NCBI GenBank assembly: GCA_003576975.1
Contig: QEVD01000025.1
Coordinates: 1 to 64,000 of the forward strand
DNA from: Candidatus Zhuqueibacterota bacterium
GTDB lineage: Bacteria; Zhuqueibacterota; Zhuqueibacteria; Zhuqueibacterales; Zhuqueibacteraceae
Direction: 5' to 3'
DNA length: 64,000 bases
Shown: piece after piece, positions 1 to 64,000 of the stretch
Layout: every line of letters begins with the position of its first letter
Position numbering within the stretch: the stretch's first letter is position 1
Notes under the pieces: model-generated
Databases searched by the model: none
The model's input: only the letters and a program-made list of their open reading frames with translations
What the model was told of the DNA's origin: nothing
Program-made: the position numbers and the translations under genes

Positions 1-1336
1 GCGCATGCTCAAGCGCAAGGGCGTGCCGCATCAAGTGCTGAATGCGAAGTACCATCAACAGGAAGCGGAAATCATTTCGCGCGCGGGCGAGCCGGGCGCC
101 GTGACGATTGCCACCAACATGGCCGGTCGCGGCACGGATATCAAGCTGGGCCGGGGCGTTGTGGTTCACCCGAATTGTGCGTTAGTGCAGGCGAAGCCGA
201 ATCAAGAGGCCTGTCCGCATCTGCAAGAATACAAATGTTATGATAATGTGCCATGCGGTTTGCACATTATCGGCACGGAGCGGCACGAATCGCGGCGCAT
301 TGACCGGCAATTGCGCGGCCGCGTTGACCGGCAATTGCGCGGCCGCGCCGGCCGCCAGGGCGATCCCGGGTCCTCGCGTTTTTATCTCTCGCTGGAAGAT
401 GATTTGATGCGGCTCTTTGGCACGGATCGCATCGCCTCGGTGATGGATCGACTTGGCGTAGAAGATGGCGAAGTCATTACCCATCGCATGGTCACCCGCT
501 CGATCGAACGCGCGCAGAAGCGGGTCGAAGGCCACAATTTTTCGATTCGCAAGCATTTGCTCGAATACGACGATGTCATGAATCAGCAACGCGAAGTCGT
601 CTATGATCGCCGCGGCAATGCGCTGCGCGGTGAAAACCTGCGCGATGAAATTCTAGCGATCATTTCGAATTATGTCAGCGAGAGGGTGAATCTCTACGCC
701 TCCGGAGATCATCCAGATGAGTGGGATTGGGAGAGTTTGCAAAATGCTTTTCAAAAGGCGTTCCTGATGTTGATTCCCAACGAATTACGCAGCAAGCCGG
801 GAGTGGAGCGCTCCGAATTACAGGACGAATTGACGCGTCTGGCAACCGAAGTTTATGAACGCAAAGAAAAGCAGCTTACTCCGAAATTAATGCGCCAACT
901 GGAACGCTACGCCATGTTGCGCGCAATCGATGAAAAGTGGCGCGAGCATCTCTACGAAATGGATCAAATGAAAGAAGGCATTGGCTTGCGCGCCTACGGC
1001 CAAAAAGACCCGCTGATCGAATACAAAGGCGAAGGCTTTCGTATGTTCAAAGAGATGCTCGGCCAGATCGATGAGCAAGTGCTCGAGCTTGTCATTAAAG
1101 CGCAGTTGGCGGAACCACCGCCCATGCGCCGGCGTACACCTCCACAGATGACGACGGTGCATCAACCGTCCGCAGGCATGGGGTTCACTGCACGCAGCGG
1201 CGGCGCTATGCCGGCGCAAGCGCAACCTGCCGGCAAGCCGCAGCCGGTTGTGCTCGATCAAAAAATCGGGCGCAACGATCCCTGTCCATGCGGCAGCGGC
1301 AAAAAGTACAAGAAATGTCATGGCGCCGAAGCCTGA
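1..1336 (+). CDS. secA: Protein translocase subunit SecA, C-terminal part (cut by window start)
   Basis: This is the ATPase motor that pushes unfolded preproteins through SecYEG. The frame is open to the left edge, and the first visible residues ([20 protein letters not shown]) correspond to the second nucleotide-binding fold, so the gene begins outside the window. Visible in order: [29 protein letters not shown], the motif VI arginine-finger region [14 protein letters not shown], the helical scaffold ([49 protein letters not shown]), a Pro/Gln-rich linker, and a terminal SEC-C zinc motif ([14 protein letters not shown]). Two oddities: a four-Cys stretch (about fragment residues 58-84) before GLHII, and an exact 8-residue tandem repeat directly in front of GRAGRQGD. 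Family certain; function of this exact allele less so. Confidence 0.97.
300..347 (+). repeat. Perfect 24-bp tandem duplication inside secA
   Basis: Bases 300-323 and 324-347 are identical. The unit keeps frame and doubles the peptide DRQLRGRV/A immediately before AGRQGD, where SecA proteins normally have a single [16 protein letters not shown]. It lies in helicase motif VI, which carries ATP-contacting arginines. Confidence 0.95.
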
Positions 1337-1468
1337 TTACGGTCATTCACGTTTTATCGTCGTTCTCTGAAAAGTGTTGGACTATGTTCGTGATGAATCG
1401 AGAATGACACATGCCAAGAAAATTTCTGAGCATGACAGTTTTGAAATTTTTTGAGGCATGGTTCTGCC

Positions 1469-1483
1469 GCGGCTAGAAGCCGC
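1469..1483 (+). other. Small hairpin downstream of secA
   Basis: A GCGGC/GCCGC stem closed by a short AGAA-containing loop, followed by an A/T-rich run without a clean U-tract. It may be a weak terminator of secA, but the downstream sequence is not typical. The rest of 1337-1519 shows no gene. Confidence 0.3.
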
Positions 1484-1519
1484 AATAATTTAATATTCGC
1501 TAAAAAACGGTAAAACCTC

Positions 1520-1547
1520 TTGCTTTTCGAAATTTTTTTCGTAGATT
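1520..1547 (+). promoter_or_regulatory. Candidate sigma-70 promoter for smg
   Basis: TTGCTT (1520-1525), a 16-nt spacer and TAGATT (1542-1547), about 35 nt upstream of the smg Shine-Dalgarno sequence. Pattern match only. Confidence 0.4.
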
Positions 1548-1595
1548 GCCGCCAACTTGAACGGAGAAGTCAGGGGGTTTTGGAGGAATATATTA

Positions 1596-2063
1596 ATGAA
1601 TGAGCGCGTCGTCGAGATTTTGGTTTATATCATGGCCGAAATCCGCGGCAAAAAATCCAATCCTGAGCGTCTCGAGTTGATCTCCCGCGATCTCCTCCAG
1701 CGCGGTTACTCGCAGACCGAAATCAGCTTCGCCTTCTCCTGGTTATTCGAGCGCTACGAAAACGAATCCGAAGAGTTACTGTACAGCGCCGGCTCGACAC
1801 GGCCAGGCTCCTTTCGCATTCTCCACGACGCCGAACGCGCGATTATTTCCTCGGAAGCCTACGGTTACCTGCTGCAACTCAAACAATTGCGCCTGCTCAA
1901 TGATCTTGAGATGGAGCATGTGATCGAGCGCGCCATGATGGCGGGCGTGTCCAGCATTTCGCTGGCGGACATCAAGACCCTCGTGGCTCATCACTGGTTC
2001 AACGCTGAGGGCTCGCATGAGAAAGCCTTTGTGTGGTTTGAAGACAAGCATGTTATTCATTGA
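1596..2063 (+). CDS. smg: Smg/DUF494 family protein
   Basis: A 155-residue helical protein (MNERVVEILVYIMAEIRGKK at the N-terminus, then a hydrophobic, charged helical body) resembling the DUF494/Smg family, whose molecular function is not established. The ATG at 1596 is chosen because GGAGG lies at 1582-1586 with 9-nt spacing; the frame is open further up to 1557 but without family similarity. In many bacteria smg is next to topA and dprA, and here topA follows by about 240 bp, which supports the call. Soluble and cytoplasmic: no signal peptide or membrane segment. No zinc-binding or catalytic motif is visible. Confidence 0.8.
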   Translation: MNERVVEILVYIMAEIRGKKSNPERLELISRDLLQRGYSQTEISFAFSWLFERYENESEELLYSAGSTRPGSFRILHDAERAIISSEAYGYLLQLKQLRLLNDLEMEHVIERAMMAGVSSISLADIKTLVAHHWFNAEGSHEKAFVWFEDKHVIH

Positions 2064-2075
2064 GTCAAATTGCCA

Positions 2076-2093
2076 GATCGGCGCGCGCCGATC
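2076..2093. repeat. Perfect 18-bp palindrome between smg and topA
   Basis: GATCGGCGC directly followed by its reverse complement, with no loop. No U-tract follows, so it is not a standard terminator. It could be a protein-binding site or a cruciform. The rest of 2064-2301 contains no recognisable gene. Confidence 0.5.
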
Positions 2094-2301
2094 GTTCCTT
2101 TCCATCGGGCACGCCTCTTTGCCAACGCAAACTACCGTTGCGTTCTTGTTGAAATGCTGGCCCTCGCCATTCTCGCGCACCCTATCAAGTAAACTTTTGT
2201 TTTAATCAAAGTCGTACGAGTCTTTTCTGGATGCGCATGCGTCCGGAGATCGTTGGATGTTTATTTCACCTAAATCGAACAAGGTCGTTGCAAGGTTAGA
2301 C

Positions 2302-4557
2302 ATGGCAAAAGCACTAGTTATAGTAGAATCGGTTGCAAAAACGAAAACGATTGGAAAATTTTTAGGCAAGGATTTTACCGTCAAATCGTCGGTTGGCCAT
2401 ATCAAGGATTTACCCAAACAGCGGTTGGCGGTGGCGGTTGACGATGGCTTCGAGCCGGAATACATCACCATTCGCGGCAAGGGCAAGGTTTTGACCGAAT
2501 TGCGCAAGGTCGCTTCCGATGTTGATAAAGTTTTTATCGCCACCGACCCGGACCGTGAAGGCGAAGCTATTGCGCGCCATCTCGCGGATGAGATCGCAAC
2601 GCGCAACGAGAATATTTTTCGCGTGCGCTTCAATGAGATCACCGAAAAGGCCGTGAAAGAAGCGCTGCATGCGCCCATGCCGATCGATGATAATCTCGTG
2701 GACGCCCAAAAAGCGCGTCGCGTCGTGGATCGCCTGGTCGGCTATCAAGTCAGCCCGCTGTTGTGGCGTACAATTTTTCGCGGGTTGAGTGCGGGCCGCG
2801 TGCAGTCGGTTGCGCTGCGCCTCATTTGCGAGCGCGAAGCTTTGATTGACGCCTTCGTGCCCGAAGAATATTGGACGATTGCCGCCGAGTTGAAAGGCAA
2901 GAAAACCTCGCCGTTTCTCGCGAACCTCGTCAAAATCGATGATAAAAAACCGGAATTGCACAGTGAAAGCGAGGCGCAAACGATTGCCGGCGAGTTGCGC
3001 AATCAAGAGTTCAAAGTAGCCGAGATTAAAAAGAAAAAAGTGAACCGGCAGCCGGCCCCGCCGTTCACCACCAGCACGATGCAGCAAGAGGCCTCAAAAC
3101 GTCTGGGCTTCTCCGCGAAACGGATTATGATCATCGCGCAGCAACTGTACGAAGGCATCGAGCTGGGCGAAGAGGGCAGCGTCGGCTTGATTACGTACAT
3201 GCGTACGGACTCGATTCGCGTCGCCGAGGAAGCCGTGCAAGCCGTGCGCGAATTGATCGCGCGCGATTACGGCATGGAGTATTTGCCCAAAACCCCGCCC
3301 AAATATAAAGCCAAAGCCGGCGCGCAGGATGCGCACGAGGCCATACGCCCGACGGTGATGAAACATTCACCCAAGTCGATCAAGAAATTTCTCACCGAGG
3401 AACAATTCAAACTTTATGAATTGATTTGGCAACGTTTCTTAGCCAGCCAGATGGAAGCCGCGGTTTATGATCAAACCTCGATCGACATCACGGCAGGCCG
3501 GTTTTTATTGCGTGTATCAGGCTCGGTGATTGTCTTTCGCGGTTTTTTGCAAGCTTATGACGATTTCCGCGATAAAGATGAAGACGAAGAGAACGGCGAA
3601 AACTCGAACGTGCCGACCGCGCTCACCGTCGGCGAGATTCTAGCGCTGCTCGATCTTCACCCGGAGCAGCATTTTACCAAGCCGCCGGCGCGATACAGCG
3701 AAAGCAGCTTGATCAAGGAACTCGATGCTTTGGGCATCGGCCGCCCGAGCACGTATGCCATGATTATCAGCACGCTGACCGCGCGAAAATATGTGGACAA
3801 GCAAGGCCGCCAGCTCGCGCCGACCGAGTTGGGCAAAACCGTCAACAAGATCCTCATCCGGCAATTCCCGAAAATTTTCAATGTCGAGTTCACCGCATTC
3901 ATGGAAGATGAACTGGATAAAATTGAAACCGGGAAAAAAGATTTTAGTGAAGTCGTGCAGGAGTTTTATCAGCCGTTCAATCGCGCGGTAACAGAAGCAG
4001 AAGCGCGCAAAGACGACATCAAAGATGAACTGCAAGAGACGACGGATGAACTTTGCCCGAAATGCAACAATCCGTTGATCATTCGGTGGGGCCGCAATGG
4101 CCGCTTTATGGCGTGCAGCAGTTATCCCGAATGCAAATTCACGCGCCCGCTTGATGTGCAAGAGGTCGCGACCGGCGAGATTTGCGAAAACTGCGGCAAA
4201 GAGATGGTGGTCAAAGTCGGCCGTTACGGCCGCTTCATCGCGTGCAGCGGTTATCCTGACTGCAAAACGGCAAAACCGTACCCGATCGGGATGGCCTGTC
4301 CGAAAGACGGTGGTATTGGGCAAATTGTGGAACGCCGCTCGAAACGCGGCAAAACATTTTATGGGTGCAGCCGCTATCCGGACTGCGATTTTGTGACGTG
4401 GAATAAGCCGCTAAAAATGACATGTCCGGAGTGCGGCAATTCCTACACGGAAGAACGCTATACGCAAGCCAAAGGCCTGCACATTCGCTGCCCCAAGTGC
4501 AAACATGAGCTTGAATCCGCGCCCAATGAAGACTACTTCGAACCTGCCGCTGGCTGA
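2302..4557 (+). CDS. topA: DNA topoisomerase I (type IA)
   Basis: Relaxes negatively supercoiled DNA through a 5'-phosphotyrosyl intermediate. From the chosen start the protein has 751 residues. It opens with the Toprim fold (MAKALVIVESVAKTKTIGKF; acidic DPDREGE near 82-88), then the topoisomerase core with the active-site Tyr near 299 in GLITYMRTDS. Four C-terminal Cys4 zinc ribbons follow (pairs CPKCN/CSSYPEC, CENCG/CSGYPDC, CPKDG-type/CSRYPDC, CPECG/CPKC). The third begins with a single Cys, so it may bind zinc poorly. Start choice: ATG 2302 matches where the family begins. An in-frame ATG at 2257 has a better Shine-Dalgarno (GGAG 2245-2248) and would add 15 unconserved residues, so it remains possible. 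xerC overlaps the 3' end. Confidence 0.96.
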   Translation: MAKALVIVESVAKTKTIGKFLGKDFTVKSSVGHIKDLPKQRLAVAVDDGFEPEYITIRGKGKVLTELRKVASDVDKVFIATDPDREGEAIARHLADEIATRNENIFRVRFNEITEKAVKEALHAPMPIDDNLVDAQKARRVVDRLVGYQVSPLLWRTIFRGLSAGRVQSVALRLICEREALIDAFVPEEYWTIAAELKGKKTSPFLANLVKIDDKKPELHSESEAQTIAGELRNQEFKVAEIKKKKVNRQPAPPFTTSTMQQEASKRLGFSAKRIMIIAQQLYEGIELGEEGSVGLITYMRTDSIRVAEEAVQAVRELIARDYGMEYLPKTPPKYKAKAGAQDAHEAIRPTVMKHSPKSIKKFLTEEQFKLYELIWQRFLASQMEAAVYDQTSIDITAGRFLLRVSGSVIVFRGFLQAYDDFRDKDEDEENGENSNVPTALTVGEILALLDLHPEQHFTKPPARYSESSLIKELDALGIGRPSTYAMIISTLTARKYVDKQGRQLAPTELGKTVNKILIRQFPKIFNVEFTAFMEDELDKIETGKKDFSEVVQEFYQPFNRAVTEAEARKDDIKDELQETTDELCPKCNNPLIIRWGRNGRFMACSSYPECKFTRPLDVQEVATGEICENCGKEMVVKVGRYGRFIACSGYPDCKTAKPYPIGMACPKDGGIGQIVERRSKRGKTFYGCSRYPDCDFVTWNKPLKMTCPECGNSYTEERYTQAKGLHIRCPKCKHELESAPNEDYFEPAAG

Positions 4558-5536
4558 TCATTTCCGGCAGCAGGTGGATAACTTTTTGCTCTTTCTCCGT
4601 TCCGAACGCCGCGCTGCGCCGCGCACGCTTGAAACACGTGAAGGTGATTTGGCTCATTTCGGAGAGTTCCTGGGTGAAGAGCCTGATATTGCCAAAATTT
4701 CACGCGCTGTGGTCAGGCGATATTTAAGTTCGCTTTCACAAGCCGGACTGGCGCCGGCAACGATCAATCGCAAGCTTGTAAGTGTGAGGATTTTTTTTGC
4801 TTTTTTGGTGCGCGAAGGCCTGATGTCGAACAATCCGGCGGCGAATCTTGTTTCATTAAAGGAGCCAAAGCGCTTGCCGAAATTTCTGACGGCAGATGCC
4901 CTGCTCAAAGCGTTGCGCCTGCCGAATCTCACACAAGCAGAAGGCGTGCGCGATCGCGCAATTTTGGAGTTGTTTTATGGCGCGGGTTTGCGCCGGCAGG
5001 AATTGGTCGAGCTTAATATCGAAGCGCTTGATTTCTCAAATTTGCAGATACGTGTGTTGGGCAAACGCGCGAAAGAACGAATTGCGCCGATGGGCCGCGC
5101 TGTAAGACTGGCGTTGCTCGAATGGCTGCGCGTGCGGGAGTCCATAAAACAAGCCGCGGATGAAAAAGCGCTTTTTCTCAATCAGCACGGTGAGCGCATG
5201 TCCGCAATGCAAGTTTATCAAGCCGTGCGGCGCTATCTTACACAAGTTGCCGATAGCGACAAGGCGCACCCACACGTGTTGCGGCACAGCTTTGCGACGC
5301 ATTTGCTCGACGAAGGCGCGGATTTGATGGCGGTGAAAGAATTGTTGGGGCACAGCAGTCTGAGCACGACGCAAGTGTACACCCACGTCACAGCAGAACG
5401 CTTGAAAAAAGTTTATCAGTTGGCGCATCCGCGCGCGCAGGCGGGAAGAGCAGCCGGGGCGCCTGCGGCCGCGCAGCAGCAAACCACAACAAGCCGGAGC
5501 AGCGGCAAAACTCTTTCCAAAGAAAAGTCGTCTTAA
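4526..5536 (+). CDS. xerC: Tyrosine recombinase XerC/XerD family
   Basis: Site-specific recombinase of the chromosome-dimer resolution type. N-terminal SAM-like core-binding domain (LADHFRQQVDNFLLFLRSER) and C-terminal catalytic domain. The full catalytic set is visible: R156 (GAGLRRQEL), K180 (VLGKRAKER), H250 and R253 (HPHVLRH), H276 (LLGHSS) and nucleophile Y285 (TTQVYTHVT), numbered from the ATG at 4526. The 3' end adds an unusual low-complexity tail rich in Ala, Gln, Thr and Ser (about the last 35 residues). The start lies inside topA (overlap 32 nt, or 53 nt if the in-frame ATG at 4505 is used), suggesting translational coupling. XerC versus XerD cannot be settled from sequence alone; topA linkage resembles the Firmicute topA-xerC/codV order. 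Confidence 0.88.
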   Translation: MKTTSNLPLADHFRQQVDNFLLFLRSERRAAPRTLETREGDLAHFGEFLGEEPDIAKISRAVVRRYLSSLSQAGLAPATINRKLVSVRIFFAFLVREGLMSNNPAANLVSLKEPKRLPKFLTADALLKALRLPNLTQAEGVRDRAILELFYGAGLRRQELVELNIEALDFSNLQIRVLGKRAKERIAPMGRAVRLALLEWLRVRESIKQAADEKALFLNQHGERMSAMQVYQAVRRYLTQVADSDKAHPHVLRHSFATHLLDEGADLMAVKELLGHSSLSTTQVYTHVTAERLKKVYQLAHPRAQAGRAAGAPAAAQQQTTTSRSSGKTLSKEKSS

Positions 5537-5703
5537 CCTGTGGCACAGCGAAACACACAAAATAATCAAGGAGGCTTATCGGAATTCTTGAAATGTGCTG
5601 TTTTTGCCTGCACTCACCCTTCAACAGGATGACAGGACAGATCAATCAATCCATGCTTGGAGGTCTGTATTCTCCTCGAACCCCTATTTTTAAGGAGGCA
5701 GCA

Positions 5704-6042
5704 ATGAAACTCCACATCACGGCCCGCCATTTTACCGCGCCTGAACCTCTGAAAGCATTTGTCCGGCAAGAGGTCGCCCGATTGGAGAAGTATTACGATG
5801 GCATCATCGAAGGAGAAGTGATTCTTTCGTGGGAGAAACAAACGCAGGTGGCGGAAGTATTGCTGAAAGTGTATGGTCAACGATTGGCGGCCACGGAAAA
5901 GAGCGAGAATATCCGAAAATCGATTACCCTTGCGGTTGACAAGCTTGAACGGCAGGTGAAGAAATATAAAGAACGCCTGCACAAGCGCGGCAATGGCAAA
6001 GCAGAACGAGAATTTGACGCGCGCAGAGTTGCGGCAATGTAA
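5704..6042 (+). CDS. hpf: Ribosome hibernation-promoting factor, short form
   Basis: Binds the 30S decoding region of idle ribosomes in stationary phase. The 112-residue protein (MKLHITARHFTAPEPLKAFV) has the beta-alpha-beta fold pattern of HPF/YfiA, including conserved KLERQVKKYKERLHKR near residues 79-94. It lacks the C-terminal dimerisation domain of long HPF, so it is the short type. AAGGAGG just upstream at normal spacing fixes the start at 5704; the frame is open to 5593 but that part is unconserved. A strong terminator follows, and hprK is next. In Proteobacteria hpf also lies beside PTS genes, so the hpf-hprK pairing is a familiar link between carbon state and ribosome silencing. Confidence 0.92.
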   Translation: MKLHITARHFTAPEPLKAFVRQEVARLEKYYDGIIEGEVILSWEKQTQVAEVLLKVYGQRLAATEKSENIRKSITLAVDKLERQVKKYKERLHKRGNGKAEREFDARRVAAM

Positions 6043-6054
6043 AACCGATTGTGA

Positions 6055-6093
6055 CATGAAAGCTGCTCGATCTTCGAGCAGCTTTCATGTTTT
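6055..6093 (+). terminator. Rho-independent terminator after hpf
   Basis: Perfect 16-bp stem (6055-6070 with 6074-6089), 3-nt loop TCT and a short T-run at 6090-6093. Confidence 0.88.
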
Positions 6094-6179
6094 GCACGAG
6101 TAGAGAACGACTTTCTTGAAGAAACCCGCGAAGAGCATATCTCTTTTCAATCACCTGATTTCGGCGCAGGAGTAGATCG

Positions 6180-7160
6180 ATGGAAAATCTCACCGTCGGT
6201 ACCCTTTACAACGAAACACACACACGGTTATTGCTCGAGATTGTCAACGGCACGTACAGTTTCCGGCGCGTCGTCAAAGACGCCGATTTGCACCGTCCCG
6301 GACTGGCGCTTTCCGGTTTCACCAAAGTTTTTACCTATGATCGCGTGCAAATTCTCGGCAATACGGAGTTGCGCTATTTGGACGAGATGACGCCGCACGA
6401 ACGGATGAAGACTCTCAAGCCCGTGTTGAATTTCGATATCCCGTGTCTCATCGTTACCGATGATAACCGCCCGCCTCACGAGATGGTGGAATTGGCGAAC
6501 AAGCGCGGCATTACGATTTTTCGCACCTCGCTCAAGACCACCAAGCTGACGCATTTGCTGGGCGAATATCTTGATGAAAAGTTCGCGCCCAAAATTACAG
6601 TGCATGGCTCGCTCGTTGACGTCTATGGCATCGGCGTGCTCTTCACGGGACGCAGCGGCATCGGCAAAAGCGAAATTGCGCTGGATCTTGTTGAACGCGG
6701 CCATCGTCTGGTCGCAGATGACGTCGTGCAAATCAGCCGCAAAGCCGCCGGCATTCTGATTGGGCAGGGCACGGAACTGCTGCAGCATCACATGGAAATC
6801 CGCGGCCTTGGCATTATCGACGTGCGCAGCATTTTCGGCATTCGCTCGATCCGAGCACAGAAGCGTATCGAGGTCGAAGTGCATCTGGAAGAGTGGGATA
6901 GCAAAGAAGATTATGAGCGCATCGGCATTGATGAACAAAAAACTACCATTTTGGAAGTTGAAATGCCGTATGTCAAATTGCCGATTTTTCCCGGAAAGAA
7001 CATCACAGTAATTGCGGAAGTCATCGCGCTCAATCAATTGCTCAAAATCGCCGGGCATCATATGGCGCGCGAGTTCAACGAAAAGCTTGTGCGCAAAATT
7101 CAGGAGCGGTCGGAAGATCATATTGAATTGGAAAAATATCTGCAGCGCGATTTTGAGTAA
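6180..7160 (+). CDS. hprK: HPr kinase/phosphorylase
   Basis: Phosphorylates and dephosphorylates HPr on a serine, the switch of PTS-linked carbon control in Firmicutes and of related regulatory PTS systems in Gram-negatives. The 326-residue protein shows the N-terminal HPrK domain, the P-loop GRSGIGKS (157-164), the neighbouring His142 (VHGS), acidic ADDVV (179-183) and the family signature EIRGLGIIDVRSIFG (206-220). GGAG upstream of ATG 6180 supports the start. No HPr or EI gene is visible here, so its partner must lie elsewhere. It follows hpf after a terminator, so it probably has its own promoter. Confidence 0.96.
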   Translation: MENLTVGTLYNETHTRLLLEIVNGTYSFRRVVKDADLHRPGLALSGFTKVFTYDRVQILGNTELRYLDEMTPHERMKTLKPVLNFDIPCLIVTDDNRPPHEMVELANKRGITIFRTSLKTTKLTHLLGEYLDEKFAPKITVHGSLVDVYGIGVLFTGRSGIGKSEIALDLVERGHRLVADDVVQISRKAAGILIGQGTELLQHHMEIRGLGIIDVRSIFGIRSIRAQKRIEVEVHLEEWDSKEDYERIGIDEQKTTILEVEMPYVKLPIFPGKNITVIAEVIALNQLLKIAGHHMAREFNEKLVRKIQERSEDHIELEKYLQRDFE

Positions 7161-7590
7161 AAATTATCTCACTTGCTTTTTAGGCTTTGTTTATTTAGAT
7201 TCTCGGTCAATTTGAAAGGCCGCCAAGCTGAATTGCCCGGAGTCAAGAGGAAAAAGCGTAGAAGAGTTTGCGCATTGCACTTCAATCTCCCCCGTTTTGC
7301 TGGTCGCTTCTCTACAAGCGATAACTCTTCAAAAGGATAGTCGTTATCCCTGGCATCACCTCGCTCGATAAGAATATCTTTCAGCTTGCAGCACGAACGC
7401 CCCGGTTGCAGTTTTCGCACAATTGATTCGGCTACCGATTGTTTGTGTGGCAGGCCGGTGTGTTATGGCGTGCGGCTTAACCGTAAAATTAGGGCGCCGT
7501 ACCCGAGGTTTGAGAAAATATACTTGCACCTGGTGCAAGTCAAAATGTGAGGCACTTTTCACACATATTAACTTTTAGGAGGTAATTTTT
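7161..7590. other. Intergenic region, no gene seen
   Basis: About 430 bp between hprK and the lipoprotein gene. Short open frames here lack ribosome sites and resemble no family. The only notable structure is the palindrome at 7522-7540. The Shine-Dalgarno GGAGG of the next gene is near 7578. Confidence 0.5.
7522..7540. promoter_or_regulatory. Operator-like 9-1-9 palindrome
   Basis: ACTTGCACC, T, GGTGCAAGT: a perfect inverted repeat with one central base, 50 bp upstream of the lipoprotein ATG. Size and symmetry fit a dimeric repressor site. No T-tract follows, so a terminator is unlikely. Confidence 0.45.
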
Positions 7591-8196
7591 ATGAAGGCCA
7601 AGACTCTTTTGAGTTCTCTCGGCATCGTGATGTTGCTGTTTGTGATGGGCTGCAAAGAACCGCCCACGCAGCTATTGACAGACGCAGATGCGGCGATGCA
7701 AGCGGCGCAAACCGCTGAGGCGAATCGCTACGCCGCGGATTTATTCAACGCCGCGAAAGACTCCTTGAGTGCCGCGCAAGCTGAGGTGGAACAACAGAAT
7801 TCCAAGTTTGCGCTGATGCGCAACTATGATCGCGCTGCCGCCTTGTTGAACTCGGCCGTTGCCGCATTCAACTCAGCCAAAGATGCCGCTGCCACCAACA
7901 AGGAAACCGTGAAAGCGGAAGCGGAAGCCTTGATTGCCCAAGTTACGACCAAAATCGAAGACGCCAAAAAATTGATGGCCAAGGCGCCCAAGGGCAAAGA
8001 GGGCAAAGCTGCTCTGGAATTGATTCAGGGCGACATCAATGCCGTGGAATCCGGTTTGAGTGAAGCGCAAACGGCGCTGACCGGCGGTGATTTTCTGACG
8101 GCCCGCGACAAAGTGCAAGCCGCGGCGAGCAAAATCGACTCCGTGATCGGCGAATTGGAAAGCGCAATCGGTAAAAAAATGGGTGCACGTAGCTAA
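7591..8196 (+). CDS. DUF4398-like lipoprotein
   Basis: A 201-residue exported lipoprotein. The signal peptide ends in the lipobox FVMGC, so Cys21 would be lipidated. The rest is a long Ala-rich helical region: first a DUF4398-like segment (DAAMQAAQTAEANRYAADLF), then regularly spaced Lys/Glu/Ala helices with coiled-coil character. No catalytic motif. GGAGG at good spacing supports the ATG. A related Ala-rich segment occurs inside the L,D-transpeptidase encoded next (about residues 123-200), so the two proteins may share a periplasmic role or interact. Exact function unknown. Confidence 0.8.
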   Translation: MKAKTLLSSLGIVMLLFVMGCKEPPTQLLTDADAAMQAAQTAEANRYAADLFNAAKDSLSAAQAEVEQQNSKFALMRNYDRAAALLNSAVAAFNSAKDAAATNKETVKAEAEALIAQVTTKIEDAKKLMAKAPKGKEGKAALELIQGDINAVESGLSEAQTALTGGDFLTARDKVQAAASKIDSVIGELESAIGKKMGARS

Positions 8197-8226
8197 CGGA
8201 TTATCTCTGTCAATTCCCCATTTCTG

Positions 8227-8289
8227 CCTCGACCGGCGATTGTATTTGACCTCAAACAGGTACAACATTTGATCGCCGGCCGAGGTTTT
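8227..8289 (+). terminator. Terminator-like long hairpin after the lipoprotein gene
   Basis: CCTCGACCGGCGAT (8227-8240) pairs with ATCGCCGGCCGAGG (8272-8285) apart from one mismatch, with a loop of about 31 nt and TTTT after the stem. Confidence 0.7.
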
Positions 8290-8314
8290 CTATTTGTAAA
8301 GCGTATCCTCCCGT

Positions 8315-9715
8315 ATGACTTTCCGAATCATTCACCGCTCTCTTTTCGAGAAACTCAGGATGAGAAACCGTAACGCGTTACGTCGAATGAGCTTGTTGCT
8401 CAACGGCATCAAGCCGGTGTTGGGGCGCACCATCGAAACCCTGCAAGCCGGGAGCCGAAAGCGGTTGAGCGCTTTCAAGGTTCATCTGAAAGAAACCTAC
8501 CCGGTGCTGAAACATTGGTTCGAAACGCTTCGGCGCAAAAGCCGTGAAGCGTGGCATTTTCTCAACACGTTCATACAGCCGATCCGGCTGCACTTGGGAC
8601 GTAAACGGATTCTGGCCGGAATACTCGCCGCGATGTTCCTGATGGCGGCCGGCGTCGCAATTGTTCGTTTAAAGTCGCCCGTGCCCACGGAAATTTATGA
8701 ACAAGCGCGCCTGGCCGTGAGTGAAGCGCGGCATCGCGAAGCCGCGAGCTATGCGCCAGAAGTGATGCAGCAAGCGGAGTATTACCTGGAGCAGGCGCGT
8801 GCCGCCTGGCAAAATGAAAATCGCAAATGGTTTTGGAATCGTGATTTTCAAGCGACGCATCAGTTTGCGGAAAGCGCGCAGATCTGCGCCCGCATTGCCG
8901 GCACGCTTGCCGTGGCGCGGCGCGACTCGCTGGAACTGCTCACCACCTTTGGCATTGCACGCTTGCAGCAAACTGTGGAAGACTTCCGTAACCAGGCCAA
9001 GCGCATTCCCGTCAACAAAGCGCTTTGGCAAAAATTTGTTGCCAGCGAGTTGATTGTTATTGAAAGCAAGTTTGCGCATTGGCGCCGGGATTTTCTCACG
9101 GCGAAAGCAAAATTGCAGACCGCCGAGCCGCTGGTGAACGGCGCATGGAGCACCACGAAAGCAACGCTGGAAGCTTATCTGCGCCAGGTGCCGATATGGC
9201 AACGCTGGGTGAATGAAACCATTGCGTGGTCGGCTGCAACCGACAGCACCGCGATTATCGTCGATAAAATGGCGCATCGCTGCTTTGTTTATACCGATGG
9301 CCAATTGCGCGCGGAATATCCCGTTGAGCTTGGCCCCGGGTGGCTCGGTCACAAACGTCAGCGCGGCGATAATGCAACCCCCGAGGGGCGCTATCGCGTG
9401 ATTAAGAAAAAAGCCGACAAACATACGATTTACTATAAGGCCTTGCAGATCGATTATCCCAATCACGAAGATCGCCAACGCTTTGGTGAGGCTCAGAAAA
9501 GAGGGGAATTGTCGCGTTTCGCCTCGATCGGGGGATTGATTGAAGTTCATGGAGAAGGCGGCAAAGGCGTGAATTGGACGGCCGGGTGCGTCGCATTGGA
9601 AAATCGCCATATGGATGAGATTTATGAGTGGTCGGTGGTGGGAACGCCGGTCACCATCGTGGGATCGCTGAAAGGGTTGCCCGCCAATGGTCACACGTCT
9701 ACGAGCGGAGATTGA
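8315..9715 (+). CDS. Membrane-anchored L,D-transpeptidase (YkuD) with DUF4398-like segment
   Basis: Predicted to make or use 3-3 peptidoglycan cross-links, or to attach proteins to the wall. The 466 residues comprise a basic cytoplasmic N-terminal part (1-98), one membrane helix (about 99-118), an Ala-rich helical segment (about 123-200: AVSEARHREAASYAPEVMQQ) resembling the upstream lipoprotein, a helical linker, then the YkuD domain from about 310. Catalytic signature: H412 in VHGEGG and C425 in NWTAGCVAL. Ser or Thr often precedes Gly-Cys in this family; here it is T-A-G-C. The start is uncertain (ATG 8315, alternative ATG 8360). Adjacent genes encode the lipoprotein and a second YkuD protein. 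Confidence 0.88.
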   Translation: MTFRIIHRSLFEKLRMRNRNALRRMSLLLNGIKPVLGRTIETLQAGSRKRLSAFKVHLKETYPVLKHWFETLRRKSREAWHFLNTFIQPIRLHLGRKRILAGILAAMFLMAAGVAIVRLKSPVPTEIYEQARLAVSEARHREAASYAPEVMQQAEYYLEQARAAWQNENRKWFWNRDFQATHQFAESAQICARIAGTLAVARRDSLELLTTFGIARLQQTVEDFRNQAKRIPVNKALWQKFVASELIVIESKFAHWRRDFLTAKAKLQTAEPLVNGAWSTTKATLEAYLRQVPIWQRWVNETIAWSAATDSTAIIVDKMAHRCFVYTDGQLRAEYPVELGPGWLGHKRQRGDNATPEGRYRVIKKKADKHTIYYKALQIDYPNHEDRQRFGEAQKRGELSRFASIGGLIEVHGEGGKGVNWTAGCVALENRHMDEIYEWSVVGTPVTIVGSLKGLPANGHTSTSGD

Positions 9716-9855
9716 CGCGAATCGATGAAGTAGCGGGTATGAAATACCCTTGCATGTGAAAACTGCTGTATTATTTTCTAGCTCAGTTTGCAATATCTTT
9801 GTGCACAATCTGCGATCAGGACGATCATTCAAGCTGAACGTAATTGCCAACAGCC

Positions 9856-10668
9856 ATGATAACGTCTAAGCACACTTCGCAGAACGCTGCTGAAGAAAAA
9901 AACAGCCGCCCAAGCCTTCACGCCGATTTGGCGCCAACCGATGAGGGCGTGTCTCCATTGGTTGCTGCGGATTCGCCGGCCTCGCCGCCTGCCTCGCCAG
10001 CTTCTACGTTGCGCGTGATTCTTTATGGCTTCCTCACCGGGCTTGTGCTCTCGATCATCATTCTTTTCACGGCGCCGGCGTTGCGTGAATGGGTCTTCGC
10101 CATCCTGCCGGAGTCGCAATTTTCGCTGGAAACGCGCACGATGGATATTGCAAAACTCAAACGAGAAATTCAGCAAGCGGAAAGACGGCTCAGCAGTTTG
10201 CAGAGAAAAATGAATGCGCTGATTCCGCGCCAGCCGTATCTCATTGTCAACTCTTCCGGCAATCGCATTTATGTGATGTCCGGAAACAAATTGATTCACG
10301 AAGGCCTGTGTTCCACCGGCAGCTATGTCTTGCTGAAAGCGCAAGACGATCGCCAGTGGATTTTCTCGACCCCGCGCGGCATGTTTCGCATTCAAGGCAA
10401 GATTAAAAACCCGGTCTGGCGTATGCCGGATTGGGCCTTTATTGAAGAAGGCCGGCCCGTGCCTCCGCCCAACTCACCGGAACGCTTTGAAGCGGGCGTG
10501 CTCGGCGATTACGCGCTATCTTTTGGCAACGGTTATTTGGTGCATGGCACACTTTATCAGCGCCTGCTCGGTATGCCGGTCACCCATGGCTGCGTGCGTT
10601 TAGGCGACGAAGATCTGCGCATTGTCTATCAAAATTTGGAACTGGGATCGAAAGTTTTTATCTACTGA
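9856..10668 (+). CDS. Second membrane-anchored L,D-transpeptidase (YkuD)
   Basis: A 270-residue inner-membrane-anchored protein. A Ser/Ala/Pro-rich N-terminus is followed by one membrane helix (about 52-73), a short coiled coil (IAKLKREIQQAERRLSSLQR), then the YkuD domain (about 125-270). Catalytic residues are clear: VHGT (His near 230) and THGCVRL (His244, Cys246, Arg248). This HGC-V-R motif is the standard one, unlike the more divergent motif of the preceding transpeptidase. ATG 9856 is preferred; the frame also opens at a TTG 12 nt earlier and no clear Shine-Dalgarno separates the two. Only 23 nt separate it from the next membrane protein. Confidence 0.9.
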   Translation: MITSKHTSQNAAEEKNSRPSLHADLAPTDEGVSPLVAADSPASPPASPASTLRVILYGFLTGLVLSIIILFTAPALREWVFAILPESQFSLETRTMDIAKLKREIQQAERRLSSLQRKMNALIPRQPYLIVNSSGNRIYVMSGNKLIHEGLCSTGSYVLLKAQDDRQWIFSTPRGMFRIQGKIKNPVWRMPDWAFIEEGRPVPPPNSPERFEAGVLGDYALSFGNGYLVHGTLYQRLLGMPVTHGCVRLGDEDLRIVYQNLELGSKVFIY

Positions 10669-10691
10669 ATTTCGGAGAATAGCGCAGCCCT

Positions 10692-11564
10692 GTGAGCAGC
10701 TTCTTGAAAAAAATTGGTAACGTTCTTGCCAAGCCCTTTATGCCTTTTGTACGCCTGCTGGCGGGTAATCGCAAACGGCAAATGCTCTTTTTCCTTTTTT
10801 TGCTTCCCCTGCCTCTCACACTGTTTGTTCTTGCCGTCGCACTGCCGGTTCGGCAGCACACCTTTGAAGAACCGCCGCCCGCCGCGATGATCGCTGATAC
10901 GACTCACCATGTCAGACTCAAAGAACCGGAGGACGAGGCAGAAAAACAGACGCTGGCACAACGGCGCTTGACGCTCGATATCGAAGAGGCATATTGGAAA
11001 GCCCGGCAGCAAATGAGCCGGGGCGATTCCATCGGGCTTGTGATTAATTTGACCGATAGTCTAGCCGCGTTGGAAGTCAAAGGTGTGCCGATGCGGCAGT
11101 GTAAGATCATTCGATACGAAATGAGCCGCGCATTGGATCACCTCCGCGCCAAAGGCCGCCTCCGCTTTTGGCTCGCCAGCCCTTTTGTTTTACAACGCGA
11201 GCTGGCCACGCTCCCGAAAGCGCCGATTCGTGTGATTGAAGCGCCTAAAGACACCATTGAAGCGGAGCAACGCAAGACTGAAATCTCGCTGGAGGATCGC
11301 GACGTACATTTTACCTGGGAATTCGACCGTAATCTCACCATTGTTGTGGAGCAGGAGCAAACGCCCTCGTGGGAGGGGCGGGTGCAAAAACTGTGGTATG
11401 ACACACAACGCACGTGGAACACGGCGCGCGCTGCGGCGGATTCGTTGTCACAAAAAACGCTGCCGCAACACCGGTTTTGGATTGCGCTGGAACTGCACCG
11501 CGACGACGCGAAGGCCATTTATCGCGCTCTGCCTCAAAAGGCGATGTTAGCGCTGCATTTGTGA
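10692..11564 (+). CDS. Membrane-anchored protein of the transpeptidase cluster, function unknown
   Basis: I do not recognise a named family. The 290-residue product (GTG start; GGAG about 15 nt upstream) has a basic N-terminus, one strong membrane helix (about residues 34-55, FFLFLLPLPLTLFVLAVALP) and a large periplasmic part. That part contains a charged helical segment (EEAYWKARQQMSRGDSIGLV) and a C-terminal half rich in aromatic and charged residues. It has no Cys-His catalytic motif, so it is not another YkuD enzyme. It probably shares a transcript with the preceding L,D-transpeptidase, and co-location suggests an accessory role in wall remodelling. That is inference from context only. 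Confidence 0.65.
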   Translation: MSSFLKKIGNVLAKPFMPFVRLLAGNRKRQMLFFLFLLPLPLTLFVLAVALPVRQHTFEEPPPAAMIADTTHHVRLKEPEDEAEKQTLAQRRLTLDIEEAYWKARQQMSRGDSIGLVINLTDSLAALEVKGVPMRQCKIIRYEMSRALDHLRAKGRLRFWLASPFVLQRELATLPKAPIRVIEAPKDTIEAEQRKTEISLEDRDVHFTWEFDRNLTIVVEQEQTPSWEGRVQKLWYDTQRTWNTARAAADSLSQKTLPQHRFWIALELHRDDAKAIYRALPQKAMLALHL

Positions 11565-11845
11565 AAGCAAATCTCTTTGGCGCCCGTCTCAAGTCATCCC
11601 CCCGCCGTTATCCCAAGACAAAAAAGAGTCGCCCGGCTTCCGTCAATCCGTTTTTGGATCGGGTAGAAGTTTTTGCAATACGATCAAATCAATATTGTCC
11701 CGCGTTCTTTTTTTGCTATCTTGTGACCATGCAGGAAGCGGCACGAGCTTGGTTTTGAATAGCCGCAGGATCACGAAAACATTGAACCAGTAACGTGGAT
11801 GCAACGTGACGCAAGCATCGAATTTCACCCCGCGCAATCACGCGT

Positions 11846-12439
11846 TTGCAATACATGTCCGGGGATTGGGATGTTGATCAACGCATGCCCTCCAATCTGC
11901 TCAACTCGTTGATTGAGTACACCACCGTCGAGGTTGATCCCCACGAAAAAATCGTTTCGCTCGCCGATCCGGAAATGCTGTACGCGCCTTTTTGTTATCT
12001 CTCCGGTCACAAACTCGTGCAATTTGCGCAACGGGAGGCGGATCATTTTGAGAAATATGTGCGTCACGGCGGCTTTGTTTTCGTTGATGACTGCAATCAT
12101 GACATTGACGGATTATTTGCGCAATCCTTTGAAACCCAAATGGCGGAGATTTTTGGCAAGGAGGCGCTGCAAAAAATACCGAATGATCATGAACTCTATC
12201 ATGCGTTTTTTGATTTTAATAATGGCCCGCCAACCACCTCGTTCGAGTTGAACGGCTGGGGCGATGATCTTGTGCATGACTATCTCAAAGCCATCATCAT
12301 CGACAACAGGATTGCTGTGTTGTACAGCAATAAAGATTACGGCTGTGAATGGGACTATGATTTTCGCAACAAGCGTTGGCTGGCGGAGGACAATACGAAA
12401 TTCGGCGTGAATATTGTGATGTATGCGATGGCTGCTTGA
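11846..12439 (+). CDS. DUF4159-family protein, 5' end probably frameshifted
   Basis: The 197-residue frame reads GDWDVDQRMPSNLLNSLIEY, then FVFVDDCNHDIDGLFAQSFE, SFELNGWGDDLVHDYLK and VLYSNKDYGCEWDYDFRNKR, a pattern I associate with DUF4159 proteins of unknown function. The fold resembles a glutamine-amidotransferase-like Rossmann domain. No signal peptide is in frame. The first codon is TTG (11846) with an ATG at 11855, and neither has a Shine-Dalgarno. In other frames just upstream, ATG 11799 encodes MQRDASIEF and bases 11827-11847 encode TPRNHAF, which looks like the missing N-terminus split over three frames. The annotated start is therefore unreliable. Confidence 0.7.
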   Translation: MQYMSGDWDVDQRMPSNLLNSLIEYTTVEVDPHEKIVSLADPEMLYAPFCYLSGHKLVQFAQREADHFEKYVRHGGFVFVDDCNHDIDGLFAQSFETQMAEIFGKEALQKIPNDHELYHAFFDFNNGPPTTSFELNGWGDDLVHDYLKAIIIDNRIAVLYSNKDYGCEWDYDFRNKRWLAEDNTKFGVNIVMYAMAA

Positions 12440-12460
12440 GGTTCTAATGGCGAAGGATGT

Positions 12461-13234
12461 ATGCCGCTTGAAATTCTAGTCAAAAGCCTCATTGCCGGCC
12501 TGTTGGCGAGCCTGGCCTGCGGCTTGGGCGCGTTGCCCTTGTTGCTCAAGCATTTTGACTTGCAGAAGCACACCGGCCTCGGCTACGGCTTTGCCGGCGG
12601 TTTGATGCTTGCCGCTTCGGTTTATAATCTCATTCTGCCGGGCTTGCAAATGGCGCAGCCGGAGATGAGCCTCTCAAGGGTTGCGCCCGTGCTCGCCGGC
12701 ATCCTGCTCGGGTCGGTATTTTTGTGGAGTTCGAATCGTTATTTGAGTGAAGAACGCCTGAGCCAGGCTTCGTGGAAACGCTGGGGCGGGCGTACGGAAA
12801 TTCTCATCTTTCTCGCGATGAGTATACACAGCATTCCTGAAGGGGTTGCCGTGGGTGTGGGGTATGCTTCGGAAGAACTTTACTCGACTCATCTGGGTTC
12901 CTACATCGCGCTTGCCATTGGCATTCACAATATTCCAGAAGGCCTGGCCGTGGCATTGCCCATGCGCGCCACGGGCGCAAGCATTATGCGTTGTTTCTGG
13001 GCTGCGGTGCTCACGAGCCTGCCGCAACCGATTGCGGCGCTGCCGGCCGCCATGGCTTCCTGGTTTTTTCAGCCGCTGATGCCCGTGCTCATGGGGTTCG
13101 CTGCGGGCGCCATGATGTTTCTCATACTGCTTGAAATTATTCCTGACGCTCTGCACGATGAAAAGCCCGCAAAAATTGCCTGGGCGTTTACATATGGGTT
13201 TTGCTTGATGCTGCTTGTGCAAGTTTTGTTGTAA
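12461..13234 (+). CDS. ZIP-family divalent metal transporter
   Basis: Inner-membrane transporter for Zn2+ or related metals (ZupT/ZIP type). The 257 residues form about eight hydrophobic helices. The metal-binding helices carry the family motifs HSIPEGVAVGVGYASEE and HNIPEGLAVALPMRAT, the two HNxPEG-type elements of helices 4 and 5. The C-terminal part has the LEIIPDALHDE stretch. The ATG at 12461 is preceded by AAGGA. It begins 21 nt after the DUF4159 gene and may be cotranscribed with it. Metal specificity cannot be read from the sequence. Confidence 0.9.
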   Translation: MPLEILVKSLIAGLLASLACGLGALPLLLKHFDLQKHTGLGYGFAGGLMLAASVYNLILPGLQMAQPEMSLSRVAPVLAGILLGSVFLWSSNRYLSEERLSQASWKRWGGRTEILIFLAMSIHSIPEGVAVGVGYASEELYSTHLGSYIALAIGIHNIPEGLAVALPMRATGASIMRCFWAAVLTSLPQPIAALPAAMASWFFQPLMPVLMGFAAGAMMFLILLEIIPDALHDEKPAKIAWAFTYGFCLMLLVQVLL

Positions 13235-13557
13235 CTCGCCCAGAGTTTACACCTCAAATCCCAACCGCAAATTTTTTCCTGCCTCCAGCCCTCCTCCGCG
13301 ATGGCCAAAAATTTGCATCCGTGAAGCCGGGTTATTTGGGATCAGTCCCGGGCATGTTGGCCCGCCTGCTTATCGCTTAGGTTAATTTACAAGTTGTGTT
13401 TCTGCAGGCCTTGCTCGCGAAAACGATTTGACTGCCCCGCCTGGCACTCAATTTCATTTTTGCATTTAGCTGCTCCAGGTCAATACGATTGATCACAACC
13501 GCTTACAGCTCGACCCGGAAAAATCGTCTGCGTGTCCAACCTGAATCGAAGCGTGAA
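13235..13557. other. Intergenic region, no gene seen
   Basis: No convincing gene. GCAAATTTTT near 13266 can pair with AAAAATTTGC near 13306 across a loop of nearly 30 nt, a possible weak terminator for the transporter gene. TTGCAT and TACGAT near 13463-13492 (18-nt spacer) form a weak promoter candidate for the next gene. Confidence 0.35.
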
Positions 13558-14184
13558 ATGTATTTTCGTGCAATTGCTGTGAGCCTTCTTTGGCTTTGCC
13601 CATCTGTTTCCGTGCTCGCCCAACATAATCAGGCACAATTTCCATGGTTTGTAACGGCTCAGGTTTTGGCCGCTCGTTTTCATGCAGATCTGGGTTATGA
13701 AGCAGGAGAAGGCGTGGCCGTCGCTGTGGGGCGTTCGCTTGTCGGCACTCGGCTGGCCGTTGTTTTTGGCTTTTCTCATGCGCGCACAACAAAGTCTTTG
13801 GTGCTGATCGATGGCGAACATGAAACCGGTGCAGCCGCATATCAAGTTTTTGTGGCCACGCGTGCGGCGCTGCAACCGGCAAAGGTTTTGCCTGTGGAGG
13901 TTTTTGTTGATCTCCAAACTGGCTGGCTGCATTTACGCCCGCGCGCCTTTCGTTTTGCGGCAGGCGCTTTGGGTGAAATCACCCTGCAGCCGCCGCATGA
14001 AAACAAATTCGCACCGGCTTGGGGGGCGGGTCTGCGCTGGCGTTTGAGCTCACGCTTCTCAGCGTTGGCGGAGGTGAAACAACATTTCGTCAGAGGCGCG
14101 ATTGCTGAATTGGAGCGCAATTCGACGCGCCCGGCCTGGCGGCCTTTTTATCAATGGGGTGCGGGGTTTTCCGCGGCATTTTGA
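13558..14184 (+). CDS. Secreted, probable outer-membrane beta-barrel protein
   Basis: A 208-residue exported protein. The signal peptide MYFRAIAVSLLWLCPSVSVLAQ sets the start at ATG 13558; the open frame upstream has no signal character. The mature part has alternating hydrophobic/polar beta strands, paired Gly residues and a Phe at the very C-terminus (GAGFSAAF), the usual signature of a small barrel read by the Bam machinery. No enzymatic motif. It is the first of three consecutive small envelope genes (to 15598), each with a signal peptide. Family not identified. Confidence 0.65.
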   Translation: MYFRAIAVSLLWLCPSVSVLAQHNQAQFPWFVTAQVLAARFHADLGYEAGEGVAVAVGRSLVGTRLAVVFGFSHARTTKSLVLIDGEHETGAAAYQVFVATRAALQPAKVLPVEVFVDLQTGWLHLRPRAFRFAAGALGEITLQPPHENKFAPAWGAGLRWRLSSRFSALAEVKQHFVRGAIAELERNSTRPAWRPFYQWGAGFSAAF

Positions 14185-14226
14185 ATACATGACTATTGAT
14201 CGCAACACGACGGTGCTTGAGTATCC

Positions 14227-14982
14227 ATGAATCGGTTTTGCCGCACACAAGAATTGTTAAAGCGTGGCGTATATTGCGCTGTGCTCATAATGTTGGGATG
14301 CAATTTTACAGCGCAGGCGCAAATCGCTGTGTTGAAAGATAAAGAAACGCCATTATATGAAATGCCGAGCACGACGAGTCGCAAACTCGCCATACTTGCA
14401 GCGGGCGATACGGTGCGTGTTCTGCAGAATCGCGGTTTGTGGATTCAACTTGCGAGTCGTGATGAGCGCAAAGGCTGGATTTATTTGGGGAAGAATCCGG
14501 AGCTGAATCGCAAACCGAAGCGCCCGGCCACGTTGTGGACGCCGGAGCCGTTGCCGCCCGGCGGCATCTCGTTCCACCTTGGCGCTTTCAGCAGTGCGTT
14601 TACTTATGTGGGAAAAATTTCGTATCGCAATCTGCCGCGGATGGATATTGAAACCACATTGCAATACGCCACCAGCAAGGTCGCTTCATTTTATCTTTTG
14701 TATGGGAATGTGCGATATCTCAGGCCGCTCAAGCCGCGCTACGATGGATGGTTGACGGCGGGCGCCGGCGTGATCAACACCGTACCCCTGAGCGCGGCGA
14801 ACAATGACGCGCGTTCGAATATGGTTATCAACTATGGTCTGGGAGTGCAACGCCATTTGCGCGGCAACAATTGGCTGCGCGCAGATTTGCGCCAATTTAA
14901 CGCCTTCGCCAATCAGGGTTTGGTTAATTTTGTGGAATTCACGGTGGGCATCACCATCGGCGTTGATTGGTCAAAGATCTAA
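14227..14982 (+). CDS. Exported protein with bacterial SH3 domain and barrel-like C-terminus
   Basis: A 251-residue exported protein with a signal peptide ending near TAQAQ (about residue 32). Next comes a bacterial SH3 domain (about 33-95: LYEMPSTTSRKLAILAAGDT, VRVLQNRGLWIQL, KGWIYLGKN). SH3 domains of this type often bind peptidoglycan or mediate protein contacts. After a Pro-rich linker (about 96-118) comes a strand-rich region ending in VEFTVGITIGVDWSKI, compatible with an outer-membrane barrel. That combination would bridge wall and outer membrane, which is inference. The gene begins 42 nt after the previous one and is probably in the same transcript. Confidence 0.65.
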   Translation: MNRFCRTQELLKRGVYCAVLIMLGCNFTAQAQIAVLKDKETPLYEMPSTTSRKLAILAAGDTVRVLQNRGLWIQLASRDERKGWIYLGKNPELNRKPKRPATLWTPEPLPPGGISFHLGAFSSAFTYVGKISYRNLPRMDIETTLQYATSKVASFYLLYGNVRYLRPLKPRYDGWLTAGAGVINTVPLSAANNDARSNMVINYGLGVQRHLRGNNWLRADLRQFNAFANQGLVNFVEFTVGITIGVDWSKI

Positions 14983-15046
14983 GCCTGTTGAAGCCAACCT
15001 CAAGCCTGGCCAATGCGGATAATTTGTTGAATCGTAAGGACAACGG

Positions 15047-15598
15047 ATGAACGGAAGAAGAAATCTTAAACTCTGTGTGGTACTGGCAATGATGTTCTTG
15101 GGCATGAATGCGGGTTTCAGTCAGACGCCTTCAGCGTCCGTGCATGAAATCGCGCCTTATATCGGCTTCTATGCCCCTGATCGTTTTGAAACATCGTTTA
15201 ATGTAGGATTGCGCTATTTTTACAGTATTGATCGCCGTTTTGGCGTGGGGGCCGTTTTGGGATTCGCCCGCGCCCAACAGGAATTCCTCAAGCGGCAATT
15301 GGACGGTGCCGCCTTGGTGGCCGGTTCAGATCGCGTGGTATTTCATGGCGCGCGCGCCGTTCAATATTTCCCCAGCGGCAAAGTCGAACCGTACCTTGCC
15401 TTTCATCTCGGATTGACGCGATTCTATGGCGAGAACAGCCTCACCTATGGATTTGGCGCGGGCACGAAAGTCGCCATCAATCAAAAATTTTCTTTCCGTT
15501 ACGAATTTTTCAACTACATCTTCAGCAATGGCCGCGACGCCGCGGCGTGGACCAACAAGAACATCGAAGTCGCGTTCATGCTCGGTTACCACTTGTGA
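15047..15598 (+). CDS. Small outer-membrane beta-barrel protein
   Basis: A 183-residue exported protein. The signal peptide runs to about residue 27 (LGMNAGFSQ). The mature part alternates hydrophobic and polar residues in at least eight strands (APYIGFYAPDRF, FNVGLRYFYSIDRRFGVGAV, EPYLAFHLGLTRFYG, FSFRYEFFNYIFSNG) and ends in AFMLGYHL, like the OmpW/OprF-type small barrels of the beta-barrel superfamily. No conserved catalytic residues. Third in the 13558-15598 series and followed by a hairpin that probably ends the transcript. Confidence 0.7.
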   Translation: MNGRRNLKLCVVLAMMFLGMNAGFSQTPSASVHEIAPYIGFYAPDRFETSFNVGLRYFYSIDRRFGVGAVLGFARAQQEFLKRQLDGAALVAGSDRVVFHGARAVQYFPSGKVEPYLAFHLGLTRFYGENSLTYGFGAGTKVAINQKFSFRYEFFNYIFSNGRDAAAWTNKNIEVAFMLGYHL

Positions 15599-15611
15599 TG
15601 AAGTAAATGAG

Positions 15612-15638
15612 TTCAGCCACGGCCTCGCCGTGGCTGAA
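15612..15638. terminator. Bidirectional terminator between convergent genes
   Basis: Perfect 11-bp stem TTCAGCCACGG/CCGTGGCTGAA with 5-nt loop, between the converging barrel gene and GH13 gene. The U-tract is weak on either side. Confidence 0.6.
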
Positions 15639-15654
15639 TGGGGCATCATAAAAT

Positions 15655-17433
15655 TCACGCCCGCCGAATTAATATCCTGCCTGATTTTGCTTTCAAGTCG
15701 ACTTCGAGCTGCTCACCATTCGAGGCGAACCGATGATTATCTTCGAGGAGATCACCATAAACGCTGTTTTGAAGCGCCGGCACAATGACGCGCTGATCTG
15801 CGCCGCTGTTGTTGACGACCACAACCATATTTTCATTTTCATGTGATCGTGAAAAAGCCAGCAGATCGCGCGCATCATCCGCGAGCAGTGTATGATAATT
15901 GCCGACCTGCAGCGCCGGATGGGTGTTGCGCACACGAATGAGCTTGCGATAATGCTCAAAAAGATCCTGATCGAATGCAACCGTTTCGGGATGTGCGCGC
16001 TGTTCGCCGTTTGGCAAGTAGCCGGCCTCGGCGTAGTCCAGATCCTCCCACACCATCGGCTTGCGGCAACTGGGATCATTCGCGCCCCACATGCCGGCTT
16101 CCGTGCCATAATAAATCATGGGCGCGCCGAGGTACGTCATTTGAAACAGCGCGAGCAGCTTTTGCACTTGGCGTTCTGCCGCATTCGGCTTGCGCCCGTC
16201 ATAGTCGGCGCCGTTGCCGCATGACCATTTGTAATAGTCCATCCAGTCACGCATCGTTCTCTTGTCGCGGTTGATAATGCGTGAGACAAAACGATCGGTA
16301 TCATGGCTGTCGAGCAGATTTTGCATGACATAAGCCACGTCGCGCGGAAACGCCTCGCGCAACTCGCGCAAGCGCCGGTCGAATTCGCCTGCCGGTATGC
16401 GCGTGCGTTCATTCATAAAATATTCTGAACAGGCAAATGTGAAGTTGTAATTCATCACAGCGTCGAATTCATCGCCTTGCAGGTAGGGCTGCAATTCAGC
16501 AATCGGATCGATCAATTCACCCGTGAGATAAGCCTCCGGATTGATGTTCTTCACGTGCTCGCGCCAGCGTTTCCAAAACTGATGATGCACACACGCGGCA
16601 ACATCGAGCCGCCAGCCGTCAATGCCGTCGCCGGGATCGCCGTCGTTGTTGGGATCCATCCAGCGCTTGGTGATAGCGAAAATATAGTCGCGCGGCCCGG
16701 TAACGATGCCGTTTTCATCCTGCCGCCATTCCGGCAACTCTTTCAATGACCACCAGCCTTGATACTGGAAACTCTCGCCGGTTTTGGCGTTCTGCCATGA
16801 AAGTATTTTGAACCAATCGCGATAACGGGAAGCCTGCTGGCGCTGCGCCACATCGCGAAATGCCCAATGATTCAAGCCAATGTGATTGAACACGCCGTCG
16901 AAAATGATGCGCATGCCGCGGCGATGCACTTCGTTGATCAGATGCAGCATCAAGCGGTCCGCGGACGTCCATTTCCAGGTCGTCGGGTCATGGCCGGTTT
17001 CGCTTGCAATGATCTTGCGGTCCCATTCCGGATCCGGGCCAAAATTCGGATCAATGTGATGATACGTGGCGGCGTCGTATTTGTGCATGGAAGGCGATTC
17101 AAAGACCGGCGTTAAATAGATCGCATTGATGCCGAGCTTCTGCAAGTAATCGAGTTTATCCAGTATGCCCTGCAAATCGCCGCCGTAACGCCGGCGCTGT
17201 AAATTGAACCAAATATCTTTTCCATTTTTGCGTTCATACGGTTGCAGCTCATACCAATCCGCGGTCCAGGGATGAATTTGCCACGGCGAAGAGGTGTCAT
17301 GCGGATATGCGCCTTCAATATCGTTTATGGTTGGATCATTCTTGGGATCGCCATTGCGAAACCGTTCGGGAAAAATTTGATACCAAACCGCACGTTTTGC
17401 CCATTCCGGCGCAGAGAAGGTGTTGCTTTTCAC
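15655..17433 (-). CDS. Glycoside hydrolase family 13 enzyme (cyclomaltodextrinase/neopullulanase-like)
   Basis: Hydrolyses alpha-1,4 (and perhaps alpha-1,6) glucans or cyclodextrins. The protein is 592 residues from the GTG at 17433. It starts at WAKRAVWYQIFPERFRNGDP and has the (beta/alpha)8 barrel with all GH13 regions: DGVFNH, GWRLDVAA (nucleophile D277), LTGELID (acid/base E306) and LLDSHD (D378 stabiliser), followed by a C-terminal beta domain. No signal peptide, so cytoplasmic. GTG is chosen because AGGA sits 7 nt upstream and family similarity begins there; the frame is open to 17502. The short N-terminus without a full starch-binding domain leaves exact substrate open. Confidence 0.93.
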   Translation of the reverse strand: MKSNTFSAPEWAKRAVWYQIFPERFRNGDPKNDPTINDIEGAYPHDTSSPWQIHPWTADWYELQPYERKNGKDIWFNLQRRRYGGDLQGILDKLDYLQKLGINAIYLTPVFESPSMHKYDAATYHHIDPNFGPDPEWDRKIIASETGHDPTTWKWTSADRLMLHLINEVHRRGMRIIFDGVFNHIGLNHWAFRDVAQRQQASRYRDWFKILSWQNAKTGESFQYQGWWSLKELPEWRQDENGIVTGPRDYIFAITKRWMDPNNDGDPGDGIDGWRLDVAACVHHQFWKRWREHVKNINPEAYLTGELIDPIAELQPYLQGDEFDAVMNYNFTFACSEYFMNERTRIPAGEFDRRLRELREAFPRDVAYVMQNLLDSHDTDRFVSRIINRDKRTMRDWMDYYKWSCGNGADYDGRKPNAAERQVQKLLALFQMTYLGAPMIYYGTEAGMWGANDPSCRKPMVWEDLDYAEAGYLPNGEQRAHPETVAFDQDLFEHYRKLIRVRNTHPALQVGNYHTLLADDARDLLAFSRSHENENMVVVVNNSGADQRVIVPALQNSVYGDLLEDNHRFASNGEQLEVDLKAKSGRILIRRA

Positions 17434-17483
17434 GAGGAGTTCCTTTAATTGACCAGTGTTGCACGGCATTCGTAGAAAGGCCG

Positions 17484-17512
17484 AATATAACAAAGCCGTC
17501 ACAGCATTTCAA
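17484..17512 (-). promoter_or_regulatory. Candidate sigma-70 promoter for the GH13 gene
   Basis: On the minus strand: TTGAAA (complement of 17507-17512), 17-nt spacer, TATATT (complement of 17484-17489), giving a leader of about 45 nt before GTG 17433. Confidence 0.6.
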
Positions 17513-17529
17513 ATGGAAAGGAGACAATT

Positions 17530-18933
17530 TTGTTGCTACCAGCACGCGCCGTATTCAGAATTTCAATTGCTGGCGCCCTGATGTTGCTCTGCTGCCATTC
17601 GCTCTTGGCGCAAACGGTGACTGCGGTTGAAAAATACCAGGCCATTACCAGCCAAATTGTGGCGAACGCTATGCGTGAAGGCCAGGCGTTTGCGCTGTTA
17701 ACCGAGTTGACGGAGGTCGGCCCGCGTTTCAGCGGCTCGCCGCAAGCCGCGGCTGCCGTTGAGTTGACTCGTCAAATGATGGAGCGTCTCGAGTTTGAAA
17801 ACGTTCGTTTGCAAACCGTGGTTGTGCCGCGTTGGATTCGTGGCCCGGTGGAAGAAGCCGCAATCATTAACTCTGCCAGCATGGGCACAACACCGTTGAC
17901 GGTTTGTGCGCTCGGCAGCAGCGTTGCAACGCCCGAGATGGGCCTCACGGCTGAAGTCGTCGAGGTAAAATCATTTGACGAGTTAAAGGCATTGGGCAAG
18001 AAGGTTGCCGGCAAGATTGTTTTCTTCAATCGGCCTTTGGATCCTACAAAATTAAACACGTTTGAAGCCTATGGCGGCGCAGTTGATCAGCGCGGCCGCG
18101 GCGCTATCGAAGCAGCCAAAGCCGGCGGCGTGGCGGCACTGGTGCGTTCCATGACCACGGCGTTGGATGATGTTCCGCATGCGGGTAACATGGGCTATGA
18201 GGCCGGCGTGCCGCAAATTCCCGGTGCAGCGATCAGCACGCGCGGCGCCGATCTGTTGAGCCGGTTGATTGCGCATGAGAAAAAAGTTACCGTACGGCTC
18301 AAACTCACCTGCCAGACATTGCCCGACGTACCGTCTGCGAATGTGATGGGCGAATTGCGCGGCCTGGAAAAGCCTGACGAAATCATTGTGCTTGGCGGGC
18401 ATCTCGATAGCTGGGACAAAGGCACGGGCGCGCATGATGATGCGGCCGGTTGTGTGCAAGCGATCGAAGCCATTCGCCTGCTCAAGCAGCTTGGCTTCAA
18501 ACCGAAACGCACGATTCGCGCGGTGATGTTTATGAATGAAGAAAATGGTTTGCGCGGCGGGCGAGAGTATGCGCGTGAAGCGGCGGAAATGAAGGTCAAG
18601 CACGTGGCTGCGATTGAATCCGATCGCGGCGGCTTTGCACCGCGCGGATTTTCCATTGATGCAGATTCCATCACAGCGCAGAAAATTTTTTCCTGGCAGC
18701 AGGCGTTTGCGGTGATTGGCGCTGATCGTTTTACACGAGGCGGCAGCGGCGCGGATATTTCGCCGTTAGTGCAACAGGGCGTGCCGGGCTTGGGGCTGGT
18801 TCCGGAGTCGCAGCGCTATTTTGATTATCATCACTCCGATAATGACACCATCGACAAGGTCAATGCGCGCGAGTTGGAGCTGGGCGCTGCGGCCATGGCG
18901 ATTATGGCGTATTTTCTGTCGGAAGAGCTTTAG
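17530..18933 (+). CDS. Secreted M28-family zinc aminopeptidase
   Basis: An exported metallopeptidase, 467 residues. The signal peptide ends near SLLAQ (about residue 28). TTG 17530 is taken as start because GGAG lies 7 nt upstream and it gives a complete signal peptide; ATG 17581 would truncate it. A PA-like insert (about 120-270) precedes the catalytic core. The M28 zinc ligands and base are visible: H291 (GGHLDSW), D303 (AHDDAAG), E337/E338 (MNEENG), D365 (ESDRGG) and H434 (YHHSDND). It therefore looks active. Transcribed divergently from the GH13 gene across about 95 bp. A second M28 enzyme lies at 49009. Confidence 0.93.
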   Translation: MLLPARAVFRISIAGALMLLCCHSLLAQTVTAVEKYQAITSQIVANAMREGQAFALLTELTEVGPRFSGSPQAAAAVELTRQMMERLEFENVRLQTVVVPRWIRGPVEEAAIINSASMGTTPLTVCALGSSVATPEMGLTAEVVEVKSFDELKALGKKVAGKIVFFNRPLDPTKLNTFEAYGGAVDQRGRGAIEAAKAGGVAALVRSMTTALDDVPHAGNMGYEAGVPQIPGAAISTRGADLLSRLIAHEKKVTVRLKLTCQTLPDVPSANVMGELRGLEKPDEIIVLGGHLDSWDKGTGAHDDAAGCVQAIEAIRLLKQLGFKPKRTIRAVMFMNEENGLRGGREYAREAAEMKVKHVAAIESDRGGFAPRGFSIDADSITAQKIFSWQQAFAVIGADRFTRGGSGADISPLVQQGVPGLGLVPESQRYFDYHHSDNDTIDKVNARELELGAAAMAIMAYFLSEEL

Positions 18934-18943
18934 CGGAGAGAAA

Positions 18944-19354
18944 TTAGCTAGGCGAGGGTTCTGAACGTTTTTTGATGTCTTTTGCGGAAATAATATTGCC
19001 TTGCCCGATACCTGGGCATTTCAAACTTTCCCAATCCCATGCCAGTTGGCTGACGAGGATATGCGGCCAAAAGGGATAACTGCGACATTGATCCGGCCGC
19101 GCTTCATAAACAGTACACTTCAAATCGTTGCCAAGAAAAATGCAGCCCCCCGCCTGATTATCCAACAGGCTGTATTTGCCATGAACGCGGCGCAAATAGC
19201 GCTTGCGAAATTGCGGCGTCGGCATGCGCAGGAACGTCGCGAGGCGATGAACTTCTTCGCCATTCACGAACACGTCGCCCTTTTGGCTGCAGCACGCGCC
19301 GCAATTCGGCTGGCATTGGAAGCGCAAGCCATCTTTGTAGAATTCGTCTGCCAT
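18944..19354 (-). CDS. YkgJ-family cysteine-cluster protein
   Basis: A 136-residue cytoplasmic protein with the CxxxCxxCC cluster at the N-terminus (QPNCGACCSQ, with a preceding Cys14), plus later cysteines in GGCIFLGNDLKC, YEARPDQC and SLKCPG, the pattern of the YkgJ/UPF0153 family proposed to bind metal or Fe-S. Function unknown. It lies downstream of fumC in the same direction but is separated from it by a terminator, and no Shine-Dalgarno is visible at the ATG. Converges with the M28 gene, whose stop is 10 nt away. Confidence 0.85.
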   Translation of the reverse strand: MADEFYKDGLRFQCQPNCGACCSQKGDVFVNGEEVHRLATFLRMPTPQFRKRYLRRVHGKYSLLDNQAGGCIFLGNDLKCTVYEARPDQCRSYPFWPHILVSQLAWDWESLKCPGIGQGNIISAKDIKKRSEPSPS

Positions 19355-19368
19355 CTAAAAAGTCAGTA

Positions 19369-19419
19369 TAAAAAAATAGGGATGATTGATGGGATGTTCT
19401 CCACCCGCCAATCATCCCC
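19369..19419 (-). terminator. Terminator after fumC
   Basis: On the minus strand, GGGGATGATTGGCGGG pairs with the repeat at 19379-19393, followed by a T-rich run (complement of the A-run at 19369-19377). It sits between fumC and the YkgJ-family gene. Confidence 0.8.
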
Positions 19420-19434
19420 AATGCTATTGTTTTG

Positions 19435-20826
19435 TTATTTCTCCGGCCCGAGCATCTTCTCCGGCCTGACGATTTCATCAAATTTCTCAGCCGTCAAAAT
19501 GCCCAACTCCACTGCCACTTCGCGCAGCGTCTTGTTCTCGTGATGCGCCTTCTTCGCGATTTTTGCGGCATTGTCATAACCGATATGCGGATTCAAAGCC
19601 GTTACCAGCATGAGAGAATTTTCGAGATGCTTCTTCAAATTGCGTTCAATCGACGCGATACCCGCGGCGCAATGCTCCTCGAAACTCTCGCACGCATCCG
19701 CCAGCAGGCGAATCGACTGCAGCAGGTTGTAGATGATCACCGGCTTAAACACATTTAATTCAAAATTGCCTGAAGCCCCGCCAATGTTGATGGTGACATC
19801 GTTGCCGATCACTTGCGCGGCGACCATGGTCATGGCTTCGGATTGCGTGGGATTCACTTTGCCCGGCATAATCGAACTGCCCGGTTCGTTTTCCGGAATG
19901 CTGATTTCACCGATGCCGCTGCGCGGTCCGGAAGCCAGCCAGCGAATGTCATTGGCAATTTTCATCAACGAACAGGCAATGGTTTTCAACGCGCCACTCG
20001 CCATCACCAGGGCATCGTGTGTTGCCAGGGCCTCGAATTTGTTGGCCGCGCTCACGAACGGATAGCCGGTCAGTTCGGCAATCTTTGCCGCGGATTTCAC
20101 CGCGAATTGCGGATGCGTGTTGAGTCCGGTGCCCACGGCCGTGCCGCCCAGCGCCAGCTCACACAGATCCGGCAGAATTTTTTGGAGGCGATTGAGGCCT
20201 TGCTCGAGCTGACGCACATAGCCCGAAAACTCCTGGCCGAGCGTGAGTGGCACGGCATCCATCAAATGCGTGCGCCCGATCTTGATGACGTCTTTAAAAT
20301 CTTTTGATTTTTTTGCAAGCGTGTCGCGCAGTTGGGATAGCATGGGAATTAAGCGGCGATGAATTTCATGGACGGCAGCCATGTGCATCGCGGTGGGGAA
20401 CGTATCGTTCGAAGATTGCGCTTTGTTCACATCGTCGTTCGGATGAATCGGTTTTTTGCTGCCCATCTTGCCGCCGCTGATTTCAATGGCGCGATTCGAG
20501 ATGACTTCATTCACATTCATATTGGTTTGCGTGCCGCTGCCGGTTTGCCAAACCACCAGCGGAAAATGATCGTCAAGTTTGCCGGCAATGACTTCCTCCG
20601 CCGCCTGCACGATCAACTTGGTTTTGTCTGCGGGCAAAAGCCCGAGTTCCTGATTCACCAACGCTGCTGCTTTTTTGAGAATGCCAAAAGCCCAAATCAA
20701 CTCACGCGGCATGCGCTCGCTGCCAATCTTAAAATGAACCAGGGAACGCGCGGTTTGCGCACCGTAGTAACGGTCGCTGGGAACTTGAATCTCGCCCATG
20801 CTGTCGGTTTCAATGCGGAAGCCCAT
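19435..20826 (-). CDS. fumC: Fumarate hydratase, class II
   Basis: Interconverts fumarate and L-malate in the TCA cycle; iron-independent, homotetrameric, cytoplasmic. Full length at 463 residues. Family motifs are present: [38 protein letters not shown], and the signature [16 protein letters not shown] with its catalytic Ser loop. AGGAGG 5-6 nt before ATG 20826 is an ideal ribosome site. It is divergent from gatB. A strong terminator follows at 19419. Nothing unusual in length or motifs; class II argininosuccinate/aspartase relatives are excluded by the fumarase-type N-terminus ([20 protein letters not shown]). Confidence 0.96.
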
Positions 20827-20939
20827 AACTTCCTCCTTTCACATAGAGAACGAATTTTGATCACATATGACTCTTGACGCAGCCAATATAATCAGAAAAA
20901 TGTCTGGGAAACAAGGATGTTTTCAATGACACACGGGGG

Positions 20940-20968
20940 TTGCGCGCCAGTGTTTTCTTTTGTATGTT
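20940..20968 (+). promoter_or_regulatory. Candidate sigma-70 promoter for gatB
   Basis: TTGCGC (20940-20945), 17-nt spacer, TATGTT (20963-20968), leaving a leader of about 26 nt to ATG 21001. Its location argues against the upstream in-frame starts at 20917 and 20983. Confidence 0.45.
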
Positions 20969-21000
20969 GGCTAAATTTTTGGATGACACACGAGGAAAAG

Positions 21001-22440
21001 ATGCCTTACGAACCCGTCATCGGTCTGGAGGTTCATGCGCAACTTTCGACCGAATCGAAAATTTTCTCTTCTGTCAGCACAACATTCGGCGCGGCCCCGA
21101 ATTCACAAGTCTCTCCGGTTTGCGCGGGTTTGCCCGGCGTGCTGCCGGTGTTGAATCGCAAGGCCGTCGAGTTTGCTATTAAAATGGGGCTTGCGACCAA
21201 TTGCAAAATTGCGCCGTTTTCGCTTTTTGCGCGCAAGCATTATTTCTATCCCGACCTGCCCAAAGGCTATCAAATCTCACAGTATGAAGAGCCGTTGTGC
21301 GAGCACGGCTGGCTCGATCTTGAACTCGAAAACGGAACGCACAAGCGCGTGCGCATCATTCGCATTCATCTTGAAGAGGATGCCGGCAAATCCATTCATG
21401 CGGAAGAGTTTGTTGCGGAGAATGAGACGCTTATCGACTTGAACCGCTGCGGCGTACCGTTGATTGAAATCGTCAGCGGGCCGGATATCGCTTCGCCGCG
21501 CGAAGCGAATCGTTATCTCGCGAGCATGCAGAAGCTCGTGCGCTATCTCGGCATTTGTGACGGCAACATGGAAGAAGGCAGCCTGCGCTGTGATGCGAAT
21601 GTTTCCGTGCGGCCGGTGGGCCACAAGGAATTTGGAACAAAAATCGAAATCAAGAACATGAACTCGATACGTCACGTTGAGCGTGCGCTCGAGGCCGAGA
21701 TACAGCGCCAGATTGACATTTTGGAAAATGGCGGAACCATCGCACAAGAAACCCGGTTGTGGGATGCCAGCCGCGGCGTGACGATTTCGATGCGTTCGAA
21801 GGAATTCGAACACGATTACCGTTATTTCCCCGAGCCGGATCTGGCGCCGTTGCGCGTCGAAGAAGAATGGCGCGAACGGGTGAAAGCCTCATTGCCGGAA
21901 TTACCGCAGGCACGGCGCAACCGTTTTATCGAAGAGTATAAACTCTCGCGGCCGCACGCCGAGGTGCTGACGGAAGAACGTGATATTGCTGATTATTTCG
22001 AAGGCGTTGCGAGACATGTCAGTGATGCAAAGCAAGCCGCCAATTGGGTGATGGGCGAAGTCTTGCGCGTTCTCAGTGATGAAAAAATCGAAATCAGCGC
22101 ATTCAATTTGCCGCCGCAGGCGCTGGCCGAAATGATCACGCTCATCGAGCAGGGCGCGATCAACAACAAGGTTGCCAGGGAAGTCTTTGAGCAGATGCGG
22201 GCAACAGGAAAATCCGCAAGGGAGATTGTCAAGGAAAAAGGCCTGGAGCAGGTTTCCGATGCGGGCGTGATTGAAAAAGCCATCGCGGACGTTCTGGCGG
22301 CGCATCCCGAGGAAGTTGCGCGCTATCGCGCCGGCGAGCAGAAAGTTTTTGGATTTCTCGTGGGGCAATTGATGAAGGCCACGCGCGGCAAAGTGAATCC
22401 GCAAATGGCGAATCAGGTGTTGCGGGAGAAGCTTGAATAA
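21001..22440 (+). CDS. gatB: Asp/Glu-tRNA(Asn/Gln) amidotransferase subunit B
   Basis: Part of GatCAB, which converts Glu-tRNA(Gln) and/or Asp-tRNA(Asn) to the amidated forms using ATP and glutamine-derived ammonia. At 479 residues it is normal length. Visible: the N-terminal kinase-like domain (PYEPVIGLEVHAQLSTESKI; HIKEDAGK-like HLEEDAGKSIH; LNRCGVPLIEIVSGPD; NMEEGSLRCDANVSVRP) and the C-terminal GatB/YqeY tail ending in GKVNPQMANQVLREKL. GAGG precedes ATG 21001. gatA and gatC are not in the window, so the genes are unlinked. Confidence 0.96.
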   Translation: MPYEPVIGLEVHAQLSTESKIFSSVSTTFGAAPNSQVSPVCAGLPGVLPVLNRKAVEFAIKMGLATNCKIAPFSLFARKHYFYPDLPKGYQISQYEEPLCEHGWLDLELENGTHKRVRIIRIHLEEDAGKSIHAEEFVAENETLIDLNRCGVPLIEIVSGPDIASPREANRYLASMQKLVRYLGICDGNMEEGSLRCDANVSVRPVGHKEFGTKIEIKNMNSIRHVERALEAEIQRQIDILENGGTIAQETRLWDASRGVTISMRSKEFEHDYRYFPEPDLAPLRVEEEWRERVKASLPELPQARRNRFIEEYKLSRPHAEVLTEERDIADYFEGVARHVSDAKQAANWVMGEVLRVLSDEKIEISAFNLPPQALAEMITLIEQGAINNKVAREVFEQMRATGKSAREIVKEKGLEQVSDAGVIEKAIADVLAAHPEEVARYRAGEQKVFGFLVGQLMKATRGKVNPQMANQVLREKLE

Positions 22441-22474
22441 TTCATTAGGCGCGCCGCCTTTAAAGATGCTGTCG

Positions 22475-22502
22475 CGAGGCGCGGGGCGAAAGCGCCCGCG
22501 AT
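22475..22502. other. GC-rich hairpin with GAAA loop downstream of gatB
   Basis: CGCGGG..GC-GAAA-GC..CCCGCG with one bulge; no T-tract. Possible weak gatB terminator or processing structure. Confidence 0.35.
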
Positions 22503-22551
22503 GAGTGCAGTAATTTCTATCCGTCGTGTATTATCGATCAGGTGAGTGGAT

Positions 22552-23115
22552 ATGTCCGTCAATCTTACCAGCTCAAAAAAAATCGATTTTGCAGATTATC
22601 TTGCGCTGCCGGAAACGATGCAGCGTTATGAAATTATCGATGGGGAGATAATCATGTCGCCTGCACCGACGGCCCGGCATCAAATCGTGCTGGGCAATTT
22701 GTATCGCGCGCTGTTCAGCTTTGTTTCGAAGCGAAGATTGGGATTCGTTCTCTTCGCGCCGTTGGATGTCGTCGTGCGCCGCAAGCCCAGGCTGCGCACC
22801 CGGCAGCCGGATTTGATTTTTGTGAGCACAGCGCGACAACACCTCGTGGGCGATAGAATCGACGGCGCGCCGGATCTTGCCGTCGAGATTTTGTCTCCGG
22901 AGGAGACCCGCCATAAAATTGCGGCGAAGCTCAAAGATTATTGCCGCATCGGCGTGCGCGAATGCTGGCTTGTTTCTCTCGAAGCCGAGACCATCGAAGT
23001 GCTGCGCCTTTCCACAGGCAAAGCCAAACGCCTCGACCTTTACGACTTCGGCGACGTTGTGCGCTCCGAAGTTTTACCTGATTTGGCTTTATCCACGAAA
23101 AAAATGTTCGCATGA
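22552..23115 (+). CDS. Uma2-family PD-(D/E)XK nuclease-like protein
   Basis: A 187-residue cytoplasmic protein of the Uma2/DUF820 family, common in cyanobacteria and filamentous bacteria and often multicopy. Typical elements: FADYLALPETMQRYEIIDGE, SPAPTARHQIVLGNLYRALF, RQPDLIFVS (acidic active-site residue), DLAVEILSPEETRHKIAAKL (Glu and Lys of a PD-(D/E)XK arrangement), YCRIGVRECWLVSLEAETIE. The biological substrate is unknown. ATG 22552 is preferred over GTG 22546. Its stop overlaps thrC by the ATGA junction, so it probably shares a transcript with a biosynthetic gene to which it has no known functional tie. Confidence 0.87.
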   Translation: MSVNLTSSKKIDFADYLALPETMQRYEIIDGEIIMSPAPTARHQIVLGNLYRALFSFVSKRRLGFVLFAPLDVVVRRKPRLRTRQPDLIFVSTARQHLVGDRIDGAPDLAVEILSPEETRHKIAAKLKDYCRIGVRECWLVSLEAETIEVLRLSTGKAKRLDLYDFGDVVRSEVLPDLALSTKKMFA

Positions 23116-24284
23116 ACCGGCCACAATCCTTCTTCACCCATCTCGCCTGTACGCGCTGCGACAAGACTTACGCAAAGCACGAACGTTGCGAGCTATGTTC
23201 CTGCGGCGCGCCGCTGTTTGCGCAGTATGATTTGGCTGCAGCACGCGAACATTGGCCAAAGGCCTCTTTGCGCGAGGCGGAAAGCAGTTTGTGGCGCTAT
23301 GCGCCGATGTTGCCGGTGCTCGATCAAAAGAATCGCGTCAGCCTGGGCGAAGGCTGGACGCCGCTTTTGCCCGTCAAAAATCCGGCAGCGTCTTTCGGAT
23401 TGCGCCATCTGTGGATCAAAGACGAATCGCCCAACCCGACGGCTTCGTTCAAAGCGCGCGGCATGTGTTTGGCAATCTCGCGCGCGAAGGAATTGGGCAT
23501 TCACAAAGTGGCTGTGCCCTCGGCGGGCAATGCCGGCAGCGCGACCGCCGCTTATGCTGCAGCGGCCGGCATGCTGGCGCATGTATTCATGCCCAAAGAT
23601 GTTCCGAAAGCTTTTCAGCAAGAATGCGATTTTTATGGCGCCCAACTCGAATTGATTGACGGCTTGATTACCGATTGCGCCAAGCGCGTGATCGCCGGCA
23701 AAGCTACAGAAGGCTGGTTTGATATTTCCACGCTCAAGGAGCCGTATCGCGTTGAAGGAAAAAAAACGATGGGGTATGAGTTGGCTGAACAATTCGATTG
23801 GGAGTTGCCCGAAGTCATCATTTATCCCACCGGCGGCGGCACCGGTTTGATCGGCATGTGGAAAGCATTCGACGAGATGCAGCAACTCGGCTGGATCGGG
23901 CCGCAGCGGCCGCGCATGGTAGCCGTACAATCCGACGGTTGCGCCCCCATTATTCGTGCGTTCGAGCAGGGTCTTGATCATGCCCCGGAATGGCAGAACG
24001 CGCACACTGTGGCCGCGGGCTTGCGTGTGCCGCGTGCGGTTGGAGATTTTCTCATGCTGCGCGCCCTGCGCAAGGGTCACGGCACGGCTGTCGCTGTGAC
24101 CGAAGAACGTATTGCCGCAGCGACACGCCAATACACGCGAGCCACCGGAATCTTTTTGTGCCCCGAGGGCGCTGCAGCACTGGAAGCCGCGAAGCTGTTA
24201 TCCGTTTCCGGCTGGCTCAAACCGGAGGAGCGCGTGGTTGTGTTCAACACCGGCTCAGGTTTGAAATACGCGGATTTGCTGTGA
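23112..24284 (+). CDS. thrC: Threonine synthase (PLP-dependent)
   Basis: Converts O-phosphohomoserine to threonine. The 390-residue protein has an N-terminal zinc-ribbon-like part (CTRCDKTY, CELCSC), a GEGWTPLLPV entry motif and the PLP lysine in NPTASFKARGM (Lys near residue 116). It also has the phosphate-binding SAGNAGSATAAY and the glycine-rich YPTGGGTGLIGMWKAF. This is the shorter type with a zinc ribbon. The start overlaps the Uma2 gene by 4 nt (ATGA), implying translational coupling. A cysteate synthase or a related fold-type II PLP enzyme is a possible alternative, but the motif order fits threonine synthase best. Confidence 0.9.
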   Translation: MNRPQSFFTHLACTRCDKTYAKHERCELCSCGAPLFAQYDLAAAREHWPKASLREAESSLWRYAPMLPVLDQKNRVSLGEGWTPLLPVKNPAASFGLRHLWIKDESPNPTASFKARGMCLAISRAKELGIHKVAVPSAGNAGSATAAYAAAAGMLAHVFMPKDVPKAFQQECDFYGAQLELIDGLITDCAKRVIAGKATEGWFDISTLKEPYRVEGKKTMGYELAEQFDWELPEVIIYPTGGGTGLIGMWKAFDEMQQLGWIGPQRPRMVAVQSDGCAPIIRAFEQGLDHAPEWQNAHTVAAGLRVPRAVGDFLMLRALRKGHGTAVAVTEERIAAATRQYTRATGIFLCPEGAAALEAAKLLSVSGWLKPEERVVVFNTGSGLKYADLL

Positions 24285-24443
24285 TAAATTTTTGCGGCGC
24301 GCCAGTTTTTTTAAGATTTTGTTCAAAATTTTCATGAACTTTAACCGTTGCTTCGTTGTTCAAAGAATGTCCGTAAATTCCCCTACAAGTCAAATAGATG
24401 CCGGCCTGCATTGACGATAAACATTCACGCATCGGAGGACGCC

Positions 24444-25313
24444 ATGCCTGCCTTTCGTCGTTACTCTCCACGCCGTAACTCCACGTTTGGATTCCTTGCA
24501 TTGGTAGCTGCGTTGTTGCTGACGATACTACTGGCGGCGTGCGGCAGCAGCCGCTTAACCACAGACCGCGCCTACAGCAAACTGAAGCCAAAAGAGCAAC
24601 TGCCGGATCGCGAGATACGCGAGATGCCGGAAAATCTGGTGATCAAAATTACAAATGTTGCAGATGCCGGCAAGAGCTTTCGCAACTTCATCGTGCTGTA
24701 CGTGAATGGCCAGGAAATCGCGCCAGTCGAAAAGCTCTCGAATTTCACCTCGACCTATACTTATCCGATGCGCCTGCAACATGGTGTTTATGAGGTTAAG
24801 GCCGAATATCATGTTGTGGGTTTTTGGCGTGAACAGGTGTTTGATATTATTGTTGACGAACCGGTTAAGGTTTTGCCTGATCAACGCACACTTCTGCAAA
24901 TTAAGCTGGACAAAGATGACCCCCGGCCCTTTATCATTGAACCCGCGCCGGAAGTAATCGATTCAAGGCCGATCGTGACGCGTCCGGCGCCAAATGTTAT
25001 TGTGCCTGCGCCGGTGCAACCCGTGGTTCAACCTGCGCCGCAACCGGTTGAAGCCGTGCCCTTGCCGGCAGATGCTGTCACGTTGCAAATCAATACAAGC
25101 CCTTCCGGTGCGGATGTCATCATTGATGATCGTTACTACGGTCAATCACCGGTAAAAATTGCGGTAAGCAGCGGGCAAAATCACATCGTGCAAATTTCGC
25201 GGGCCGGCTACGCCGAAGTCGTGAAAATTTTGAATGCTGCGGAGTTGCGCGAGCAGCCGTTGATGCAATTGTTGATCAAGCTCGAACCCGCGGAAGCAAA
25301 GAATCAGAATTGA
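24444..25313 (+). CDS. PEGA-domain lipoprotein
   Basis: A 289-residue exported lipoprotein. The signal peptide ends with the lipobox LLAAC, so the Cys near residue 32 would be lipidated. A beta-rich N-terminal domain (ENLVIKITNVADAGKSFRNF, YVNGQEIAPVEKLSNFTS) resembles a carbohydrate-binding or Ig-like module. A Pro/Val/Gln-rich linker (PAPVQPVVQPAPQPVEAVPL) leads to a C-terminal PEGA domain (INTSPSGADVIIDDRYYGQS). PEGA domains are typical of surface proteins. ATG 24444 is chosen for its GGAGG Shine-Dalgarno; the frame is open to 24348. The next gene is a paralogue with the same domain order. Confidence 0.78.
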   Translation: MPAFRRYSPRRNSTFGFLALVAALLLTILLAACGSSRLTTDRAYSKLKPKEQLPDREIREMPENLVIKITNVADAGKSFRNFIVLYVNGQEIAPVEKLSNFTSTYTYPMRLQHGVYEVKAEYHVVGFWREQVFDIIVDEPVKVLPDQRTLLQIKLDKDDPRPFIIEPAPEVIDSRPIVTRPAPNVIVPAPVQPVVQPAPQPVEAVPLPADAVTLQINTSPSGADVIIDDRYYGQSPVKIAVSSGQNHIVQISRAGYAEVVKILNAAELREQPLMQLLIKLEPAEAKNQN

Positions 25314-25340
25314 GGCTTTTCTGAAACTGGAATTGCTTCC

Positions 25341-25375
25341 AAAGCCGGCAAAGCGATCGCCTTGCCGGCTTTTTT
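25341..25375 (+). terminator. Rho-independent terminator after the PEGA lipoprotein gene
   Basis: 11-bp stem (25341-25351 with 25362-25372), 10-nt loop and a T-run to 25375. Confidence 0.9.
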
Positions 25376-25461
25376 GTTTGCAAGAGGCGGAAGTAATCAT
25401 TCAAACCCGAGGCAAGATCTCGTTCGATTGCCCGGCTCTTGGGATTAATTTTTTCTGAGCC

Positions 25462-25489
25462 TTGACTTTCCGCAAAAACTTGTTATTCT
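25462..25489 (+). promoter_or_regulatory. Candidate sigma-70 promoter for the second PEGA gene
   Basis: TTGACT (25462-25467), 16-nt spacer, TATTCT (25484-25489). It coincides with the earliest possible start of the open frame, which argues for the downstream ATG 25567. Confidence 0.55.
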
Positions 25490-25566
25490 TTTTGCGCCCA
25501 CGCCGCCACGGGCCGTTATTCCAAACTTTTGGTTGCGCACTTCACCTTTCAATGTATGGAATCTCT

Positions 25567-26562
25567 ATGAAACAGATGAGCAACGCTGCGGGCATGAAGC
25601 TCTTTCTTGGTTTTTTGATCGTGGGTTTGAGCGGCGCTGCCGGGCGGGTCTTGGCAGCTTCACCGTTTTTGAGCCTGCCAACGTTGACTGTCGAGAATGT
25701 CAAAACTCCGGGGTTAACGGTACAGATTGATAATGTCACGGATGATCAGAGCAGCCGTAGAAGCTCGGTCGAGTTTTTTATTGACGGCAAAAAAATCTCG
25801 CCAAGCGTTGCGCGCAAACAGGGTCGCCGCGATTATGTTTTTGAGATTGCGTTGGCGCCGGGCATTTACAAAGTCAAGGCGGTTTATCGCGCGAAATCTT
25901 TTTGGAAAGAGAAATCTTTTGATCTCATGACGCATGACGGGCACGTTCGGGTTTATCCCGCACACCGCACTTTTCTGACCATAGCATTAGACAAGAATTC
26001 CGATGGCACGCTGCGCGATAAGAAAAACTATTTTACTGAAATGACTCGGCCGCTTGCCCCCGCTGTCGCACGTGAGACCCAGCAGTACGCTTCTCCTAAC
26101 GAGGCTGCGCCAACGCCGGCAACGTCCTTAACTTCTTCACTAGCGCAACCGGCGCCCGCGGTTGAGCATATGCCGCCAACCGCGGCTTCGTCTGCTGCGC
26201 CAGCGACAAGGCCCGTCATCACGATTGCGCCGCCAGCGAGCGTGCCGGCGGCGGCGCGCGGAATCGCCCCAGCCAGCGCCTCGCAGCCAGCCGCGCCGCC
26301 AACAGAGATAATCCAGCCGAATCCGCCTCGCGCCAGGAAGATTGCCCTGCAAATTAACACTTCGCCGAGTAGCGCCGATGTTATTGTTGATGATCGGTAT
26401 CTCGGCCAATCGCCATTGACGACGTACGTGGAGCGTAGTCGTAGCCACGTGATTCAAATTTCCAAAGCCGGCTACATTGAAATAATGAGGATTATCGATG
26501 CGCGTGTGCTTGGTGACGAGAATACCTATTTGATGATCGAGAAACTGGAAGCGCAAAAATGA
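25567..26562 (+). CDS. Exported PEGA-domain protein, paralogue of the preceding gene
   Basis: A 331-residue exported protein. The signal peptide (MKLFLGFLIVGLSGAAGRVLAA) lacks a lipobox Cys, so it is secreted rather than lipidated. The N-terminal domain (PGLTVQIDNVTDDQSSRRSS, VEFFIDGKKISPSVARKQGR, YKVKAVYRAKSFWKEKSFDL) matches that of the upstream lipoprotein in layout. A long Ala/Pro/Thr-rich linker follows (about residues 160-265), then a PEGA domain (ALQINTSPSSADVIVDDRYL). Duplication and divergence of an ancestral gene is the simple explanation. It has its own promoter candidate and follows a terminator, so the two are separately transcribed. Confidence 0.75.
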   Translation: MKQMSNAAGMKLFLGFLIVGLSGAAGRVLAASPFLSLPTLTVENVKTPGLTVQIDNVTDDQSSRRSSVEFFIDGKKISPSVARKQGRRDYVFEIALAPGIYKVKAVYRAKSFWKEKSFDLMTHDGHVRVYPAHRTFLTIALDKNSDGTLRDKKNYFTEMTRPLAPAVARETQQYASPNEAAPTPATSLTSSLAQPAPAVEHMPPTAASSAAPATRPVITIAPPASVPAAARGIAPASASQPAAPPTEIIQPNPPRARKIALQINTSPSSADVIVDDRYLGQSPLTTYVERSRSHVIQISKAGYIEIMRIIDARVLGDENTYLMIEKLEAQK

Positions 26563-26701
26563 GCGGTACATGCCGCGATGTCAAGAACCCTGGTACGGCG
26601 GCTTGTGCTCCCAAAGAATTAAGATGACTTTTGGGTGGCTTCAAATCTTTCTGGGTTGGAGTGAATATATCCGAGTTTTTTGTTACCCACCCCAAAAAAC
26701 A

Positions 26702-26759
26702 CCGCCCGCATGATCTTCACAAAAAGCGTTGCAGCGATGAAGGTCACGCGGGCGGCGGT
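26702..26759. other. Long imperfect inverted repeat between convergent genes
   Basis: CCGCCCGCATGATCTTCA near 26702-26719 pairs with its near-complement at 26738-26759 with a few mismatches; intervening loop about 18 nt. It could terminate either converging gene. 26563-26784 contains no gene. Confidence 0.45.
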
Positions 26760-26784
26760 ATACACGAAGTCTTGATCAGCCGCT

Positions 26785-27675
26785 TTATCTCACCTCAAAC
26801 TGCCCATCCAGGCTCAACACCTCGAGTTGATTATTCCCAGCAGCGCGCACCGCGACATTCGATATCCAAATGCGATAAATCGTCCCCGGAGCGACTTGTG
26901 AGTTGACTTGAAAGTTAACCTCGAACAGGCGGCTGGGTTTCTCTTGCGGGGGCAGCGTTCTGCCCGCGTCATCGAACAACACAACGCGCAGCGTCGGGGG
27001 GCCCGTTGTGGCGATGATGTTGCTATCAAGGTTTTGCAGCGGCAGGCCAACATCGCGCGTTGCGTCGCGCGGCGACAAGCCGAAGCCTTCTGCGTTGTTG
27101 TTCACGTTGGCATGCACATCCAGTTGCACGGCGCGTAAGTCATCCGCGCTGATGACGGAAAATGGAACGAGATTGCGATTTGCGCCAGGCGCGCCCGCAC
27201 CGCTGCCGGCAATCATCACTACACGCCGGCCAGGAATGGCAAGAGGGAACAACGTGACAGTTACGTGTTGCTCGACGCCAGCTTCAATTTGCACGCCGGA
27301 AGTTACCCCGCGATATTCCAGCAAGCTTTCCACTCCGAGATTATCCGACCAGGCTTCCACCACGATGCGGCGATCTTCACCGGGCGTGACATCGAGCGAG
27401 GCCGAGAACGTCGAATCGCCGGGCGGTATGCGAATCGTCGTGTGCGCGAGCGTGTCTTGATCAAAAAAAACGTAAATTTCAATGCGATTGACTTGCTGAA
27501 TGTTCACGGATTTCCGCAGATAATTACCTGCTTCACTCCGATGCAAAACTCCTTTAACAAATTCCAGTTGTAAAGCGAGATTGGCAGGGTTTGAAGCCGT
27601 CGGCTGCGAAGATGAGCAAGCCAGCGCTGATAGTATCGCCGTTAGGACACAGAGGGATTTTAGAATAACTTTCAT
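26785..27675 (-). CDS. Lipoprotein with cohesin-like C-terminal domain
   Basis: A 296-residue lipoprotein. Signal peptide with lipobox ILSALAC (Cys near 20). The first half (about 35-160) is a beta-rich domain with FDQDTLAHTTIRIPPGDSTF. The second half (about 165-296) shows a cohesin-like pattern: LVPFSVISADDLRAVQLDVH, then PTLRVVLFDDAGRTL, RLFEVNFQVNSQVAPGTIYR and a terminal LSDAxG-like strand (QLEVLSLDGQFEV). Cohesins bind dockerins. The gene immediately upstream on this strand encodes a dockerin-containing protein, so the pair may anchor that protein to the cell surface. The domain call is mine from pattern and needs profile confirmation. Confidence 0.6.
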   Translation of the reverse strand: MKVILKSLCVLTAILSALACSSSQPTASNPANLALQLEFVKGVLHRSEAGNYLRKSVNIQQVNRIEIYVFFDQDTLAHTTIRIPPGDSTFSASLDVTPGEDRRIVVEAWSDNLGVESLLEYRGVTSGVQIEAGVEQHVTVTLFPLAIPGRRVVMIAGSGAGAPGANRNLVPFSVISADDLRAVQLDVHANVNNNAEGFGLSPRDATRDVGLPLQNLDSNIIATTGPPTLRVVLFDDAGRTLPPQEKPSRLFEVNFQVNSQVAPGTIYRIWISNVAVRAAGNNQLEVLSLDGQFEVR

Positions 27676-27780
27676 GAAGTCTTCGAGTTGCAGTCAATTC
27701 GTAAGAAATTACCGCCCAACTGGTGATTTATAGAGTTGGGCTGCGATCGCCATCATACGTGTGAAACACCGCCTCCGAGG

Positions 27781-30700
27781 TTATTGCACAATAAATCGTT
27801 CGAGTCTGCGATACTTACCCGCCACGAATTCGAGAAAATATACGCCGTTTGCCACCGGCAAACCCCTTGCATTTCGTCCCTCCCAGCTTAAGGTCCAACG
27901 TCCAGCAGGCTGCACGCCCGGCGAATCACGCCAAATCTCTTGCCCGAGCAAATTGTGAATCTTGATTTCAACAAACGAGGCCTCTGGCAAATCGTAGCGC
28001 CATTGCACCGCCGGATGCAGACGGCGGTGCAGAGGATTCGGATAGCCGGCGGTGAGATTGAAGGTTTGCGGCAACTCCGCATTCATCTCTTCTGTATGCA
28101 AATTTAGTGTGAGCAGTTCATCTGTCACGCTCAAACCGGTTGCGGCAATCACGCGATCAACCGCAAACGCCAACGGCAAATCGATTGTTTGTTCACGTTG
28201 ATTTACCGGTGAGGTTTGATCTTTCGACCAGACCAACAGCCGCAATTCATTGTTGCGAATTTTCCAGCGTGCTTCCCAGCGCCCGGCAGTTGCGCTTCCC
28301 GCTCCGGCGGGATGATCGGAAGGCCGGCCCTGCAATTTCCAGGTTGCCTGCCAGGCGCGCAGATCTTGCGAGGCTTGCCATTGCAAACGGGTTTTCGCGG
28401 CGGCGAGCGGCGCCAGCCGCAATTCGAAATCACTGCTGCCTGCGCTCACCGCGGAGCCTTCTTGCTGCAGGATGAGATCAACCAAAGCAACGACATCTGC
28501 GACATCGATCGACTCGTCGGTGAATGCGTTGCTCGCCCAACAGCTTTTGTCAATCACACTCGTACGGCGCTGCAGGATCACATCGATAACATAAAAGATA
28601 TCGCGCAAATCCAGCAGGCTGTCGAGATTGGCGTCGCCGCGATGCGGTACCCATTCGCGCAGCACAACGCTGTTGTTGCGAGTATTGCCATCGGCCGTGT
28701 CCGAACCCGTGCGGAATAAAATTGTGTTGAAGCCCTCATGCAGCGCTTCTGGTTGGAATGTGACGTTGAAGCGCGCGCCTAACGCAAGCTCCGGCACATT
28801 GATTTCTTGGCGCAACACACCGTCCAGCAGCAGGCGCGCTGTCGTCGGCGCTGAAACGCCCGGCCCGGCATTGACTACAACAAACGCTGTGTTGAAACTA
28901 TAATCCGGACTCAGGCAGTTGGTCAACGCCGCGCTCGAGATTTGCGCCTGCAAATCCGGAAATTGCTGCACCGCCAGGTTGACTCTCACAGAAATATCGC
29001 CGGCAATGGAAGCGATACGAACGGTACCGTTATAACTGCCGGGCGGGAGATTGGTCAAATCAATAGCAATCGCTAGCGTATCCGATTCCGTGCGCGTCTC
29101 GCCCGTTTGCGGGGACACGTGCAGCCAGGCTTGATCCACTGTGGCAAACCAATTGAGCGCGCCGCCTCCGGCATTGCGAATGATGAGTGTTTGCGGCGGA
29201 GGATTGGAACCAGAAGGAAAGCCGGTGAATGACAAACTCGCGGGATCGACGGCGAGCACCGGCGGTTGCGGATTCACCAGAAAATTTACGGTAATGGATT
29301 GCGTTCCAGCATTTGAATTAATGTTGAAAACACTGGAATAAGTGCCCGCACGTACGATCGTTATACTGGCGGATACCCAGATCGTATCGGTTTCCGAAGT
29401 GGTTGTGCCAGTTGAGGGAAAAACTGAGAGCCAAATGGCATCTTCACTCGTGCTCCAATTCAATGTGCCGCCGCCGGTATTGGTGATGAGCACCGGTTGA
29501 AAGGGCGGATTGACCAAACCTTCGGTTGCCGTAAAACTCAAACTCGTAGGCGTCGCGCGCAGCGCTGCCGGCAATGCGCTAATCTCGAAATCGACGTTGA
29601 TTGTGGTTTCACCGCCGTTTGACAACAAGATGAGGCTGCCGCTGTATGTGCCGGCGCGCAGATTGACCGTAGCCACACGCACAGTGATTTGATCCGTTTC
29701 CTGCGTGGTGGAGCCGGTATCCGGAAATACCGTGAGCCAGGTTTGATCGCTGCTCACGCGCCAGCGCAAGATGCTGCCGCCGCTATTCGTGATGTTGATG
29801 TTCTGCGCCGGCGGATCGGGACTGCCTTGTGTTGCCGCAAAACGCAAACGATTTGTATTCACCGCCAATCTCGGTTCCGCTGGTCTGATCACAAGCGTCA
29901 CCCCGACAACGGCGATGCCGCCGTTAGACGTGAGATTGATATTCCCCAGATACGTGCCGGCCGCCAAGCCGCCGGGATCGACGCCGACGCTCACCTGTTC
30001 GATTTGCGTGGTGATCAAGCCGCTGGCGGGGTTGAGCGCAAGCCAGGGTTGATCCGCAACAGCGTTCCAATTCAAGATGCCGCTGCCGCTGTTGCGAATC
30101 TCAAAAATTTGCCGCGGCGGCTGTTCGCTTTCTCCGAGAATTGTCGTGAAAATCAGGCTGGTGTTGGTCACGGCGATCGTCGGCGCTTCAAGCACGGTGA
30201 AGCTGATCGGTGAAGTGGTATTGTTCTCTTCATTTTGTTCAGGAATCACCAGGGTTTGATCCAAAACCAGGCTGAACAAGAATAATCCCGGCTCGAACTT
30301 GCCGAGGTTGACGCGATACTCCTGCGTTTCACCGGGCAGCAGCAGCGGCGTTTCTAGCGGAATGATGGTGGTGAATTGCTGCGTCGTTTGGCTGAACACG
30401 CGCGCGACCAGAGAGGAGACTGCTGCGGGCGCACGGCCGCGATTGCGGATGAGGAAGCGCGCCATGATCGAATCAGCGCGCGTCGGATCGACATTCAAAA
30501 TTTCCAGTGTGTCTGCGCTTAAATCCGGCAGCACGAATTGCGTGATGTTACCCGTGATGCGCGGAAATTCGGAATTGGGTTGGCGATCTGTGCCGTCAAA
30601 GACCGAAGCAATGTTGCCGTAACGCGAGGCGGCGAGTTCGAGCGCGATGCGCTTGCGTGAGGAATCGTTGGGGGGCTTGCCCAGTTGTTGCAGCTCGGAA

Positions 30701-31809
30701 ACCGGTGTGCCGAACCGATCGAAGAACCGGCTGTACACCAGATTGAAGTCCTTTTCGGTCGTATCCAACGCTGACCACTGCGCGTTGAAATGATCGTTGT
30801 CTATAGCGATAATCGCGGCCTGCGAGGGCGCAGTCTCACCGGCCGAGCCTTCTGCAAGGGACATGAGCGCATCAAGCGGTTGCGCATTTAGATCAAAGCG
30901 GCGCGCCAGCAAACGCGCGCCGGCCGGCGTTTCATACCACTGCACGATAATTTCCTCGGCCGTCAGAAACGTCAAGCTCGGTAAGGAAACATTGCGTTCG
31001 GCGATCGCGGCGGCGGGTGTGCGCACGGTTCCAGCATCATCAAACAAGCAGAGATAAACACGATCGAGGTTGTCTTCCACAACTTTCCAGGTTGCGGCAA
31101 TCAAACCGTTTGAAGAAGCCGCAAGGTCGAGTTTCTCCTCGTTCACAAAACGCGATGATATGCCTTGATACAGCGGAAAACTTTCACTTAGCGGAAGACC
31201 ATTGCTGTTGAAGTAGCGCGCCATCACCCGCGCCGGCAACTCGAGCGAGGCCAGTGCAGGTTCGAACCATGCCACCAAGACACGCCCTTTCACATCGACC
31301 ACGAGGCGCGGTCCCAATGCGCCGCCCTGCGGCTTTTCGCGAATGAAGAATTTCTCTGAGATCGGCTTCAAATCATGGTTGAAAATTCGCGCTACGATCT
31401 CGGCAGTCTCGCTGCGCAGCGATTGTTCCTGCCACACCACCCATAACGAATCGCCCGGCGTAAATACGAAATGCGGTTGCGCGACTGTGATCGTATCGCT
31501 GGCCACGGCTACAGATATGATGCCGCGGGCCGCGGGCCGGCCAATCGCATCGAATTGCCGCAGCAAAATCATGCTGCGCCCTTTATCCTCTGCCTGCCAA
31601 ACGAATGTCACGTTCTCGTTTCGATCAAAAGCCAGCGAGGGAGAACTGGCAGAATCTGTGCGCGGCAGCTCGTCAACAGCAAAATTGAAGCTGGCCGTGT
31701 CGCCGCTGGTGATTTGGCTGAAGGCGGTGGGCGCCAGAGCAAAATATATCAGACCGCATAACCACGCGCGTGCGAACAATCCTTTTTGTTTGTGAATCGT
31801 ATGTGGCAT
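27781..31809 (-). CDS. Giant secreted BACON/CARDB/dockerin protein with sorting tail
   Basis: 1342 residues from ATG 31809 (an earlier in-frame ATG at 31878 exists). The signal peptide ends near APTAFSQ. Domains in order: a repetitive strand-rich region (about 33-420) with propeller-like repeats (VTFVWQAEDK, LWVVWQEQSL, VLVAWFEPAL). Then a CARDB-like domain (about 420-535), four BACON-like domains of about 100 residues each (starting near 539, 641, 744 and 846; each has FxxxxGxxxPPxQ, WLxVxPxxG and GTYxG), a second CARDB-like domain (about 946-1050), and a dockerin type I-like pair of Ca-binding repeats (about 1055-1115: RGDANLDSLLDLRDI, ESIDVADVVALVDLIL). Last is a FlgD/T9SS-type tail (YPNPLHRR to ERFIVQ). 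Probably a surface adhesin or scaffold; no catalytic domain is recognised. Confidence 0.8.
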   Translation of the reverse strand: MPHTIHKQKGLFARAWLCGLIYFALAPTAFSQITSGDTASFNFAVDELPRTDSASSPSLAFDRNENVTFVWQAEDKGRSMILLRQFDAIGRPAARGIISVAVASDTITVAQPHFVFTPGDSLWVVWQEQSLRSETAEIVARIFNHDLKPISEKFFIREKPQGGALGPRLVVDVKGRVLVAWFEPALASLELPARVMARYFNSNGLPLSESFPLYQGISSRFVNEEKLDLAASSNGLIAATWKVVEDNLDRVYLCLFDDAGTVRTPAAAIAERNVSLPSLTFLTAEEIIVQWYETPAGARLLARRFDLNAQPLDALMSLAEGSAGETAPSQAAIIAIDNDHFNAQWSALDTTEKDFNLVYSRFFDRFGTPVSELQQLGKPPNDSSRKRIALELAASRYGNIASVFDGTDRQPNSEFPRITGNITQFVLPDLSADTLEILNVDPTRADSIMARFLIRNRGRAPAAVSSLVARVFSQTTQQFTTIIPLETPLLLPGETQEYRVNLGKFEPGLFLFSLVLDQTLVIPEQNEENNTTSPISFTVLEAPTIAVTNTSLIFTTILGESEQPPRQIFEIRNSGSGILNWNAVADQPWLALNPASGLITTQIEQVSVGVDPGGLAAGTYLGNINLTSNGGIAVVGVTLVIRPAEPRLAVNTNRLRFAATQGSPDPPAQNINITNSGGSILRWRVSSDQTWLTVFPDTGSTTQETDQITVRVATVNLRAGTYSGSLILLSNGGETTINVDFEISALPAALRATPTSLSFTATEGLVNPPFQPVLITNTGGGTLNWSTSEDAIWLSVFPSTGTTTSETDTIWVSASITIVRAGTYSSVFNINSNAGTQSITVNFLVNPQPPVLAVDPASLSFTGFPSGSNPPPQTLIIRNAGGGALNWFATVDQAWLHVSPQTGETRTESDTLAIAIDLTNLPPGSYNGTVRIASIAGDISVRVNLAVQQFPDLQAQISSAALTNCLSPDYSFNTAFVVVNAGPGVSAPTTARLLLDGVLRQEINVPELALGARFNVTFQPEALHEGFNTILFRTGSDTADGNTRNNSVVLREWVPHRGDANLDSLLDLRDIFYVIDVILQRRTSVIDKSCWASNAFTDESIDVADVVALVDLILQQEGSAVSAGSSDFELRLAPLAAAKTRLQWQASQDLRAWQATWKLQGRPSDHPAGAGSATAGRWEARWKIRNNELRLLVWSKDQTSPVNQREQTIDLPLAFAVDRVIAATGLSVTDELLTLNLHTEEMNAELPQTFNLTAGYPNPLHRRLHPAVQWRYDLPEASFVEIKIHNLLGQEIWRDSPGVQPAGRWTLSWEGRNARGLPVANGVYFLEFVAGKYRRLERFIVQ

Positions 31810-32073
31810 CTGCTTTTGCAATTGAGAAGTTTCAGTTCGCGGCGATTTTGTTGTCTTTAGATCGTGCACATTTTCCATTTTGAATTACGACATTTCAACG
31901 AGGCCAGTATTCTGCTACCTTACAGCGTTTTTCATTTGGATGAACAGAGTTTGTAGTCCCCGCCCCTTGTGGGCGGCTGTTGAAGCCATGAAATTCGCGG
32001 TTGCAACAATGCCCCACAATGTTGACAGATACAGAAATAAGATCTGTAGCAATGCACTGGCTCTAGTTTCAAT

Positions 32074-33270
32074 TTAAAGTTGAGTTTTGAGCCACAAGCC
32101 CAAACCATAACCGCGCAAATCAATAGAGCCGCCCTGCGCATTCTGGGCGCTGCCCGTGGCATAATCCGCGCTTGCGCCGATCATGGCATGCTCGGAAAGT
32201 TTCACCAACAACTGCGCGCCGGCGCGCACGACACTGGCGCGGCTGAGTTGTTGCACGCTGCTCTTGCCAAAATGATTGGCGTGCAGATAGGCGCCCGCTT
32301 GTGTGCGGCTCTTGAAACTGCGCTGCAAGGCGATTTTGGCATAGCTAGTATTGTCGAGATAATAATGCTCGGCCGGCAAAAGAGCGGCATTTGTCGCAAC
32401 GAACTTGTTGTCATCTTTCCAGATATGCGTGAACGCAAGCTGCATGCGCCATTCTCGCGTGAATTCCCAATCGAGGCTGGCGCCCGGCTCGAATTGCCAC
32501 CCTTGCTGGAAAAATTTTTCTCCAGCGAGCCGGTCATACGCGAAATACTGGCCCAGCAGGCTCATCCGCCATGCCAACACGGGATTGATGCGATTGAGTA
32601 TCATCGTGGCGACATAGCGCGCACCGGGCTGATATGTGGTTGCGCTTTCTTCGCGAAACTCAAATTGGCCGGGAACCACCAGCGTCGCGCCCCACCCCAT
32701 GCCCAGTTGATCACTTAAATTGAAGGTACGCGCGAGCGACAATTCGAGGTCGAGTCCTGCGCCGTAGCGTTGCAACGGAAAGCCCAACACATTCTCGTTG
32801 AGAACATTCACCACGGCATTTTCCTCGGCATTGAGCTTGTTTTTGCCCGTGGGCAAATTCACGCCCGCGCCCACAAACCATTTGGCCGTGCTGAAACTGT
32901 GCGAGAGACGCATGCGAACATCGCTCAGCCCGTTGAACTCACGCGCCGGCGCCGCCCCCTCGCGTGCAAAACTTCCGGCTGTGCCCAGGGTGAAATTGGT
33001 ATGCGCAAAAACCGGAAAACTGAGCGCTGTTGGCAAATAGGCCTGGTGAATCTGTTGCGTCTGTCCGCCGGACTTTAATTCCCACGACAAAAATGAAACG
33101 CCTTGCGTGAAGGAAAAAATTTCAGGTTGATATTCGAAGCGCGGTGCGCCGTGCGTTTGTGGATTCGGCTGGGCATGGAGGATAGGCGAGAGGAGCAAGC
33201 AATAGCCCGCTAAAAGTGCGGCGCGCCGGCAGAACGATTGGGGTCTAATTTTTTTGAGAGGTGCTCTCAT
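32074..33270 (-). CDS. Probable outer-membrane beta-barrel (transporter-like) protein
   Basis: A 398-residue exported protein with the signal peptide RRAALLAGYCLLLSPILHAQ. The mature part is a series of amphipathic strands with aromatic girdles (FVGAGVNLPTGKNKL, AGLDLELSLARTF, GMGWGATLVVPGQF, LAWRMSLLGQYFAYD, RMQLAFTHIWK, AKIALQRSFKSR, YGLGLWLKTQL), ending in a hydrophobic residue as barrels do. It resembles the large porin-like family annotated as transporters for hydrophobic compounds, but I cannot name a substrate. It sits between the type IX-tailed protein gene and the giant BACON/dockerin gene, so it could belong to the same surface machinery. Confidence 0.65.
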   Translation of the reverse strand: MRAPLKKIRPQSFCRRAALLAGYCLLLSPILHAQPNPQTHGAPRFEYQPEIFSFTQGVSFLSWELKSGGQTQQIHQAYLPTALSFPVFAHTNFTLGTAGSFAREGAAPAREFNGLSDVRMRLSHSFSTAKWFVGAGVNLPTGKNKLNAEENAVVNVLNENVLGFPLQRYGAGLDLELSLARTFNLSDQLGMGWGATLVVPGQFEFREESATTYQPGARYVATMILNRINPVLAWRMSLLGQYFAYDRLAGEKFFQQGWQFEPGASLDWEFTREWRMQLAFTHIWKDDNKFVATNAALLPAEHYYLDNTSYAKIALQRSFKSRTQAGAYLHANHFGKSSVQQLSRASVVRAGAQLLVKLSEHAMIGASADYATGSAQNAQGGSIDLRGYGLGLWLKTQL

Positions 33271-33377
33271 AAATCTGGCTCTGGTTAAAACTCACATCCC
33301 AAATCAATTTGCCAGCCGCTCTTTTGCCAGATTCTTCACAATGCCAAGTTGCCGAGCGGCCGGGTTCGGGTTAGATT

Positions 33378-34298
33378 CTATCGAACTAAAACCACTTTTT
33401 TGTGTTGCAAAAATTCATCGGTGATAAGCCGGTAGAAATAGATTCCGGAAGGCAAATCGCGTCCGGCATCGTCCCGGCCATCCCAGGTTAACAAATGACG
33501 CCCGCTTGCCGGAATATTCTGGAAAATGCTGCGCACTTTCCGGCCTGCTAGTGTGTAAATCTCGCATGTCACCGGCTCGGGTCGGTTCAGATCAAAACTG
33601 ATAACCGTCGAGGTGTTGAACGGATTCGGATAATTTTGGTGCAGGTGATAAGAGTTCATTTGAGAAAAATCCTTATCGTTAACGCTTGTGATCAAAGTCG
33701 TATCGCCGAAAACACGGCCGTTAATCTTTACCGCGCGCACATATTCATAAATATCGAACTGGGGGCGATAAGCAACCGGACCAACGCCCTCCTCCAGCGT
33801 GAGCCATTGTTCTTCATCCACAACGGGAAGACTATAATCGAAAACAAACTCCAACTGATCTCCGGGCTCACCCGTGAAGGTGACAACGGCCTTTCGGTAG
33901 AGCCGTATGGTATAACCTTGAAAACATGCCGTTCGCGTCATCGTATCCGGAGAACTTTTCGAAAAATCCATCAGAAGGACTTCACAACTATCGCGGTATT
34001 CATAAAATCCTCCCAGTGAATCTTCGCGAAAGTATCTCGGTCCGGATAAATTGACAACATAATAAAGCTGATTTTGCCGCCGAACCGTGTCGCTGACAAC
34101 ATACGTTTTGTAATAATCTGCACCCGGTCCGGCTGTGCCCCACATCACCCACGTGTTCCCGATTTGCAGAGGAAAAAACGAGGCCGCCGGGTTGGGTTGG
34201 CTCTGTTGTGCCATCGTTCTTTGCTGCAACAAACTCAAACTCGAGAGCATCAGTAGCACGCAGGCGCAGAGTTTCTGTGTGCTGCGGTTCTTGCCCAT
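33378..34298 (-). CDS. Secreted protein with type IX secretion (type A) sorting domain
   Basis: 306 residues from the ATG at 34298 (an earlier in-frame start at 34313 exists). The signal peptide ends near QQRTMAQ. The N-terminal domain (FFPLQIGNTWVMWGTAGPGA) resembles the FCB-type module of unknown function with PLxxGNxW. The C-terminus carries the type IX sorting signature: YHLHQNYPNPFNTSTVISFD, RKVRSIFQNIPASGRHLLTW, DLPSGIYFYRLITD and the final KKVVLVR. Such proteins are exported through the outer membrane by PorU-type machinery and either attached or released. The sorting machinery is not in the window. Confidence 0.82.
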   Translation of the reverse strand: MGKNRSTQKLCACVLLMLSSLSLLQQRTMAQQSQPNPAASFFPLQIGNTWVMWGTAGPGADYYKTYVVSDTVRRQNQLYYVVNLSGPRYFREDSLGGFYEYRDSCEVLLMDFSKSSPDTMTRTACFQGYTIRLYRKAVVTFTGEPGDQLEFVFDYSLPVVDEEQWLTLEEGVGPVAYRPQFDIYEYVRAVKINGRVFGDTTLITSVNDKDFSQMNSYHLHQNYPNPFNTSTVISFDLNRPEPVTCEIYTLAGRKVRSIFQNIPASGRHLLTWDGRDDAGRDLPSGIYFYRLITDEFLQHKKVVLVR

Positions 34299-34366
34299 TT
34301 GCTCACCCCGCAAATGATTTTAAAAAATGCGACACACGGTAAAACTTCCACTTCAGGTTCGCGGTG

Positions 34367-35701
34367 TCAGTTGGGAATCTTCCCCGTCACCACAATCGTG
34401 CCGGTGCTTGCCGGCGGAATCAGCGGCGCCGCCAGGCTCGGCGGACTCTGTAAAACATTCATCGTGGCTTGCAAAAGCTGCTGATTCCGCGCCTCCTGTG
34501 GATCGATCTCCGCGAGCTGCAACAGTTGCGCTTGACTTATCAGCGGCGTTGCAATGGCATCCAACTCCTGCTGCGCTTCTTGAAAATTAGGATCGATACG
34601 CAGCGCTTCGGTGAATGCGGATTGCGCTTGCGGAATCTTGAGACTATCAGCAAAATCTAGCCCGCGGCAAAACGCCACAAATGCGAGCGTGCTTTCCGTC
34701 GGCAATTTTTGAATTTCTTCCCGCTCGGTCACACTCAAACGTATGCCGAGTTGTTGGATGAGCGCAAAGGCGAGCTGTTTTTCAAGTTGCAGAATATCGC
34801 TCAAACGCCCGCTGGTGCGCACAGTTTTCGCCACCAGTTCGCTGGTTGAGGATTGGATGATGCCGGCATCCAATTGCAAGCTCGAAGTGCCCAGAGCCGT
34901 TGCGCCGCCAATCACTACACGATCGGCGCCCAAAACTCGTCCCGCGCGCGGCGCGGTGAAACTGTCATAAAGCTGGGAGGTCGAAGCTGAAATCTCATTC
35001 AGCAAAACTTCCATTTTCGTGCGCTCGACCAGGCGCAAGCTTTTTACTTTGCCGAGGTCCGTTGTCAGAATCGCGGCCAGGCCCTTGAGCAGGGCATTCC
35101 ATTCCGCGCGTTCTGAAACATTGCGGAAATACAACACAGCAACGGTGTTGGAGGGCGGCTTGGCCAGGCTGCGCGTTCTCTCGTCATGCAACGCTTTCTC
35201 GATTTCCAATTCTGCCAGTTTCAGTGACAGCCGGCTGATGCGGCTTTGCAATTGCTTGCTCATGGCGTCAAAAAACGGCCGGCGGCGATATTCACCGTAT
35301 GCCGCGATGGCTTCCGCATAGTTGCCTTGCTGCTCCTGGCAATAGCCGAGAAAGAACAGGGTTCTGCCGTCGCCCGGATTCAACCGATTGGCGCGTTGCA
35401 ACACTGCGGCAGCGCGTTCGAAATCGCGCATGTAAAACAAGGCGATGCCCAACTCGCGCAGATGAACAGCATTACGCGTATCCTTTTGCGCGGCCTGGAA
35501 CAGTTCTTCGACGGCGTACGCATAATCGCCGCGCTGCAACGCGCTGCGGCCTTTGCGGAAATGCGCATCGCCGCAGCCTAAGAGCAGAATCGCGCTGAAC
35601 ATTAGAACCGCGGCCAGCGCGCGGCGCCTGCCCGTGAATCGCATCAACTGTTTTGCTCTGCTTGAAGTCATTGCCAGCCAATCGCCTGAGATCACCATCA
35701 T
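34367..35701 (-). CDS. TPR lipoprotein with CsgG/FlgO-like domain
   Basis: A 444-residue lipoprotein. The N-terminal hydrophobic stretch ends in the lipobox LLLGC (Cys near 43). Next come TPR repeats (about 45-135: KGRSALQRGDYAYAVEELFQ, LGIALFYMRDFERAAAVLQR, FFLGYCQEQQGNYAEAIAAY), a coiled linker (about 140-180), then a FlgO/CsgG-like alpha/beta domain (about 185-325: VAVLYFRNVSERAEWNALLK, LRLVERTKMEVLLNEISAST, GRVLGADRVVIGGATALGTS) and a further TPR-like segment. The CsgG family forms outer-membrane lipoprotein pores, while FlgO sits at the outer membrane. The start is uncertain; in-frame ATGs at 35671 and 35644 would shorten the signal. Gap to the paralogue upstream is 6 nt. Confidence 0.72.
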   Translation of the reverse strand: MMVISGDWLAMTSSRAKQLMRFTGRRRALAAVLMFSAILLLGCGDAHFRKGRSALQRGDYAYAVEELFQAAQKDTRNAVHLRELGIALFYMRDFERAAAVLQRANRLNPGDGRTLFFLGYCQEQQGNYAEAIAAYGEYRRRPFFDAMSKQLQSRISRLSLKLAELEIEKALHDERTRSLAKPPSNTVAVLYFRNVSERAEWNALLKGLAAILTTDLGKVKSLRLVERTKMEVLLNEISASTSQLYDSFTAPRAGRVLGADRVVIGGATALGTSSLQLDAGIIQSSTSELVAKTVRTSGRLSDILQLEKQLAFALIQQLGIRLSVTEREEIQKLPTESTLAFVAFCRGLDFADSLKIPQAQSAFTEALRIDPNFQEAQQELDAIATPLISQAQLLQLAEIDPQEARNQQLLQATMNVLQSPPSLAAPLIPPASTGTIVVTGKIPN

Positions 35702-35707
35702 CCTGTT

Positions 35708-36748
35708 TTAGCTTTTTTGAAATGTGTGCAAGAGCATAAGCTTGTCTTGCGCCATCTTGAACGAAGGCGCCAATTTCAAGGCCCTGGCCAGCATCGTGCG
35801 CGCATCGTGGTAGCGTTCTTGATCGAGCATGTTCAGCGCCTCCGAATAGGCCATCGCCGCTTCCAGCGGAATTTCCTTCTGTTGCAGGCGGTCAATGCGT
35901 TCTTCATCGACTTTGTTGACGGCCACTTCAAGATTCTCGCTGATTTTGATTGCGAGTTTCTTCGCCAAATTCAACACTTCATCAGGCGAGCCTTCGACAT
36001 GATCGGTTTTGATGATCTCGCTGGTTTCGGTTTTTACCAGGCGTACATCAATGCGCAATTTCTTATCGATTTTCATATAGCTGCCGATGAGAACCGATTG
36101 CGCGCCAAGCAGCTTGCCCAGGCGCACGGCGAATTCTGGATTGACCAGCGGCTGGCCTTGCACCGTCGCCTCGCTGCGCTGAATTTCTTCGGTGATGAAT
36201 TGAATGCGCTCACGCTCCACGACTTTGAGTTTGGTCAGCGCCGCAAGATCGGTGATCACGATATCCGCCAGGCCCTTGCCGAGATTGGCGAGCTTGTTCG
36301 CGTCGTTGATCGAGTTGTTGTCGAAATCCAGAATCGCAACGGTTTTGATGCCGGCTTCCGAGGTCAGTTGCCAATAATTGCCCAACACTTCTTTGCGCGC
36401 CGTGGCCCAGCCGCGCATGACCGCAGGATGGCTCAAATACGCATCACGCGGCTCATATGCCGCGTCGAGCTTGAGAATTTCGGCAAAGCTGGTTTGCACG
36501 CGCTCCTCGTTTTGTTTGGCAACGTTGCAGAACGCGAGAAATTCCCACGCTTCCACTCGATCCGGCTTCGAAAGTGTGGAGGTGGAGATCAGTTTTTCGA
36601 GCAGCGCGACGGCCTCGTCAATGCGGCCGGCGCGGAAATGCGATTTCGCCCGTTCGAGTTCCTGATTCTCGGCGGCAAGCGCCGGCAACGCGAACAGCAG
36701 GGCTGCTGCAAGCAAGCGGCTGAGAGAGTGAACAAAGGATTGCTTCAT
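35708..36748 (-). CDS. TPR and CsgG/FlgO-like exported protein
   Basis: A 346-residue protein with a Sec signal peptide ending near ALAA (residue 26). TPR segment (about 30-100: AKSHFRAGRIDEAVALLEKL), then a CsgG/FlgO-like domain (about 130-275: VAILDFDNNSINDANKLANL, GKGLADIVITDLAAL, LKVVERERIQFITEEIQRSE, LLGAQSVLIGSYMKIDKKLR) and a C-terminal TPR-like part. No lipobox. AAGGAG at good spacing before ATG 36748. It shares order and motifs with the downstream gene, evidence for tandem duplication. Both probably act in the periplasm or at the outer membrane, as sensing or secretion-associated scaffold proteins. Confidence 0.72.
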   Translation of the reverse strand: MKQSFVHSLSRLLAAALLFALPALAAENQELERAKSHFRAGRIDEAVALLEKLISTSTLSKPDRVEAWEFLAFCNVAKQNEERVQTSFAEILKLDAAYEPRDAYLSHPAVMRGWATARKEVLGNYWQLTSEAGIKTVAILDFDNNSINDANKLANLGKGLADIVITDLAALTKLKVVERERIQFITEEIQRSEATVQGQPLVNPEFAVRLGKLLGAQSVLIGSYMKIDKKLRIDVRLVKTETSEIIKTDHVEGSPDEVLNLAKKLAIKISENLEVAVNKVDEERIDRLQQKEIPLEAAMAYSEALNMLDQERYHDARTMLARALKLAPSFKMAQDKLMLLHTFQKS

Positions 36749-37214
36749 GGCCTCAACTCCTTCAAAGATTTGTCTTGCCGAGAGGCAATTGCAACGTTGT
36801 GAGACAATTTCGGTTATTGCTTAAGTTCATAATTGCTGAGATAACGTATTCGTAATCAATTATAAAACTGACAAATGTGAAACAGCGTGTTCATAAGTTA
36901 AGTCCAGACAAGGCAAAGCATATGCCATATGGAACCATTAAACGAGGGAATACTCTAATCATTTCTGGATGAAAAACAACGGGGAATTTTGCGATGTAAT
37001 AAACTTTTGACGTGACAGGAGAGGGTGTGCATAACCACAAACGCGCAAGATTCAGCAGAAATCACTGTTGCATGAAGGCTTGACAAAATTGTCACAGCCG
37101 GGCTTCTGATCATCTGAGAAAGCACATGTCGAGCGGGATGAAATCAAAAAAGATCGTTGGGACGATTGTCCAGTCTCTTTGTCAGTGGCTCAAAATTGTT
37201 TTGCGCGACTGCCG
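36749..37214. other. AT-rich intergenic region, no gene seen
   Basis: About 465 bp of relatively AT-rich DNA upstream of the CsgG-like operon. It holds a short inverted repeat TGACA-N4-TGTCA (37081-37094) and a TATAAT-like box on the minus strand near 36859-36864 without a convincing -35. No gene or RNA recognised. Confidence 0.4.
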
Positions 37215-38129
37215 TCAACTCTTCCGTTGCCACCATCTCGTTTTCTGCCGCAGCAGGCGTTGAATCGCGGGAAGCATAGCATTGGCCGTGCGCTCGCCTT
37301 CGTTGATTAATTCACGAATTTTGCGGAATTCGGCCCAATGCACGTGGCCAACATTCGGTCGAATGGCGAGATCGGCCAGTTGCAGCAGCATGTGATTGAA
37401 GCGCCGATTGGTGATCGTGCTGGTGCGAAAGATGATGTCCACGACATTTTCAAACTCCGGCAAATTATCCAGGGTTTGCCCGACATCCACGGCGATCACG
37501 ATGTCCGCGCCCAATGCGCGGCACGCCAGAATCGGCACCGGCGCGACGACCGCGCCATCCACCATTTGATAACCGTGAAGATTTACCGGCGGTAAAAAGC
37601 CGGGGATCGACATGCTCGCCTGCACCGCCTGGCGAATACGGCCTTCACGAAATACGATTTCTTCGCCGGTGGTCAAATCTGTCGCAACACAAGCGAAGGG
37701 AATTTGCGTGTCTTCGAAATTCTTATCCTCCAAAATAAAATTAACCGCCTTGGTAATGCGCCAGCCGCCAACCAGCGAGGGCCGGCTGTGCGCGAGATTG
37801 ATCACAATGCGCTCTCTCACGTGTGTTGCGACTTGCGCAAAGAAATTTTCCGCGGCATTCTTTTTTTTGAAGAGATCGAGGCCGCTTTCTTTGAATTCCT
37901 CGCTGTAAATGAATTCGAGCGCGCGTTTTTCCACCCTGCTGGTTTGCGGATGCAGCGCATAGGTTGCGCCCACCACCGCGCCGATGCTGGTGCCGGCAAC
38001 CATGTCCACCGGAATGTGATGCTCTTCGAAAACTTTGAGCACGCCGATATGCGCCAGGCCGCGTGCGCCGCCGCCGCCCAGCGCCAGGCCGAGGCGCGGG
38101 CGCTGCCAAATTTTTTTGAATGATGCCAT
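37215..38129 (-). CDS. Patatin-like phospholipase (RssA family)
   Basis: A serine lipid acylhydrolase with the patatin Ser-Asp dyad, 304 residues. Oxyanion loop GGGGARGLAHIGVLK (about 19-33), nucleophile in GTSIG (Ser near 49), and the catalytic Asp in MVDGAVVAPVPI (Asp near 192). Signal peptide absent, so cytoplasmic or membrane-peripheral. RssA-type bacterial patatins act on membrane lipids; the exact substrate is unknown. ATG 38129 is used; a TTG at 38135 is also in frame and neither has a good Shine-Dalgarno. The C-terminus is Arg/Lys-rich (RQKTRWWQRKS). Confidence 0.9.
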   Translation of the reverse strand: MASFKKIWQRPRLGLALGGGGARGLAHIGVLKVFEEHHIPVDMVAGTSIGAVVGATYALHPQTSRVEKRALEFIYSEEFKESGLDLFKKKNAAENFFAQVATHVRERIVINLAHSRPSLVGGWRITKAVNFILEDKNFEDTQIPFACVATDLTTGEEIVFREGRIRQAVQASMSIPGFLPPVNLHGYQMVDGAVVAPVPILACRALGADIVIAVDVGQTLDNLPEFENVVDIIFRTSTITNRRFNHMLLQLADLAIRPNVGHVHWAEFRKIRELINEGERTANAMLPAIQRLLRQKTRWWQRKS

Positions 38130-38281
38130 TGACAAAAGTCTTTCGCTGTGACAATAAAACGTGTAAACGAATCGTATGACGGGTTATGCGAGCAGGAGGT
38201 GGGTTGCCGGCCGTCGGCGGTTCATGCGACAAAAACGGATGAAAATTTCTCCTGACTATTCACGCTGAGAATGAACCAGCA

Positions 38282-38611
38282 TCAACAAAATAGATCGAGG
38301 CCAAAATGTTGTATGATGATTTCTGCATCCCGCACCGGATTTGCGGAGGCGCTGGTCCGATCCGGCTTCGAGCGGTCGGTAAGTCGCGCGGCCGCTTCAC
38401 GAACCTTGCTGGGATAATTGTCATCTTGTGACAACTTGCGCAAGCCCTCGATATAAGTCGAGGCATAGGTTTGCAGACCCGGACCAATGCCAAGAGCGTC
38501 GCGCAGCGCCATGCCGGCCGCGCGCCGCGCGCAGGTGCGCGCCCGGCCGATATTGCCCCCGGCTTGGACAGCGCGGGCCTCCGCCATTTCATCGCGCAGG
38601 CTTCGTTCCAT
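38282..38611 (-). CDS. Small helical protein coupled to the amidohydrolase, function unknown
   Basis: A 109-residue protein (MERSLRDEMAEARAVQAGGN, GRARTCARRAAGMALRDALG) with a helical, Arg/Ala-rich first half and a YIEGLRKL segment, ending near DAEIIIQHFG. No named family is recognised; the helical pattern faintly resembles HEPN-like proteins but no RxxxxH motif is seen. Its ATG follows the amidohydrolase stop by one base (TGA, G, ATG), so the two are translationally coupled and probably functionally linked. A real gene is likely on that ground. Confidence 0.6.
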   Translation of the reverse strand: MERSLRDEMAEARAVQAGGNIGRARTCARRAAGMALRDALGIGPGLQTYASTYIEGLRKLSQDDNYPSKVREAAARLTDRSKPDRTSASANPVRDAEIIIQHFGLDLFC

Positions 38612-38612
38612 C

Positions 38613-39521
38613 TCACGACTCCAGCAAGCGCCGCATATTTTGACCCAGAACCAGCTCCATCTCCGCGGCGGAAAATCCGGCCTGTTTCATTGCCTCATGT
38701 TGCGCGTCAAAAACCTCTTTGCGCCAGCCGCGCGGGAACACACCGGAATCCGTGCCGAACAACATGCGCTCCGCGCCAAACACCGCGCGGGTGCGATGAA
38801 ACACCTCGGCGAGCGTGAGTTTTTCCGGTTGCGTTGCCATCCAATCATTCGAGCTGGAGGTGTCGACAAAGACATTATCGCATTGCGCGCCCAGCATCAG
38901 CGTTTCCCGGAAAAAGCCGCAGCCAAAATGCGGGATGATGAAATGCGTTTGCCGGAAGCGATTGGCCGCGGGCTGCAGATCGAGGGGCATCGCAAAACGG
39001 CTGTCATAGATGCGCGGCAGGCCGATAAGGTCGCGCAGCTTGACCTGCAAAATTCCGAAATGCACAAACACATGCAAGCGGCGCTCGGCAACAGCTTCAA
39101 AAAACGGCAGTAGCGCTTCATCATAAACGTGATAATGGTGCAGCGCGGGAAAGAGCATGACGCCGCGATACCCCAATTGCTCGCTCAGTTTGTGCACCAG
39201 CGCCACGCTGCCCTTGTTTTTGGGATGAATCAGGAAATAACCCGCAAACCGGCCATTGGCAAGTTGCAACGCTTCCGCGACCGCCACGATTTCTTCCGGC
39301 AAACTGGCGAAGAGAACGGCGCGATCGACGCCTTGCCGGTTCAACTCTTCCTGCCAGCGCTTGAGATGGGCCCCGGCTTTGCGGGCCGGCAGTTCGATCT
39401 GGGCGCGCGCCGCAAGTTGACTCAGCTCTGCATCGATATTCGCGAGCGGATCTTTTTGACGAACCAATGCAGAAAAAAAATCATGCGAGAAAAAATGAAG
39501 GTGGGAATCGAATAAGAACAT
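38613..39521 (-). CDS. Amidohydrolase-2 family metal-dependent hydrolase
   Basis: 302 residues. A TIM-barrel amidohydrolase: the DSHLHFF metal motif lies at residues 5-11, with later metal or catalytic elements in YFLIHPK, VFVHFG, FIIPHFGCGF (His), DTSSS and LFGTDSGVFPRG (Asp). This order is typical of the family that includes decarboxylases and hydrolases of aromatic or cyclic substrates. The substrate is not predictable from sequence. ATG 39521 is selected for GAGGA at good spacing and because the metal motif begins right after it; the frame is open much further up to 39932 but that portion has no signature. Confidence 0.87.
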   Translation of the reverse strand: MFLFDSHLHFFSHDFFSALVRQKDPLANIDAELSQLAARAQIELPARKAGAHLKRWQEELNRQGVDRAVLFASLPEEIVAVAEALQLANGRFAGYFLIHPKNKGSVALVHKLSEQLGYRGVMLFPALHHYHVYDEALLPFFEAVAERRLHVFVHFGILQVKLRDLIGLPRIYDSRFAMPLDLQPAANRFRQTHFIIPHFGCGFFRETLMLGAQCDNVFVDTSSSNDWMATQPEKLTLAEVFHRTRAVFGAERMLFGTDSGVFPRGWRKEVFDAQHEAMKQAGFSAAEMELVLGQNMRRLLES

Positions 39522-39651
39522 TGCGTTTTCCTCATGCGGCCGCGAGTGAGCGAGACATTCGTGGGTTGCGCCTGCACGATGCAAAATAAAAATTCCTCGC
39601 AAACACGCAAGCCCGCTTTTGCGAAGGCGCGCTTGGCCGCCCGCGCTCACA

Positions 39652-40758
39652 TCAATTGGTGGGAGAGCGATAGCCCTGTGTGCTGACCGGGGCCGGCGAG
39701 ATGATGCGCAATGATTCCTCCGGCACGACCGTGACTGGCCCGGCGAGGGCACGCCCGCCGGCAAGCTGCCGCTGAACGGCGCTGGTAGCATCAGCTTTGA
39801 AGGCGGAGGAAAGCATGATTGAAATATGCCCGGCAGGATATTGGTGTAGGCGCGGGATCGCCCAGGCGTTTTGCAAGGCGAGCACGTTTTTGAGCGCGAT
39901 GATGGCATCGTGTTCTGCCGCAAAAATTTCAATGCGATCTCTGGGCAGCAGCGGATGATACGTCACCGGGTCGAGTTGCCGGTAAAATTTGGCGGTAACG
40001 GCGCGCCGCCATTGGGCGTTTTCGAATTGGCGGCGTATGCGACCGCCGAGCGGCGATTCCCAAACAATGTCGTTGAGCGCGGCCGGAGGCATGGCGAGCA
40101 AAGCAAAATCAAGTTCCGGCTCAGCACAGGCAGCCAGCGCAGCAAGCCACGCGCCCAGGCTGAAACCAAGAATGCCGACCACCGGCGCTTCCGCTTCGCG
40201 CAGATAATGCGCCAGGCGGCGAACATCCGCAACCGCTTGCCGCACCGCATGCAACGTCATTTCAAAATCAGCAGTGTAGAATAAATCGCCGGAAAACGAA
40301 CCCGCAGGCGTGCGGCGGTGATGATAGGGCAACTCGAGAAAATATGCCGAGGCCCCAGCCTCGGCGATGGCGCGCAAAAATGGGCGATAGGCAACGGTTG
40401 AGATACTCATCAAACCATGCAACACGATCACGGCTGGAAGATGCAGTTGCCGCTCGGGCGCATAGGTTCGCACAAAAACAAAATCATTCTTGCGGTGCAG
40501 GGCGGGCAGCGGCGAGGGGAAAGTAAAATCACGGCGCCAGCACTTGTCTTGCCGTTCCCACGCCGCGCCGCGAATTTCGTCGTTTGCCAGCGCGGGCGGC
40601 TCAGGGAAAAGTAAGTGAGGATCAGAAACGTTGTGTTCTGAAAGATCAAGAAAACGTGGCGGGAATTTTCCCTCCTGGCGGCCGGCAATGGCCTGCATGC
40701 CGCGGCAAAACATGCCGTCGAGCCAGCGCGACCAACCGGCATGTGAGGAAGTCTTCAT
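39652..40758 (-). CDS. Alpha/beta hydrolase, dienelactone-hydrolase-like
   Basis: A 368-residue probable esterase. The oxyanion region HGLMSIS is followed by the nucleophile elbow GFSLGAW (Ser near 199), an acid position in FAAEHDAI and a likely catalytic His in YPAGHISIM. The N-terminal 80 residues (WSRWLDGMFCRGMQAIAGRQ) are an unusual Trp/Phe-rich cap, and the C-terminus is a Pro/Ala-rich tail. Not secreted. It lies between the amidohydrolase and SDR genes in the same direction but with over 100 bp on each side, so operon membership is unclear. Substrate unknown. Confidence 0.8.
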   Translation of the reverse strand: MKTSSHAGWSRWLDGMFCRGMQAIAGRQEGKFPPRFLDLSEHNVSDPHLLFPEPPALANDEIRGAAWERQDKCWRRDFTFPSPLPALHRKNDFVFVRTYAPERQLHLPAVIVLHGLMSISTVAYRPFLRAIAEAGASAYFLELPYHHRRTPAGSFSGDLFYTADFEMTLHAVRQAVADVRRLAHYLREAEAPVVGILGFSLGAWLAALAACAEPELDFALLAMPPAALNDIVWESPLGGRIRRQFENAQWRRAVTAKFYRQLDPVTYHPLLPRDRIEIFAAEHDAIIALKNVLALQNAWAIPRLHQYPAGHISIMLSSAFKADATSAVQRQLAGGRALAGPVTVVPEESLRIISPAPVSTQGYRSPTN

Positions 40759-40981
40759 CCTTGAATTCTCTTTGCGATCGAACTAGTTGTCAGGCGCAAA
40801 TGTCGTGAAGTATGCCAAGAAATGCAAACAATTACTCAAACACGGACGCTTATTTCTTCGCGATTTTTATTCAGGCGTGGTCACATGCTGACAAGAAACG
40901 GCAAACAGAGAGACAAATGAAAAAACAAAAGCGTAACAACTCAGCGCTTGGCTTCTTTCCCGGGTTGTCGTGGTTGGCTCT

Positions 40982-41770
40982 TTATCGCGCCGGTTTACTC
41001 AAGTGCATCAATTTGCGTGCGGCGTTTACGTATAACGCTACCGGCGCCATGCGTACGAGCCGATACAACAAACTCATGCGCCAGGGATAGATATAAAGAT
41101 GCTTTCGCTTGGCAACGGCGGTAATCATCAGCCGCGCGGCTTGAGGCGGGGATAATAACCAAAAACGTCTGGGATTGCCTCGATTGATCGGCGTGTCGAC
41201 AAAGCCGGGGTGAATCATGGTGAATTGAATATCCGGCAGCTCGACGGCCAGGCTTTCGAGAAAATAGGCCAGGCTGATTTTGCTCAGACTGTACAAGCTG
41301 CGATAAGGCAAACCCCGCATCGAAGCGGCTGAACCAATGCCGATAATCGTTCCAGATTTTTGCGGCGCCATGATTTGCAGGCTTGCAATTGTGGTGTAAA
41401 TGGCGCCGTGCAGATTTGTGTTGAGCAAGGCATCGGCATTTTCCCACGTCCAGCGCCGAAACGAAGTATCAAGGCTGACGCCGCTGTTGACCCAGACTGC
41501 ATCCAGGCGGCCGGCGTTTTGATGAAATGCGTTGACCGCGGCAACTACCTGCTCGCGCTCGCGAACATCGCAGGCGCGAATCCAAAATGTGCTGCCGGTG
41601 TGCGCGAGTTTGGCGGCCAGCTCTTCCATGGGCGCTGCGCGCCGGCTGAGCAAACCGAATTTGATGTTATAAGGCGCGAGCGCTTCGGTAACAGCCGCGC
41701 CCAAACCCGAAGATGCTCCAGTAATCAAAACACTTTTGCCCGACCAGTACGAAGCTAGCCGCTGGCTCAT
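40982..41770 (-). CDS. Short-chain dehydrogenase/reductase
   Basis: A classical SDR of 262 residues, Rossmann fold. NAD(P) motif TGASSGLG (about 17-24), NSG variant of NAG in VWVNSGVS, active-site Ser in GIGSAASMRG, and YSLSKIS giving the catalytic Tyr and Lys (Y-x-x-x-K). It is cytoplasmic, though the C-terminus (about 235-262: WRMSLLYRLVRMAPVALYVN) is hydrophobic and could be membrane-associated. An Arg pair (LSRR) after beta-strand 2 suggests NADP preference. Substrate cannot be read. It is divergent from the YhaM-like gene across about 170 bp. Confidence 0.9.
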   Translation of the reverse strand: MSQRLASYWSGKSVLITGASSGLGAAVTEALAPYNIKFGLLSRRAAPMEELAAKLAHTGSTFWIRACDVREREQVVAAVNAFHQNAGRLDAVWVNSGVSLDTSFRRWTWENADALLNTNLHGAIYTTIASLQIMAPQKSGTIIGIGSAASMRGLPYRSLYSLSKISLAYFLESLAVELPDIQFTMIHPGFVDTPINRGNPRRFWLLSPPQAARLMITAVAKRKHLYIYPWRMSLLYRLVRMAPVALYVNAARKLMHLSKPAR

Positions 41771-41874
41771 TTTCCTTCCTCCGGCAAATTGCTATGCTCA
41801 CACGTTTTTGGGGCGCAAGATAGTCACGAATCGAGCATTTGTCAAGGCACGGGGGCTGTTCCGTAATTCTGTGC

Positions 41875-41903
41875 TTGCATTTTTAAGCAGAGTTTGCTTT
41901 AAT
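41875..41903 (+). promoter_or_regulatory. Candidate sigma-70 promoter for the YhaM-like gene
   Basis: TTGCAT (41875-41880), 17-nt spacer, TTTAAT (41898-41903); leader of about 30 nt with GGAG before ATG 41941. Confidence 0.55.
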
Positions 41904-41940
41904 TTTCCCGCAGTTTAAACCATTCCGAACGGAGCAAAAC

Positions 41941-42897
41941 ATGAAAAGGCTCAACGATCTGTTGTTGGGAGAACAATTCACCACCTTTCTCGTGCTCACC
42001 AAAAAAGAGCGCCGGGCGAAGAAAAACGGAGAGCCTTATTTGGCGCTGGAGCTAAGCGACGTCACCAATCACATGTCCGGCGTGATGTGGGATAATCTTG
42101 AAACCGTCACCGCCGAAGCTGGGCAGATCGTCAAGGTCGCCGGCACGGTCGAAGAATATCAGAGCCAGAAGCAGATTCGCGTCGATAGAATGCGCGCGGC
42201 GCGCGATGATGATGATGTCGATCTCATGCAACTCGTGCCGTCAACGCCGGAGGATCGCGAGCAGCTCTGGCAGCGCTTTCAGAAGATGATCGAAAGCGTC
42301 GCGCAGCCGTCGTTGCTGGCATTGTTGCGCCGCATGTTTGCTGAGGAGAGCTTTGTCAAGGACTTTTGCGCCGTGCCGGCGGGCAAGAAGTGGCATCACG
42401 GCTATCTGGGCGGGCTGCTCGAACACACGCTCAATATTGCCACCATTTGTGACCGTCTTGCCAAAATTTACCCGCAGGTTGATCGCGATTTGTTGGTGAC
42501 GGCCGCGCTGTTGCACGATATCGGCAAGGTTGATTCTTACAATCAAGGCCCGATGTTCGATTACACCGACGCCGGCCGCCTGCTCGGCCACATTGTGATT
42601 GGCGCGCAAATGGTTGCCAATAAAATCGCGCAGTTTCCGGAATTCCCGCACGAATTGGCGATGAAGTTGCAACATTTGATTCTCAGCCATCAAGGCGCAT
42701 TGGAGCAAGCCTCACCGGTGGTGCCGATGATTCCTGAAGGGTTTTTGCTGTATTATGCCGATGAAATCGATTCCAAGATGAACGCCATTGATCGCATTTA
42801 CAAAAAAGAAAGGGCTGCGGGAAGCCGCTGGAGTGAGTATGTGAATTTACTCAACAGGTATTTATATATCGGCGAGGCCAAGACCGGCAAGGATTGA
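41941..42897 (+). CDS. YhaM-like 3'-5' exoribonuclease (OB fold plus HD domain)
   Basis: A 318-residue cytoplasmic nuclease. The N-terminal OB fold (MKRLNDLLLGEQFTTFLVLT, LALELSDVTNHMSGVMWDN) is joined to an HD phosphohydrolase domain (about 130-300). The metal motif is complete: H in KWHHGYLGGLLEHTLN, HD in ALLHDIGKVDSYN (about 188-189), H in GHIVIGAQM and D in YYADEIDSKMNA. YhaM-type enzymes degrade RNA and some DNA 3' to 5' with Mn2+. GGAG precedes ATG 41941. No overlap with neighbours; the gene probably has its own promoter. Activity is predicted from family only. Confidence 0.87.
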   Translation: MKRLNDLLLGEQFTTFLVLTKKERRAKKNGEPYLALELSDVTNHMSGVMWDNLETVTAEAGQIVKVAGTVEEYQSQKQIRVDRMRAARDDDDVDLMQLVPSTPEDREQLWQRFQKMIESVAQPSLLALLRRMFAEESFVKDFCAVPAGKKWHHGYLGGLLEHTLNIATICDRLAKIYPQVDRDLLVTAALLHDIGKVDSYNQGPMFDYTDAGRLLGHIVIGAQMVANKIAQFPEFPHELAMKLQHLILSHQGALEQASPVVPMIPEGFLLYYADEIDSKMNAIDRIYKKERAAGSRWSEYVNLLNRYLYIGEAKTGKD

Positions 42898-43081
42898 AGC
42901 GCGCGAACGCCATTTTTGTAATTGCGTTGTTTCAGCCCGGCACACGCGGCTAGCGCGATTTTTGCCGTCGCGTGCGAATCGTAAACGCGCGAGGCGCGAA
43001 AAATTCAAAGAAATGGTAGGGAAAATCCATTTTTAATAGTTTAGCAGGTTAGTGAAACTTCATAAAACAGGAAAGCAGTGG

Positions 43082-43226
43082 TGGCATGTATCTTGTAAGC
43101 GGATTTGGCGCACGGCGAGAAGAAGCTGTGAATAAAGCTGAATCCTGAAGAACATCAAGTTTCCATCCACCCCTCCTTTCCTGGAACGGCGGAGGCGATA
43201 TATTCGTCTCCGCCGTTTGTTTTTTG
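43082..43226 (+). ncRNA. Candidate small RNA with strong terminator
   Basis: TGGCATGTATCTTGTA (43082-43097) resembles a sigma-54 -24/-12 element (GG and GT 10 nt apart rather than GG and GC). About 90 nt later comes a CCCCTCCTTTCC run, antisense to Shine-Dalgarno sequence, then the first terminator. No long open frame exists here. A 20-codon frame (ATG 43086 to TGA 43148) with a distant AGGA is an alternative. A transcript of about 120 nt is inferred from sequence only. Confidence 0.3.
43185..43226 (+). terminator. Strong rho-independent terminator
   Basis: 14-bp stem with one G-U pair (43185-43198 with 43204-43217), 5-nt loop TATAT and a T-rich tail. It is the first of two in tandem; region 42898-43081 upstream holds no gene. 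Confidence 0.85.
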
Positions 43227-43247
43227 ATGGAATTTGACAATAAAACT

Positions 43248-43286
43248 AAAACGCCCGGAAGCTTCAAGCGCCCGGGCGTTTTTTTA
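43248..43286. terminator. Second terminator, possibly bidirectional
   Basis: 11-bp stem AAAACGCCCGG/CCGGGCGTTTT (43248-43258 with 43272-43282) followed by Ts on the plus strand. On the minus strand a T-rich tract also follows, so it may end the DUF4097 transcript arriving from 43308. Confidence 0.8.
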
Positions 43287-43307
43287 CGTATTCGTTGTGG
43301 TTAGCCG

Positions 43308-44111
43308 TCAGGATCTTTTCAGGATCGAAATTGAGCCGTTGGTGGTGCGCAAGTAGACCCGGCCACCGTCGCTGCCGATTTTGCCTTCCAATTCGTTCCG
43401 TCCGAAGCGGCCTTGCATCACCAGCGGAAACTCACAATTCACCTTGCCATTTGTCGTGCGCGCCGAGATGTTGGCGCTGAAATCACTCGGAAATTCCGCC
43501 GTAATGCCGCCATTGGTGGTTTCAAAGTTCATGGTTTCCGAGGGCGTGACCTTTGCCAGCGCGACGCGAATTTTGCCGTTGGTGGTGGCCGCAGAGACGC
43601 TGCCTTCCACTTCATCGACTTCGATACCGCCATTGGTGGTTTCCAATTCAATGCGCCCGGAAATCTCGCGCACATTGATCTGGCCGTTGACGGTTTCGAT
43701 TTTGACATCGACGTCTTTGGGTATTGAAATCCAATAGGTCACCGCGACGCCGCCGTTGCCGCTGCCAAACACCCAGCTCCAGAAACTATCGCCGTAATCT
43801 TTGGAGCGCGGGGTGCGCGTTTTTACATCAACAGAATTGCTGCCCTGTCGCACGACAATCTCGGTGGCTTCGAGCAACTTCTGCGCATCTTCTTCGCGCC
43901 GGGCATGCGCGACTTTTTCCGCTTCAATCTTTACTTCGTTGCGATCCCATGCGACAATATGCACCGCGCCGTTGGTATTATCCAATGAGAAGCTGCCGCC
44001 GCGCTCGAGCGCATAGCTTTTCTCAAAACGCTCACGCAATTCACCCGCTTGCCCATCCGCCAGCAGCAAAACCAGGGCGCACAATACGATTTTGGAAAAG
44101 GAGGTTTTCAT
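43308..44111 (-). CDS. DUF4097-family beta-repeat exported protein
   Basis: A 267-residue protein. An N-terminal signal peptide (LCALVLLLADGQAGE) leads to a repetitive beta-solenoid-like body. The repeats have TNG motifs: LDNTNGAVHI, ETVNGQINV, ETTNGGIEV, ATTNGKIRV, ETTNGGITA, RTTNGKVNC, RTTNGSIS, each about 15-25 residues apart, as in DUF4097. Function of the family is unknown; some members lie next to anti-sigma or signalling genes. No lipobox. The next gene to the right is a related protein without the TNG repeats. A terminator follows the stop. Confidence 0.85.
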   Translation of the reverse strand: MKTSFSKIVLCALVLLLADGQAGELRERFEKSYALERGGSFSLDNTNGAVHIVAWDRNEVKIEAEKVAHARREEDAQKLLEATEIVVRQGSNSVDVKTRTPRSKDYGDSFWSWVFGSGNGGVAVTYWISIPKDVDVKIETVNGQINVREISGRIELETTNGGIEVDEVEGSVSAATTNGKIRVALAKVTPSETMNFETTNGGITAEFPSDFSANISARTTNGKVNCEFPLVMQGRFGRNELEGKIGSDGGRVYLRTTNGSISILKRS

Positions 44112-44265
44112 GGTTCGATTCCGGATTTAGGTTGCCGTCTTTGATTTCAAGTTGAGCACTGCCCGATGGCGCACAATTTTATTTTGCGATGATGTGTGCG
44201 GCGATATCTTGACATTGACGATGAACGAGTACACTGTTACCCTGAAAGATTTATCCATCTTTGAA

Positions 44266-44333
44266 TGTCATCCAGCAAGGATCTTGTGATATCGCAGGCA
44301 AATTGGCGAGTACTTCACAAGATTCGTCTGACA
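44266..44333. repeat. Dispersed palindromic repeat, copy A
   Basis: Begins TGTCATCC and ends CTGACA, with inner near-complementary AAGGATCTTGTGA and TTCACAAGATTCG. It is clearly similar to copy B at 50667-50738. Lies in the 44112-44372 gap, which otherwise holds no gene. Confidence 0.7.
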
Positions 44334-44372
44334 CTTCGAAGGAGCCACTCCTAAAAATCAAGGCGCCGCGAA

Positions 44373-45239
44373 CTAGTCCTGTTTGATGCGGCATTCGCCA
44401 ATGCCCGCACTAATGCTCAACTGAAAGTTTTGCTTGGCGTCATCATAGTTTTGGGAATAATAATACCGGCCATCTTTGCGCAGATCGCGGGGCGGCTCAA
44501 AATGTGAGAGAAACATGAATTTTGAAATCGACAGGCGTGTGCCGGATTCGCGCGGCAGCACGATCGTGGTTTCGCCAATGTCGAGATCGACATTGGCAAT
44601 CGCGTCTTTGAGTAAATCGCCGCTGAAATCAATGGTCAACTGGCCGATGCCGCCGTCAATTTCGGCATTGCGAAAACGCGCATTGCCCAATCGCCGAAAA
44701 TTCGACTCGCCGATTTTTGTGTTGAGAAAAAGGTTGGTCATCTCTCTTTGATTCGGCTCATCAAAATCGAGGTTGACCTCGCCGGCAATGGTCTCCAGCG
44801 AAAAGTCCGCGAGACTCAAACCGCCGAGTTGCATTTCAATTTCGCCGGCTTTGATTTTGAAATCCAAATCCATGTCTCCGCCGGTGGGCAACTCCAGATC
44901 CAGTTCACCCGCCTCGTGATTGTCATGCTTGCCAATCCAGCGGGTTTTGTCGAGAATGATTTCCAGCGCGTTGCGTTTTTCATTATAGCGAAACGTGTGT
45001 TCGTATTCCTCACGATCGTAAAACAGGCGCGCTTTCACCCTGTCCTTGCTTTGGCCGCGCGAAACACGCACTTTGCCGGCATCAACTTCCACGCGCATGC
45101 GAAAGGTCGAGCCGGTGTCGATTTTGAAATCGTTGTCCAAATCCTCATAACCGGGCGCTGGCTTGTCTTTCTCTTGCGCCAGCACAAGTCCTGCAGACGC
45201 GCACAGTATAAGCGCTGTCCAAAATTTTGAATAGGACAT
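44373..45239 (-). CDS. Secreted toastrack/DUF4097-related protein
   Basis: A 288-residue exported protein. Signal peptide MSYSKFWTALILCASAGLVLAQ; ATG 45239 with GGAGG immediately upstream (45243-45247) fixes the start. The mature part is built from beta-solenoid rungs of alternating hydrophobic residues (TFRMRVEVDAGKVRVSRG, LDLELPTGGDMDLDFKIKAG, EIEMQLGGLSLADFSLETI, NAEIDGGIGQLTIDFSGD), with DLDFKIKAGEIEMQLG-type rungs characteristic of toastrack-like adhesive folds. It shares the theme, not the TNG repeats, with the adjacent DUF4097 gene. Function unknown. Confidence 0.72.
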   Translation of the reverse strand: MSYSKFWTALILCASAGLVLAQEKDKPAPGYEDLDNDFKIDTGSTFRMRVEVDAGKVRVSRGQSKDRVKARLFYDREEYEHTFRYNEKRNALEIILDKTRWIGKHDNHEAGELDLELPTGGDMDLDFKIKAGEIEMQLGGLSLADFSLETIAGEVNLDFDEPNQREMTNLFLNTKIGESNFRRLGNARFRNAEIDGGIGQLTIDFSGDLLKDAIANVDLDIGETTIVLPRESGTRLSISKFMFLSHFEPPRDLRKDGRYYYSQNYDDAKQNFQLSISAGIGECRIKQD

Positions 45240-45476
45240 CCCAACCTCCACGTTTGATGTCTCATCTCAACTGCTAAGTTGCACAAAATTACGGATAAAA
45301 TTGAGTAAAGTTCCGCACGATTTTTAGAATGAGAATATTTGCTCAATATGACGGTGATTTTTTGTGCACTGTGTTTAAAAATTTCCAAGCGCGGCAGCGA
45401 ACGCAGCGCTTGCATCTGATGCGAAGAATGGATATATAGAGCACGATTTTGTTGACAACAATTCGCCGCGCGCATC

Positions 45477-45905
45477 ATGACAAGCCTGTTTGATAAAAAC
45501 TATTTGTTCAATCAGTCCGGCGTTGTGCCTTATCGCATTGCCGGGAATGAGGTGGAGGTTTTGTTGATCACCTCGCGGCGCCGTAAACGCTGGATCATTC
45601 CCAAAGGCATTGTCGAGCCGGATTTGTCACCGGCCGAATCTGCGGCGAAGGAAGCGCTGGAAGAAGCGGGTGTGACTGGCATTCTGCACCCTGATGAAAT
45701 CGGCGAGTATGCTTATGAAAAATGGGGCGGCGTCTGCCATGTCAAGGTCTTTTTGTTGCAGGTAACTCAAGTACTCGATTCTTGGGAAGAGAGTTTTTTG
45801 CGTGACCGGCGTTGGCTATCGCTGCCGGATGCGATTGAGTTAATTGAAGAGCGGGATTTACAGAATATATTAAGATCAATTTCCAGAATAATTTTTAATT
45901 ATTAG
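45477..45905 (+). CDS. Nudix hydrolase (diphosphoinositol-type variant box)
   Basis: Hydrolyses nucleoside diphosphate-linked or polyphosphate compounds. 142 residues with a Nudix box GIVEPDLSPAESAAKEALEEAG (about 44-65): the GX5EX7REUXEEXG pattern is intact in its C-terminal EALEEAG part, but the first Glu is replaced by Leu (GIVEPDL), as in the DIPP-like branch. Mg2+-binding Glu residues (EALEEAG) are present. Cytoplasmic. No Shine-Dalgarno is visible at ATG 45477. Followed by AT-rich DNA carrying the promoter of the response regulator gene. Confidence 0.87.
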   Translation: MTSLFDKNYLFNQSGVVPYRIAGNEVEVLLITSRRRKRWIIPKGIVEPDLSPAESAAKEALEEAGVTGILHPDEIGEYAYEKWGGVCHVKVFLLQVTQVLDSWEESFLRDRRWLSLPDAIELIEERDLQNILRSISRIIFNY

Positions 45906-45943
45906 TTTTTTTGTCTAAAAATAATAAAAAAATGAAATTTTTA

Positions 45944-45972
45944 TTGACAATATGTTTTCAAGAATATATATT
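45944..45972 (+). promoter_or_regulatory. Consensus sigma-70 promoter for the response regulator
   Basis: Perfect TTGACA (45944-45949), 17-nt spacer, TATATT (45967-45972) in an AT-rich stretch, 84 nt upstream of ATG 46056. It is the strongest promoter-like element seen in the window. Confidence 0.75.
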
Positions 45973-46055
45973 CGCGCCATCTCATTCAAATTTATGGTTT
46001 AACCTCTCACACAAAGGATGTGTGCGTTGATTCGGTTTATACCTCAGGAGCGCGA

Positions 46056-46457
46056 ATGATGAAATCTGCACCACGGACGGAAGCCGCGACAGTGTTGCTC
46101 GTTGATGAAGATTTGGAACAATGCTTGAATTGCAAAACAAAACTGGAATCTCAGGGATATCGCGTTGTTTGCACACACTCGGGCCGGGAGGCGCTGGCCA
46201 TTTTTTCGTGTGAGAAAATCGACCTGGTTGTTGCGGATGTGCAACTGCCGGATATGGGCGGTTTTGATTTGATCGGCACGCTCGCTTCTTTGCGCTTGCC
46301 GATTCCGATCGTGGTCAATACCTCGGATGCTGCGTTTCAATTCAGTTTTCGTTCATGGGCGGCGGATGCCATCATCGCAAAATCACCGGATTGCACCGAG
46401 TTGGCGCTTAAAATCGCGGCGTTGTTGCAAGCCCAGACCCCCCAATATGTGCATTAA
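46056..46457 (+). CDS. Stand-alone response-regulator receiver protein
   Basis: A 133-residue CheY-like receiver without an output domain. Key residues are visible: the acidic pair in LLVDEDLEQC, phosphorylation Asp in DLVVADVQLPDMGG (Asp near 60), Thr in VVNTSDA and Lys in IIAKSPDC. ATG 46056 follows AGGAG at good spacing and a consensus promoter. No histidine kinase is adjacent, so it is an orphan acting either as a phosphate sink, as a diffusible output like CheY, or in an unknown relay. The C-terminal tail (LLQAQTPQYVH) is short. Confidence 0.87.
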   Translation: MMKSAPRTEAATVLLVDEDLEQCLNCKTKLESQGYRVVCTHSGREALAIFSCEKIDLVVADVQLPDMGGFDLIGTLASLRLPIPIVVNTSDAAFQFSFRSWAADAIIAKSPDCTELALKIAALLQAQTPQYVH

Positions 46458-46544
46458 GATTTAATCACCTCATCCCTGGCAGCGTGGTCGATTTTGCATT
46501 AGTTCTACTTGGGGTCAGCGATTAAATAACTTTCCCAATCTCCA

Positions 46545-46610
46545 AACGCGAATAGACGCGAATCATCGCGAATTAAAAAGCATTAGCGGCCTTTCGCGTT
46601 GATTAGCGGT
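46545..46610. repeat. CGCGAAT-type short intergenic repeats
   Basis: Three ACGCGAAT/TCGCGAAT units followed by TTAGCGG twice, in the gap between the receiver and Lrp genes. Reminiscent of short dispersed low-complexity repeats. No gene. Confidence 0.4.
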
Positions 46611-46646
46611 TTAAAGAACGGAACAGTAACCAATCAGGCACGCAAC

Positions 46647-47135
46647 ATGTCAGCAGAAAAACTAGACGAGATAGACATTAAGATTCTCAAGATTTTGCAA
46701 GTACGCGGCCGCACCAAACGCAATGAGCTGGCCGAGCATGTGAAACTTTCAATTCCAGCGGTGAGCGAGCGGCTGCGCAAAATGGAAGAACGCGGCGTCA
46801 TTCGCAGTTACAACGCCGTGGTTGACAGCAGGAAAGTTGGCCTGGGCTTGACCGCATTCATCTTTGTGATGGCCGAATCCTCCGTTTTTTATTCGCAAAT
46901 TATCGGCTCCTCACAGTCCGAGCCTGAAATTCTTGAATGCCATGCCGTCACCGGTGAAGGCTCGCATATCCTGAAAATCAAAACCCAATCCACCGCCACT
47001 CTTGAAAAACTTCTCTCGCGCATTCAATCCTGGCCGGGCGTAAAAAACACCCGCACCAGCGTCGTGCTCTCGAGTCCCAAAGAAGAAACCGTTGTCACAC
47101 TTGCGCATCTGGAGCAGGCACCCTCTGCGGAATAA
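46647..47135 (+). CDS. Lrp/AsnC-family transcriptional regulator
   Basis: DNA-binding regulator of 162 residues from ATG 46647. N-terminal AsnC-type helix-turn-helix (LDEIDIKILKILQVRGRTKR, NELAEHVKLSIPAVSERLRK, MEERGVIRSYNAVVDSRKVG) followed by a RAM/AsnC ligand-binding domain (ECHAVTGEGSHILKIKTQST, WPGVKNTRTSVVLSS). The Lrp class acts as octamers sensing amino acids. An earlier in-frame start at 46599 lies in repeat DNA and is not used. The DUF1028 gene converges with it at 47188. Target genes cannot be inferred. Confidence 0.9.
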   Translation: MSAEKLDEIDIKILKILQVRGRTKRNELAEHVKLSIPAVSERLRKMEERGVIRSYNAVVDSRKVGLGLTAFIFVMAESSVFYSQIIGSSQSEPEILECHAVTGEGSHILKIKTQSTATLEKLLSRIQSWPGVKNTRTSVVLSSPKEETVVTLAHLEQAPSAE

Positions 47136-47187
47136 GATGCAGCCTTTGTGACTGCGTAAGAAAGCCACACGCGGATGCGAGATGAGT

Positions 47188-48183
47188 TCACTTTTTTGCT
47201 TTCGGCGCGACTCCCAGAATCTTCTTCATCCCCGCCTCATCAACATTCAATAATCCCACACCCGGCAAACGCGGTGTCAATTCCGCCCAATTTGGATCGC
47301 CGGCAAAAACTTTTTTGAACAGCGGCAGTGATTCCTCCAGGCGGCCGGCGTTGACCAGCGAGGTTGCCGTCCAATAAGCCATCTCGAGATTGTCCGGCAT
47401 CATTTTTTGCGCGGCGCCGTATTCTGCCAGCGCTTTTTCCATGTCATTGTGTTCCACCGCGAGATCGCCGGCATTCATGTGTTGATAAGCGCGATGGACA
47501 TGCACCAATCGCCGCAATTCTTGCAGCGGCTCGGGATGATCTTCGACGCGCAATTCCATCACGCGATCGGCCCACGGCCGGCCGGTATTCGTTCCGCTCA
47601 CAATCAAGATTGCGGCAGATTGCTTGCCGCGAATATCGCCGCCCACGGCCTGCGCGGCATCCATCGCCGCCAGCATTTTGTCGGTAAGATCTCCGGAAGT
47701 TTTTTGATACGCCTCCTTCATCGCCGGCCAGACCTTGTCGTTCAACATGAGATTGGCTTGCACGGAAAAATTTTCGCCGACATAATGCCCGGCCGCCGGG
47801 ATGCACTTGCTGCCGGTGTGCGCCGCAACATTGCCTTGTGCGTCGATCATGGCCACTTGCCGCACCGCCTCGCCGGGATCAGAGGCAATGATCGCGGCCA
47901 GCGCTTGCTTTGCGTTTTTGCCCGCGCGCATTAACTGCAAACCGAGCGGGCCGTAGGCGGGATCGATAAACGATTGCGTGGCCACCGCGCCCACGCCGGC
48001 TTCCGCCCACGTGACCAGCGAGCCGACAGAAAACCAATGTGATTGCACGGCCACGCCCATGTGACCCGTGGCCGGATCACGCGCAACGATGGAATAAGTA
48101 TGCACCGGCCGGGATGTTTCTTGCGCGAAAGCTGAGGTCGCCAGCAAAACGGCAAAGGCAGCACAGAAAATGCGTTGGGACAT
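47188..48183 (-). CDS. Exported DUF1028-family protein with TPR tail
   Basis: A 331-residue exported protein. Signal peptide MSQRIFCAAFAVLLATSAFAQ. The DUF1028 domain (HTYSIVARDPATGHMGVAVQ, SVGSLVTWAEAGVGAVATQS, PLGLQLMRAGKNAKQALAAI, IDAQGNVAAHTGSKC) occupies about residues 27-220; it has an Ntn-hydrolase-like appearance but no confirmed activity. The C-terminal part (about 230-320) contains TPR-like helices (MNAGDLAVEHNDMEKALAEY). AAGGAGG at good spacing precedes ATG 48183. Confidence 0.85.
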   Translation of the reverse strand: MSQRIFCAAFAVLLATSAFAQETSRPVHTYSIVARDPATGHMGVAVQSHWFSVGSLVTWAEAGVGAVATQSFIDPAYGPLGLQLMRAGKNAKQALAAIIASDPGEAVRQVAMIDAQGNVAAHTGSKCIPAAGHYVGENFSVQANLMLNDKVWPAMKEAYQKTSGDLTDKMLAAMDAAQAVGGDIRGKQSAAILIVSGTNTGRPWADRVMELRVEDHPEPLQELRRLVHVHRAYQHMNAGDLAVEHNDMEKALAEYGAAQKMMPDNLEMAYWTATSLVNAGRLEESLPLFKKVFAGDPNWAELTPRLPGVGLLNVDEAGMKKILGVAPKAKK

Positions 48184-48378
48184 GATATTCTTCCTCCTTT
48201 ACACTGAAGTTAGATTTTCGAGCGCAGATTGGCGCTTTGCATAGTGTGGGCGAATATAGGATTTATTTTTTTAGACGCAAATGCAGAGCGGAGCATTTGG
48301 ATTGTGATTGAAAAATTTGTACAATCTTGCAGAAATTGAAGCTGTGAAAAACGCAAAATACGAAAGGATGACAACCAC

Positions 48379-48963
48379 ATGACTGAGCGTGAGTGGGTCA
48401 GCTTGATTGCCGAGCTTCTGTCCGCCGAACCTTTTGGAGAATACTTTGAGGTCAAGACTGGCCTGAATTTGTGTTATGCGCACGAAATCAATTCATATGG
48501 TGACGTTCCAGACTTGAGGAAGCAAGAGTTCGAGACAGACCTTACCATTGTGGAGACTGTCGGGCCGGGTCAGTGGAAGCCGCGAGTCGTCGTTGAAGCG
48601 AAGATTGGAAATAGTGAGGGAAGGATGCCAATGACGCACGATGCGATTATCTACAGTCACAAAGCGGCGTCCCATAAGGCCGTCCATCCCTACCTACGAT
48701 ACGGGATAATGTTGGGACATCGCAAGCATAATTCTTTGCCTGGTCGACTTTACCGGCATGGTACGCAATTCGACTTTATGATTTCATTCGCCGAATTCCA
48801 GCCAACGACGCAGGAACTGCGAACTTTCAGGGGAATCTTAAGCGATGAGCTTCAAGCGTCGCGAACATTGGAAAGCATGTTGTACGACACTCGGCGCCGC
48901 GATCGAGATCATCATACAGTCCTCCATCGCAAGCTAATTGTAGGTGCCACAGAGCCGGTTTAA
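48379..48963 (+). CDS. PD-(D/E)XK nuclease-like protein, isolated
   Basis: A 194-residue cytoplasmic protein. Residues about 51-77 read FETDLTIVE, then PRVVVEAKIGN: a D-(x)n-E-x-K arrangement typical of PD-(D/E)XK restriction-endonuclease folds. The remainder (HDAIIYSHKAASHKAVHPYL, YRHGTQFDFMISFAEF) is compatible with such a domain. No methyltransferase or specificity gene is adjacent. Codon choice and lower GC differ from the neighbouring genes, a hint of transfer. AAGGA lies 12 nt before ATG. Function unproven; it could be a solitary defence or repair nuclease. Confidence 0.6.
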   Translation: MTEREWVSLIAELLSAEPFGEYFEVKTGLNLCYAHEINSYGDVPDLRKQEFETDLTIVETVGPGQWKPRVVVEAKIGNSEGRMPMTHDAIIYSHKAASHKAVHPYLRYGIMLGHRKHNSLPGRLYRHGTQFDFMISFAEFQPTTQELRTFRGILSDELQASRTLESMLYDTRRRDRDHHTVLHRKLIVGATEPV

Positions 48964-49008
48964 AGTTCACCAACATTAACCATAATTCATCTCACAAAGG
49001 GAGCATAT

Positions 49009-50580
49009 ATGCGATTCCTGTCGCGAAGCTTGTTGATTCTCGTGTTGCTCATCTTGCCGGCGCGCAGCCAAACATTTGCAACGCAAGATAGCGTTCTCCA
49101 AAAAATTTGGCACGAAGCGCAACAGAATTCACATTTGGAAAAGTTGGCGCACGAGTTGTTGGATGTCATCGGGCCACGGCTGACGGGCACGCCGCAAATG
49201 CAAAAGGCGCATGACTGGGCGGTGGCGACCTACACCGGCTGGGGCATCGCAGCGCGCAACGAGCAATGGGGCAAATGGCTGGGTTGGGAGCGTGGCATCA
49301 CACACATTGACTTGCTCTCGCCGCGCGTGCGCACGCTCGAAGGCACGATGCTGGCGTGGAGTCCAGGCACGCCGAAGAACGGCATTCAGGCGGGAACGAT
49401 CATTCTGGCAGAGACAGCAGACTCGGTGGCGTTTCAGCAATGGCTGCCCAACGTCAAGGGCAAATTCGTATTGATTTCGATGCTGCAACCCACCGGCCGC
49501 CCGGATAAAGATTGGGAAGAATTCGCGACCAAGGAATCCTTCGATAAAATGAAAGTTGAGCGTGATACGTTGCGCTCGCAATGGCAGGCGCGCCTCAAAA
49601 AAACCGGCCTCGATGCCAAGAAACTTGCGCTGGCGTTGGAAGCCGCGGGCGCAGCAGGCCTCATCGCTTCGAACTGGTCAAACGGCTATGGCGTGAACAA
49701 AATTTTTGGCGCGAATACCAAGAAAATCCCCACGATTGATTTGAGCCTGGAAGACTATGGCTTGGTTTATCGCCTGACAGAGAACGGCGCCAATCCCCGC
49801 ATTCGCCTGGTGGCTGAAGCAAAATTCACCGGCGAAACGCCGGCATATAATACGCTCGGCGAATTGCGCGGCGGCGCAAAAAGCGATGAGTATGTCATGC
49901 TCTCCGCGCATTTCGATTCCTGGGATGCCGCCTCGGGCGCGACCGACAACGGCTCGGGCACGATTCTCATGATGGAGGCGATGCGCATTCTTAAAAAAGT
50001 TTATCCGAATCCCAGGCGCACCATTCTCGCCGGACATTGGGGCAGTGAAGAGCAGGGCTTGAACGGCTCTCGCGCGTTCGTCAAAGATCATCCCGAGATC
50101 GTGGCAAAGCTGCAAGCGTTGTTCAATCAGGATAACGGCACGGGACGCATCGAGCGCATGTCCGGCTCGGGTTATATCGATACCGGCGAATCGTTGACGC
50201 GCTGGTTGGCGCGGGTGCCGAGCGAGGTGACAGATCATATCAAGTTTGATTTTGCCGGCATGCCGGCCGGCGGCGGCTCGGATCATGCCGCTTTTGTCGC
50301 GCTGGGCGCGCCGGGTTTTAGTCTTGGCGCGAACCGGTGGAACTACGGCATCTACACCTGGCACACCAATCGCGATACTTACGACAAACTCGTGTTTGAC
50401 GATTTGAGAAACAATGTCGTGTTGGTCGCGTCGCTGGTTTATTTGGCCTCGGAAGATGAAGCATTCGTTGGCCGTACCAAACGCGAGATGCCAATCGACG
50501 AGAAAACCGGCAAACCGCGCGCTTGGCCGGCAGCGAGAGAAGCCGAGCGCGCCGGCAGGCTGGAAGAGGAGAAGAAGTGA
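49009..50580 (+). CDS. Secreted M28-family peptidase
   Basis: A 523-residue exported zinc peptidase. Signal peptide ends near PARSQ; GGAG precedes ATG 49009. A PA-like insert occupies roughly 115-275. Zinc ligands and the base in the core: H301 (AHFDSWDAAS), D313 (ATDNGSG), E347/E348 (GSEEQGL), an Asp in FNQDNGTGRI and a terminal His in the HTNRDT segment. The C-terminus is Glu/Arg-rich (EAERAGRLEEEKK). It differs from the first M28 gene in length and N-terminal domain, so they are distinct paralogues, both acting outside the cytoplasm on peptides. Confidence 0.9.
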   Translation: MRFLSRSLLILVLLILPARSQTFATQDSVLQKIWHEAQQNSHLEKLAHELLDVIGPRLTGTPQMQKAHDWAVATYTGWGIAARNEQWGKWLGWERGITHIDLLSPRVRTLEGTMLAWSPGTPKNGIQAGTIILAETADSVAFQQWLPNVKGKFVLISMLQPTGRPDKDWEEFATKESFDKMKVERDTLRSQWQARLKKTGLDAKKLALALEAAGAAGLIASNWSNGYGVNKIFGANTKKIPTIDLSLEDYGLVYRLTENGANPRIRLVAEAKFTGETPAYNTLGELRGGAKSDEYVMLSAHFDSWDAASGATDNGSGTILMMEAMRILKKVYPNPRRTILAGHWGSEEQGLNGSRAFVKDHPEIVAKLQALFNQDNGTGRIERMSGSGYIDTGESLTRWLARVPSEVTDHIKFDFAGMPAGGGSDHAAFVALGAPGFSLGANRWNYGIYTWHTNRDTYDKLVFDDLRNNVVLVASLVYLASEDEAFVGRTKREMPIDEKTGKPRAWPAAREAERAGRLEEEKK

Positions 50581-50666
50581 TTAAAGATGAATCAGATTGA
50601 GGATCGAAGAGTGATGATTGTTTGAGCATTCCGCTTTGATCTTCAACCTTGGCGCAGCACACGGCT

Positions 50667-50738
50667 GTCATCCAGAAAGAATTTTGTGAAGTTGCAGGCA
50701 GATTACAGGTTACTTCACAAGATCCTTTCGGGATGACA
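50667..50738. repeat. Dispersed palindromic repeat, copy B
   Basis: Perfect terminal inverted sequence TGTCATCC...GGATGACA with inner TTTTGTGAAG/CTTCACAAG. Similar to copy A (44266-44333) in order and spacing. Lies in the 50581-50769 gap between convergent genes. Confidence 0.8.
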
Positions 50739-50769
50739 TTCCGAATGAACTAATGAAGGCAACAGCTTA

Positions 50770-51915
50770 CTAACCGCGCTCAAAAATTTCCTTCGCAATG
50801 ATCAGCCGTTGAATCTGGCTGGTGCCTTCGTAAATTTGAAAAATCTTGGCGTCGCGCATGAGTTTTTCGACGGGATATTCGCGCGAGAAGCCATAGCCGC
50901 CGAACACTTGCACGGCGTCGGTGGCCACGCGCATGGCAGTGTCGGCAGCGGCGCATTTGGCGTACGCGGCTTGCAGGGTGTTGCGTTTGCCTTGATCGAT
51001 GGTCCAGGCCGCGAGCCACGTAAGCAGACGCGCCGCTTCGATGTCTTTGGCCATGTCGGCAATCATGAAACTCACGCCCTCGTGAGCAGCCAGCGGTACA
51101 CCGAAGGTCTTTCTTTCTTTGGCATAGTTCGCAGCATGCTCCATCGCGGCGCGCGCCAGGCCAACGGCCATTGACGCAACCACTGGCCGCGAATGATCGA
51201 ACGCGGCCATCGCCGCTTTCCAGCCATCGCCTTCTTTACCGAGCAAATTCGCAGCGGGGATTTTCGCTTCTTCAAAAGTAACGCCGCGCGTGTCCGAGCA
51301 ACGCTGGCCGAGCTTGGGTTCGTGCTTGCCGATTTTCACGCCCGGCGTGTCTGCCGGCACGATAAAGCCGCTGATGCCCTTATACCCCTTGCTTTGATCG
51401 CTGTAGGCAATCACAAAAAACCAGCGCGCGTGTCCGGCGTTGGTGATCCACATTTTCTGACCGGTGATCACGTAATCATTCCCGATTTTTTTCGCCGTGG
51501 TTTTGATCGCCTGCACATCGCTGCCTGCGCCGGGTTCGGTGACGGCATAAGAACAGAAAGAGAATTCTTTCGTAAGCGGCGTGAGAAAACGTTTTTTCTG
51601 ATCGTCATTACCGGCGACAATGACGGGCGCGATGGCGAGCGCGTTGCACGTCGTCGTCGTGCCCACGCCAGTACAGCCCCAGCCGATCTCTTCGGAGATC
51701 AAACATTCCTCCAACACACCCAGGCCCAGCCCGCCATATTCTTTGGGCACATGCACATTCATCAATCCCAGTTCCCAGGCTTTGCGGCAGACTTCTTCGG
51801 GGAATTTTTCATCTTCGTCCAATTGCGCGGCCACCGGGCGGATTTCATTTTGTGCAAATTCGCGCGCCAGGGCGCGGAATTGCTGCTGATCTTCGGAAAG
51901 GGAGAAGTCGATCAT
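50770..51915 (-). CDS. Acyl-CoA dehydrogenase
   Basis: First step of fatty-acid beta-oxidation: FAD-dependent desaturation of acyl-CoA. 381 residues, normal length. Signature regions: MIDFSLSEDQQQFRALAREF, the FAD/substrate motif AVTEPGAGSDVQAIKTTAKK, KMWITNAGHARWFFVIAYSD, and QVFGGYGFSREYPVEKLMRD. The catalytic base is expected in IYEGTSQIQRLIIAKEIF (Glu of YEGT). GGAGG upstream of ATG 51915. A longer open frame reaches 52047 but similarity begins here. Probably transcribed with the beta-oxidation genes upstream (hydratase at 52888), 196 nt apart. Chain-length specificity is not read. Confidence 0.93.
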   Translation of the reverse strand: MIDFSLSEDQQQFRALAREFAQNEIRPVAAQLDEDEKFPEEVCRKAWELGLMNVHVPKEYGGLGLGVLEECLISEEIGWGCTGVGTTTTCNALAIAPVIVAGNDDQKKRFLTPLTKEFSFCSYAVTEPGAGSDVQAIKTTAKKIGNDYVITGQKMWITNAGHARWFFVIAYSDQSKGYKGISGFIVPADTPGVKIGKHEPKLGQRCSDTRGVTFEEAKIPAANLLGKEGDGWKAAMAAFDHSRPVVASMAVGLARAAMEHAANYAKERKTFGVPLAAHEGVSFMIADMAKDIEAARLLTWLAAWTIDQGKRNTLQAAYAKCAAADTAMRVATDAVQVFGGYGFSREYPVEKLMRDAKIFQIYEGTSQIQRLIIAKEIFERG

Positions 51916-52017
51916 GGTGTTTACCTCCGGAGTGTGCTTCAAAATAACAGCGGGCGGGCAAAAGTTCCCGGAATGATTCTGTGCGAAAGCGTAACCCGAA
52001 TGAGCTGGAACCGAAAT

Positions 52018-52090
52018 TTTTGGACACGGATCAAATCTGATTTGCACGGAGTTTTAATCTGCGTGAATCTGTGGCAATCTGCGTCCAAAA
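52018..52090. repeat. Degenerate ATCTGCGTGAATCTGTGGC-like intergenic repeat
   Basis: A short run containing ATCAAATCTGATTTGC and CTGCGTGAATCTGTGGC..TCTGCGTCC, of the kind found as dispersed phrases in several bacterial genomes. It sits in the hydratase-dehydrogenase gap. No gene or hairpin with terminator features. Confidence 0.35.
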
Positions 52091-52111
52091 AACCTTGCTA
52101 TTTCTGTTTGA

Positions 52112-52888
52112 TCATTTCTTACGCGATGCCAAAAATTTTTCGATAGCTCCAGCCGCCTCCGGCGATTCAAAACACAAGCTCTGCGCATACACTTCATATT
52201 TCAGCATGACATCGAGAGATTGCCCATGACTTTGCTGCAAGCCCTTTTTGATCAGGCGCAGAACCAATGGCGATTTTTCGGCAAGTGATTCAGCCCGTTT
52301 CATTGCAGCCGGCAGCAATTCCGCATCCGGAATGATGTGGTTGGTGAGACGCAATTGCAGAGCTTCATCGGCGGAAATCATCTCTCCGCTCATCAATAAT
52401 TCTGCTGCTTTTGCGGAACCCACGAGCCGCGGCAAAAAATACGTGCAGCCGAGATCGGGATGTAATCCAATACGAATGAATGTGAAGCCGAGACTTGCGC
52501 TTTGCGCCATCAGGCGTATATCGCAAGCGAGCGCAAGGCTGGCGCCGCCGCCGGCCGCCGGGCCGTTGATCGCTGCAATTACAGGCTTCTCCGCCATGTG
52601 AATCAGCGTGATGATTTCGTTGCCGGTTTCCACCAACACCCGGCCGCGCGCCGAGTTTTTGGTTGTCGCCAGCTCGCTGAGATAATTGACATCCGCGCCG
52701 GCGCAAAAGCCCTTGCCGTTGCCGGTGAGAATCACCACACGCACACTGTCATCTTCGAACAATGTGCGCAGCGCCAGGCAGATTTCCTGACCCATTTCCG
52801 TGGCAAACGCATTCAGGCGCTCCGGACGATTCAAGCGGAGAAGGGCGACGGCTCGGTGTCTTTCAATTTCGAGGAATTGATACGTCAT
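52112..52888 (-). CDS. Enoyl-CoA hydratase/isomerase family protein
   Basis: Crotonase-fold enzyme of 258 residues, hydrating or isomerising enoyl-CoA in beta-oxidation. Oxyanion hole motifs: GKGFCAGADVNYLSEL and INGPAAGGGASLALACDIRL. At the second catalytic position the sequence is GLHPDLGCTYFLPRLVG, with Asp where hydratases have Glu, so it may be an isomerase-type or altered-activity member. Its start overlaps the broken AbiEii-type gene by ATGA (translation re-initiation), meaning that gene may have been inserted upstream of it. Acyl-CoA dehydrogenase lies downstream. Confidence 0.88.
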   Translation of the reverse strand: MTYQFLEIERHRAVALLRLNRPERLNAFATEMGQEICLALRTLFEDDSVRVVILTGNGKGFCAGADVNYLSELATTKNSARGRVLVETGNEIITLIHMAEKPVIAAINGPAAGGGASLALACDIRLMAQSASLGFTFIRIGLHPDLGCTYFLPRLVGSAKAAELLMSGEMISADEALQLRLTNHIIPDAELLPAAMKRAESLAEKSPLVLRLIKKGLQQSHGQSLDVMLKYEVYAQSLCFESPEAAGAIEKFLASRKK

Positions 52889-53504
52889 ATACTCAGGTCT
52901 TTGGATTCTTTTTCAAAAAACTCACGGATTTTCTTCCAACTGACGCGCTTGATCATATTAGGCAAAGGATCCTTTTCCGCATCCGAGAAATATACTAGGC
53001 TTTTTTTCACGTGAGACAGGCTCAAACCCGTCCCGGAATAGCGTTTTTTAAAATCCTCCCAAATAACTGGCAATGGGCGAATTTGCGTTAGACAGTATAG
53101 ATCAACAAAATCACGCCGATAGCCTCGCCCGCCGATTGCATTGATTTTCATCGCACCAATATCCTTAACAGAAGCAAGCTGAATACCCCAAGGCGAAGAA
53201 ACCGGTTCATCAATTAAAGGATAGGGATAGGCGATAAAGCTGCAACTGACCCCGTTCAATAATACGTACAATGTTCCCTTGCTGATACTCTGCTTTATGC
53301 AGGTAGGGGCGCTTTGCAAATTTCTAAGCAGTCTTGCGGTAGAAAATTTCTTTACCGAAAAAAATCGAGATCGACTGAATAGCGATGTCCGATCTGCAAG
53401 GCCAAAGCGGTTCCGCCGGCAAGGTAAAACTGCTTGATCTCTGGAATTCTGCCTAATAATTCCAAGTCGGATTTTTGCTCCGGACGGAGAATATTTTCTT
53501 GCAT
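52885..53504 (-). pseudogene. AbiEii/AbiGii-type nucleotidyltransferase toxin, frameshifted
   Basis: Reading from ATG 53504 gives MQENILRPEQKSDLELLGRI, then AGGTALALQIGHRYSVDLDF, the nucleotidyltransferase core (GG..., D-L-D pair). It then hits a stop right after the A7 run at 53358-53364. One extra T on the minus strand would restore the continuation SVKKFSTARLLRNLQSAPT and about 206 residues in all. The following frame (53319 to 52885) supplies the C-terminus. It overlaps the DUF6922 gene by about 50 nt and the hydratase by ATGA. Type IV AbiE toxins modify RNA or tRNA; the assignment is by motif and is probable. A sequencing homopolymer error could equally explain the break. Confidence 0.72.
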
Positions 53505-53755
53505 TCTTCGGGTTTCAATTTAAGAACCTTTTGCCAGCGCCTAATGGTTTGATTGCTCAGCCCTCGTGAATAAGTTGAGAGCAAAAGCTCTTTAATTTGT
53601 CGATCTCCATAAATTTTCCGCGCACTTCTTACCGCTTCTCGATCGCCAAATTCCAACACCCGCCCGAGGACATAAAAAGCATGCTTCTGGGTATCGACCT
53701 TTTGGGGATCAACTTCCCAAAAGTATTGATGCCATTCTTTCGGAATCTTTGCCAT
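53453..53755 (-). CDS. DUF6922-like antitoxin partner of AbiEii-type toxin
   Basis: A 100-residue cytoplasmic protein (MAKIPKEWHQYFWEVDPQKV, YVLGRVLEFGDREAVRSARK, IKELLLSTYSRGLSNQTIRR) resembling DUF6922 proteins that precede nucleotidyltransferase toxins. ATG 53755 follows the thiolase stop by one base (TGA, C, ATG); it ends inside the toxin frame (overlap about 50 nt). The order antitoxin-like gene then toxin is the usual one. Presence of an apparently intact antitoxin with a broken toxin is consistent with decay of the module. Lower confidence on the antitoxin role than on the family resemblance. Confidence 0.6.
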   Translation of the reverse strand: MAKIPKEWHQYFWEVDPQKVDTQKHAFYVLGRVLEFGDREAVRSARKIYGDRQIKELLLSTYSRGLSNQTIRRWQKVLKLKPEECKKIFSVRSKNPTWNY

Positions 53756-53756
53756 G

Positions 53757-54875
53757 TCACATTCTCTCAACCAGCAATGCAATCCCCAGCCCGCCGCTGA
53801 TGCACAAGGTCGCCATGCCGTAACGCGATTTGCGCTTGAGCATCTCATGCATGAGTGTCACGGTGATGCGTGCGCCGGTCGCGCCGATGGGATGGCCCAG
53901 CGCGATGGCGCCGCCATTCACGTTCAATTTCGACATGTCGAAATGCAGCTCTTTGAGATTGTGTTTCTTCAGTAGCGCTCGCATCGCCGGCACCGGCCCG
54001 ATGCCCATGATCGCCGGATCGACACCCGCAGTGGCATAGCCCACGATGCGCGCCAACACAGGAGAACTATTTCTTTTTACAAAATCCTCCGTGGCTAGCA
54101 CCAGCGCCGCAGCGCCATCCACGATGCCCGAGGAATTGCCGGCGTGCACGCTGCCGTCTTTTTTAAACACCGGCGGCAGTTTCGCCAGCGACTCCAGGGT
54201 TACGCCGTCACGCGGGTGTTCGTCAGCAGTGATGATCTTCTTTTCACCTTTGCCGGTTGTGAGCTCAACAGGAACGATTTCATCATCAAATCGATGTGAT
54301 TTGCGCGCCGCCTCGCAGCGATGCTGAGTTTCCATGGCGAAGCGATCTTGTTCCTCGCGTGAAATGTTGTATTGCGACACTAGAGTCTCAGCGGTTTCCC
54401 CCATGATTTGACCGCACAGCGGGCAAAGAAAGCCGTCTTGATACATGCCATCGACGAGCTTCTCGTGGCCAAGGCGATAGCCCCAGCGCGCTTTCATCAG
54501 CAAATACGGCACGCGACTCATATTCTCAGCGCCGCCCACGAGAAGGACTTCGGCATCGCCGCATTTCAATGCTTGTGCGGCGTTGAGTATGGCGCGCAAA
54601 CTCGAGCCGCACGCTTTGTTGACAGTGTAGGCCGGAATTTCGTATGGCACGCTGGCGCGCTTGGCAATCTGCCGTGCGGGGTTCGGGCCGACGCCTGCCG
54701 GCCGCGCATTGCCCATGATCACTTCGTTGATCTGATCCGGCGCAACCTTCGCGCGCTCCAATGCAGCCTTGGCGGCAAACGCGCCCAACTCGGGCGCGGT
54801 CAGTTCCGTAAATGCGCCGCCAAATTTGCCGCACGGCGTGCGCGCAGCGGAGAGAATGAAAATTTCGGGGAACAT
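53757..54875 (-). CDS. Acetyl-CoA acetyltransferase (thiolase) lacking the NEAFA segment
   Basis: Thiolase family, 372 residues. Present: Cys89 (NKACGSSLRAILNA), His328 (GGAIALGHPIGATGA), Cys358 (ATLCISGG) and the N-terminal ILSAARTPCGKFGGAF. Thiolases of this type are about 390-395 residues and contain ELNEAFAAQ before VNVNGGA; here residues 304-318 read KHNLKELHFDMSKLN, so about 20-26 residues including Asn-Glu-Ala-Phe-Ala are absent, in frame. That loop carries the Asn positioning the catalytic water, so activity is doubtful. Real deletion or assembly loss are both possible. Followed by DUF6922 with a 1-nt gap. Confidence 0.88.
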   Translation of the reverse strand: MFPEIFILSAARTPCGKFGGAFTELTAPELGAFAAKAALERAKVAPDQINEVIMGNARPAGVGPNPARQIAKRASVPYEIPAYTVNKACGSSLRAILNAAQALKCGDAEVLLVGGAENMSRVPYLLMKARWGYRLGHEKLVDGMYQDGFLCPLCGQIMGETAETLVSQYNISREEQDRFAMETQHRCEAARKSHRFDDEIVPVELTTGKGEKKIITADEHPRDGVTLESLAKLPPVFKKDGSVHAGNSSGIVDGAAALVLATEDFVKRNSSPVLARIVGYATAGVDPAIMGIGPVPAMRALLKKHNLKELHFDMSKLNVNGGAIALGHPIGATGARITVTLMHEMLKRKSRYGMATLCISGGLGIALLVERM

Positions 54876-54999
54876 GTTATGCCTTTGATGTCTTGATTTC
54901 GGACTTAACTTTCTTTCTATATCAATCAGATACTCGATGCCACCGTTTAACCTCGCCAGGCCCAGAGTCGATGTGGCTGTGGCGAATTTTGGGATGGAT

Positions 55000-55554
55000 T
55001 TAACGTATGAGAGAAGCTTTAATCAAGTAAAAGATGATCGTACCAAAATCCAGCACCAGCACAAAGGGCAAAAAGGCAAGGCTCAATCCCGTGGCATTGC
55101 CTAGCGCTGTTTGTATCGTTTGCCAGGCAATGTAAGCGAACATCCACACCATCGTGCATTTCAAGAAACCGACGAGCTGGCGCGCGAGGCGATAATGCGC
55201 GGCGGCATTCTGCGCCGTAATCGGCCAGAGATAGTTATATTTGTGCGGATAGCGGCGCAAAATCGTCAATCCGACATAAAGAACAACAGTCAATATGAAA
55301 AGTACCACCAGCATAGACTTGCTGCCCCAGCCATCGGGTTCACCGGTGGCGCCGAAGTGTGTGGGAATCTTTTCAGGCAGCGAGAACCAGAATTGCAGCA
55401 TCATCAAGCCAAATGCCAGCACCCCCAGACCGGAGAAGAATTCCAGGATTTGTTCAAATCGTGAAGGCGGCAAGTCGAGCTTGGGGCGTTCGTCCGTCTT
55501 GAGTCGAGCAGGATATGCCGAAGAACGAGTAGCAAGATTGCGAGAGGAGTTCAT
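55000..55554 (-). CDS. DUF1648-like membrane protein
   Basis: A 184-residue integral membrane protein. ATG 55554 gives MNSSRNLATRSSAYPARLKT, with hydrophobic helices at FSGLGVLAFGLMMLQFWFSL, VLFILTVVLYVGLTILR, TMVWMFAYIAWQTIQTAL and LSLAFLPFVLVLDFGTIIFY, i.e. about four segments. A DUF1648-like THFGATGEPDGWGSKSM motif lies in the first loop (about 81-97). A longer open frame continues to 55734 but there it is only the antisense-free remnant of the ALDH duplication. Separated from it by about 60 nt. Function unknown; could be in the beta-oxidation transcript. Confidence 0.72.
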   Translation of the reverse strand: MNSSRNLATRSSAYPARLKTDERPKLDLPPSRFEQILEFFSGLGVLAFGLMMLQFWFSLPEKIPTHFGATGEPDGWGSKSMLVVLFILTVVLYVGLTILRRYPHKYNYLWPITAQNAAAHYRLARQLVGFLKCTMVWMFAYIAWQTIQTALGNATGLSLAFLPFVLVLDFGTIIFYLIKASLIR

Positions 55555-55616
55555 AATCTTTGCGAAGCGATTCGAGGTTAAAACGCGACAGTGGGAATAA
55601 TCTTCGTGGATGGAAT

Positions 55617-55732
55617 TTAACTCAAATCCACCCACACGCTTTTGCTTTGCGAATAGAACTCGAATGCCGCCATGCCGCTCTCCACGCCAAAGCCGCTCAT
55701 TTTGTAACCGCCGTAGGGCATATGGCCGCATC
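55617..55732 (-). pseudogene. Remnant of an aldehyde dehydrogenase 3' end
   Basis: About 115 bp, roughly 95% similar to 56391-56486 (3' end of the ALDH gene), but retaining the 17 nt missing there. It thus encodes the usual C-terminus MAAFEFYSQSKSVWVDLS. Third-position synonymous differences (CCC/CCT, TAC/TAT, GGT/GGC) point to paralogous descent rather than a recent exact copy. It also carries a 2-nt insertion upstream (GCCATATG versus GCCATG), so it cannot continue in frame. Confidence 0.85.
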
Positions 55733-55735
55733 ATT

Positions 55736-56052
55736 TCATAGTTCTAACGCTAGGCGCAAACACTGATCGACTTGCTGCATGAGATGCTGAGACAATGTTC
55801 CAATTTTTCCCAAAATAAGACAGCTTTGATTACAGATGAACGTTTCAACCGAGTTTGCGAAAAATCAGCATCGCTGTCAAGGAGCAATACCTCAGTCGAA
55901 AAAACTACCTGTCCATGATAACTTGTGACAAAGGCAACAAGGACATCATCGCCTATTCGACTATCTGAAGAGACAATCAGAGCCGGCCGATGCTTTTGTC
56001 CGCTGAGATCAGTAAAGGGCAAAACAGCTAGGACGATTTCCCCTCGTCTCAT
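55736..56052 (-). pseudogene. PemK/MazF-type toxin, frameshifted near its C-terminus
   Basis: Ribosome-independent mRNA interferase family. Start ATG 56052: RGEIVLAVLPFTDLSGQKHR (about 3-22), then PALIVSSD, and FSQTRLKRSSVIKA near residue 75. The annotated frame then runs into unlike sequence and stops at 55750. A neighbouring frame reads LILGKIGTLSQHLMQQVDQC and ends with a TGA at 55736, the family's normal C-terminus. The segment expected between VIKA and LILGK is missing, so a deletion not divisible by three probably broke the gene. ATGA overlap with the antitoxin. Inactive unless the frame is restored. Confidence 0.75.
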
Positions 56053-56363
56053 GAATAACGCTCCACAAGGTCAGCCTCTGTATATTGATCGGCTTCCTTC
56101 AAAACGAAATCTAACGCGCCGCTTTGGAGAGAAGCTAACATGCCCTCCAAAGTGCGAAGCTGATCCGGCTTTGGCTCAATGCCGTATTGACGCAGAAGCG
56201 AAGGGGCTTCTGCCAGTGATGAAAGGTTGGCGGCTAAAGCGACGCCCGAGAGGTCGATCTCTCCACGTCGATAGCGATCAACAGCCAACAGTTCTTTAAC
56301 GAGCTGTTGAATCGCTTCCGGGGAAAGCCCCGAAATTTGCGAGCGAACTTGTTCGACTGTCAT
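56049..56363 (-). CDS. Antitoxin-like partner of the PemK/MazF-type toxin
   Basis: A 104-residue protein (MTVEQVRSQISGLSPEAIQQ, ELLAVDRYRRGEIDLSGVAL, LRTLEGMLASLQSGALDFVL). It begins 6 nt after AAGGAG and overlaps the toxin by ATGA, the normal PemI-PemK arrangement. The N-terminal residues are helical but not a recognised swapped-hairpin domain. Antitoxin function is inferred from position. The pair lies between two pieces of ALDH sequence: the intact-tail remnant (55617-55732) on one side and the ALDH gene on the other. Confidence 0.6.
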   Translation of the reverse strand: MTVEQVRSQISGLSPEAIQQLVKELLAVDRYRRGEIDLSGVALAANLSSLAEAPSLLRQYGIEPKPDQLRTLEGMLASLQSGALDFVLKEADQYTEADLVERYS

Positions 56364-56385
56364 CGTTATCTCCTTAAATTGGGAC

Positions 56386-57813
56386 TCAACTTAACTCAAA
56401 TCCACCCACACGCTTTTGCTTTGCCGCCATGCCGCTCTCCACGCCAAAGCCGCTCATTTTGTAGCCGCCATAAGGCATGGCCGCATCGTAGTTGTTGTAG
56501 GTGTTGATCCACACCGTTCCGGCTTTGATCGCTTTGGCGAGACGATGCGCTTTTTTGATGTCTTTGGTCCAGATTGCAGCAGCCAGGCCGTACATCGTGC
56601 CATTGGCAATCTTCAACAATTCATCACCGTCTTGAAATGTCAAAGTCGCGAGCACGGGGCCGAAAATTTCCTCTTGCGCAATGGTCGAATCCGGTTGCAC
56701 CTGATCAAATATCGTAGGCTGGAAGAAGTAACCTTTGCCCGGCGCGGAATCAGGCTGGCGGCCGCCGACAAGCAGGCGGGCGCCTTCTTGCTCGCCGAGC
56801 GCAACATACTTTTTCACGTTCTCCAATTGCGCCGCGGAGACGAGTGGACCCAGTCGCGCCTTGGGATCCATGGGATCGCCGGGCTGCATTTTTTTTGCGC
56901 GCCCGATGACTTTCTCGATGAAATTGTCATAGATCGATTTCTCCACCAGCAAGCGTGAACCTGCGGTGCACACTTCACCCTTGTTATAAAATATTCCCAT
57001 GAGCGCCATCTTCGCGGCGGCTTCGAGATCGGCATCGGCAAATACGATATTGGGAGATTTACCGCCAAGCTCGAGATGAAGTTTCTTGACTGTGTTCGAT
57101 GCGTCGCGCATCAATTGCTGTCCGGTTGCTGTGCCGCCGGTCAAGGCAACGCCATCCACGCCGGGATGTTTGACCAATGCTGCGCCTGCGGTGGCACCGT
57201 GACCGGGCACGACATTCAAAACGCCGGGCGGCAGGCCCGCTTCCATGCCGATTTCCGCAAGCGCAATCGCCGTCAAGGGCGTTTGCGCCGCAGGTTTCAA
57301 AATCACGGTATTGCCCGCTGCCAACGCCGCGGCGACTTTGCGCGAGGCAAGCAGCAGTGGAAAATTCCACGGCACGATCAGGCCGACGACACCCAGCGGC
57401 TCGCGCAGGGTGTAGCAGAAATACGGTCCGTTGACGGGAATGGTATGGCCTTCCAGTTTCGTGGCGGCGCCGGCATAGTAGAAATACAAATCCGCGGAAT
57501 ACGGCACATCGATGCGGCTGGATTCCGTGATGGTTTTGCCGTTATCCATGGTTTCGAGTTTGGCCAGCTCGTCGGCGCGCGCCATGATGCGCTCGCCCAT
57601 CTTCCAAATAATTTTAGCGCGCTCCGCCGCATTCATCTTGCCCCACGGGCCGTCGAGCGCGGCGCGTGCGGCTTGCACGGCGCGATCGACGTCTTCCGCG
57701 CCGCCTTCTGCAATGTGTGCAATGACTTCCGTTGTTGCCGGATTGATGGTGGGGAAGGTTTTGCCGCTAAGCGCGTCTTCCCAGTTGCCGTTGATGAAGA
57801 GTTTGGTGAGCAT
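56386..57813 (-). CDS. Aldehyde dehydrogenase, C-terminal tail altered by a 17-nt deletion
   Basis: NAD(P)-dependent aldehyde oxidation, probably of fatty aldehydes given the beta-oxidation neighbours. 475 residues from ATG 57813. Motifs: VVGLIVPWNFPLLLASRKVA (NAD fold), VALTGGTATGQQLM, catalytic Glu in LELGGKSPNIVFAD, catalytic Cys in NKGEVCTAGSR, QEEIFGPVLATLTF and YGGYKMSGFGVESGMA. The end reads AAKQKRVGGFELS instead of the usual FEFYSQSKSVWVDLS, because 17 nt (TTC... between two GCA triplets) are missing relative to the remnant at 55617-55732. The catalytic core should fold; the oligomerisation tail may be impaired. Confidence 0.92.
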   Translation of the reverse strand: MLTKLFINGNWEDALSGKTFPTINPATTEVIAHIAEGGAEDVDRAVQAARAALDGPWGKMNAAERAKIIWKMGERIMARADELAKLETMDNGKTITESSRIDVPYSADLYFYYAGAATKLEGHTIPVNGPYFCYTLREPLGVVGLIVPWNFPLLLASRKVAAALAAGNTVILKPAAQTPLTAIALAEIGMEAGLPPGVLNVVPGHGATAGAALVKHPGVDGVALTGGTATGQQLMRDASNTVKKLHLELGGKSPNIVFADADLEAAAKMALMGIFYNKGEVCTAGSRLLVEKSIYDNFIEKVIGRAKKMQPGDPMDPKARLGPLVSAAQLENVKKYVALGEQEGARLLVGGRQPDSAPGKGYFFQPTIFDQVQPDSTIAQEEIFGPVLATLTFQDGDELLKIANGTMYGLAAAIWTKDIKKAHRLAKAIKAGTVWINTYNNYDAAMPYGGYKMSGFGVESGMAAKQKRVGGFELS

Positions 57814-57920
57814 GTGAAGAAGAATCAAAAATGATAAAAAGAGCCTATGTCTTAGGAAGAAAATACTGAATAGAAATACAGATGTCTTGAAATTTTAGGA
57901 GTCGGGTTGTTTGCCGTTGG

Positions 57921-58712
57921 TTATTTGCCTGCAAAATTCGGCTTTCTCTTCTCATTGTATGCCGTCAAACCTTCCTTTGCGTCTTCACTTTGGAAGAGCT
58001 GTTGCTGCAACTCGCGCTCGATGGCCAGGCTCTCGCTGAACGGCACTTCGAGGCCGGATTGCACGGAACGCTTGATCAACCCGACGGCTTTGCTCGCTTT
58101 ATTCGGCGGCAGGAATTGGCGCGCGTATTCCACCACTTTTTCCCAGAAGCCTTCCGCCGGATAAACATAATTCACCAGACCCATCTGCTCCGCTTCTTCG
58201 AATTCGAACGTGCGGCCCGTAGTCATCAACTCGATCGCGCGCGCTTTGCCCACCAGGCGCGCAAGACGCTGCGTGCCGCCGGTGCCGGGCAATACGCCGA
58301 GTGTTACTTCCGGCAAGCCGATCTTGCCTGCGCCCTTTTTGGCGATGCGAATATCCGCCGCCATCGCAATTTCTAAACCGCCGCCGACGCAGTGGCCGTT
58401 CAACGTCGCGATCACGAGTTTGGGCGTTTGTTCAAGGCGGGTCAGGGTCTCGTTGGCGTGCAAACAGAAGAAGTATTTGAAGCGCGGCGTCACCTCTTGC
58501 AGCATGCGAATGTTCGCGCCGGCGCAGAAAAATTTTTCGCCTGCGCCCTTGAGCACGATCACGTGCACGCTGTCGTCCATGCGGGCATCAAGAATGGCGT
58601 TATCGAGTTGCCGCATCATTTCATAGGTGTAGGTGTTGGCCGGGGGATCGGTCAATTCGATAATGGCTAGGCCGTTGTCGGTGGAGTAATTCACCAATTT
58701 TTTGTCGGACAT
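57921..58712 (-). CDS. Enoyl-CoA hydratase
   Basis: Crotonase-fold hydratase of 263 residues. Oxyanion-hole motif KFFCAGANIRMLQ and GHCVGGGLEIAMAADIRIAK (Glu near 118) with second Glu in KIGLPEVTLGVLPGTGGTQR (Glu near 138), the two-catalytic-Glu arrangement of active hydratases, unlike the Asp in the paralogue at 52112. AAGGAG lies 6 nt before ATG 58712 (the frame has an earlier ATG at 58718 that touches the Shine-Dalgarno). It is the first gene of the beta-oxidation block, downstream of a promoter candidate. Confidence 0.94.
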   Translation of the reverse strand: MSDKKLVNYSTDNGLAIIELTDPPANTYTYEMMRQLDNAILDARMDDSVHVIVLKGAGEKFFCAGANIRMLQEVTPRFKYFFCLHANETLTRLEQTPKLVIATLNGHCVGGGLEIAMAADIRIAKKGAGKIGLPEVTLGVLPGTGGTQRLARLVGKARAIELMTTGRTFEFEEAEQMGLVNYVYPAEGFWEKVVEYARQFLPPNKASKAVGLIKRSVQSGLEVPFSESLAIERELQQQLFQSEDAKEGLTAYNEKRKPNFAGK

Positions 58713-58809
58713 CTCCATCTCCTTCTGTTGGGCAAGTGATGATGAGGTTGAATTGCCAAAGAGAATAATTTTTCGAGAAGCTTTGGTTGCATTATTTTAG
58801 GACGTGACG

Positions 58810-58838
58810 TAAATACTCAAAAAAACGATGAATGTCAA
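58810..58838 (-). promoter_or_regulatory. Candidate promoter for the beta-oxidation block
   Basis: On the minus strand, perfect TTGACA (complement of 58833-58838), 17-nt spacer, TATTTA (complement of 58810-58815), about 100 nt upstream of ATG 58712. The -10 is weak. Confidence 0.4.
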
Positions 58839-59170
58839 GACTGGTAGGAAGAGCTGAAAATCGTCAAAAAAGTTTATAAAAATGCAGCTCGCGCAACTCC
58901 CGGCGCAAGGCTAAAATGGAATGTTGTGAACCGGAAGCACTGATTGTGTCGCGAGATTTTTCATATGTTGCCATTCTCATCAACAATGTTATCGTTCAAT
59001 CACCGCGGTATGGTGGATTTAAGCTCAAATCATGGCGCGCGTACGAGGATAACGCGGCCAGGCTATCGTCAGATTAAGAGTCGAGCTGCATAAAAAATGA
59101 AGATGGCCGGTTTTCGAATTCTCGCGCATTATTGCATTGGAATTCAAACGTTTTAAATGAGGAGGATCAG
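58839..59170. other. Intergenic region, no gene seen
   Basis: About 330 bp with no recognisable gene, RNA or strong hairpin. The GGAGG Shine-Dalgarno of the trmO gene sits near 59161-59165. Confidence 0.5.
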
Positions 59171-59578
59171 GTGAAGAGGTTTTCAATTACGCCGATTGGA
59201 ATCATTCGATCAGAAATTAAAAGCCGCAAGGACGCGCCGTTGTTTTATACCGAAGGCGCTCCCAACGCTTTTCTGGAGATCTTACCGGCGTATGCAGAAG
59301 GTTTGCATCGCATGCAAGCCGGCGATGACATCATTGTCATCACCTGGCTCCATCGCGCGCACCGGGAGGTGCTGAAGGTTCATCCCAGAGGAGATGTTGC
59401 CAATCCTTTGACAGGAGTATTCTTGACGCGCTCACCCGATCGCCCCAACCCGGTGGGGCTTCATCGCGTGAAGGTTTTGGAGATAAAGCGAAACCGTTTG
59501 CATATTGGCGCAATCGAGGCCATCGATGGCACTCCCGTGATCGACATCAAACCTGCGGTTAAATCAAATGATCACTAA
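59171..59578 (+). CDS. trmO: TrmO-type tRNA methyltransferase (TsaA family)
   Basis: Predicted to N6-methylate the threonylcarbamoyl-adenosine at tRNA position 37, using S-adenosylmethionine. 135 residues. Family motifs: PIGIIRSEIKSRKDAP, DIIVITWLHRAHREVL, LTGVFLTRSPDRPNPVGLHR (the RSPxRPNPxG signature) and DGTPVIDIKP. GTG 59171 is chosen over an upstream ATG (59132) because GGAGG stands right before it. The compact beta-barrel without the C-terminal extension matches minimal members. Gene stands alone, flanked by non-coding DNA and the divergent ECH promoter. Confidence 0.88.
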   Translation: MKRFSITPIGIIRSEIKSRKDAPLFYTEGAPNAFLEILPAYAEGLHRMQAGDDIIVITWLHRAHREVLKVHPRGDVANPLTGVFLTRSPDRPNPVGLHRVKVLEIKRNRLHIGAIEAIDGTPVIDIKPAVKSNDH

Positions 59579-59625
59579 TCGTGCTTTGCAGCGTTGTGCG
59601 GGTTAATGGTTGGCGAGTGGATATT

Positions 59626-60897
59626 TTATTCGGCTTGGCAGGATTTAAGTTTATTCAGCAAAAAGCGCCGCTCCGGTTCCGTTCCCACGAGCGTCAGAGC
59701 TTGCTCATAGCAGGCCGCTGCTTTTTGTGTATCACCCAGTTGCATGTGAAACTCCCCGAACGCTGCCGGCAAAAGATGATACGTTTGCATCGCCGGCAGC
59801 CGGCTGATGCACTCAAGCTCTTTGATACCGGCTTGCGGGCCGGCGACCATCGCCACCGCCACCGCCCGATTGAGCGCAACCACCGGCGACTGATCCCGCC
59901 GCCTCAAATCGTCATACAAAGCGAGAATACGTGGCCAATCCGTTTGAGCAAAACTGGGCGCGAGCGTGTGATGCAGTGCAATTTCAGCTTGCAGGTGATA
60001 CACCGTCAACTCCTCGCCCTGTCCGGCTTGCGCCAGGTGATACAAACCCGCATGAATAAGCTTCTGATCCCAGCGGCTGCGATCTTGTTCCGCCAGCAAA
60101 AAGAGATTGCCTTGGTCGTCGACGCGGCTGGGCAAGCGCGCGGCCTGCAAATACATCAGCGCCAACAGGGCATGCGTTGCCGGAAGATTGCCGGCAGGAT
60201 GCTCGGCCAGTAGCGCTGTCAGACGAATCGCTTCCGCGCATAAATCCTGCCGCACCAGATCTGCGCCGGCATGCGCGTTGTAGCCTTCGTTGAAGAGCAG
60301 ATACAGCACCTCCAGCACGGCCTGCAAGCGGCGGCGCAAATCGCCGTTTTCGGGAGCACGGAGTGAAATGTTCTCTGCGCGCAGTTTGCGTTTGGCGCGC
60401 ACCAGGCGTTGCGCAATCGTGGCCTCAGCGGTGAGAAACGCCCGCGCAATTTCTGTCACACTGAAACCGCATAAAATCTTCAGCGTCAACGCAATTTGCA
60501 CCTCCCGCGGCAAAATGGGATGGCAGCATGCAAACATCATCGCGAGTTGATCGCTTTTGAAGCCGGCAGGCGCAATTTCATCGGAAAGATTCAAGTCCTG
60601 TTCCAGCCGCCGCGCAATCTCTTCTTCTTTATTGCGAAACGAGGCTTCGCGCCGCAGCGCATCGATGGCGAGATTTTTGGCGGTCTGCAAAATCCAGCCG
60701 CCGGGATTTTGCGGCACGCCGCGAAACGGCCATTGTTGCAAAGCTTTGAGCAGCGTCTCCTGCACCACATCTTCTGCGAGATCGAGATGCTCCCAGCCGA
60801 AAATGCGTGTCAGCGTCGACACCACTTGTCCGGCTTTGTGGCGAAATAAGTGATCAACTAAATCGTTGACTGCGCTGTTTTGTTTTGCAGCGATCAC
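59626..60897 (-). CDS. ECF42-type RNA polymerase sigma factor with C-terminal TPR extension
   Basis: An ECF sigma of 423 residues, GTG start at 60897. Region 2 (LDLAEDVVQETLLKALQQWP, WILQTAKNLAIDALRREA) and region 4 (LPREVQIALTLKILCGFSVT, IARAFLTAEATIAQRLVRAK), then a SnoaL/TPR-like extension (about 175-423: YNAHAGADLVRQDLCAEAIR, AVALNRAVAVAMVAGPQAGI, MQLGDTQKAAACYEQALTLV). This long tail and the nearby DGPF-protein gene define the ECF42 group, where the tail controls activity rather than an anti-sigma factor. The DGPF gene (61670-62008) is upstream in the same direction with DUF2461 between, so they are likely one transcript. Its regulon is unknown. Confidence 0.9.
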   Translation of the reverse strand: MIAAKQNSAVNDLVDHLFRHKAGQVVSTLTRIFGWEHLDLAEDVVQETLLKALQQWPFRGVPQNPGGWILQTAKNLAIDALRREASFRNKEEEIARRLEQDLNLSDEIAPAGFKSDQLAMMFACCHPILPREVQIALTLKILCGFSVTEIARAFLTAEATIAQRLVRAKRKLRAENISLRAPENGDLRRRLQAVLEVLYLLFNEGYNAHAGADLVRQDLCAEAIRLTALLAEHPAGNLPATHALLALMYLQAARLPSRVDDQGNLFLLAEQDRSRWDQKLIHAGLYHLAQAGQGEELTVYHLQAEIALHHTLAPSFAQTDWPRILALYDDLRRRDQSPVVALNRAVAVAMVAGPQAGIKELECISRLPAMQTYHLLPAAFGEFHMQLGDTQKAAACYEQALTLVGTEPERRFLLNKLKSCQAE

Positions 60898-60900
60898 GGT

Positions 60901-61569
60901 TTATTTTCCCAGCGCGCGTTTCAAAAAAGCATTCATGCCCCGACCAGCGCGGCAATACTGCATCAAGAATTCCGGCAAATTTTTCTTGAGAATTGTTGCG
61001 GCCTCCAGCTCGGCGGCATAATAAAATTGTTTGTTGGCAAGCAACGGTTGCTGCAATGCCGCTTCTTTGAATTCGCCGGGCAGTACTTTGTTCGCTTCGC
61101 CCTGGAGCGTCACATATTTTTTCTTGAACTCTTTGTCTTGCAGCAATGCCTGGAATTCTTTGGGGTGATTCACAATTGCCCGCCGAATGCGATAAACACT
61201 CTCGTTTGCCGGCGTGTACACGCCGCCCGCCAGCATCACCATGTCTGCTCCGAATTGCAAATAAAAACCGGGCGTTTCATGATCGGCGCGGCCTGCGGGA
61301 GAAATGAGCGCCGCCATATGCGTTTTGTAGGGCGTTTTGTCCTTGGAAAAACGAACGTCGCGATTGATCCGGAAAATCGCCTCTTTTGCCGAGATTCTGA
61401 CCTCGGCGTCTTCGGCATGAATGCGCGCGATCATTTGTTCGACAAAGGCGGCAAACGGCTTTTTGACCTCGTTTTCATAGCGTTCCCGGTTGGCTTCGAA
61501 CCAGGTTTTGCTGTTGTTTTTCGCCAGCCCGCGAAAGAACTTCAAGTACTCTGGTGTAAAATAACTCAT
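60901..61569 (-). CDS. DUF2461 (TIGR02453) family protein
   Basis: 222 residues, cytoplasmic. The conserved pattern FTPEYLKFFRGLAKNNSKTW, FEANRERYENEVKKPFAAFV, RINRDVRFSKDKTPYKTHMA, and AGGVYTPANESVYRIRRAIV matches the DUF2461 family of unknown function; no enzyme signature is known. It follows the DGPF gene after an approximately 100-bp gap containing two palindromes and ends 3 nt before the sigma gene's GTG, so translation of the sigma may depend on it. Position between the ECF42 partners is the most notable feature. Confidence 0.9.
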   Translation of the reverse strand: MSYFTPEYLKFFRGLAKNNSKTWFEANRERYENEVKKPFAAFVEQMIARIHAEDAEVRISAKEAIFRINRDVRFSKDKTPYKTHMAALISPAGRADHETPGFYLQFGADMVMLAGGVYTPANESVYRIRRAIVNHPKEFQALLQDKEFKKKYVTLQGEANKVLPGEFKEAALQQPLLANKQFYYAAELEAATILKKNLPEFLMQYCRAGRGMNAFLKRALGK

Positions 61570-61583
61570 GAATCCTCGCTTTC

Positions 61584-61662
61584 AACCGCCCGGGCGGTTT
61601 GTTATCCAAGAATAAATTGTTTATTGAATTCGTGTGCGCTTCATGATTGGCCGCCCGGGCGG
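61584..61662. promoter_or_regulatory. Two CCGCCCGGGCGG palindromes
   Basis: Exact 12-bp palindromes with core CCGCCCGGGCGG at about 61586-61597 and 61651-61662, about 54 nt apart, in the gap between DGPF and DUF2461 genes. Repeated identical palindromes suggest paired protein-binding sites (or stem-loops). No T-tract. Confidence 0.5.
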
Positions 61663-61669
61663 CTCTGGC

Positions 61670-62008
61670 TCAATGGGGATTGATTTCGCGTATTTCAATG
61701 CTGCCGCTGAAACCGAGATGCGGGCATTCCTTTGAGATTTCCGTGGCTTCTTCGAGGTTTTTCGCCTCGATCAGAAAATAACCGCCGACAATCTCTTTGG
61801 TTTCGACGTAAGGCCCGTCGACAATGAATTTCCCGTTTTTCATGGACAAGACACACCCGCCTTCTTTGAGATCGTCGCCGCCACGATATCTGCCCTCTGC
61901 TCTCAGCTTGTCCGCCCAGGCAAGATACTTCTCCAGAACTTTTTGCATTTCCTCGGGAGAATAAACCGGAAATTCTCCATTGCGCAACAACAAAATGAAC
62001 TGCGCCAT
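61670..62008 (-). CDS. DGPF/YCII-related protein, partner of the ECF42 sigma
   Basis: 112-residue protein of the YCII-related superfamily (DGPF type). Motifs: MAQFILLLRNGEFPVYSPEE, KYLAWADKLRAEGRYRGGDD, IVDGPYVETKEIVGGYFLI (the DGP signature), ISKECPHLGFSGSIEIREI. GGAGGG precedes ATG 62008 at good spacing. DGPF genes accompany ECF41/ECF42 sigma genes in many bacteria and are thought to be regulatory or target genes. Transcribed in the same direction as DUF2461 and the sigma gene. Confidence 0.9.
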   Translation of the reverse strand: MAQFILLLRNGEFPVYSPEEMQKVLEKYLAWADKLRAEGRYRGGDDLKEGGCVLSMKNGKFIVDGPYVETKEIVGGYFLIEAKNLEEATEISKECPHLGFSGSIEIREINPH

Positions 62009-62193
62009 AACACCCTCCTGCTTGGTGATGCGATTCGTTTTTGTCGCCGTCCTCACGCAATAAGGCATGCCGTTGGCGTCTGACACCAAAACTCGAGGAG
62101 GACGGCCTGGATTTCCACAGACAAGACGATTGAGCCGCGAAAAAATCGACAAGAATCCCGGCAATTTTTCGGCAGCGCGCGCGTTCAGCCGGT

Positions 62194-63699
62194 TTATGTA
62201 TCCCCGGGTTTGGTTTGCGAATTGGGCCTTTTGAAACTCGTTCCCAGCAAAGAAAACGGAAACTGCAAGGCGGCACGCAAGCCGGCAATGGTGGAAAGAT
62301 TCAGCATGAAGCGACGTGCTTCGGCGATCAACTCAAGTACAACGATTTCTTCTTCCACCTCGCCGACTTCTTTGACTTTGGCAAGCCGGTGCATGGCATA
62401 TAAACCGACCAGGCATGCGAGTATAAAAAAGAAATCCCAATGCTGCAAATCGAGAGTTTCAAATGTCATCTCGCCTGCCGGACTTTTCCATCTCACTGTC
62501 CACGACAGCGCATAGTCCGAAAAAACGTCCACAAAGTTTCCGCCCAAAATGGGTGCAATGCCGGCCGCGGTGGAATTCACCAGGCTGTTCGCGGCCAAGT
62601 AAGCCGTTGCCTGTCCCTGCGGTGCAAGTTTCAAACCGATATTGCCGGTGGCCAGCGTCACACCGGCAGTCGCGATTCCCATGAAAATGTGAATAACAAT
62701 GAGCAGCGGCATGGTCAACAGATATTTGTTCGGCAGCGTGGTGAAGGTGAAAACAAAAATGCAAATGATGTACAACGGCCCGGCCACGCTCAGCACGGAT
62801 TTGTTGCTGAAGCGATCGGACAAACGTCCCCAAATGCGAAAGAAGAGCAGATTCATAATCTGACTCAACACTTGCAAGGTGATGATAGCGCGCATGTGCA
62901 GGCCGAGCATGGTGAGCATGTACACCGTGAAAAACGGCGCCGCCAGATTGATGGCAAAGTTCCAGGCGCCTTGAAACATGATCAATCGCCGGAAGTTTTT
63001 TTCTTTGAACGGTTGCAGCAGCATGGCGGAAAACGGCAGATGTTTTTCGGTGGTGGGCATGCGCGGCTCGGGAATCCTGGAAATGACATAGACGCCGAGC
63101 AAACCTGCAGAGGCGCCTGCCAGGAACAATATCGAGTAGCCAAAAACTTTAGCGGTGTGAAAGTAATCCGCGAACCAATCGATATAGAACCCGGCGCTCA
63201 AATTGAGCACGACGCCGAAGCCGGCCATCAACGCCATGCGCTTGGCGAAGAATGCGCCCAGGCGGTTTTGCGGAATCAAGTCGCGCATCCATGAATTCCA
63301 ACTGCAGCCGGAAATGGCGCCGAAAACCGCATAACCAAGAATGCAAGCCGTCAACGCCGCCAATGCAGTTGCACCGGCCAGAAAAAAGGGAATGGTGCAG
63401 ACGGCCAGCAAAAATAGCCGTGCGAGAGCAGAACCGAACACGCAAATCGCCCGGCGCACGCGATATTTTTCGATGAGGTAGATGGAGGGAACCTGCACGA
63501 GTTGCGCAAGAAACGGGATGGCGGCCAGTAAACCGATGAGGGCATTCGAAGCCTCGAATTGCAGCGCGTAATCAACCAGAAAAGCGCCGCCGGTGAGGGT
63601 GAGCATGGCCTGGGTGGTCAGGCCGTCCCGCAACACGCCGCGCAAGCCGGCCTGCACGTCTTGTTCAGTAAGGTGTTCTTTCGGATGAAAAATGTTCAC
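62194..63699 (-). CDS. Major facilitator superfamily transporter
   Basis: A 501-residue inner-membrane protein with 12 predicted helices (for example TQAMLTLTGGAFLVDYALQF, IYLIEKYRVRRAICVFGSAL, AGASAGLLGVYVISRI, IIMNLLFFRIWGRLSDRFSN, LLTMPLLIVIHIFMGIATAG). The RLSDRFSN loop resembles the conserved GxLaDRxGR signature of the MFS. C-terminal hydrophilic tail (SLLGTSFKRPNSQTKPGDT) is unusual but short. No signal for drug, sugar or metabolite specificity. The following gene is TerC-type; whether they are linked is unclear. Confidence 0.87.
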   Translation of the reverse strand: MNIFHPKEHLTEQDVQAGLRGVLRDGLTTQAMLTLTGGAFLVDYALQFEASNALIGLLAAIPFLAQLVQVPSIYLIEKYRVRRAICVFGSALARLFLLAVCTIPFFLAGATALAALTACILGYAVFGAISGCSWNSWMRDLIPQNRLGAFFAKRMALMAGFGVVLNLSAGFYIDWFADYFHTAKVFGYSILFLAGASAGLLGVYVISRIPEPRMPTTEKHLPFSAMLLQPFKEKNFRRLIMFQGAWNFAINLAAPFFTVYMLTMLGLHMRAIITLQVLSQIMNLLFFRIWGRLSDRFSNKSVLSVAGPLYIICIFVFTFTTLPNKYLLTMPLLIVIHIFMGIATAGVTLATGNIGLKLAPQGQATAYLAANSLVNSTAAGIAPILGGNFVDVFSDYALSWTVRWKSPAGEMTFETLDLQHWDFFFILACLVGLYAMHRLAKVKEVGEVEEEIVVLELIAEARRFMLNLSTIAGLRAALQFPFSLLGTSFKRPNSQTKPGDT

Positions 63700-63726
63700 G
63701 ATAGCATTCGCATGTGTGGTGTGATC

Positions 63727-64000
63727 TTACTTTTCGCCGCCCGTGATTTCACGCGGCAGCGGCGAGGCGAGCGGTACGGGATCGCGGCGGCCCGCATAAA
63801 TCGAGGCGAGAATGCCCACCGTCAGCAAGCTGGCTATAACGATGAGAGACGTCGTGGTGGGGATGGGATGGTGATGCGTGAGAATCATTTTGACGCCGAC
63901 ATAACTCAGAACGAAAACCAGGCTGTGTTTGAGATAGCGGAACTTGTCCATCATCGCGGCGAGGGCAAAATAAAGCGAGCGCAAACCGAGTATAGCGAAG
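63727..64000 (-). CDS. TerC/Alx-family membrane protein, 3' part (cut by window end)
   Basis: The visible C-terminus reads RSLYFALAAMMDKFRYLKHS, VFVLSYVGVKMILTHHHPIP and then a final membrane helix (TSLIVIASLLTVGILASIYA). This matches the last helices of TerC-type proteins (metal or tellurite related; Alx/MntP-like manganese export in some). The frame is open through the right edge, and the last bases preserve the preceding LGL-R sequence, so the start lies outside the window. Stop at 63727-63729. The substrate cannot be determined from this fragment. Confidence 0.88.
   Translation of the reverse strand, partial: FAILGLRSLYFALAAMMDKFRYLKHSLVFVLSYVGVKMILTHHHPIPTTTSLIVIASLLTVGILASIYAGRRDPVPLASPLPREITGGEK

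Follow-up and report, generated by a model that had tools for sequence, protein, structure and literature searches.

Organization of the locus

The window analysed here, a 64,000-nucleotide stretch of the genome of a candidate division KSB1 relative, carries six open reading frames that run in one direction on the minus strand, with intergenic gaps of 6 to 195 bp. These co-directional genes had been claimed in a sequence-only reading of the same DNA, and both the genes and their coordinates proved to be real. A promoter and terminator scan gave signals no commoner than in shuffled sequences. The first gene, CsgG1 (35708..36748), encodes a 346-aa protein with a signal peptide, an N-terminal TPR, a TolB-N/FlgO/CsgG-like domain (about 35921-36355, residues ~132-276) and C-terminal TPR-like hairpins. 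It is followed by CsgG2 (34367..35701; 444 aa), which has a lipobox (LLLGC), a TPR, a CsgG-like domain, another TPR and a C-terminal tail. The remaining genes encode a small T9SS type A-tailed protein (33378..34313; 311 aa), a predicted outer-membrane beta-barrel (32074..33270; 398 aa), a giant secreted protein (27781..31878; 1365 aa), and a lipoprotein with a cohesin-like C-terminal domain (26785..27675; 296 aa; domain at about 26791-27243).

CsgG-like proteins

CsgG1 and CsgG2 matched the Pfam CsgG profile at 41.0 and 35.3 bits, respectively (cut-off 20.8), although only positions 5-105 of the 210 in this profile (PF03783) were covered. Pfam also detected TPRs in both proteins, including TPR_16 in CsgG1. 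A clear lipobox was found only in CsgG2, where its cysteine is nearly invariant among 36 homologs; the signal peptide of CsgG1 is of the ordinary kind. Both proteins are about 32% identical to each other across the shared domain and, judged by this comparison, are old paralogs, not products of a recent duplication. The claim of duplicated CsgG/FlgO-like lipoproteins thus holds for the presence of two TPR/CsgG-like proteins, but only one of them is a clear lipoprotein.

The AF2 model of CsgG1 (pLDDT 90) was compared with known structures using VIA-align, and the best matches were TolB (Z 13.6) and FlgT (Z 13.5), with resemblance also to PelC (Z 11.3), LpoB, and the periplasmic sensor of CadC (189 residues, Z 10.0, rmsd 4.7-4.8). 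A profile match to CsgG structures was obtained (E 6e-4), but the rmsd of the model to CsgG was 5.0, as against 2.5-2.9 for TolB and LpoB. The two transmembrane beta-hairpins that form the CsgG pore are not in the model, which has strands at 218-227 and 230-239 with a two-residue turn between them, and no further hairpins. On this model the CsgG-like proteins are not pores, and their predicted fold is closest to TolB-N and FlgT. Since the model lacks membrane hairpins and resembles TolB-N, FlgT, PelC and LpoB, the earlier description of these proteins as pore-like is unsupported. When the six genes and four neighbouring ones were scanned with Pfam and NCBIfam, no curlin subunits and no CsgA/B/E/F were found. 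Curli secretion was rejected as a function of the locus because the predicted fold lacks the CsgG hairpins and the curli partners are missing.

Barrel, giant and type IX tails

The barrel gave a marginal Pfam match to Phenol_MetA_deg (22.3 bits, cut-off 22), and its AF2 model (pLDDT 88) predicts an outer-membrane barrel fold of about 16 strands. Structure comparison placed it near CdiB (Z 19.8), CymA (19.0) and PelBC (18.5), with AlgE also matching; these neighbours are generic and therefore do not discriminate function. The barrel profile matched no PDB sequence, and neither the window barrel nor any of 40 homologs matched the NCBIfam PorP/SprF model.

In the giant, Pfam detected four BACON_2 domains, CARDB and FlgD_ig, and the N-terminus is possibly beta-propeller-like; sequence repeats were used alongside Pfam and TIGR04183 in describing its domains. 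The type IX tails that had been claimed at the locus were borne out, with the T9SS type A tail model TIGR04183 exceeding its cut-off of 23 in both the giant (23.7 bits, just above) and the 311-aa protein (41.8 bits; FlgD_ig/Por_Secre_tail in Pfam). By itself Por_Secre_tail is ordinary in the window genome, which has 136 matches. Among 13 module giants searched for a tail at E up to 0.5, FlgD_ig was found in 13/13 and Por_Secre_tail in 12/13, and T9-tailed genes were enriched inside the module (28/104 vs 19/399). Six loci (L154-L159) were fetched for a large gap separating CsgG2 from the barrel, and all six contained a T9-tailed protein of 1083-3120 aa in that gap. The cultivable Longimonas halophila also carries a module (L094), whose T9-tailed giant has 2429 aa. 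In the barrel tree, the rows with a giant in the gap (25) form a clade of their own, and just three changes are needed to account for where giants are present. Many KSB1 modules (families f3, f7, f8 and f10) have no linked giant. The T9SS translocon SprA is above cut-off in the window genome, and was matched in 60/60 relatives (over cut-off in 59). The barrel was found in only about 36 of the 60, and the module is therefore dispensable for T9SS as such.

Cohesin-like lipoprotein and dockerin-like loops

The lipobox cysteine of the lipoprotein is invariant among the homologs compared. Its Cohesin (PF00963) score in the window is 16.4 bits, below the cut-off of 24.1, and a search of its profile against the PDB with E up to 5 matched just two cohesins, both weakly. 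Pfam gives no dockerin score for the window giant, yet two EF-hand-like loops are present, forming a dockerin-like pair of putative Ca-binding loops (28471..28638; DANLDSLLDLRD / NAFTDESIDVAD) that is kept in the congeners G001 and G002 and in G004 of the same family. In relatives, Cohesin is over cut-off in the G004 locus (L042, 31.7 bits) and in a Zixibacterium (L086, 29.7 bits), and Dockerin_1 (PF00404) only in L041, L052 and L086; in L086 the two lie adjacent, each above its Pfam cut-off. Both domains are rare in the window genome, with one dockerin and two cohesins genome-wide. The cohesin-dockerin pair previously proposed here thus appears weak in the window and convincing in relatives, as judged by profile scores.

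Conservation of the module

Five of the six genes form a conserved module in the order CsgG1, CsgG2, barrel, giant, cohesin-like lipoprotein. The 60 class relatives yielded 49 barrels, of which 45 had a CsgG-like gene within 13 kb and 35 had one within 500 bp. The order CsgG1, CsgG2, barrel is kept in KSB1, Zixibacteria, Rhodothermia and others, and the module core also occurs in Ignavibacteria, Eisenbacteria, Fermentibacteria and Raymondbacteria. The sequence-only reading had grouped all six genes and named missing co-conservation as grounds for refuting itself, an outcome that did not arise for five of them; co-conservation across relatives does not extend to the 311-aa T9 gene, whose position between CsgG2 and the barrel is empty in G001, G002 and G004. 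This gene is a local, lineage-specific insertion and was rejected as a module member. The PEGA lipoproteins at 24348-26562 were likewise rejected, as they do not occupy this place in G001 and G002.

A PEGA-repeat transmembrane Ser/Thr kinase lies directly before CsgG1 in 18 of 53 loci, and 17 of these 18 kinases have a single TM segment between kinase and PEGA. The window genus retains a kinase ortholog that is unlinked to the module, and the sequence-only reading had missed this partner. Near the module in relatives there are also FHA proteins (L051, L101) and, in Ignavibacteria, a CHASE2-guanylate cyclase (L109).

In literature on CsgG with KSB1, PEGA, T9SS or FCB phyla, no description of the module was found. 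CsgG-like TPR proteins, barrel, T9-tailed giant and cohesin/dockerin pair together make up a conserved unit for which no published name was found, in agreement with the earlier view that it is not a described system.

Possible functions

Our tentative reading, held at somewhat less than even confidence, is that the module anchors giant T9SS cargo on the cell surface and is an analog, though not a homolog, of PorE-PorP-type B cargo systems. The envelope module would receive a giant T9SS-secreted protein and hold it on the outer surface. The giant would cross the outer membrane via SprA, which is present in the genome and linked to the module by genomic evidence. The 16-strand barrel would be its dedicated outer-membrane partner, and CsgG2, as a periplasmic lipoprotein, may form with CsgG1 a TPR/TolB-N-like scaffold that sits beneath the barrel and fastens it to the cell wall or periplasm. 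In the window lineage and some others, the lipoprotein cohesin could grip the dockerin of the giant, as their sequences suggest, and the PEGA Ser/Thr kinase, with its extracytoplasmic repeats, probably monitors or regulates assembly. Anchoring is supported by linkage, gene order, T9 enrichment, the T9-tailed proteins in the large gaps, the separate clade of barrels with a giant, SprA presence, cohesin/dockerin adjacency and genome-wide rarity, the kinase and the PorE-PorP analog. It is weakened by modules without a giant, the lack of a PorP/SprF match, the count of about 16 strands, the sub-threshold cohesin/dockerin scores of the window, the relatives that have SprA but no barrel, and the type A tails; in Bacteroidota such tails use PorV and no dedicated barrel.

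A trans-envelope sensor, in which surface contact or load is picked up by the giant together with the cohesin lipoprotein and the barrel and is relayed by the CsgG proteins across the periplasm to the kinase PEGA (or the CHASE2 cyclase in Ignavibacteria), is unlikely, though it is the rival we take most seriously. It would explain the kinase directly upstream of CsgG1 with one TM before PEGA, the nearby FHA proteins and cyclase, the CadC match, and the kinase ortholog still present in the window genus. However, 35/53 loci have no kinase directly upstream, and domains of the TolB-N type also play structural roles in TolB, FlgT and PelC; moreover, anchoring and regulation do not exclude each other. 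Slightly less probable still is an FCB-group-specific signalling apparatus, in which a giant held by cohesin lipoprotein and barrel would report contact via a TPR/TolB-N-like stack to the PEGA Ser/Thr kinase.

We consider improbable a Pel-like exporter of polysaccharide or protein, in which a PelC/CsgG-like ring of CsgG2 and CsgG1 would sit beneath the barrel. TPRs, ring and barrel are reminiscent of PelB/PelC, and the models match PelC and, for the barrel, PelBC, CdiB and AlgE, but 16-strand barrels match one another generically, no synthase or glycosyltransferase is recurrent among those module neighbours that were annotated, and the giants are T9-tailed and therefore have their own export route. 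Curli-like amyloid secretion through CsgG pores is very improbable and already largely refuted: the above-cut-off Pfam score and the CsgG-structure profile match are outweighed by the half-matched profile, the short hairpin without membrane strands, the poor rmsd to CsgG, and the absence of CsgA/B/E/F from the locus domain annotations. That surface genes clustered by chance, with no common function, is hardly credible; the abundance of T9 tails in the genome and the inserted 311-aa gene speak for it, but linkage and order kept across phyla refute it for five of the six genes.

If the anchoring reading is true, T9SS bacteria far outside the studied Bacteroidota place giant proteins via a second, unrelated barrel-plus-lipoprotein module, and genes now labelled merely 'CsgG', 'TPR' or 'hypothetical' would gain names and partners. 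Few cultures exist for the phyla in which the module occurs; cultivable Rhodothermia offer a test ground.

Comparison with known systems

PorE, a TPR lipoprotein, binds the barrel PorP, which binds type B cargo, and F. johnsoniae carries operons of this kind (PMC9143113, PMC12618676). As in P. gingivalis PorE/PorP/PG1035 and F. johnsoniae SprF/SprB, with their type B CTD cargo, a TPR outer-membrane lipoprotein, a barrel and a large T9SS cargo are co-encoded in the module. One dedicated partner barrel per cargo is a feature of those systems (PMC9143113, PMC12618676), and is proposed for the module here. Unlike them, the window barrel is outside the PorP/SprF family by HMM and has about 16 predicted strands rather than 14, the cargo tail is type A, the TPR lipoprotein lacks an OmpA domain and carries a TolB-N/CsgG-like one, and a cohesin lipoprotein and PEGA kinase are added. 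With the CsgG curli channel the module shares the alpha/beta domain, with Pfam CsgG above cut-off, but its proteins have TPRs and no transmembrane hairpins, and curli genes are absent. The PelC-like fold, TPRs and barrel recall the PelB/PelC exporter, in which TPR and barrel are not on separate proteins as they are here; the module also has no synthase among its annotated neighbours and is linked to T9SS cargo. Although the predicted CsgG1 fold is nearest TolB-N and FlgT, the module has no TolB beta-propeller, and its genes have no relation to the flagellar FlgO/FlgP/FlgT. As in cellulosomes, a cohesin-like domain would be paired with a putative dockerin, here on the product of an adjacent gene, but a single cohesin is carried on an outer-membrane lipoprotein, its putative partner is a non-enzymatic T9SS protein, and there is no scaffoldin array.

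Gene content of the locus

All six co-directional minus-strand genes proposed at 26785-36748 by the sequence-only reading are present, separated by gaps of 6 to 195 bp. In order of transcription they encode CsgG1 (346 aa), CsgG2 (444 aa), a 311-aa type IX-tailed protein, an outer-membrane barrel (398 aa), a giant protein (1365 aa) and a lipoprotein (296 aa). The giant has CARDB and four BACON domains as well as a type IX tail; such a tail is unremarkable by itself, with 136 matches across this genome, which its named close matches assign to candidate division KSB1 bacteria. The 311-aa gene had been grouped with the others, and was dropped from the set because both congeners, and also G004, a genome of the same family, lack it at the equivalent position; it is therefore a recent local insertion. 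Convergent with the remaining five-gene module is a tandem pair of genes for PEGA-domain paralogs, of which the first is a lipoprotein (24348-26562, plus strand); the pair was not found at the equivalent place in the two congeners. On the strand of CsgG1, and 466 bp upstream of it, is a gene for a patatin-like phospholipase close to RssA (37215-38135, minus strand).

Conservation and neighbouring genes

CsgG1 and CsgG2 were searched against 60 class relatives, and 36 regions were fetched and compared, in which CsgG1, CsgG2 and the barrel were recurrent neighbours in almost every family having them. Searching the 60 genomes with a barrel profile gave 49 strong copies. For 45 of these, a CsgG-like gene is present on the same contig at a distance within 13 kb, and for 35 the distance is within 500 bp; of the four remaining copies, at least two are near a contig end. 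This gene-order comparison, suggested earlier as a check, thus found the CsgG1-CsgG2-barrel core to be co-conserved. Scanning named genomes added 79 further loci; the core was seen in KSB1, Zixibacteria, Rhodothermia, Ignavibacteria, Eisenbacteria, Fermentibacteria and Raymondbacteria, and the barrel was not found at CsgG-like loci of Deltaproteobacteria, Nitrospirae or Gemmatimonadetes. Gene calls in the relatives, many of them fragmented metagenome assemblies, are mechanical ORFs, and library names denote likely family, not tested function.

A type IX-tailed protein, usually a giant, stands between CsgG2 and the barrel in Rhodothermia, Ignavibacteria and some KSB1 families; genomes of the window's family usually have it after the barrel. 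Six loci picked for a large CsgG2-barrel gap all contained one there (1083 to 3120 aa). A tree of 50 barrels splits two ways, with 25 in the giant-in-between clade, and giant presence requires three changes on it. Type IX tails occur in 28/104 non-core module genes versus 19/399 other genes of the same loci (Fisher p 7e-10, indicative since the loci are related). A lipoprotein gene is often 3' of the barrel in KSB1, its family differing among lineages. In relatives of family f5 and in G045, a sulfatase-modifying-factor-like (FGE) protein lies between CsgG2 and the giant (L067:17069-18211; also L069, L070 and L073).

In 18 of 53 testable loci, the gene directly upstream of CsgG1 encodes a Ser/Thr kinase whose C-terminal part carries PEGA repeats; in 17 of these 18 proteins, a single TM-like segment separates the kinase domain from the repeats. 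No kinase is at the module in the window's genus; an ortholog is encoded elsewhere in the window genome (G000:C627:10808-12598), sharing 53% identity with the G004 module kinase (650 bits; the next paralog scores 187). FHA proteins occur near other module copies, as does a CHASE2-guanylate cyclase in Ignavibacteria. At that Ignavibacteria locus (L109:10710-15502), the genes after CsgG1 encode an 837-aa TPR protein and the 717-aa CHASE2-guanylate cyclase, and genes of similar length follow CsgG1 in several relatives. An FHA domain fused to a FliN C-terminal domain adjoins a KSB1 module (L051:16055-17776).

Predicted structures and the cohesin-dockerin pair

The AlphaFold2 model of CsgG1 is confident (pLDDT 90), its domain matching TolB-N (Z 13.6), FlgT (13.5), PelC (11.3) and LpoB (10.6); the match to CsgG has Z 10.7, but an rmsd of 5.0. 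The CsgG proteins had been described as pore-like. In the CsgG1 model, a two-residue turn joins the strands that bear membrane hairpins in CsgG, so that a CsgG-type pore is unlikely. The barrel model (pLDDT 88, about 16 strands by our count) has many structural matches to other barrels, the best including CdiB, CymA and PelBC, and the barrel had no curated family match except a marginal Pfam hit.

The proposed cohesin-dockerin pair is clear in relatives: a cohesin lipoprotein (29.7 bits) adjoins a dockerin giant (32.5 bits) in Zixibacterium (L086), with further matches in G004 (cohesin, 31.7 bits), G045 (dockerin, 23.7) and G003 (dockerin, 25.4). In the window it is fainter, the lipoprotein scoring 16.4 bits against Cohesin, under the cut-off, and the giant having two dockerin-like loops unscored by Pfam. 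The only matches of the lipoprotein profile to the PDB at E up to 5 were two cohesins, both weak. Since the window genome otherwise has one dockerin match and two cohesin matches, chance pairing is unlikely, and the two proteins may bind each other. A single open frame of 861 aa that closely precedes the SprA gene (C561:21787-23988) holds both a cohesin and a dockerin match (G000:C561:19525-20073), this dockerin being the only one over the cut-off in the window genome.

Proposed role and comparison with known systems

SprA was found in the window genome, so type IX secretion could export the giant. Gene content, order and conservation, predicted folds, type IX tails and SprA are shown; we infer all physical interactions among the products, that the module anchors the giant as cargo, possibly through a cohesin-dockerin tether, and that the kinase would regulate it; the main rival reading is that the module is a sensor. 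The anchor reading draws on analogy. In P. gingivalis, the TPR lipoprotein PorE, the barrel PorP and a type IX cargo form one complex, and in F. johnsoniae such sets are encoded together (PMC9143113; PMC12618676). No description of the module was found in the open-access papers searched, in keeping with the earlier view that the combination could not be named as a described system. In kind and arrangement, the parts of the module correspond to those of the PorE-PorP-cargo sets, but they come from other families, and the module would thus be an analogous anchor.
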